Assembly: GCA_903892175.1 (NCBI GenBank)
Contig: CAITHK010000014.1
Location: 1-32,153 of the forward strand
Length of the DNA stretch: 32,153 nucleotides
Direction of reading: 5' to 3'
From: an uncultured Burkholderiales bacterium
GTDB lineage: Bacteria > Pseudomonadota > Gammaproteobacteria > Burkholderiales > Burkholderiaceae_C
The translations under genes and the position numbers were made by a program. Of this stretch, positions 1-32,153 are shown in pieces (the first letter of the stretch is position 1; the number at the start of each line of letters is the position of its first letter). The notes below the pieces were generated by a model. That model was not told the DNA's origin and ran no database searches. It worked only from the letters and a program-made list of their open reading frames with translations.

Positions 1-17
1 GATGCAGCGCGCAGGTC

Positions 18-1559
18 TTAAGCTTCGCGTCGCAAGGCCGGAAACAATATCACATCCCGAATGCTGGGGCTGTCGGTCAGCAACATCATCAGACGGTCAA
101 TGCCGATGCCGCAGCCGCCGGTGGGCGGCATGCCGTATTCCAGCGCACGCACAAAGTCGTGGTCAAAGAACATGGCTTCGTCGTCACCGCTGTCTTTGGC
201 CGCCACTTGGGCTTGGAAGCGGGCAGCTTGGTCTTCGGCATCGTTCAATTCGCTGAAGCCGTTGCCGAACTCGCGGCCCGTGATGTAGAGCTCAAAGCGC
301 TCGGTCACTTCGGGGCGAACATCGCTGGCGCGTGCCAGCGGCGAAATTTCAACCGGGTGTTCGCAAATGAAGGTGGGTTGCCAGAGTTTTTCTTCCACCG
401 TTTCTTCAAAGTACATCACTTGCAAGCTGGCCAAGCTGCGTGTGCTGAGCTTGTCTTTGTCTTCTTTGAAGCCCAATTTTTTCAGCGCATCAATCAACCA
501 TTCTGGGTTGCCCACATTGTCGCCCGCATCGGTGTATTTCAAAATCGCTTCAGGGATGGTCAATCGCTCGAACGGTTGGCTCAAATCCACCGGCTTGCCA
601 CTGTAGGTCAGCAGCAAAGTGCCTGCGGCTTTGAGGGCCGCGTCGCGCACCAACTCTTCGGTGAAGTGCATCAGGTCTTGGTAATTCCAATACGCCGCAT
701 AGAACTCCATCATGGTGAACTCTGGGTTGTGGCGCACCGAAATGCCTTCGTTGCGGAAGTTGCGGTTGATCTCGAACACGCGTTCAAAACCACCCACGAT
801 CAAGCGCTTGAGGTACAGCTCAGGCGCAATGCGCAAAAACATTTCTTGGTCCAACGCGTTGTGGTGCGTGGTGAACGGTTTGGCATTGGCGCCCCCTGGG
901 ATGGGGTGCAGCATGGGCGTCTCAACTTCCAAGAAGTTGTGTTGCACCATGAACTCACGTATGCCACTGACCGCTTTGCTGCGCGCCACAAAACGCTTGC
1001 GCGCAGTCTCGTCGGTCATCAAATCGATGTAGCGCTGGCGGTACTTGATCTCTTGGTCGTGCACGCCATGAAACTTGTCGGGCATCGGGCGCAAGCTTTT
1101 GGTGAGCATGCGAATGCTGCTGGCGTGGATCGACAACTCGCCGGTACGGGTTTTGAACAACTTGCCTTCACAGGCCACGATGTCGCCCAGGTCCCAGTGC
1201 TTGAAGTCGGCGTAGATGTCTTCGCCCACATCGTCGCGGGTGACGTAAATCTGAATGCGCCCGGTGCTGTCTTGCAGCGTGGCAAAACTGGCCTTGCCCA
1301 TCACGCGTTTGAGCATCATGCGACCTGCCACTTTGGCCAACTGGCCTTCCTCGGTCAGCACCTCGGCTGTTTTGTCGCCATGCAACTCATGCAAGGTGGC
1401 GGCGTGGTGCGCGGGTTTGAAGTCGTTGGGAAACGCCACGCCGAGGCCCTGGGCCTGCCGCTCGCGAATCGCTTTGAGCTTTTCTCGGCGCTCGGCAATG
1501 AGTTGGTTTTCGTCGACGGGAGCGGCTTCAGGAGCGGTGGGGGTGTGGGTGTTAGACAT
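18..1559 (-). CDS. lysS: Lysyl-tRNA synthetase (class II)
   Basis: 513 aa; class II aaRS motifs ([36 protein letters not shown]-terminal [29 protein letters not shown]). Confidence 0.97.
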
Positions 1560-1618
1560 CGAGAGGGGACAGAGGGGTAGAGGAATGGGGCTGAGTCAAC
1601 TCAGCCGAGTGCCATTTA

Positions 1619-1660
1619 CGAAGTGCGAAGTGCGAAGTGCGAAGTGCGAAGTGTCGAGTG
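1619..1660. repeat. Short tandem repeat: five perfect copies of CGAAGTG plus one degenerate copy (TCGAGTG)
   Basis: Direct reading: CGAAGTG at 1619, 1626, 1633, 1640, 1647, then TCGAGTG; lies immediately 3' of the accD stop, between accD and lysS. Confidence 0.95.
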
Positions 1661-1661
1661 C

Positions 1662-2534
1662 TTAGCTCACCGCATCCGCCGGCTGGCGCTGCAACATGGC
1701 CAAGGTGTTGGCAATGGTTTTGCGCAGTTCACGGCGGTCGCAAATGAAGTCAATCGCGCCTTTGGTTTGCAAGAACTCAGCACGTTGAAAGCCCTCAGGC
1801 AAGGTCACGCGTACGGTGCTTTCAATCACGCGTGGGCCGGCAAAGCCAATCAAGGCTTTGGGTTCGGCAATCACCACGTCACCCACAAAGGCAAAGCCGG
1901 CCGACACGCCGCCCATGGTGGGGTCGGTCAACACGCTGATGAAGGGCAAGCCCTTCTTGGCCAAACGGGTCAGCGATGCGTTGGTTTTGGCCATTTGCAT
2001 CAGTGACAGCAAGCCTTCTTGCATGCGCGCGCCACCCGTGGCGGTGAAGCAAATGAACGGCACTTTTTGCTCGATGGCGGTGTGCACGCCGCGCACAAAG
2101 CGCTCGCCCACCACCGAACCCATCGAGCCGCCCATGAAGTCGAATTCAAAGCAAGCCGCCACCACGTTGATGCTGTGCACCGCGCCACCCATCACCACCA
2201 GCGCATCGGTCTCGCCGGTGTTGCTCATGGCTTCTTTCAGGCGCTCGGGGTATTTGCGGCTGTCTTTGAATTTCAACGCATCCACAGGCACCACTTCTTG
2301 GCCTATCTCGTAACGGCCTTCACCGTCCAAGAATGCGTCCAGGCGTTGGCGCGCCCCAATGCGCAGGTGGTGGCTGCAACTGGGGCACACGTTTTGGTTT
2401 TGCGCCAGGTCGGTGTTGTAGAGCACGGTTTCGCAACTGGGGCACTTGACCCACACGCCTTCGGGCACGCTGCGGCGATCTGCCGGGTCGGTGTGCTGAA
2501 TCTTGGGGGGCAGTAATTTTTCGAGCCAACTCAT
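1662..2534 (-). CDS. accD: Acetyl-CoA carboxylase carboxyltransferase subunit beta
   Basis: 290 aa; N-terminal zinc ribbon CPSC...[24 protein letters not shown] motif. Confidence 0.97.
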
Positions 2535-2610
2535 GGTGAGCCTTTCGTCAGATCTGAATGGATTGATTTTAGTCGCCAGGGCGACGCATGCCCGGCCTGC
2601 GCTGGGGGGC

Positions 2611-3420
2611 TCACGCGTCCAAGGCTTGTCGAATGCTCACCAAGAAGTCGTGCGCAGCTTGCACTGCTTGGCCCTCGGGAGCCGCTTCCAGCAACTGGAT
2701 GATGCGGCTGCCAATCACCACCGCGTCGGCCACGCGGCTGACGGCGCGTGCGGTCGTGGCATCACGAATGCCAAAGCCCACACCCACAGGAATGTGCACA
2801 TGCTGGCGAATGCGCGGCAGCATGGCTTCCACCGCATCGGTGTCGAGGTTGCCCGCACCGGTCACCCCTTTGAGCGACACGTAATATACGTAGCCACTGG
2901 CCACACGGGCCACTTGTTCCATGCGTTGGTCGGTGCTGGTGGGGGCGAGCAAGAAAATCAGGTCCATGTTGTGCGCGCGCAGCGTGGCCGCAAAGTCTTC
3001 GCACTCTTCGGGTGGGTAGTCCACGATCAGCACACCGTCCACGCCTGCAGCTGCGGCGTCTTTGACAAATGCATGGGCTCCGTGTTTCAGGTCGTAGCAC
3101 TCCACCGGGTTGGCGTAGCCCATCAAGACCACGGGGGTGGTGCTGTTGGTTTGGCGAAATGTGCGCACCATGTCCAACACTTGGGCGCTGCCAATGTGCA
3201 TGCGCAGTGCCGCTTCACCGGCCTTTTGAATCACCGGGCCATCGGCCATGGGGTCGCTGAACGGCACCCCCAACTCAATGATGTCGGCTCCTGCATCGAC
3301 CATGCCGTGCATCAGTGCAGGGGTGATGTCGGCTTGGGGAAAACCGGCCATCACATAGGGAATCAAGGCTTTGCGGCCTTGGACTTTGAGGGCCGAGAGG
3401 GTGACGTCGATGCGGCTCAT
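2611..3420 (-). CDS. trpA: Tryptophan synthase alpha subunit
   Basis: [28 protein letters not shown]..., [17 protein letters not shown]; start at 3420 gives an ATGA overlap with trpB. The longer ORF start in the track (3870) is rejected. Confidence 0.97.
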
Positions 3421-4691
3421 TTCGTGACCTTGATGATGTGTTCTGTCGAGCCGCCTTTGACGGACTGTCCTTGACAGCTCGGGCGGCAAAAGAAGTCCGC
3501 GCCGCTCAAGTCGGCCACGGTGCCAATGTCTTTGTCGCCACGCCCCGAGAGGTTGACCAAGATGGACTGGTTGGGCGACATGGTTTTGGCCAGTTGCATG
3601 GCGTAGGCCACGGCGTGGCTCGACTCCAGCGCAGGGATGATGCCCTCGGTGCGGCACAGGTAATGGAAAGCGTCCAAGGCTTCGGTGTCGGTGATGCCCA
3701 CATACTCGGCGCGACCGATGTCTTTGAGAAACGCATGCTCGGGGCCCACGCCTGGATAGTCCAGGCCAGCGCTCACGCTGTGGGTTTCGGTGATTTGGCC
3801 GTTCTCGTCTTGCAAGATGTAGGTGCGGTTGCCGTGCAACACGCCCGGCGCGCCCAGTTGCAGCGAGCACGAGTGCCGATCTGTGTCCATGCCTTCGCCT
3901 GCGGCTTCCACGCCGATCAAGCGTGTTTTTTCAAACGGGATGTAGGGGTAGAAGATGCCCATGGCGTTGCTGCCACCGCCCACGCAGGCCATCACCACAT
4001 CGGGTTGTGCGCCCTGATGCATCGTGGGCATTTGCGTGATGCATTCTTCGCCGATCACACTTTGAAAGTCGCGCACCATCATCGGGTAAGGGTGTGGGCC
4101 CGCTACGGTGCCAATGATGTAGAAGGTGTTGTCGACATTGGCCACCCAGTCGCGCATGGCTTCGTTCAGGGCGTCTTTGAGCGTGCGGCTGCCGCTCTCG
4201 ACGGGCACCACGGTGGCGCCCAACAGCTTCATGCGGTACACGTTGGGACTTTGGCGTTTCACGTCTTCCGCGCCCATGTACACCACGCATTGCAGGCCAT
4301 AGCGCGCGCAAATGGTGGCCGTGGCCACGCCGTGTTGGCCAGCACCGGTCTCGGCAATCACGCGGGGCTTGCCCATGCGCTTGGCCAGCATGGCTTGGCC
4401 AATGGTGTTGTTGATTTTGTGCGCGCCGGTGTGGTTGAGGTCTTCGCGCTTGAGGTAAATCTGTGCGCCTCCCATTTCACGGCTCATGCGGGCAGCGTGG
4501 TAAATCGGGGAGGGGCGTCCCACAAAGTGGGCCAACTCGCTTTTGAACTCGGCGATGAAGGCCGGGTCATGTTGGTACTTGGCGTAAGCCTCTTTCAGCT
4601 CTTCAATCGCATGGGTCAGGGTTTCGCTGACAAAGCTGCCGCCGTAATTGCCAAAGTGGCCGCGTGCATCGGGTTGTTGGTAGTTCGACAT
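3417..4691 (-). CDS. trpB: Tryptophan synthase beta subunit
   Basis: 424 aa; [19 protein letters not shown]-lysine motif, GGGSNAMG. Confidence 0.98.
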
Positions 4692-4702
4692 AAAGGTGCC
4701 TG

Positions 4703-4759
4703 CAAAAAAGGTGGGGTTCGACCCCCAGCGCTTTGAAAAAGAAAAAGCTCAGCGCTGGG
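4703..4759 (-). promoter_or_regulatory. Two overlapping inverted repeats plus a T-tract in the trpF-trpB intergenic spacer (attenuator-like)
   Basis: Minus strand: CCCAGCGCT-(18 nt)-AGCGCTGGG (4751-4759 with 4724-4732), then GGGG-TCGAA-CCCC (about 4713-4725) followed by ACC and TTTTTT (4704-4709); the G run is shared by both stems. Confidence 0.4.
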
Positions 4760-4760
4760 T

Positions 4761-5453
4761 TCAGTGCGCGTCTGAACGCGCGTGGTGGGCGTCTGCGGCA
4801 CGCACAGCGTCAGTGAACGCGCGAATCATGACGGGGTCTTTGATGCCTTTGGCCGACTCCACGCCAGAGCTCACGTCCACCGCCAGCGACAAGCCGCGGT
4901 CACGCAAGGCGTGCAGACCGTCTGTCACGTTGGCAGCGTTGAGTCCACCAGACAAGACGAGGTGAGCGTTGACGTTTTGAGGAAGCTGTGACCAATTGAA
5001 TGCCTTGCCGCCGCCGCCGTAACCGTCGACGTGGGCGTCGAGCAGCACCGCTTGGGCGTCTTTGTAATCGTGGGCGTATTTTAAGAGGTCAAACGGGGCT
5101 TCGCCTGCAGCGGGTTCAAGCGGAATGCGGGCCGCCCGAATCCAGCGTCGCCCCATCCGTTGGGCAATCTGGCGGCACTGCTCGGGCGTCTCGTCGCCAT
5201 GAAATTGCAGCCAAGCACCCTGCACCCGCAAGCAGGCTTGCGCAATGGCTTCGCACGACTCGTTGACGAACAGCAGCACGGGGGTGACAAAGGCTGGCAA
5301 GCGTTGGGCCAACTCCGCTGCGCGTTCCGCAGTAACGGCACGCGCACTGGGTGGGTACAGCACAAAGCCCACCGCATCGACGCCTGCCGCCACCGCAGCG
5401 TCAACGTCTTGCTCTCGGGTTAAACCACAAATTTTGATGCGGGTTCGGTTCAT
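4761..5453 (-). CDS. trpF: Phosphoribosylanthranilate isomerase
   Basis: RIKICGLTREQDVDAAVAAGVDAVGFVLYPPSAR; LVLSGGLNAANV. Confidence 0.96.
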   Translation of the reverse strand: MNRTRIKICGLTREQDVDAAVAAGVDAVGFVLYPPSARAVTAERAAELAQRLPAFVTPVLLFVNESCEAIAQACLRVQGAWLQFHGDETPEQCRQIAQRMGRRWIRAARIPLEPAAGEAPFDLLKYAHDYKDAQAVLLDAHVDGYGGGGKAFNWSQLPQNVNAHLVLSGGLNAANVTDGLHALRDRGLSLAVDVSSGVESAKGIKDPVMIRAFTDAVRAADAHHARSDAH

Positions 5454-6247
5454 GGCAAACCATCATACGCAGGCGCTCCAGTAGGCAAGCCCCACTGGGC
5501 ATCGTACTGCGGTCCTAAAAAATACAAACCATCGGGGCTGAAGGTGCGGCTGGCAGCGTCGCGGCTGCGCGCGGCCAACACCTCGGCCATCCACTCGGGC
5601 GGGTGGGTGCCTTCACCAATCGGAACCAAACAACCCATCAAGTTGCGGATCATGTGGTGTAGGAACGCATTGGCTTCAAATTCAAAGCGCCAATAGGCGG
5701 AGTGGGGTTGGGTGCTGCGCCGCGTGATGCGCAAGCTGCGCAGCGTTTTGACGGGGCTCAGCGCCTGGCAGCTGGAGGCCCGAAACGAGGTGAAGTCGTG
5801 CTCGCCCAACACGTATCCAGCTGCTTGCTGCATAGCTTCGAGGTTGAGCGCTCGGTACACCCAACCCACGCGACCCAGCTCCACACTGGGCCGTACCGGT
5901 GACTCCAACAACACATAGGCATAGCGGCGTGAGAGTGCGCTGCCGCGGCAGTGAAAGTCTCGGGGTACTTCTTGCGCCCACTGAACCGCAATGTCGAGTG
6001 GCAAGAAACTGTTGGTGCCACGCACCCATGAATAAGGGTCGCGCGCCAACTCGGTGTCAAAGTGAATCACTTGCATCAAGCCATGCACACCTGAATCTGT
6101 GCGGCCTGCGCACAGCGTTTGAACCCGTGTGGTGGTGAATTTCTGCAATGCCGTTTCAAGACGGTCTTGCACTGTTTTGCCCGAGAGCTGGCTTTGCCAG
6201 CCTTCGTAGGCTTGGCCGTTGTAGCTCAAGCCCATGGCGATACGCAT
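5450..6247 (-). CDS. truA: tRNA pseudouridine(38-40) synthase
   Basis: 265 aa; CAGRTDSGVHGLMQVIHFDT catalytic motif; ATGA-type overlap with trpF. Confidence 0.96.
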   Translation of the reverse strand: MRIAMGLSYNGQAYEGWQSQLSGKTVQDRLETALQKFTTTRVQTLCAGRTDSGVHGLMQVIHFDTELARDPYSWVRGTNSFLPLDIAVQWAQEVPRDFHCRGSALSRRYAYVLLESPVRPSVELGRVGWVYRALNLEAMQQAAGYVLGEHDFTSFRASSCQALSPVKTLRSLRITRRSTQPHSAYWRFEFEANAFLHHMIRNLMGCLVPIGEGTHPPEWMAEVLAARSRDAASRTFSPDGLYFLGPQYDAQWGLPTGAPAYDGLP

Positions 6248-6252
6248 GGGTT

Positions 6253-7779
6253 TTAACCTCGCTCAGCCAGCCATTGCTTGGCACGGGCTTTCACCTCGCC
6301 TTTGGCTTCGCTGACCACTTCTTCCATCAGCGCGCGGCTGGTGTGCAACTGGCCGAGCTTCCAGAGTTCTTCTGCCAAATCCATGCGCACTTGGAAAGGG
6401 TTGGGTTTGGTCGGTTGGTCTAAGTCCAGCGAGATGTCTGGAATGTCCAGGGTCGGACGTGCCGGTTGGGCTTGTGGCGCAACCGGTGTGTCGGGTTTGG
6501 ATTCCTCTGCCGCAGTCGAAGGCGCGGCGGTGACCGGGGCCATGCTGGGTACAAACTGCGGCTCGAGATCATCGACGTTGGGAAGATCCAAATCGAACTT
6601 CACATTCAGTGGAGGTAGGCCTTGGATGTTGTCACCCTGCAGGCGACTGGCACGTCGAATCCAAAGGCCAATCAAGACCAACAAAGCGATGAAACCTCCC
6701 GCACCGATAGGTGCCATGGGGTGATGGGTCAGTTGACTCAGCCAGTCTTTGGGCTCTGCTTGGGTGGGCAGATCGGCTTCGATGCCTGCCGAGGCCACGT
6801 TGGCCGTGGCCGCAGCGATCTTGCCCAGCTCTGCAATATTGCGCCCCATTTCAGCGGCACGGCTGGCCACTTCTTGGGCTTGGCGCTGTTGTGCCAACTT
6901 GTCTTCCACGCCGCCTTGTGTGGGCTTGGTCAGCGTGAGTTTGTCTTCTTTGGTGCTGGCCTTTTTGTTTTGCACGCGCGCTTCCAATTTGCCTGAGCTG
7001 TCGCGGCTGGCTTTGGGTGCTGTGCCACCTGGGGCGCGAGCCGCCAATTCGGCACGATAGGCCTGGAAGTTGGCGGTTTGCACCTGAATTTCTTTGCGCG
7101 CTTCTTCGCGCGACAAGGACCTGGCATCTTGCTCGGACGGCATGCTCAACAACGAGCCCGACTTCAGACGGTTCACGTTCGCGTCCACGAACGCATCGGG
7201 GTTGCTGCGCAGCATGGCGGCCAACATTTGGTCCAGCGACACATTGGCTGATTTATTGCGGGCGGCCAACTCGCTGGCCGTGTCACCACGCTGAACTTGG
7301 ATGGCCTGGATGCCACCGCTCAATGCCGTGGGCGAGCTGGCTGAGGGTTGACGTCCGTCGTCCATCGACAAGCTGATGGCGCGCAGCAAGCGGCCATTTG
7401 CCCAGCGCAAGTCCAGCAACACGTCCAGGAAGTTGCTGGAGACCATTTGCTGGCTGGTGATGGACAAGTAGGGTCGCCCATCGTTGCGTTTGAGCAGTTT
7501 GACTTGGATCTCTAGTGCCGCACCTTGGCTGGTCGGCACCTCGAGTTTGGTGGCCTTGTAAACGTCTGAACTGGCCAGTGCCGCTTGGAAGTTGACCTGT
7601 TCCGCCGCTGACATGTCCACAATCTCAATTTCAGCTTTGAGGGCTTCACCTTGTTTGGACTGCACCACAGGGCGACTCAAAGTCAGCGCTTGCGCACTGC
7701 CCAACAGGGTCAAAGACAGGGCCGCCCACAACGCTGAGCGTTGGAACAGGTTGGATGCTGGGCGGAGGTCTCTGGTCAT
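6253..7779 (-). CDS. fimV: FimV/HubP-family protein (signal peptide, LysM-like FimV N-domain, one TM helix, C-terminal FimV domain)
   Basis: IQVQRGDTASELAARNK...MLAAMLRSNPDAFVDANVNRLKSGSLLSMPSE; TM GAGGFIALLVLIGLWIRR; C-term NPFQVRMDLAEELWKLGQLHTSRALMEEVVSE; canonical position between asd and truA. Confidence 0.88.
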   Translation of the reverse strand: MTRDLRPASNLFQRSALWAALSLTLLGSAQALTLSRPVVQSKQGEALKAEIEIVDMSAAEQVNFQAALASSDVYKATKLEVPTSQGAALEIQVKLLKRNDGRPYLSITSQQMVSSNFLDVLLDLRWANGRLLRAISLSMDDGRQPSASSPTALSGGIQAIQVQRGDTASELAARNKSANVSLDQMLAAMLRSNPDAFVDANVNRLKSGSLLSMPSEQDARSLSREEARKEIQVQTANFQAYRAELAARAPGGTAPKASRDSSGKLEARVQNKKASTKEDKLTLTKPTQGGVEDKLAQQRQAQEVASRAAEMGRNIAELGKIAAATANVASAGIEADLPTQAEPKDWLSQLTHHPMAPIGAGGFIALLVLIGLWIRRASRLQGDNIQGLPPLNVKFDLDLPNVDDLEPQFVPSMAPVTAAPSTAAEESKPDTPVAPQAQPARPTLDIPDISLDLDQPTKPNPFQVRMDLAEELWKLGQLHTSRALMEEVVSEAKGEVKARAKQWLAERG

Positions 7780-7803
7780 GTTCAGAATGGTAGCGGGTTT
7801 ATT

Positions 7804-8934
7804 TCATCGCTCGAGCAAGATGCGCAGCATGCGGCGCAGGGGTTCGGCAGCGCCCCACAGCAATTGATCGCCGACGGTGAAGGCGCCCAAATAATCGTTG
7901 CCCATCGCCAGTTTGTGCAAGCGGCCCACTGGGACGGTCAAGGTGCCAGTGACGGCGGCAGGCGTGAGCTCACGCTCAGAGATGTCACGTTGGTTGGGCA
8001 CGACTTTGACCCAGTCGTTGGCTTGAGCCAAGATCGACTCAATTTCATCCATGGGCACATCTTGCTTGAGCTTGATGGTCAAGCCCTGCGAGTGGCAACG
8101 CATGGCGCCAATGCGCACGCACAAGCCATCAATCGGGATGCTGCCCGCACTGCGGAAAGCCGGGTTGCCCAAAATCTTGTTGCATTCGGCGCCGCCTTTC
8201 CATTCTTCTTTGCTCTGGCCGTGATCGACCGGCACATCGATCCATGGAATCAAGCTGCCAGCCAAGGCGGTGTTGCGGAAATTTTGGGTGGGGAAGGCAG
8301 CGCTGCGCATGGTGGCCGAGACCTTGCGGTCGATGTCCAAGATGGCAGACGATGGGTTGGCCAAGTCGTCTTTGACGGCATCGTGCAAGGCGCCCATTTG
8401 GCTCAACAGCTCGCGCATGTTTTGAGCGCCAGCACCCGATGCAGCTTGGTAGGTCATGGCGCTGACCCACTCAATCATGTGGTGCTTGAATAAGCCGCCC
8501 ATGGCCATCAACATCAGGCTGACGGTGCAGTTGCCGCCAATCCAGTTTTTGCCGCCTTGGGCGAGGGCGTTGTCGATGACATCGCGGTTGACAGGATCGA
8601 GCACGATCACGGCATCTTCGGCCATGCGCAAGGACGACGCAGCGTCGATCCAGTGGCCCGTCCAACCTGCGGCGCGCAGTTGGGGGTAAACCTCTTTGGT
8701 GTAGTCGCCGCCTTGGCAAGTCAAGATGATGTCGCAGCGCTTGAGTGCAGCGATGTCATGCGCATCTTGCAGGGTGGTTTCGTTTTTGGCTTGTGCAGGG
8801 GCTTGGCCACCTGAGTTGGAGGTAGAGAAAAAGACAGGTTCAATCAGATCAAAGTCTTGTTCTTGAACCATGCGGTCAATCAACACCGAGCCGACCATGC
8901 CGCGCCAACCGACTAAACCTACTAACTTGCTCAT
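7804..8934 (-). CDS. asd: Aspartate-semialdehyde dehydrogenase
   Basis: [35 protein letters not shown] catalytic Cys region. Confidence 0.97.
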
Positions 8935-9214
8935 TTCAACGCCTTTTCAACTGCCATAAAAAGTGCCAGACCTGGCTGTGTGCCCGGCTCGTCTGGCCGG
9001 GAGGCGCGCGACGAGCCAGAGCGGGTTAGCCCTTGATGGTCGTGGTTTTCAAAATGTATGCACGCGAGCTCTCAGCAGCCTGGGCTGCTGGTGAATGGTT
9101 CATGGGGATGAACTGACAGGCGTGAAACATGCTTAGATTGTATCGGATGGCTTTTGGGGCCTGCGTCAAACCCGTCTCATGCGCCTGTGGCGTGGGTGCA
9201 ACTTCTAGCGAGGA

Positions 9215-10300
9215 TCAGCGCAGTGCGTTCACCACCGCGTCGCCCATTTGCGCCGTGCCTACTTGGGTGGTGCCCGCACTGTAGATGTCAGGCGTACGCA
9301 GGCCTTGGGCCAGCACCGCTTTGACGGCAGTTTCAATGCGGTCAGCCGCGGCAGCTTGGTTCAAGCTGAAACGCAACATCATGGCGGCGCTCAGAATGGT
9401 CGCCAAGGGGTTGGCCACGCCTTTGCCCGCGATGTCGGGCGCGCTGCCATGGCTGGGTTCGTACAGGCCTTGGTTTTTTGAGTTCAAAGAGGCCGAAGGC
9501 AGCATGCCGATCGAGCCCGTGAGCATGGAAGCTTCGTCGCTCAAGATGTCGCCAAACATATTGCCCGTCACCACCACGTCAAAGCGCTTGGGTTCTTTCA
9601 CCAGTTGCATCGCGGCGTTGTCCACGTACATGTGGTCCAGCGCGATGTCTGGGTACTCTTTGCCGACTTCGCTCACCACGTCTTTCCAAAACTGGAAGGT
9701 TTCCAGCACGTTGGCTTTGTCGACGCTGGTCACGCGGCCTTCACTGCCAGAAGCTTTGCGTTTGCGAGCGGCTTGAAAGGCCACGTGGGCAATCCGTTCA
9801 ATTTCAGGTTTGCTGTAGCGCATGGTGTCAAACGCTTCCTCTGAGCCAGGGAAGTGACCGTCTGTTGCCACGCGGCGTCCACGCGGTTGGCCAAAGTAAA
9901 TGTCGCCCGTCAGCTCGCGAATGATCAAGATGTCCAGGCCCGAAATCAACTCAGGCTTCAAGCTCGACGCACCCACCAGTTGCTCGTAGCAAATGGCGGG
10001 GCGAAAGTTGGCAAAAAGCCCCATGTTTTTGCGCAAACCCAAAATGGCTTGCTCTGGGCGAAGGGGGCGATCCAAGGTGTCGTATTTCCAGTCACCCACC
10101 GCGCCAAACAGCACGGCATCCGATTGCATGGCCAACTTGAGGGTGGCGTCGGGCAAGGGGTGTCCGTGCGCGTCAAAGGCCGCACCGCCCACCAAGGCGG
10201 TTTCCATCTCAAACGTCAGGTCCAAAACATTCAATACTTTGATGGCTTCAGCGACGATCTCGGTGCCAATGCCGTCTCCTGGCAAAACTGCAATTTTCAT
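9215..10300 (-). CDS. leuB: 3-isopropylmalate dehydrogenase
   Basis: [46 protein letters not shown]. Confidence 0.98.
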
Positions 10301-10320
10301 GGTGACTTTCTGTGTGTGCG

Positions 10321-10965
10321 TTACATCGTGTGCGCCAGCCAGGGCTTGGTGGCCAGGCGTTCGGCTTCAAAAGCTCGGATCTTGTCGGACTGGCGCAGGG
10401 TCAGGCCAATGTCGTCAAAGCCATTGAGCAAGCAGAATTTGCGAAAGGCTTGGACCTCAAACGCAATGGCTTCGCCCTGGGGGCGAACCACCACTTGGTT
10501 TTCCAAATCAATGGTCAATTCGTAGCCCGGAAAGGCCAGCACTTCATTGAACAACAGGTCAACCGCCGATTCGGGCAACACGATGGGCAGCAGGCCGTTC
10601 TTGAAGCAGTTGTTGAAGAAAATGTCGGCAAAGCTGGGCGCAATCACGGCGCGGAAACCGTATTGGTCAATCGCCCAAGGTGCATGTTCGCGTGAAGAGC
10701 CGCAGCCAAAGTTCTTGCGCGCCAACAACACCGAGGCGCCTTTGTAGCGGGGTTGGTTGAGCACAAAGTCGGGGTTGGGTTTGCGGGTGGCGGGGTCTTG
10801 GCCCGGCTCGCCCAGGTCCAGGTAGCGCCACTCGTCGAACAAATTAGGGCCAAAGCCGGTTTTGCGGATCGACTTCAAAAACTGTTTGGGAATGATTGCG
10901 TCGGTGTCGACGTTCTCGCGGTCCATGGGGGCCACCAGGCCTTTGTGGAGTGTGAATTTCTGCAT
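10321..10965 (-). CDS. leuD: 3-isopropylmalate dehydratase small subunit
   Basis: [48 protein letters not shown]. Start placed at 10965 rather than 10980. Confidence 0.96.
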
Positions 10966-10976
10966 GTCTAGGCCTT

Positions 10977-12398
10977 TCAAGCGAACTTGCGCACGTCTAC
11001 AAAGTGGCCATGAATGGCCGCAGCGGCTGCCATGGCAGGGCTGACCAAATGGGTGCGACCACCGGCGCCTTGACGGCCCTCAAAGTTGCGGTTGCTGGTG
11101 GATGCGCAGCGCTCACCGGGCTCCAAGCGGTCGGCGTTCATGGCCAAACACATCGAACATCCAGGCTCGCGCCATTCGAACCCTGCTGCTTTGAAAATCT
11201 CGTGCAGGCCTTCTCGCTCGGCTTGTTCTTTGACCAAACCAGAGCCTGGCACCACCAAAGCCAGCTTGATGTTCTTGGCCACTTTCTGGCCCAGTTTTTT
11301 CACCACAGCAGCGGCCTCGCGCATGTCTTCGATGCGGCTGTTGGTGCACGAACCAATGAACACCTTGTCCACGAACAAGTCGTTGAGCGCCTTGCCAGGT
11401 TGCAAATTCATGTACGTCAAAGCGCGTTCAATTGCGCTGCGCTTGTTGGCATCTTTCTCTTTGTCGGGGTCGGGCACGAAGCCCGTGATGTCGAGCACCA
11501 TCTCGGGTGAGGTGCCCCAAGTGACCTGGGGCAAGATGTCCTCGGCTTTCAACTCCACCACGGCGTCAAACGTGGCATCGGGGTCAGAGTGCAAGGTCTT
11601 CCAGTAAGCCACGGCTTGGTCCCACTCGACGCCTGTTGGCGACAGAGGGCGACCCTTGACGTAATCGATCGTTTTGTCGTCCACCGCCACCAAGCCAGCA
11701 CGCGCACCACCTTCGATGGCCATGTTGCACAAGGTCATGCGACCTTCCATGCTCAGTGAGCGAATGGCCGAGCCGGCAAATTCCACCGTGTAGCCAGTGC
11801 CACCCGCCGTGCCGATCTTGCCAATGATGGCCAGCACCACGTCTTTGCCCGTCACGCCCTTGGCCAATTGACCTTCGACTTTGATCAGCATGTTCTTGGC
11901 TTTTTTGGCCAGCAGCGTTTGCGTGGCCATGACGTGCTCCACCTCAGAGGTGCCAATGCCATGGGCCAACGCGCCAAAGGCACCGTGGGTCGAGGTGTGA
12001 CTGTCACCGCAGACCACGGTCATGCCCGGCAAGGTGGCGCCGTTCTCAGGACCAATCACGTGAACAATGCCTTGGCGCTTGGACATGAACGGAAAGAAAG
12101 CGGCTGAGCCAAACTCCTTCATGTTGGCGTCCAGCGTGGTGATTTGCTCTTTGCTGATGGGGTCGGTGATGCCGTCGTAGCCCAACTCCCAGCCTGTGGT
12201 TGGGGTGTTGTGGTCCGCCGTGGCCACGATAGAGCTCACACGCCAGACCTTGCGGCCGGCTTGGCGAATGCCTTCGAAAGCTTGCGGGCTGGTGACCTCG
12301 TGCACCAAGTGACGGTCGATGTACAAAATGGCCGTGCCATCTTCCTCGGTGTGGACGACATGCTCGTCCCAAATCTTGTCGTAAAGAGTGCGTCCCAT
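10977..12398 (-). CDS. leuC: 3-isopropylmalate dehydratase large subunit
   Basis: [16 protein letters not shown]...; [42 protein letters not shown]. Start placed at 12398 rather than 12422. Confidence 0.97.
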
Positions 12399-12510
12399 GG
12401 GTTTTCCTTCGCAATAACCCATGATTTTATGCGGACCTCACTCAAAGGACGGCCTAAAACAAAGATAATACAGTCACCTATGTACGGCCCATGCGGCTTG
12501 AAGGACTTAT

Positions 12511-12840
12511 ATGGCTGAACAAGCTGCCTTGGCAAACAACCTCGTGATTGGCGAGGGCGTCACCTTCAATGGCTCCATCGTGGCGCCTGGCAAGGTACTT
12601 ATCAGTGGCACCGTCACCGGACAGCTCCAAGCCGACGACTTGCAAATCGGCAAGAACGGCAAAGTCACTGGCAAAGTTCAAGCACGCGAGATTGATGTGC
12701 ACGGCGAGCTCAACGAAGACATCACCTGCAAAGACCACATCCTGATCCACAGCACGGGCAAGGTCACTGGCAGCTTGGAATATTCAGAACTTGAAATTCA
12801 GCGCGGTGGCCGGTTCCACGGAGACATGAAGCAACGGTGA
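12511..12840 (+). CDS. Bactofilin-family polymer-forming protein
   Basis: 109 aa beta-helical repeat pattern (IVAPGKVLISGTVTGQLQADDLQIGKNGKVTGKVQAREIDVHGELNEDITCKDHILIHSTGKVTG); AAGGA SD upstream. Confidence 0.88.
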   Translation: MAEQAALANNLVIGEGVTFNGSIVAPGKVLISGTVTGQLQADDLQIGKNGKVTGKVQAREIDVHGELNEDITCKDHILIHSTGKVTGSLEYSELEIQRGGRFHGDMKQR

Positions 12841-12902
12841 TCCAGGGGGTGCTTGAGTGCCCCAATATGTCAACCGTCATGAAGTGACCTGACAATCACC
12901 GC

Positions 12903-14006
12903 ATGCGAATCTTCCACATCAGTTCCCACGCCGTGATGGAGACGGCTGAGTTGCCCCAAGCCATGCCTGATCAAGGCTTTGTTTGGATGGCTTTTGCCCG
13001 GCGTGAATTCGAAGTCATGCAGCAGTCCATCCAGACCACGCTGGAGCGAATGTGTGGCGCACAAATTGTTGACTTGCATGTGTCGGATGTGCTCAACAAC
13101 CAGCTTCCTTCCCATTACGACTACACCTCCGATTACCACCTGATGGTGTTTCGTCGTTTGGCTGCTGGGCAAACAGAGTCTGACTTGTCACAACCCGGGG
13201 CCATCTTGCACCGTTCACGTGACAAAGGCGGTCCACCCGTGCTCCATCGCATAGACACCAGTCCCGTGGCTTTTGTTGTGTTTGATCGTTTGGTGGTCAC
13301 GGTGCACCCGACCGATTGTGCGGTGCGCGACAGCTTTGCGGCTCGTTTACTTCACACGGCGCATGTCTCTGTTCACCAACAGGCCAACCGCATGCCCCTG
13401 AGTCCAGCCGACTTGATGTTGCGCGTCATCAGTCAAATGGTTGATGGGTATCTGAACCTGCGACGGGAGCTGACTCGACAACTCGACCACTGGCAGAGCG
13501 AGCTCATCAACCCCAACACCCGTTTCAACAACTGGAGTGCGTTGTTGGACGCACGCTTGTCGTTGCACCATTTGGATGAAATCTGTGAAGACCAGCGGGC
13601 GGCCATTCAAGACTGGATCGATGCCCTGGATGCCGTCAGCGAACCCCAGCCCGAGCTTGTGCGCTCGCATGAGTTGCTCAAAGTTCGCAGCCGCGATGTG
13701 TTGGAGCACATTGAGCGCGTGGTCCACCATGTGCGTCGCTTGGAACAAAGTGCCGAAACTGCGGTGCAAATGCATTTCAATGCGCAAAGCAACCGCACCA
13801 ACGACATCATGCGCACCCTCACCGTGCTGACCGCCATCTTCTTGCCATTGAATTTGATCACCGGATTTTTTGGCATGAACTTTGAGACCTTTCCTGTGCT
13901 GCATGACGAGCAAGGCCTGTGGTGGACCTTGGTCAGCATGGGGCTGCTGTCCGTGGCGCTGGTGGTATTTTTCTGGCGCAAACGCTACCTGGGCCACACC
14001 AGCTGA
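12903..14006 (+). CDS. CorA-family divalent cation transporter
   Basis: 367 aa; C-terminal two TM helices with GFFGMNFE (GMN) motif. Confidence 0.93.
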   Translation: MRIFHISSHAVMETAELPQAMPDQGFVWMAFARREFEVMQQSIQTTLERMCGAQIVDLHVSDVLNNQLPSHYDYTSDYHLMVFRRLAAGQTESDLSQPGAILHRSRDKGGPPVLHRIDTSPVAFVVFDRLVVTVHPTDCAVRDSFAARLLHTAHVSVHQQANRMPLSPADLMLRVISQMVDGYLNLRRELTRQLDHWQSELINPNTRFNNWSALLDARLSLHHLDEICEDQRAAIQDWIDALDAVSEPQPELVRSHELLKVRSRDVLEHIERVVHHVRRLEQSAETAVQMHFNAQSNRTNDIMRTLTVLTAIFLPLNLITGFFGMNFETFPVLHDEQGLWWTLVSMGLLSVALVVFFWRKRYLGHTS

Positions 14007-14019
14007 CCCTGTCGGGCAC

Positions 14020-14934
14020 TCAGTATTTTTCTGGCACGACCATGTTGTCCGGAACGGGGTGACGGATGTAGTCGGGGTTGCGCACCCGCGCAGGCATCTG
14101 CACCTCGTCGTGCGGAATTTCGTGGTAATTGAATTGACTCAACAAGTGGTCGATGCAGTTGAGACGGGCGCGCTTTTTGTCCACCGCTTGCACCACCCAC
14201 CAGGGGGCTTCAGGAATGTGGGTGCGTTCGATCATGGTTTCTTTGGCGCGGGTGTAATCTTCCCAGCGACGGCGGCTCTCCAAGTCCATCGGACTGAGCT
14301 TCCACTGTTTGAGGGGGTCGTGGATGCGTCCCAAGAAGCGGGCATGTTGTTCGTCATCGGTGATCGAGAACCAGTACTTGATCAGCGTGATGCCACTGCG
14401 TGCCAGCATCTTTTCAAACTCGGGCACGGTGCGAAAAAACTCTTCGTATTCATCGTCGTTGCAAAAGCCCATGACACGCTCGACCCCAGCGCGGTTGTAC
14501 CAGCTGCGGTCGAACAACACGATCTCACCGGCGGCGGGCAAATGGGCCACATAGCGTTGGAAGTACCACTGTGTGCGTTCACGGTCGTTGGGGGCGGGCA
14601 GTGCCGCAACCCTGCACACACGCGGGTTCAGCCGTTGCGTGATGCGCTTGATCACGCCGCCCTTACCTGCCGCATCCCTTCCTTCAAACAAAATAACCAC
14701 CCGCTGGCGCGTGGCCATCACCCAGTCTTGCAACTTCACCAATTCGCCTTGCAAGCGCAGCAACTCCCTGAAGTAAACCGCGCGGTTGACTTGCCCTGGC
14801 TCGTTGAGCGCGTTGCTGTTTTCGTCCGCGCCATCTTCGAAAGACATTTCCAGCTCTTCATCGATCGAATCCAAAATGTCTTCGCGCAAACGACGTATTT
14901 GCTCGTCGTCTAAGGGGGTGTGGCGTTGCGTCAT
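14020..14934 (-). CDS. ppk2: Polyphosphate kinase 2 family protein
   Basis: VVILFEGRDAAGKGGVIKRITQRLNPR (Walker A), VLFDRSWYNRAGVERVMGFC (Walker B), DPLKQWKLSPMDLESRRRWEDYTRAKE. Start placed at MTQRHTPL (14934). Confidence 0.96.
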   Translation of the reverse strand: MTQRHTPLDDEQIRRLREDILDSIDEELEMSFEDGADENSNALNEPGQVNRAVYFRELLRLQGELVKLQDWVMATRQRVVILFEGRDAAGKGGVIKRITQRLNPRVCRVAALPAPNDRERTQWYFQRYVAHLPAAGEIVLFDRSWYNRAGVERVMGFCNDDEYEEFFRTVPEFEKMLARSGITLIKYWFSITDDEQHARFLGRIHDPLKQWKLSPMDLESRRRWEDYTRAKETMIERTHIPEAPWWVVQAVDKKRARLNCIDHLLSQFNYHEIPHDEVQMPARVRNPDYIRHPVPDNMVVPEKY

Positions 14935-14991
14935 TCGGGAGTTTCCTTTGTCTGAGATCATCCCCAAACTGTGTGGCATTTTGATGACAGC

Positions 14992-15025
14992 CTGTCACCG
15001 CTTTTTCACAATCGGTCGCTAGAGT
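14992..15025 (+). promoter_or_regulatory. Candidate PHO box (CTGTCACCGCTTTTTCAC) with TAGAGT -10-like hexamer 10 bp downstream, upstream of the TRAP operon
   Basis: GTCA at 14994 and TTCA at 15005 (11-bp period); 11/18 identity to E. coli CTGTCATAAAACTGTCAC; TAGAGT at 15020-15025. Confidence 0.4.
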
Positions 15026-15065
15026 CGCGCTCAATTTCGCAATCTGCTGATTTTAAGGTGACATT

Positions 15066-15950
15066 ATTTTCTGGTCTTTTATCCGTCCCTTTCTCTTTTG
15101 TGTGCTGACGTGGTCAGTCACTGGCTGTGCGGTTCGCCCCTATGTGATGGACCAAGCAGCAGCGGCGTTGTCCTCGCAAGCACAATCGTTAGAAGACGAC
15201 TTGGTGCTGGCGCGCGAAGCCAGTGCCTTTTATCTCAAAGTGTCGGAGTCGGTGTTGCGTGAAGTGCCAGGCAACTTGCCATTGGCCGCATCCGTGGCCG
15301 CCGGCTTTACCCAGTATGCCTATGCTTTTGTGGCGCTGGAAGCTGACAAGCGAGAGCCGCAAGATGCCGCTGCCGCCCAGCAATTGCGCGAGCGCGCCGC
15401 CCGTTTGTACGCACGTGCCCACCGCCATGCGATGGCAGCACTCGAAGCCTCAGCGCCTGGCTTTACCCAGTCCTTGAACCGCCCGGATGCGCTCCAAACA
15501 TTGCGTTTGACATCTGCGCAAGTGCCCGTCGCGTATTGGGCTGCTGCTTCTTGGGGCGGATGGATTTCTTTGTCCAAGGACAACCCTGATGTTGTGGCAG
15601 ATTTGCCCACGGCCATTCAACTCGCCAAGCTGGCTTGGCTCAAGCAACCCGATTTTTCTCAAGGGGCTCTGGCCAGCTTGATGGGTACGTTTGAGGCCGC
15701 ACGGCCCGGCGGCTCAGCCGCACAAGCTGCGGTTTATTTTGAACAAGCCGTGGTTGCGGGTGCAGGCCAAAGTGCCGGCGTGTATGTGGCGCAAGCCGAA
15801 AGCCTGGCTTTGCCCAAAGGTGACCGGGCCAGTTTTGAAGCTTTGCTTCACAAAGCCGTGCAGGTCGCCACCCTTCACCGCAATCTGCCAAACGACATCA
15901 TGCGTGAGCGAGCCACATGGCTGCTGGGCATGGCGGACGACCTTTTCTGA
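15066..15950 (+). CDS. TRAP transporter-associated TatT-like TPR lipoprotein (T component); start uncertain, possibly non-canonical ATT at 15063/15066
   Basis: The ORF track starts at GTG 15102, but the open frame extends to 15057 and encodes a lipoprotein signal peptide IFWSFIRPFLFCVLTWSVTGC (lipobox VTGC). Body resembles TRAP-associated T-component family; DctP and DctQM genes follow. Confidence 0.75.
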   Translation: MFWSFIRPFLFCVLTWSVTGCAVRPYVMDQAAAALSSQAQSLEDDLVLAREASAFYLKVSESVLREVPGNLPLAASVAAGFTQYAYAFVALEADKREPQDAAAAQQLRERAARLYARAHRHAMAALEASAPGFTQSLNRPDALQTLRLTSAQVPVAYWAAASWGGWISLSKDNPDVVADLPTAIQLAKLAWLKQPDFSQGALASLMGTFEAARPGGSAAQAAVYFEQAVVAGAGQSAGVYVAQAESLALPKGDRASFEALLHKAVQVATLHRNLPNDIMRERATWLLGMADDLF

Positions 15951-15959
15951 AAGCTTTCC

Positions 15960-16970
15960 TTGTCTTCATACATTTCTTTTTGCCTCGCCTGTGTTTTGGC
16001 TTTTAGCCTTGGCGCTAGCCATGCGGCTGACAAACTGTTGCGTTTGGGCACCTTGGCCCCTAAAAACTCCCTTTACCACCGGCAATTGCTGGAGGTCGGT
16101 GAAGCTTGGCGTACCGCTCAAGGTGCCGGGGCCAAATATGTGGTCTTTCCAGACGGCAGCCAAGGCGGTGAGACAGAACTGGCGCGACGCATGCGCATCG
16201 GCCAACTGCAAGGTGCCTTGTTGTCAGTGGTGGGCTTGCACGAAATTGAGCCTTCCATCAGCGCCCTTCAAGCCATGCCTTTGCTTTTTAAGAATTGGGA
16301 CGAGGTGGACTACGTGCGCGAAAAAATGCGCCCCGCCATGGAGAAGAAGTTTTTCGACAAAGGCTTTGTCGTGTTGGCCTGGGGTGATGCCGGTTGGGTG
16401 CGCTTTTTTTCCAAAGACCCGGCCTTCAGGCCCGATGACTACAAAAAGATGAAATTTTTTGCTTGGGGTGGTGAGGCCGACCAACAAGAGATCATGAAAA
16501 GCTTGGGCTACACCCCGGTACCCTTAGAGACCAGTGACATCCTGCCCTCGGTGCAAACCGGCATGATCAATGTGGTGCCCTCCACCCCGTACTTCGCACT
16601 GGCCAGCCAAATCTACACCATGGCCCCCAACATGCTTGAAATCAACTGGGCGCCGATTGTGGGCGCTTTGGTGGTGACCAAAAAAGCTTGGGACGACATG
16701 TCGCCCGCTACTCAAGAGGTGGTGCGAGCTTCGGGGGAAAAAGCAGGCGCGCAAATTCGCAGCAAAGCCCGACTCGAGGTGGAAGAGGCTGTGGATGCCA
16801 TGAAAAAGCGCGGGCTCACTGTCAACCGTCCCAACTCGGAGCAAATGCGTGAGTGGAACGAGTTGGCCGACAAACTCTATCCCCGCATTCGCGGAACCTT
16901 GGTGCCCGCCGAGACCTTTGACGAAGTCATGCGCCACCTCAAAACCTACCGTTCCAGCAAGGCCAAGTGA
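15960..16970 (+). CDS. TRAP transporter substrate-binding protein (DctP family)
   Basis: Signal peptide MSSYISFCLACVLAFSLGASHAA; DctP-type body (LRLGTLAPKNSLYHRQLLEVGEAW...GGETELARRMRIGQLQGAL...); TTG start. Confidence 0.92.
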   Translation: MSSYISFCLACVLAFSLGASHAADKLLRLGTLAPKNSLYHRQLLEVGEAWRTAQGAGAKYVVFPDGSQGGETELARRMRIGQLQGALLSVVGLHEIEPSISALQAMPLLFKNWDEVDYVREKMRPAMEKKFFDKGFVVLAWGDAGWVRFFSKDPAFRPDDYKKMKFFAWGGEADQQEIMKSLGYTPVPLETSDILPSVQTGMINVVPSTPYFALASQIYTMAPNMLEINWAPIVGALVVTKKAWDDMSPATQEVVRASGEKAGAQIRSKARLEVEEAVDAMKKRGLTVNRPNSEQMREWNELADKLYPRIRGTLVPAETFDEVMRHLKTYRSSKAK

Positions 16971-18748
16971 TGGTGCTGCGTTGGCGCCTGGATGAAGCCT
17001 TGGCCAGCCTGGCTTTGGTTCTCATGGCTTTGATTCCTTTGGTCGAAATCTTGGCGCGCCCCATGCTTGGTAAGGGGGTGGAAAACGCACCCATCTTGGT
17101 TCAGCACTTGGGCCTGTGGATGGCCATGTGCGGCGCCTTGGCGGCTGAGCGACACGGTCATCTGTCGAGCTTGGGCGCTTTGGTACCGGGTCGCCAAGGC
17201 TTGGCCCATGCCAGTGCAGGCGTGATTTGCGGTGTGCTGGCTTGGTCGTGTTGGCAATTGGTCCTCAGCGAGCGAGACGCGGGGCAACAACTGGCCTATG
17301 CGGTGCCCGTGTGGTGGGTTCAAGCCATCATGCCGATTGGCTTTGCGCTCTTGGGGGGCAAACTGGCCATGCGGGGAGAGGCGCTGGCTCCCTGGCGTAG
17401 GCTGAGTGGCTTGGTTTGGCCATTGCTCGGTTTTTTTGTGGGGCGTGCCTTTGACGGCCAAGCCCTCACCCTGTGGCCCATCGGATTGGGCTTGCTGTTT
17501 GTTTTGTTGTGTGGGGCCCCTATCTTTGCTGTGCTGGGAGGCTTGGCTTTGGCGCTGTTTTGGCAAGACGGCTTGCCTCTGGCCTCGGTGGCTTTGTCGC
17601 ACTACCAAATCACCGTCAACCCCTCTTTGCCCGCATTGCCCTTGTTCACACTGGCAGGCTTGGTGTTTGCGCGCACGGGGGCTGCTCAGCGCTTGGGGTC
17701 TGTCTTTTTGGCCTTGTTTGGCGGCGGCGTCATGGGCTCGGTCGTGGCTGCTGCGGTGTTGTGTTCGTGTTTCACTGCCTTCACGGGTGGCAGCGGTGTC
17801 ACCATCTTGGCCTTGGGCGGCTTGTTGCTTCCGCTGCTGCGCAACGCAGGTTACCCAGAGTCCAAAGGCATCAGCCTGGTCACCAGCGCCAGCGCCTTGG
17901 GGGTGTTGTTGGCGCCCTCAGTGCCACTCATCATGTACGCCATCATCGCGCGCGTGCCCATCAACACCATGTTCTTGGCGGGCTTGGTGCCTGCGGTGGT
18001 GATGGTGGGTTGTTTGTTGGTGTTTGGCGGTTATCTGCGGTCACCAGGGGCTCAGACCCGTTCAACTGTCACCGTCATTCCCTTGTCGGCGGCCTGCTGG
18101 GCTGCCAAATGGGAAATCTTGGCGCCCGTGGTGGCCATTGGCTCCCTGGCCAGTGGCTTGGCGACACCCACAGAAAGCGCTGCGCTCACGGCCTTGTATG
18201 CGGTGGCGACGCAGGCATTGGCTCATCGCGAACTGGGTTGGCGCTTGCTGGGCAATTGTTTGTCCGAGTGCGCGCAAATCATTGGCGGGGTCATGCTCAT
18301 CTTAGGCATGGCGTTGGGTCTGACCAATTATTTTGTGGATGCTGGCATTCCAGACCTGGCGGTGAATTGGGTGCAATCGGTCACCCAAAACAAATGGGTC
18401 TTCTTGGTAGCCTTGAATGTGTTCTTGTTGTTCGCTGGTGCGTTGATGGAAATTTATGCCGCCATCGTGGTGTTGGTGCCCTTGCTGTTGCCATTGGCGC
18501 AGAGCTATGGGATCGATCCGGTGCACTTTGGCATCATTTTTCTGGCCAACATGGAGATGGGCTTTTTGTGCCCCCCCGCGGGCATGAACATTTACTTTGC
18601 CTCAGCGGTATTCCAGCAGCCACTTCGTCGGGTCGCGCTGTCGGTGTTGCCTGCATTGGGGGCTATTTTTGTCGGCACCTTGCTGATCTCTTGGTTGCCG
18701 TTGTTGGCTTTGGGTTTGCCAGAATTGGTCAGTGCTTGGTTGCGCTGA
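16970..18748 (+). CDS. TRAP transporter fused small/large permease (DctQ-DctM)
   Basis: 592 aa; N-terminal DctQ-like 4TM segment followed by DctM-like domain (GGSGVTILALGGLLLPLL, PTESAALTALYAV, NMEMGFLCPPAGMNIYFAS). Confidence 0.93.
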   Translation: MVLRWRLDEALASLALVLMALIPLVEILARPMLGKGVENAPILVQHLGLWMAMCGALAAERHGHLSSLGALVPGRQGLAHASAGVICGVLAWSCWQLVLSERDAGQQLAYAVPVWWVQAIMPIGFALLGGKLAMRGEALAPWRRLSGLVWPLLGFFVGRAFDGQALTLWPIGLGLLFVLLCGAPIFAVLGGLALALFWQDGLPLASVALSHYQITVNPSLPALPLFTLAGLVFARTGAAQRLGSVFLALFGGGVMGSVVAAAVLCSCFTAFTGGSGVTILALGGLLLPLLRNAGYPESKGISLVTSASALGVLLAPSVPLIMYAIIARVPINTMFLAGLVPAVVMVGCLLVFGGYLRSPGAQTRSTVTVIPLSAACWAAKWEILAPVVAIGSLASGLATPTESAALTALYAVATQALAHRELGWRLLGNCLSECAQIIGGVMLILGMALGLTNYFVDAGIPDLAVNWVQSVTQNKWVFLVALNVFLLFAGALMEIYAAIVVLVPLLLPLAQSYGIDPVHFGIIFLANMEMGFLCPPAGMNIYFASAVFQQPLRRVALSVLPALGAIFVGTLLISWLPLLALGLPELVSAWLR

Positions 18749-19481
18749 GCGCTTCGAGTTGTGCGGACACGCTCAGGTGGGACAACTGGGCCAATGATTT
18801 GCGTGTATGTCCTTTGGACGGCAAGGCTTCACCTGTGCTCAAGCGCACGGTGATAGACGGTGCTGAAAGAATCTTGTGCAGTGATTCGACAAAACCGATC
18901 TCGCCCACAAATGCCGCGACCAAACAGTGTTCACCTGTGTGGTCGTTGACGTAACGCAAGGCCATGGGGTGAACGTCGACCGCACGTTCAATCGCGGCCT
19001 CAAACAAGTTGGCGTGGAAGGGGCGTACGGCGTGACCCTCGGTGCTGGTGCCCTCTGGAAAGCCGGTCACCCGATAGCCCTGCGCCAAGGCCTCGCTGAC
19101 ATCGCGCACCATCTTGCGCGCAGAACTGGGCGAACCTCGGTTGACAAACACCACTTCGCACGCTTGCGCGATCGCACCCACCACGGGCCAGCTACGCACC
19201 TCTTTTTTGGCCACAAAGATGCTAGGTTGCAAGGACTGAATGATCAGCACGTCAAGCCAAGACACATGGTTGGCCACCAGCAGTTGAGGCCTGTCAAACA
19301 TGGGGCTGAAGTCTGGTTCAGGCGGCAGGTGCACCGTCACCCCCATGCCGCGCAAGGTGCGTTGCGACCAAGCTTGAATTTCGGCCCACTTCGCCTCGCG
19401 GCTCAAGCGTGGACTTCGTACCCACAAGATCCAAAAAGCTTCGATGAATGCCCCTATCAGGCGGATGTACTTGATCAACAT
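18729..19481 (-). CDS. 1-acyl-sn-glycerol-3-phosphate / lyso-ornithine lipid O-acyltransferase (PlsC/OlsA-like)
   Basis: NHVSWLDVLII (NHxSxxD) and FPEGTSTEG motifs. Start placed at MLIKYIRLIGAF (19481); 19508 and 19532 are alternatives. 3' end overlaps the DctQM gene by 20 bp. Confidence 0.88.
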   Translation of the reverse strand: MLIKYIRLIGAFIEAFWILWVRSPRLSREAKWAEIQAWSQRTLRGMGVTVHLPPEPDFSPMFDRPQLLVANHVSWLDVLIIQSLQPSIFVAKKEVRSWPVVGAIAQACEVVFVNRGSPSSARKMVRDVSEALAQGYRVTGFPEGTSTEGHAVRPFHANLFEAAIERAVDVHPMALRYVNDHTGEHCLVAAFVGEIGFVESLHKILSAPSITVRLSTGEALPSKGHTRKSLAQLSHLSVSAQLEALSATKH

Positions 19482-19508
19482 GGTGGTGGATGAGCTTAGG
19501 TGTGTCAT

Positions 19509-19526
19509 GTGACAAAAGAGTGACTT
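19509..19526 (-). promoter_or_regulatory. Candidate PHO box facing the olsA-like gene (AAGTCACTCTTTTGTCAC on minus strand)
   Basis: Two GTCAC units with exact 11-bp period on the minus strand. Confidence 0.45.
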
Positions 19527-19536
19527 GCTCAAAGTT

Positions 19537-19554
19537 ATGTCACCAAATCTTCAT
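19537..19554 (+). promoter_or_regulatory. Candidate PHO box facing the olsB-like/plcP-like operon (ATGTCACCAAATCTTCAT)
   Basis: GTCA at 19539 and TTCA at 19550 (11-bp period); a further GTCA at 19572 is in the same register (3 x 11 bp). Confidence 0.42.
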
Positions 19555-19640
19555 TGTTTTGACTTGCTTGCGTCATGTCGGGTTTCAAAAATAACGTCAT
19601 TGCAAAACACAGCCATTCCTTCACATCACAAGGACCCCCG

Positions 19641-20489
19641 ATGAAAGAACTACCGAACCCCACCATGCCCTTGTCCATGATCGATTTGCCCAGGGGGTCA
19701 CTTCATCGACACGATCTTGAAACTCAAAAAACTCCTGTCTCCCAACAAGCCCCTAAAGACCGTTCGGGTTTGATCGTTCAATGGGCCAAGCACCAAGATG
19801 AGGTGCGTGAAGCCCAGCGCTTGCGCTACAACGTGTTCGCCACCGAAATGGGCGCGCGCTTGAAAGACAGCATTCCTGGCCACGACATTGATTTGTTCGA
19901 TGACTTTTGCGAGCACCTCATCATCCGCGACGACGTGACCCATCAAGTCATTGGCACCTACCGTGTGCTCACGCCTGCCCAAGCCAAACGCATCGGCAGC
20001 ACCTACTCGGATTTGGAATTTGACTTGACCCGTTTGCGTGCTTACCGCGAACGCATGGTGGAGCTCGGTCGCAGCTGCGTGCACCCCGAGCACCGCCATG
20101 GTGGCGTGATCATGGCCTTGTGGGGCGCTTTGGCCGAGTTCATGGTGCGCAACAAGTTGGATGTGATGATCGGTTGCGCCAGCATTCCCATGCTGCACCA
20201 AGGCGTGGTGAGTGGTGAGGTGGCGGCCAGCATTTGGCACCAACTCAAACAAACCCATTTGGCCGACATCGAATACCAAGTGCGTCCGCGCTTGCCTTTG
20301 CCCTTGGACAACTGGGAAGTCAGTGCAGCCTTTGAGCCGCCTGCACTCATCAAAGGCTATTTGCGCTTGGGTGCCAAAGTGTTGGGCGCACCTGCATGGG
20401 ACCCTGATTTCAACACCGCTGACTTGCCGATGTTGATGAAGATCAACGACATGCCCCCACGCTACCGCAAACATTTCTTAGGTGCTTGA
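19641..20489 (+). CDS. GNAT-like N-acyltransferase, OlsB/hemolysin-like acyl-ACP-dependent type
   Basis: EAQRLRYNVFATEMGARL...DDFCEHLIIRD...VIGTYRVL...VELGRSCVHPEHRHGGVIMALWGALAEFM; AAGGA SD before ATG 19641 (track start 19575 is upstream). Confidence 0.85.
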   Translation: MKELPNPTMPLSMIDLPRGSLHRHDLETQKTPVSQQAPKDRSGLIVQWAKHQDEVREAQRLRYNVFATEMGARLKDSIPGHDIDLFDDFCEHLIIRDDVTHQVIGTYRVLTPAQAKRIGSTYSDLEFDLTRLRAYRERMVELGRSCVHPEHRHGGVIMALWGALAEFMVRNKLDVMIGCASIPMLHQGVVSGEVAASIWHQLKQTHLADIEYQVRPRLPLPLDNWEVSAAFEPPALIKGYLRLGAKVLGAPAWDPDFNTADLPMLMKINDMPPRYRKHFLGA

Positions 20490-21256
20490 TGCACTACCGC
20501 GCAGTATTTATTTCTGATTTGCATTTGGGTACGCCCGGTTGTCAAGCCGAGGCCTTGCTGGACTTTTTGAAAGAGCACACCAGCGACTACCTGTACTTGG
20601 TGGGCGACATCGTGGATGGCTGGCAGTTGCGTCGCAACTGGTATTGGCCGCAAGCGCACAACGATGTGGTGCAAAAGCTCTTGCGCAAAGCGCGCAAAGG
20701 TTGCCATGTGGTCTATGTGCCAGGCAATCACGATGAGTTTGCGCGTCACTTCTTGGGCCATCAATTCGGTGGCATCGTGGTCAGTGACGAAGCGGTTCAT
20801 CCGATGCGCGATGGCCGTCGGCTGTGGGTCATTCACGGCGACTACTTCGACGCCGTGGTTCAACAAGCCAAGTGGTTGGCCTATGTGGGAGACTATTTGT
20901 ACGAGTTCACACTCAAGCTCAACCGCTACCTCAACAATTTAAGAGGGCGCTTGGGCCTGCCCTATTGGTCTTTGTCTGCCTACCTCAAACACAAGGTCAA
21001 GAAGGCCTTGAATTACGTCACTGACTTTGAAAAAGCAGTGGCCCATGAGGCGGCCAAAAGAGGTTACCAAGGGGTGGTCTGTGGTCACATCCATCGCGCT
21101 GAAATTCGCGAGGTCGAAGGTGTGCTGTATTGCAACGATGGCGACTGGGTTGAGAGTCGCACCGCCTTGGTTGAAACCACCGAGGGCAAGCTGGAACTTT
21201 TGCAGTGGCCTGCTTACCAGCAAGAAAGCACCGCTGGGGTCATGAAGGTCGCATGA
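20489..21256 (+). CDS. Calcineurin-like metallophosphoesterase, PlcP-like phospholipase C (often annotated as UDP-2,3-diacylglucosamine hydrolase)
   Basis: FISDLHLGTPGCQAEALLDFLKEH, LVGDIVDGWQLRRNWYWPQAHNDVVQKLLRKARKG, VPGNHDEF, VIHGDYFD, CGHIHRAEI, NDGDWVES; overall resembles PlcP proteins more than classical LpxH. TGATG overlap with upstream gene. Confidence 0.82.
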   Translation: MHYRAVFISDLHLGTPGCQAEALLDFLKEHTSDYLYLVGDIVDGWQLRRNWYWPQAHNDVVQKLLRKARKGCHVVYVPGNHDEFARHFLGHQFGGIVVSDEAVHPMRDGRRLWVIHGDYFDAVVQQAKWLAYVGDYLYEFTLKLNRYLNNLRGRLGLPYWSLSAYLKHKVKKALNYVTDFEKAVAHEAAKRGYQGVVCGHIHRAEIREVEGVLYCNDGDWVESRTALVETTEGKLELLQWPAYQQESTAGVMKVA

Positions 21257-22626
21257 AAATTGCCTTGGTCACCGATGCGTGGCAACCTCAAATCAATGGG
21301 GTGGTAACCACCTTGGTTGAATTGGTGGCGCATTTGCGTGAACGAGGTCATACGGTCGAGGTCATCCATCCGGGCTTGTTTCAAACCCGTCCCTGTCCTG
21401 GTTATGCGGGGATTGATTTGGCCGTGAGCCCTTATGCGGGTGTTGTTCAGCGGCTTGCTGCTTTCTCGCCACAAGCCATCCATATCGCGACGGAAGGACC
21501 CTTGGGCTGGGCGGCACGTCGTTGTTGTTTGCGCCAGAAATGGCCTTTCACAACGGCCTACCACACCCGATTTCCAGAAATACTCAAAGCTGCGCTGCGC
21601 GTTCCTTTGTGCTTGGGGTACGCCTTGTTCAGGCGCTTTCATCGCCCCTCCTCGGGCGTGATGGTGCCCACCCATGGCGTCATGCGCTTGTTGGGTGGCA
21701 AAGGGTTCAACACTTTGCGCGCTTGGACGCATGGCGTTGACACCGAGTTGTTTGCCTTTTCTGCGCAAGCACGCAACAACGATTTGTTGTCCGGACTCAA
21801 GCGTCCCATCGCTCTGTACGTGGGACGGGTCTCGTATGAAAAAAACATCGCTGCCTTTTTGGACATGCCTTGGCACGGCAGCAAAGTTGTCTGTGGGGTT
21901 GGCCCCTTAGAGAAAGAATTGAAGTCACGCAACGATGGCGTGCGTTGGTTGGGCGTGTTGCCCCGCGATGTGTTGGCAGGCGTGTATGCCGGCGCCGATG
22001 TGTTCACCTTTCCAAGCCGCCACGAAACCTTTGGCTTGGTCATGTTGGAAGCCATGGCCACGGGGACCCCTGTGGCGGCATTTCCAGTCGATGGTCCTCT
22101 GGAAGTGTTGGCTGCCTCGCAAGACGCACCTTGCCAACGCAAAGGGGGTGTGTTGAGCGAAGACTTGGGTCAGGCCAGTTTGGAGGCACTCAACATCCCG
22201 CGCACTGAAGCCAGGCAGCAGGCCTTGGCCTTCAGCTGGGAGGAGTCCACCCGCTTGTTCGTCCAGCATTTGATGCCGATTCAACGCAAGCCTGCTTTTC
22301 ATGCCAACCGGGTCAGTGATCCGGTCTTCGAAAGTTATTTGAGAAGTACCGGGCGATATGCAGATTACCTGTCTGTGCGCGACGAGTTGATACCGGGTGT
22401 GTTCTCACAAACCGACGTTGTCCTGAGCAACAACTTCAACGCGCACGAACCTCGCTTGCAGGTGTCTTGGGGCGCGTCACCGTCACGTATGCTGTGGATT
22501 GGTTTTCCTCCTTTGAGGGGTGCATTTGTCATCCACGATGGGGGCCGTGTTTTGGCCGTGCAAGGCTTGGTGGAACTGAGGCAACAACTGTCTGCTGGAC
22601 AGGCGCAAAGCCAGCTTGACCCGTGA
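21253..22626 (+). CDS. GT4-family glycosyltransferase (Agt/MgtA-like) with an extra ~114-aa C-terminal region
   Basis: MKIALVTDAWQPQINGVVTTLVELVAHLRERGH; HTRFPEI; VGRVSYEKNI; PSRHETFGLVMLEAMATGTPVAAFPVDGP. ATGA overlap with the metallophosphoesterase gene. Confidence 0.9.
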   Translation: MKIALVTDAWQPQINGVVTTLVELVAHLRERGHTVEVIHPGLFQTRPCPGYAGIDLAVSPYAGVVQRLAAFSPQAIHIATEGPLGWAARRCCLRQKWPFTTAYHTRFPEILKAALRVPLCLGYALFRRFHRPSSGVMVPTHGVMRLLGGKGFNTLRAWTHGVDTELFAFSAQARNNDLLSGLKRPIALYVGRVSYEKNIAAFLDMPWHGSKVVCGVGPLEKELKSRNDGVRWLGVLPRDVLAGVYAGADVFTFPSRHETFGLVMLEAMATGTPVAAFPVDGPLEVLAASQDAPCQRKGGVLSEDLGQASLEALNIPRTEARQQALAFSWEESTRLFVQHLMPIQRKPAFHANRVSDPVFESYLRSTGRYADYLSVRDELIPGVFSQTDVVLSNNFNAHEPRLQVSWGASPSRMLWIGFPPLRGAFVIHDGGRVLAVQGLVELRQQLSAGQAQSQLDP

Positions 22627-22640
22627 GGGCCCAAGGTGGT

Positions 22641-22669
22641 GTGTCACGGCATAGTCACTGATTTGTCAC
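22641..22669 (+). promoter_or_regulatory. Triple PHO-box-like array upstream of ppk1
   Basis: GTCAC at 22643, 22654 and 22665: three perfect 5-mers at exact 11-bp periodicity; AACACT 10 bp downstream of the last unit (22680-22685). Confidence 0.65.
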
Positions 22670-22710
22670 ATTAGCTTGAAACACTAGCGGGCATACACTT
22701 CTTGTCACGT

Positions 22711-24813
22711 ATGTCTGTCCCCACCTTTCAAGAAAACAAACAAACACACTTCGCATCCTCGGTTTGGCTGGACCGTGATCTGAGTTTGCTCGCCTTCAAT
22801 GAGCGTGTGCTGGACTGGGCCAAGCGCGCCGAAGTACCTTTGCTTGAGCGTCTGCGTTATTTGTGCATCGTCTCCTCCAATTTGGATGAGTTTTTCGAAG
22901 TCCGTGCCGCTTTGCACCACAGCACGGCCAACCCCATAGTCGCACCTGACGCCGCCGGTGCCCAGGCCCAGCAATCTTTGAGCAAGCTGGCGCATGAATT
23001 GGTGGACGAACAGTACGCCCTCTATAACGACGTGTTGATGCCGGCGTTTGCCAAAGAAGGCATTCGCATCCTGTCGTTTGGTGAGCGCAACTTGGCACAG
23101 CACCGTTGGGTCAAAACATTTTTTGAACGCGAAGTGCGTCCCTTGCTGTTGCCTGTGGGCTTGGATCCGGCGCACCCATTCCCGCAAGTGGCCAACAAGT
23201 CGCTCAACTTCATCGTGCACCTCTCGGGCAGCGATGCCTTTGGACGCGACAACGAAATTGCGATTGTCAAAGTGCCACGCAGCTTGCCTCGCTTGATTCG
23301 TTTGCCAGACAAACTGTCTGGCAAACGCCTGTTGTTTGTGTCCATTTCCAGTGTGATTCGTGCCCATTTGGCAGACTTGTTTCCTGGCCGTGTCGTGGGT
23401 CAGTTCTCGCAGTTTCGTGTCACGCGCCATTCAGACTTGGCGGTTGACGAGGAGGACGTGAAAAATCTGCGTACCGCCTTGCGCCAAGGCTTGGTGCATC
23501 GCAACTATGGGCAAGCAGTTCGCTTGGAGGTGTCGTCGGGTTGTTCAGAGCACTTGTCCGACTTTTTGCTGCATCAGTTTGAGCTGCCGGTATCGGCGTT
23601 GTACCGCGTGCATGGACCAGTCAATTTGGTGCGATTGAACCAACTGATTGATCTGGTCGACAGCCCCACTTTGCTGTTTCCACGCTACTTCGCAAGTTAC
23701 CCCCACCAATTGTCCACGGCCAGCTCGATCTTTGACCAGTTGCAAAGCGGTGACGTGATGATTCACCAGCCCTACGAAAGCTTTGACGGTGTCTTGGCTT
23801 TTTTGCGTGAAGCCGTGCGCGACCCCGAAGTACTGGCCATCAAGCAAACCATTTACCGTACCGGCGCAGACTCGTCCTTGATGGAGTTGCTGCGCGAAGC
23901 CGTGCAACGTGGCAAAGAAGTCACCGTGGTGGTGGAACTCAAAGCGCGTTTTGACGAAGAGGCCAACATCAATTGGGCTGAAAAGTTGGAGTACATCGGC
24001 GCTCAGGTGGTGTACGGCGTGGTGGGCTTGAAAACCCATGCCAAGATGCTGTTGGTGTCACGCCGAGAGGGGCGCAGCATTCGCCGCTACGCTCACTTGT
24101 CGACCGGCAACTACAACCCGCGCACAGCCAAGCTCTACACCGACGTCAGCCATCTCACGACCGATCCCAAACTCACCCAAGACATCGAAAACGTGTTCAG
24201 TTTGCTGGCCAACCAAAGCAAGATCCCGCGCTTGAACAAGCTGTGGTTGGCGCCGTTCAATTTGCAGCGCAACCTGATCGATTTGGTCGACAAAACCGCA
24301 CAAGCCGCCGCCGGGGGTATGACCTGCCGCATTGTGTTGAAGATGAACACGCTCACCGATGAAAAGCTCATGGAAGCGCTTTTGCGCGCGGGCCAAGCGG
24401 GTGTGTCCATTGACTTGATCGTGCGAGGTGCCTGCATGTTGCCCGCGCAATGCCCGGGCTTGAGCGAGAACATCCGCGTGCGCTCCATCATCGGTCGTTT
24501 CTTAGAACACTCGCGGGTGTTTTACTTCCTCAAAGGTCAATCCGAATCTCTGTATTTGTCCAGTGCCGACTGGATGAACCGCAACATGTTGCGTCGTGTG
24601 GAGCTGGCGTGGCCTGTGGAAGACCCCGCCTTGCGCCAGCGCATCGTGGATGAATGTTTGATGTCGGCGCTCAAGGACAACGTGGATGCTTGGGTTCTCA
24701 ATTCGGACGGGCATTACATACGCGCTGTCCCTGCGCGCTCGCGCGCACTCAAACCCAAGCCTTTGATCGGTGCTCAGTCCACCTTGATGGCCCGATACAA
24801 CACCAAACCCTGA
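22711..24813 (+). CDS. ppk1: Polyphosphate kinase 1
   Basis: FASSVWLDRDLSLLAFNERVLDWA...SSNLDEFFEVRAA; KQTIYRTGADSSLMELLREAVQRGKEVTVVVELKARFDEEANI; GLKTHAKMLLVSRREG; HLSTGNYNPRTAKLYTD; RGACMLPAQCPGLSENIRVRSIIGRFLEHSRVFYF. Confidence 0.98.
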   Translation: MSVPTFQENKQTHFASSVWLDRDLSLLAFNERVLDWAKRAEVPLLERLRYLCIVSSNLDEFFEVRAALHHSTANPIVAPDAAGAQAQQSLSKLAHELVDEQYALYNDVLMPAFAKEGIRILSFGERNLAQHRWVKTFFEREVRPLLLPVGLDPAHPFPQVANKSLNFIVHLSGSDAFGRDNEIAIVKVPRSLPRLIRLPDKLSGKRLLFVSISSVIRAHLADLFPGRVVGQFSQFRVTRHSDLAVDEEDVKNLRTALRQGLVHRNYGQAVRLEVSSGCSEHLSDFLLHQFELPVSALYRVHGPVNLVRLNQLIDLVDSPTLLFPRYFASYPHQLSTASSIFDQLQSGDVMIHQPYESFDGVLAFLREAVRDPEVLAIKQTIYRTGADSSLMELLREAVQRGKEVTVVVELKARFDEEANINWAEKLEYIGAQVVYGVVGLKTHAKMLLVSRREGRSIRRYAHLSTGNYNPRTAKLYTDVSHLTTDPKLTQDIENVFSLLANQSKIPRLNKLWLAPFNLQRNLIDLVDKTAQAAAGGMTCRIVLKMNTLTDEKLMEALLRAGQAGVSIDLIVRGACMLPAQCPGLSENIRVRSIIGRFLEHSRVFYFLKGQSESLYLSSADWMNRNMLRRVELAWPVEDPALRQRIVDECLMSALKDNVDAWVLNSDGHYIRAVPARSRALKPKPLIGAQSTLMARYNTKP

Positions 24814-24823
24814 GGAGTGACCG

Positions 24824-25324
24824 ATGGATTTGATTCTGTGGCGACATGCAGAAGCTGAGGTGGCTGGCCAAGGGAGTGACGACTTGTCACGTCAACTCAC
24901 CCCCAAGGGTGAACGTCAAGCGGCACGCATGGCCGTTTGGCTTGACCGCCATCTGCCAGAGGGTGCACGCGTTTTGGCCAGTCCTGCAAGGCGAACTGAG
25001 CAAACTGTTCAGGCACTGGGGCGCAAGTACAAACTGCGCGATGAACTGGTACCCGAAAGCAGCCCAGACGATGTGCTGGGGCTGGTCAAGTGGCACCCTG
25101 AGACAGGACCCCAAGGCAAAGGCACAGTCCTGCTCGTGGGTCACCAGCCTTACTTGGGCGAGATCGTCTCTCGGCTGATTGGCATGAAAGAAGCGATCTG
25201 TCCTGTACGCAAAGGCTCAGTGTGGTGGCTGCGAGCTCGCCTGAGGGAAGGATCGCTACAAACGGTCTTGATGACCGTGGCCAGCCCAGATCTTATTTCG
25301 CGTTCGTGGGACGACCGGTCTTGA
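24824..25324 (+). CDS. sixA: SixA-like phosphohistidine phosphatase (histidine phosphatase superfamily)
   Basis: LILWRHAEAE N-terminal RH motif; LTPKGERQAARMAVWL; VLASPARRTEQTVQAL; VLLVGHQPYLGEIV. Confidence 0.9.
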   Translation: MDLILWRHAEAEVAGQGSDDLSRQLTPKGERQAARMAVWLDRHLPEGARVLASPARRTEQTVQALGRKYKLRDELVPESSPDDVLGLVKWHPETGPQGKGTVLLVGHQPYLGEIVSRLIGMKEAICPVRKGSVWWLRARLREGSLQTVLMTVASPDLISRSWDDRS

Positions 25325-25709
25325 TGGTAGGCACATTGCTCAATGCAGCTTTGAACTGAATGTCGCTCATGGCAGCCAAGGCTTTGATGCCAGCGCGCAG
25401 CAACTCACTCTTTTTGACGGCTTGACCCAGCTTGCCGCTGCGCACCTTCAGGCTGTCGATCACCGTGTATTCGTCTTTGGGCATGGTGAAGCTGTCGCGC
25501 ACCATTTTTGGTTTTTTCACCTTGGTAGGTTTGACTGGCTTGGCTGCTTGTGGCGCTGCTGCGGGCTTTTGGGTCACCACCACTTTTTTGCTCACCACAG
25601 CTTGGGCCGCTTTACGTGGCGCAGCTTTTTTGACCGTTACTTTTTGGGTCACTGGGGCAGCAACAGTTTTAGCAGTTGTTTTGCGAACGGGGGGTTTGGT
25701 GGTGGCCAT
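25293..25709 (-). CDS. Lys/Ala/Pro-rich histone-H1-like basic protein with a C-terminal ribbon-helix-helix-like domain
   Basis: N-terminal KAAPRKAAQ/VKPTKVKKPK low-complexity tail; C-term DSFTMPKDEYTVIDSLKVRSGKLGQAVKKSELLRAGIKALAAM fits strand-helix-helix RHH pattern; SD AAGGAG upstream. Confidence 0.75.
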   Translation of the reverse strand: MATTKPPVRKTTAKTVAAPVTQKVTVKKAAPRKAAQAVVSKKVVVTQKPAAAPQAAKPVKPTKVKKPKMVRDSFTMPKDEYTVIDSLKVRSGKLGQAVKKSELLRAGIKALAAMSDIQFKAALSNVPTIKTGRPTNAK

Positions 25710-25733
25710 GAAATCTCCTTAGAAATTAATAAA

Positions 25734-25761
25734 AGAATAAACAGTATATATCGTTTATTCT
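25734..25761. promoter_or_regulatory. Perfect 9-bp inverted repeat AGAATAAAC-(10 nt)-GTTTATTCT upstream of the basic-protein gene
   Basis: Direct reading; arms at 25734-25742 and 25753-25761; AT-rich, no GC-rich stem. Confidence 0.6.
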
Positions 25762-25786
25762 CTTTTTGGAAGTCACCAAAACTTCG

Positions 25787-27280
25787 TCAAGCTGTCACGA
25801 AATCAAATGTCCACGGCGTCTTTTGCCAAGACGTCGATTCCTGTCGCAGCAGGTGCGTCGATTGCGGGTGTTTTTCTGCCCAAGAGCTGCTGGCACTCAA
25901 GCTGAAAGTGCGTTTGCCTTCATGGCAGCTCAAGCTCAACCCTTGCAAGTCGGGGGCCAAACGCGCATGGCACAAAATGATGGCCAGTCGCAGAGACAAC
26001 AGCAGTTTGGCAAAACTGATGGATTCAAAATCGCTTTCAAGTTTTTTGAGTTTGCCGCGCTGCCCCAACACCAGCAAGCCCAAACGATGCAACTCGGGCA
26101 TGCTGAAGCCCAGCATGTCGGCATTGTCCAAAATGTAGGCGCCGTGCGTGTGGTAATCGCTGTGTGATATGGCAATGCCCACCTCATGAAGTGTGGCAGC
26201 CCAGCTGAGTTTGCGCATCGCCTGTGCCGTGCCGTCGCCCGCTGTGGGTGTCAGTTGCTTGAACAAGAGACTCGAAACCTCCCGCACTCGTTGACTTTGC
26301 AAGGCATCGACAGAAAACTTCTGTGCCAAACGCTGCACCGACACATCGCGCGCATCGGGTGCTTCGTCTTCACGCTCCACCATGTCAAAAAGTACGCCAT
26401 GGCGCAGTGCACCTTGTGCCACAAACAAACGCTCAATCTTGAGCAGATCCATCAAGGCGCGCAGCACACTCACGCCGCCACCAATCACCGCGCGGCGATC
26501 TTCTTTCAACCCATCCAAGCGAACCCGCTCTGCATGGCCTGCACGCATCAAACATTTGATCAGCCAGTTCAAGCCTTGTGCGCTGATCTCGCCCTCAGGC
26601 CAACCTGCGGTTTGCAAAATATCGGCGACCGCCCCGACGGTGCCAGACGCACCATAGGCTGCGCTCCAGGCTTCTCGCGGATATTGCGTCAGGGCTTCTT
26701 CCAACACCGCTTGTGCAGCAATCTCTGCGCGGTAGAACGTCTGTTCAGTGAACTCACCGGTCGGAAAGTATTTCATGGACCATGCCACGCTGCCCACACG
26801 AAACGAGGCGGTTTCGGTGGCTTCAGTGCCCGAGCCCAGAATGATCTCGGTGGAGCGTCCGCCGATGTCAATCACCAAGCGTTTTTCTTGGCTGTGTGGC
26901 AGCAGGTGAGATACACCTTGGTAAATCAAGCGCGCTTCTTCGGTTCCGGCAATCACCTCAATGGGGAAGCCCAAAATTTCACAACCTCGTTTGAGAAACA
27001 CATCGCGGTTCTTGGCTTCGCGCAAGGTTTGTGTGGCCACAGCGCGCACTTGCGACTTTTTAAAGCCCGACAAACGTTCTGCAAAACGTGCCAAACAATC
27101 CCAGCCCCGCTGCATGGCGTCTTGAGACAGGTTGCGTTCTTCGTCCAGGCCATTGCCTTGGCGAACTGTTTCTTTGAGGTATTCGATGCGTTCAATTTGA
27201 CCGTGGTCGTAGCGTCCAATTTCAAGCCGAAAGCTGTTCGATCCCAAGTCAATGGCTGCGAGAAGTGTGCCGTGGTTCAT
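25787..27280 (-). CDS. ppx: Exopolyphosphatase / Ppx-GppA family
   Basis: MNHGTLLAAIDLGSNSFRLEIGRYDHG; ATQTLREAKN; VIAGTEEARLIYQGVSH; LVIDIGGRSTEIILG; start placed at 27280 (track start 27373 is upstream). Confidence 0.95.
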   Translation of the reverse strand: MNHGTLLAAIDLGSNSFRLEIGRYDHGQIERIEYLKETVRQGNGLDEERNLSQDAMQRGWDCLARFAERLSGFKKSQVRAVATQTLREAKNRDVFLKRGCEILGFPIEVIAGTEEARLIYQGVSHLLPHSQEKRLVIDIGGRSTEIILGSGTEATETASFRVGSVAWSMKYFPTGEFTEQTFYRAEIAAQAVLEEALTQYPREAWSAAYGASGTVGAVADILQTAGWPEGEISAQGLNWLIKCLMRAGHAERVRLDGLKEDRRAVIGGGVSVLRALMDLLKIERLFVAQGALRHGVLFDMVEREDEAPDARDVSVQRLAQKFSVDALQSQRVREVSSLLFKQLTPTAGDGTAQAMRKLSWAATLHEVGIAISHSDYHTHGAYILDNADMLGFSMPELHRLGLLVLGQRGKLKKLESDFESISFAKLLLSLRLAIILCHARLAPDLQGLSLSCHEGKRTFSLSASSSWAEKHPQSTHLLRQESTSWQKTPWTFDFVTA

Positions 27281-27295
27281 AGCATGAGATGCTAG

Positions 27296-27349
27296 GTCAT
27301 TTTCATGACACATTCGTGTCTCAAAACTGTCATGGGCGCAATTTACACT
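27296..27349 (+). promoter_or_regulatory. PHO-box-like array plus -10 (TACACT) upstream of the porin gene
   Basis: Units at 27296 (GTCA), 27307 (GACA), 27318 (GTCT), 27329 (GTCA), all in 11-bp register; GTGTCTCAAAACTGTCAT (27316-27333) matches 14/18 of CTGTCATAAAACTGTCAC; TACACT at 27344-27349, 10 bp downstream. Confidence 0.68.
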
Positions 27350-27390
27350 CCGAAAGTGGTTACTAAATACCACCTACCTACAATCTGCCA

Positions 27391-28743
27391 ATGCGCTTTT
27401 TCTCCCCGTCTTTTGTTGCTTGGCTTGCCTGTTGCGCGACCCTTGGTGCATGCTGGGCTGACGCTCCCTTCTCAACCGAGACCGAAGACCTCACGGCTCG
27501 CTACCAAGTCACTTATAACTGGCAACGGCACGGCGCGTTCAATGCCAGCTACAGCGGTGCCAACAGCATCCAACCCCTTTCAGAAAAAATGTACACCTTC
27601 AGTGCGACAGCGCACTGGGGCTTTCGACCTTGGCAAGACGGTGAGCTGTACTTCAACCCCGAAATCACCCAGGGGGTTCCATTTTCGGGGTCTCTGGTCG
27701 GATTGGGTGGCTTCACCAACGGTGAAATCACCCGAGCGGGCGGCAGCGACCCCAAGGTCTACAAGCAGCGTTTGTTTGTGCGTCAAACCTGGAACCATGG
27801 TGGCGAACAAGAAGCTGTAGAACCCGACTTCAACCAACTCGCAGGCCTGGTCAGCAAAAACCGTTTTGTATTGACCGCAGGCAACTTCTCCACCCTCGAT
27901 GTCTTTGACGACAACGCATACGCCAAAGACCCGCGCACCCAATTCATGAACTGGGGCAACTGGACTTATGCGTCCTATGACTACGCTGCCGATGCCCGTG
28001 GCTTCGGTTGGGGCTTTGCAGGTGAGTGGTACCAAGACGACTGGGTGCTTCGTTTTGGCCGCATGAGCGGTCCCACCACGCCTAACGCATTGCCGACAGA
28101 CTTTGCGCTGGCGCGTCACTACGGCGATCAGCTTGAGATTGAGCGTGCCCACACCTTGGGCGGTCAACCAGGCAAATGGCGCGTGCTGGCTTGGCGCAAC
28201 CGTGCTGTGCTGTCTAGTTTCAACGACGCCACCCAGTGGCTGGTGCAGCACCCCGGCAGCTACAGCGACCCCGTGGCGCTGGTTCAAACCCGCACCAGCG
28301 AAAAAATCAAATATGGTCTAGGTGCCAACATCGAGCAGAGCATTCAGTCGGGTGTTGGTTATTTCTTGCGCGTGATGAAGGCCGATGGTCGCACCGAAAC
28401 CCATGCCTTCACCGAAGTGGATGGATCGTTGTCCTCCGGTCTGGTGTTCAAAGGTGGCTTGTGGGGCAGAGAGGCAGATGCGGTAGGCGTGGCTTACTTG
28501 CAAAACACCTTGTCCCATGACCGTCGTCGGTTTTTGGCTGCGGGCGGCACCTCGTACTTCATTGGCGATGGCCAGCCTTTGACCCACTACAAACCTGAAA
28601 CCATCGTGGAAGCTTTCTACAGTTTTGGCTTGACCCGTGGCACGTGGTTGACGGCCGACTACCAGCGCATACAAAACCCTGCCTACAACGCAGACCGTGG
28701 CCCGATCAATGTGTACGCGGCGCGCTTTCACGCCGAGTTTTGA
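27391..28743 (+). CDS. OprB-like outer-membrane porin (carbohydrate porin family by resemblance)
   Basis: Signal peptide MRFFSPSFVAWLACCATLGACWA; ARYQVTYNWQRHGAFNASYSGANSI...SATAHWGFRPWQDGELYFNPEITQGVPFSG; C-terminal aromatic INVYAARFHAEF. Confidence 0.85.
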   Translation: MRFFSPSFVAWLACCATLGACWADAPFSTETEDLTARYQVTYNWQRHGAFNASYSGANSIQPLSEKMYTFSATAHWGFRPWQDGELYFNPEITQGVPFSGSLVGLGGFTNGEITRAGGSDPKVYKQRLFVRQTWNHGGEQEAVEPDFNQLAGLVSKNRFVLTAGNFSTLDVFDDNAYAKDPRTQFMNWGNWTYASYDYAADARGFGWGFAGEWYQDDWVLRFGRMSGPTTPNALPTDFALARHYGDQLEIERAHTLGGQPGKWRVLAWRNRAVLSSFNDATQWLVQHPGSYSDPVALVQTRTSEKIKYGLGANIEQSIQSGVGYFLRVMKADGRTETHAFTEVDGSLSSGLVFKGGLWGREADAVGVAYLQNTLSHDRRRFLAAGGTSYFIGDGQPLTHYKPETIVEAFYSFGLTRGTWLTADYQRIQNPAYNADRGPINVYAARFHAEF

Positions 28744-28832
28744 CATCCATCGGTTTTGAGCTTGCACGCAGTCAGTGTGGCATTTGACGCCAACGTCATC
28801 AAAGCGACTTCTTGGCTGGCTAGCATTTGGCC

Positions 28833-29045
28833 ATGACTGAAAAAATCAAAAGTGTTCTCAGTGCCGATGGACTGCGCTACACAACGCGTGTTGTAGGTTC
28901 TCCTTTTGACTCATCCGGCCATCGTGGAACGATGAGTTGCATCAAGTGTGGTTTGCACAAATCCAGATCTCTGGGATCCTTTCGGCAAGTCGTTGGGAAA
29001 AGTACGTTCTTTTGCAGCGAGTGCAGTATCAAAAAGAATTCGTAA
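28833..29045 (+). CDS. Small hypothetical protein with two CxxC pairs (zinc-ribbon-like)
   Basis: 70 aa: ...MSCIKCGLHKSRSLGSFRQVVGKSTFFCSECSIKKNS. Confidence 0.6.
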   Translation: MTEKIKSVLSADGLRYTTRVVGSPFDSSGHRGTMSCIKCGLHKSRSLGSFRQVVGKSTFFCSECSIKKNS

Positions 29046-29183
29046 ATTTTATATGTGTATTTTTCATGACGGTTTGGTGAAGGTTGACGCCGAATTTTCT
29101 CGAGAAATACCCAGATACAAATCGATTTAAAAATTAATGCGGTGCAATAATTTCAAACCGAAATGCACCTGAAAGGAACTGCC

Positions 29184-29432
29184 ATGCGTGCCATCAAAAA
29201 AGCAAGAAAACTGATCGAAAGTGATCCAAGCTCAGCAATCTCCAAAGCACTCTCTAAGTTGGTCTTGGCTCTAGAAACCGAAACAGATTTTTCTTTGAAA
29301 CAACTTTATGACCTCAACATTGATGATTTTGATCTTGCGATGGAAGTCATGAAAGATTGGCGACTTGACCGTTTCTACGAAGGCAAAGCCAAGGTCATCG
29401 ACGTTGCGTTACAAGCCAGCTCCCTGAAATAA
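29184..29432 (+). CDS. Small helical hypothetical protein
   Basis: 82 aa from ATG 29184 with SD AAAGGA; ends just before an intrinsic terminator. Confidence 0.65.
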   Translation: MRAIKKARKLIESDPSSAISKALSKLVLALETETDFSLKQLYDLNIDDFDLAMEVMKDWRLDRFYEGKAKVIDVALQASSLK

Positions 29433-29463
29433 AAAAACGACTCGCTTCAGAGTCGTTTTTTTT
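29433..29463. terminator. Bidirectional intrinsic terminator
   Basis: AACGACTC-gcttca-GAGTCGTT (29436-29443 / 29450-29457), flanked by an A-tract and a T-tract; lies between convergent genes. Confidence 0.9.
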
Positions 29464-29482
29464 CGGGCGCATCACCAGTTGT

Positions 29483-30304
29483 CTAAACAATCAGTTGTCC
29501 TGATTCTTCAAAGAAGGGGTGAGGACCCTCAAATTTACCCGTGTGCGCGTGGTGCGTGACCAGGTTCGTGCCATTCCACCAGTGCAACAAATAGCCTGAA
29601 GGCTCCATGCTGAACATGGCCTGTGCATCAGGAGCTATGTCCAGTTGAACCGTATGTGCGGTGCTGTGGGCCGTCATCACGGAGCGGCCGCCCACACGAC
29701 TGCGTATGTTGCGGTGCAAGTGTCCGCAGACGATCAGTTCAATGTTGTCGTGCTGCCGAACCAAGTCACTGAAAGCTTCCCGTCCCGATAGGCCAATATC
29801 GTCCATGTGTCCTATGCCCGTGATGAAGGGGGGATGGTGCATCATGACCAAGGTCGGCGTGTATGGGTCGTTGGAAAGGGCTTGTTCCAGCCACGACAAA
29901 CGTGCTTGGCATAGCAATCCTCCACTATGGCCAGTATTCACCGTGTCTAAACCAATGATGCGAAGCGGCCAATGGGGTTCCTGGTGACTAAACTGCCAGA
30001 ACTCACCCTCTGGCTTGACCAGCAAATTGTGAAAGACATGCTGCATCGTCAAGCGATCGTCATGATTGCCGGGCACCACAAGCATGGGATACGTCAATGG
30101 CGCCAAGATGTCTTTCAAGTGCTCGTATTCTTCTGCATCACCGACGTCTACCAAATCGCCTGTGATCAGCAACAGATCTGGTTGCTGGGGTAGCGCCTGT
30201 ACATGAGACACCGCAGCTCTGAGCATGCTTGCTGTGTCCACCTTGTTGTAGGCCAAACGACCTCTAGGTTTGATATGGGTGTCACTGAACTGCGCAATCA
30301 ACAT
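29483..30304 (-). CDS. GpdQ/CpdA-type cyclic-nucleotide/glycerophosphodiester phosphodiesterase (calcineurin-like)
   Basis: MLIAQFSDTHIKPRG, LLITGDLVDVGDAEEYEHLKDILAPLTYPMLVVPGNHDD, MMHHPPF, CGHLHRNI. Confidence 0.88.
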   Translation of the reverse strand: MLIAQFSDTHIKPRGRLAYNKVDTASMLRAAVSHVQALPQQPDLLLITGDLVDVGDAEEYEHLKDILAPLTYPMLVVPGNHDDRLTMQHVFHNLLVKPEGEFWQFSHQEPHWPLRIIGLDTVNTGHSGGLLCQARLSWLEQALSNDPYTPTLVMMHHPPFITGIGHMDDIGLSGREAFSDLVRQHDNIELIVCGHLHRNIRSRVGGRSVMTAHSTAHTVQLDIAPDAQAMFSMEPSGYLLHWWNGTNLVTHHAHTGKFEGPHPFFEESGQLIV

Positions 30305-30323
30305 GGGTATCTCCCAATAAATA

Positions 30324-30347
30324 GCCTCACATCCCTAGATGTGAGGC
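30324..30347 (-). promoter_or_regulatory. Perfect 10-bp hairpin between the ABC substrate-binding gene and the gpdQ-like gene
   Basis: GCCTCACATC-ccta-GATGTGAGGC; no T-tract of normal length follows on either strand. Confidence 0.7.
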
Positions 30348-30365
30348 GTGAAACAGAATTTCGAT

Positions 30366-31652
30366 TTATTCCATAAAGTCTTCGGTGGCTTTGATCAGTT
30401 CAGGCAAAGCCATTTCAGGGGTTTTCTCACCACGCATGACAGCACCAAAGACATCGCGTTGCGCACGCCAGATGCGTACCGACTGACCACCAGGGTAGCC
30501 CGCCCAAGGCAGAGACTTGTCAATTTGTGTGGTTGCGGTGCGGAAGTTTGGGTTGGCTTCATAAAAAGGGCCCAAATATTCAGGGCTGATGGCCAACTGG
30601 TTGGTGGGCAAGTACCCGGTCATTTCCACCACGATTTTTTGGGCTTGTGGACTCGTCACAAATTTGATGAACTCCCAGGCTGCCTTTTGCTTGGCAGGAT
30701 CTTTTGCAAGTGTGATGACTGCGTTGCCGCCAGTGGGTACACCACCTTTGGTTTTGTTGTCGAGAGGAAAACGCGCCGTGGTGAACGTGAATCGACCACC
30801 GACAGCTTCGGTGACCTGCTTCAACTGCGCCGGTGTCGAGAAAAACATCCCGGTCTTACCTGCGCCGAACTGTTGACGTGACTGATCCCAGTCCACCATT
30901 TGCATGGCACCTTCTGTGACAAAACGACGCGCCAATTGCAATGCGCGCAGTCCGACAGCTCCATCAAAGCCGGCCTTCTTGGTGCCCGGTTTGACCAAAA
31001 CCCCGCCCTGTTGGTAGACCAGACCTTGGAACAACCAGTCGTCGGGCCAGGCGTGGATGTCGTAGGACATGCCGTTGATCTCTTTGTTTTGTGCGTGAAT
31101 TTTTCCGGCCAACTTGATCACAGAGTCCCAGTCTGTTGGCATTTTGGTGGGATCTGTGCCAGCGCGTTTGACCAGATCTGCATTGACATACATGATGGGC
31201 GAAGAGGCGTTGAAAGGCAGGCCATATTGCTTGGCGTCCACTTGACCCAGGGCGATCAAGCGAGGTGCGAAATTGGTTTTGGCAAATCCTTCGCCCTCGG
31301 ATTTGAGCAAGGGCTCCAAGCGAACAGTTTGGCCACGTGCGTCTAGCTTACGAATCAACTCGCCAAACAGGTGGTAGCCCGAGTAATACACGTCGGGCAG
31401 TTGATTGGTCACTGCATTGCGCAGCATGACCTGGTGTCCCTCGTCATAACTGGCCGCTGGTGCTCTGAAATTGATCTTGATCTCAGGGTGCAACTTCATG
31501 AACTCTTGCGCCAGAGGCTCATGAAAGCGTGCAAAACTCGGATAACAGTACAACACATCGATGGTGGTGACCTGTTGTGCATGCACTTGCGCAGCCCCAA
31601 ATAACGCGGCGCAGGCGCTGAGTGCCAGACCTAGCCTTTTGAACAACTTCAT
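30366..31652 (-). CDS. ABC transporter substrate-binding protein (UgpB/MalE type, family 1 extracellular SBP)
   Basis: MKLFKRLGLALSACAALFGAAQVHAQQ signal peptide; PDVYYSGYHLFGEL...GLPFNASSPIMYVNADLVKRAG; SD AGGAG before ATG 31652. Confidence 0.9.
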   Translation of the reverse strand: MKLFKRLGLALSACAALFGAAQVHAQQVTTIDVLYCYPSFARFHEPLAQEFMKLHPEIKINFRAPAASYDEGHQVMLRNAVTNQLPDVYYSGYHLFGELIRKLDARGQTVRLEPLLKSEGEGFAKTNFAPRLIALGQVDAKQYGLPFNASSPIMYVNADLVKRAGTDPTKMPTDWDSVIKLAGKIHAQNKEINGMSYDIHAWPDDWLFQGLVYQQGGVLVKPGTKKAGFDGAVGLRALQLARRFVTEGAMQMVDWDQSRQQFGAGKTGMFFSTPAQLKQVTEAVGGRFTFTTARFPLDNKTKGGVPTGGNAVITLAKDPAKQKAAWEFIKFVTSPQAQKIVVEMTGYLPTNQLAISPEYLGPFYEANPNFRTATTQIDKSLPWAGYPGGQSVRIWRAQRDVFGAVMRGEKTPEMALPELIKATEDFME

Positions 31653-31675
31653 ACAAACTCCTGAGGTTAAAAAAA

Positions 31676-32153
31676 TCATGTGCCAGTTATCGTCAGCCCT
31701 TGGATGACTTGTTTGCGTGCGATTAAAAATACAAAGACCAAAGGCATGGTCAGCAAGGTCGCCCCAGCCATCAACGCACCGTAATCAGAGCCCGACTCCG
31801 CATTGGCAAAAAACATCATGCCCAAGGGTGGGGGGGCTAATTTGGTTTCGCTGATCACGATCATGGGCCAGTACAAATCGTTCCAGTGGGCCACCACTGA
31901 AAAGATAGAAAAAGCCGCGAGGGTTGATTTGTAGGAAGGCACAACAATGCGCCAAATGATGTCCAACTCACCCATGCCATCGAGCCTCGCTGCATGGATG
32001 ATGTCGTCTGGGAAAGTTTTGAAGGCCTGCCGCAATAAGAAAATTGCAAACACAGACAGAAAAAATGGCAGCATGATGGCAAAGTAAGAATTCAAGAGAC
32101 CCACAGTTGCCAGGGCGATGTAAATAGGGAGTGCGGTGACCTGAATAGGCACA
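31676..32153 (-). CDS. ABC transporter permease (UgpE/MalG type), truncated at window edge
   Basis: FLLRQAFKTFPDDIIHAARLDGMGELDIIWRIVVPSYKSTLAAFSIFSVVAHWNDLYWPMIVISE (EAA-like loop). Confidence 0.9.
   Translation of the reverse strand, partial: VPIQVTALPIYIALATVGLLNSYFAIMLPFFLSVFAIFLLRQAFKTFPDDIIHAARLDGMGELDIIWRIVVPSYKSTLAAFSIFSVVAHWNDLYWPMIVISETKLAPPPLGMMFFANAESGSDYGALMAGATLLTMPLVFVFLIARKQVIQGLTITGT

Follow-up and report, generated by a model that had tools for sequence, protein, structure and literature searches.

ppk1, the gene for polyphosphate kinase 1, is preceded in the stretch of DNA that we analysed (32,153 nucleotides, here called the window) by a candidate PhoB-dependent promoter of its own, a reading to which we assign a probability of roughly 0.87. 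From the sequence we infer PhoB binding at ppk1, the start site, induction at low Pi and the direction of control. The original prediction of a Pi-responsive promoter of the PhoB class was supported at this level by a position weight matrix (PWM), by conservation among orthologs and by the presence of PhoB, PhoR and Pst. PhoB-type control of ppk1 is a textbook kind of regulation, of a type already known, and the site offers a concrete candidate for a PhoB target.

The site upstream of ppk1

The 84-bp gap between the stop codon of a glycosyltransferase (GT) gene and the ppk1 ATG, at 22627-22710, holds a whole array of GTCAC units on the + strand. Its elements, and the gene that they precede, are as follows.

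22643..22647, + strand: unit 1, GTCAC; accessory, in a register that differs in the nearest relatives, G009 and G033
22653..22674, + strand: core PHO box AGTCACTGATT TGTCACATTAG, two 11-mers that correspond to units 2 and 3; picked out by a pstS-derived PWM and a genome-wide profile, with conserved columns in six ppk1 orthologs
22680..22685, + strand: predicted -10 hexamer AACACT; NANACT is found at the same place in six orthologs, and the equally spaced hexamer of pstS promoters is TANANT
22711..24813, + strand: ppk1, polyphosphate kinase 1; TIGR03705 at 873 bits, with PF13089, PF02503, PF17941 and PF13090; identity firm

Three GTCAC repeats at 11-bp spacing had been claimed before ppk1, and we confirmed them at 22643-22647, 22654-22658 and 22665-22669, with a period of exactly 11 bp; AACACT likewise lies where it had been placed, exactly 10 bp past the end of TTGTCAC at 22669. 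The further claim, that three identical 5-mers in register are unlikely to arise by chance, also held: the GTCAC triple at an 11-bp period matched once in the window and in none of 100 dinucleotide shuffles, and it is the sole match in the 3,394,576-base (3.39-Mb) assembly, in which the reversed-pattern control gave none. Moreover, no 5-mer besides GTCAC is present as three copies with an 11-bp period on the + strand of the window, and shuffles of the 84-bp spacer gave p ~1e-4 for a 5-mer repeated in this way. An extra GTCAC at 22704-22708 does not share the register of the array.

We considered two other ways of assigning the elements. The box that starts at 22643 was rejected as the pair replacing the -35 element, since the -10 position then becomes CATTAG and the PWM score drops to 3.76; CATACA (22692-22697) was dropped as an alternative -10 because its spacing is not conserved. 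Taken alone, AACACT is a weak -10 with a poor match to TATAAT, and a generic sigma-70 scan found no promoter at the ppk1 site.

A genus PHO motif from pstS selects the ppk1 site

We trained the PWM on pstS promoters only, from 18 same-genus genomes (own pstS included), with no ppk1 sequence. In all 18 promoters, GTCAY-N6-GTCAY-N10, with no more than one mismatch in the half-sites, precedes a -10-like hexamer, and these upstream regions define the genus PHO motif as GTCAY-N6-GTCAY-N10-TANANT; site selection relied on a consensus containing the -10, a mild bias, and 13 of the 18 match this consensus in full. The own pstS site is GTCACaaagccGTCAC-N10-TAAATT (full site GTCACaactGTCACaaagccGTCACaaactttgtcTAAATT). 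The motif is thus defined well enough to read the phosphate regulon from sequence.

A scan with this genus-specific box, built without ppk1, indeed picks the ppk1 site: on both strands of the window, units 2 and 3 plus AACACT rank second among ~64,000 positions. Five window sites scored at least 15, compared to 0.12 expected in dinucleotide shuffles; these precede a TRAP operon (20.3), ppk1 (16.8), an oprB porin gene (16.6), olsA (16.5) and ppx (15.0), and the sixth-ranking site scored 11.05. When the ppk1 spacer alone was shuffled, the score of the site was reached in 0.015% of trials.

The whole source genome (3.39 Mb; a draft assembly with an estimated contamination of 6.55%) gave three matches to a sequence profile made from the pstS sites, namely pstS, a diacylglycerol kinase-like (dgkA-like) gene and ppk1. 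A search for the exact pattern GTCAY-N6-GTCAY-N11-A-N3-T gave five matches (reversed control, 0), and four of the five precede pstS, ppk1, olsA and the dgkA-like gene, the last with the following site.

G000:C65:2804-2835, - strand: strong PHO promoter GTCATgacaatGTCAC-N10-TAAATT, before the dgkA-like gene

We attribute the fifth exact-pattern match (C183:6007-6038), which falls within a truB-like frame, to chance. After the dgkA-like gene comes a gene for a UgpC-like ABC ATPase, both names being read from the translation only.

PhoB and PstS were identified both in this genome and in relatives. The PhoB of this genome scores over the TIGR02154 cut-off, and contig C62 carries pstS-pstC-pstA-pstB-phoU-phoB-phoR. 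In its DNA-binding domain, the protein could be aligned with E. coli PhoB of known structure (3t72, 1gxp), and the recognition helix, RTVDVHVKRLR, matches the E. coli helix RTVDVHIRRLR; this agrees with the shared half-site.

Conservation of the box in close relatives

Among 21 same-genus upstream regions, the ppk1 box was found with p < 0.01 each in G009, G033, G011, G023 and G035, besides the window, and the hexamer is NANACT in 6/6 of these box-bearing orthologs. In a box-anchored alignment of the six, the majority base accounts for 81% in the half-sites and 89% in the -10, compared to 46-52% in the flanks; the six were chosen by a matrix that contains the -10, so the alignment p-value is inflated. 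Selection by half-sites alone added G003, the one exception to NANACT, in which the GTCAT-N6-GTCAT pair before ppk1 is followed by a poor -10.

The expectation that orthologous ppk1 upstream regions would share the site was therefore correct for close relatives, which keep the box and the -10 geometry, but not for many remoter ones. By PWM, the box is absent or weak in the remoter same-genus genomes G018, G026, G021, G005, G010 and G001, and among 22 genomes from other families of the order a clear ppk1 site was found in G043 only, which limits the claim to the close clade.

The three-unit array fared less well as a description of the operator. Units 2 and 3 are conserved, but in G009 and G033 the extra unit of ppk1 lies 9 bp, not 11 bp, upstream of unit 2; the extra upstream unit is likewise 9 bp away at pstS of the own genome, G009 and G011. 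Thus, the perfect three-unit register is local, and the conserved operator consists of units 2 and 3.

A possible Pho island around ppk1

The neighbors of ppk1 in the window include genes of lipid and polyphosphate metabolism, together with further predicted PHO sites.

14994..15025, + strand: PHO promoter of the TAtT-DctP-DctQM TRAP operon, GTCACcgctttTTCAC-N10-TAGAGT; best PWM score of all window sites, with conservation in G011 and G010
18729..19481, - strand: olsA-like acyltransferase, divergent (ORF runs on to 19532); NF052553 at 124 bits, below cut-off; PF01553
19493..19524, - strand: PHO promoter of olsA, GTCACtcttttGTCAC-N10-TAAGCT; PWM and exact-pattern match
19539..19592, + strand: four-unit PHO array of the olsB operon; GTCAC 19539, TTCAT 19550, GACTT 19561, GTCAT 19572, then N10 and AAAAAT
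19575..20489, + strand: olsB-like ornithine N-acyltransferase (probable start 19641); NF052554 at 167 bits, below the cut-off of 350; PF13444
20486..21256, + strand: calcineurin-like phosphoesterase of the LpxH type; PF12850 and PF00149, LpxH model below cut-off; PlcP-like by context
21253..22626, + strand: GT4 glycosyltransferase that closes the upstream operon; PF13439 and PF00534; Agt-like by context and synteny
24824..25324, + strand: sixA-like phosphohistidine phosphatase; TIGR00249 at 70.6 bits, slightly under the cut-off of 74.5
27289..27320, - strand: PHO promoter of ppx, GACACgaatgtGTCAT-N10-TAGCAT; PWM, with similar sites in several relatives
27318..27349, + strand: PHO promoter of the oprB-type porin gene (27391-28743), GTCTCaaaactGTCAT-N10-TACACT; PWM, with the orthologous site in G003 scoring 26.0

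The lipid-gene assignments fall under the NCBIfam cut-offs and rest partly on context. The sixA-like gene, which begins after a gap of 10 bp, is likely co-transcribed with ppk1. Divergent PHO arrays sit between olsA and the olsB-plcP-like-GT operon, and the divergent sites of ppx (-) and oprB (+) adjoin at 27289-27349. The TRAP operon genes (15102-18748) are divergent from ppk2 (14020-14979, - strand). On the - strand, 29483-32152 encodes a metallophosphoesterase, a binding protein resembling UgpB (67 bits, well short of the cut-off) and an ABC permease, possibly a glycerol-3-phosphate uptake operon whose start lies outside the window. At 1619-1653, CGAAGTG is present in five copies as a perfect tandem repeat.

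The four-unit register of the olsB array is common to G011, G023, G026, G005 and G021. Since olsB has this array of its own, the upstream operon is itself likely a Pho operon, which would make the ppk1 promoter internal to a Pho island. The proposal that ppk1 has a promoter separate from the upstream GT operon is thus retained in part: an additional promoter of its own is predicted, but the GT operon also has a PHO array. In G018, G005 and G021, a single stretch holds olsB-plcP-(GT)-ppk1-sixA, ppx and pstSCAB-phoU-phoB; in the source genome the pst-pho part is on a different contig from the ppk1 stretch.

The window might even be one PhoB-controlled island that combines lipid replacement (olsA, olsB, plcP-like, GT) and polyphosphate turnover (ppk1, ppx) with an OprB-type porin and a TAtT-type TRAP transporter, such that phosphate freed from phospholipids is stored as polyphosphate and the transporter imports a phosphorus-related substrate under PhoB control; this full scheme we regard as rather doubtful. 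Such an island would tie polyphosphate synthesis at low Pi to phospholipid replacement. The uncharacterised TRAP transporter is, by prediction, a probable Pho gene.

Alternative explanations

We considered that the array might be a functionless chance repeat, based on the shortness of the motif, the different register of unit 1 in relatives and the lack of the box in many remoter ones. However, the triple is unique in the genome, an independent PWM selects the site, and the box and -10 are conserved in five relatives in which the flanks are poorly conserved, so that we find chance hardly credible. We also considered that the operator might serve, not PhoB, but another regulator of the OmpR/PhoB family that reads direct repeats of ~11 bp. 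Regulators of the OmpR family generally bind direct repeats of 10-11 bp, and the genome has ~20 PhoB-like matches, both of which count for this explanation. Nevertheless, it is highly improbable, given that the same half-site, period and -10 spacing are found at pstS in the own genome and in 17/17 relatives tested, that the recognition helix of PhoB matches that of E. coli, and that the other sites in the window and genome precede phosphate genes.

If, instead, PhoB does bind but ppk1 is mainly driven by read-through from the olsB operon, the site would merely tune or repress transcription. The gap is just 84 bp and no terminator was seen in it, such that transcription from upstream could run on into ppk1; moreover, the olsB operon is itself equipped with a conserved PHO array, and relatives with plcP or GT beside ppk1 often have no ppk1 box. 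In contrast, the site overlaps the -35 position and ends 10 bp before a conserved -10, which is the layout of an activated promoter, and the box is equally strong in G009 and G033, in which ppk1 is several kb from the lipid genes. We therefore consider it improbable that read-through is the main source of ppk1 transcription.

Proposed mechanism

We favor activation of ppk1 from its own PhoB-dependent promoter. At low phosphate, PhoB phosphorylated by PhoR would occupy both 11-bp half-sites (22653-22674) in head-to-tail orientation, replace the -35 element and bring sigma-70 RNA polymerase to AACACT (22680-22685); the ppk1-sixA mRNA would then start near 22692, ~19 nt upstream of the ATG at 22711. 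Unit 1 (22643) may be an extra half-site for cooperative PhoB binding. PhoB may drive transcription of ppk1 from two promoters, its own and that with the PHO array of the olsB operon.

Comparison with known systems

Paired 11-mer boxes are the standard PhoB operator (PMC4415409). Like E. coli PHO promoters of the pstS/phoA type, the ppk1 site has a pair of 11-bp half-sites in direct repeat, with a TGTCA-like core, at the -35 position (PMC4415409, PMC3348028), a -10 located ~10 bp past the second half-site and the same PhoB recognition helix; it differs in that the half-site is GTCAY, and in that a third unit is present at ppk1 and the -10 is weaker (AACACT compared to TANANT). Many PhoB sites within E. 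coli genes are inert and unconserved (PMC10294691), whereas the ppk1 site lies between genes and shows conservation among close relatives.

A rise of ppk under low Pi is counted among the common Pho responses (PMC4415409). Membership of ppk in the Pho regulon is not universal: in Pseudomonas putida BIRD-1, Ppk varied little with Pi (PMC5082522), and among the polyphosphate genes of Herbaspirillum seropedicae only ppk2 was reported to be induced, at high Pi (PMC8222739). In P. putida, PlcP and OlsAB are PHO-dependent, and Ppk not clearly so (PMC5082522). In plcP-agt clusters, plcP lies beside a glycosyltransferase gene with a Pho box (PMC4796936), and in Burkholderia sensu lato Pho boxes precede olsB (PMC7814305). 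A limited literature search found no paper that describes the arrangement olsA-olsB-plcP-like-GT-ppk1-sixA-ppx. Unlike the plcP-agt and olsBA clusters, the window has all of these genes in one island, and unlike other Pi-controlled ppk genes, ppk1 here follows lipid-remodelling genes and has a predicted internal PHO promoter.
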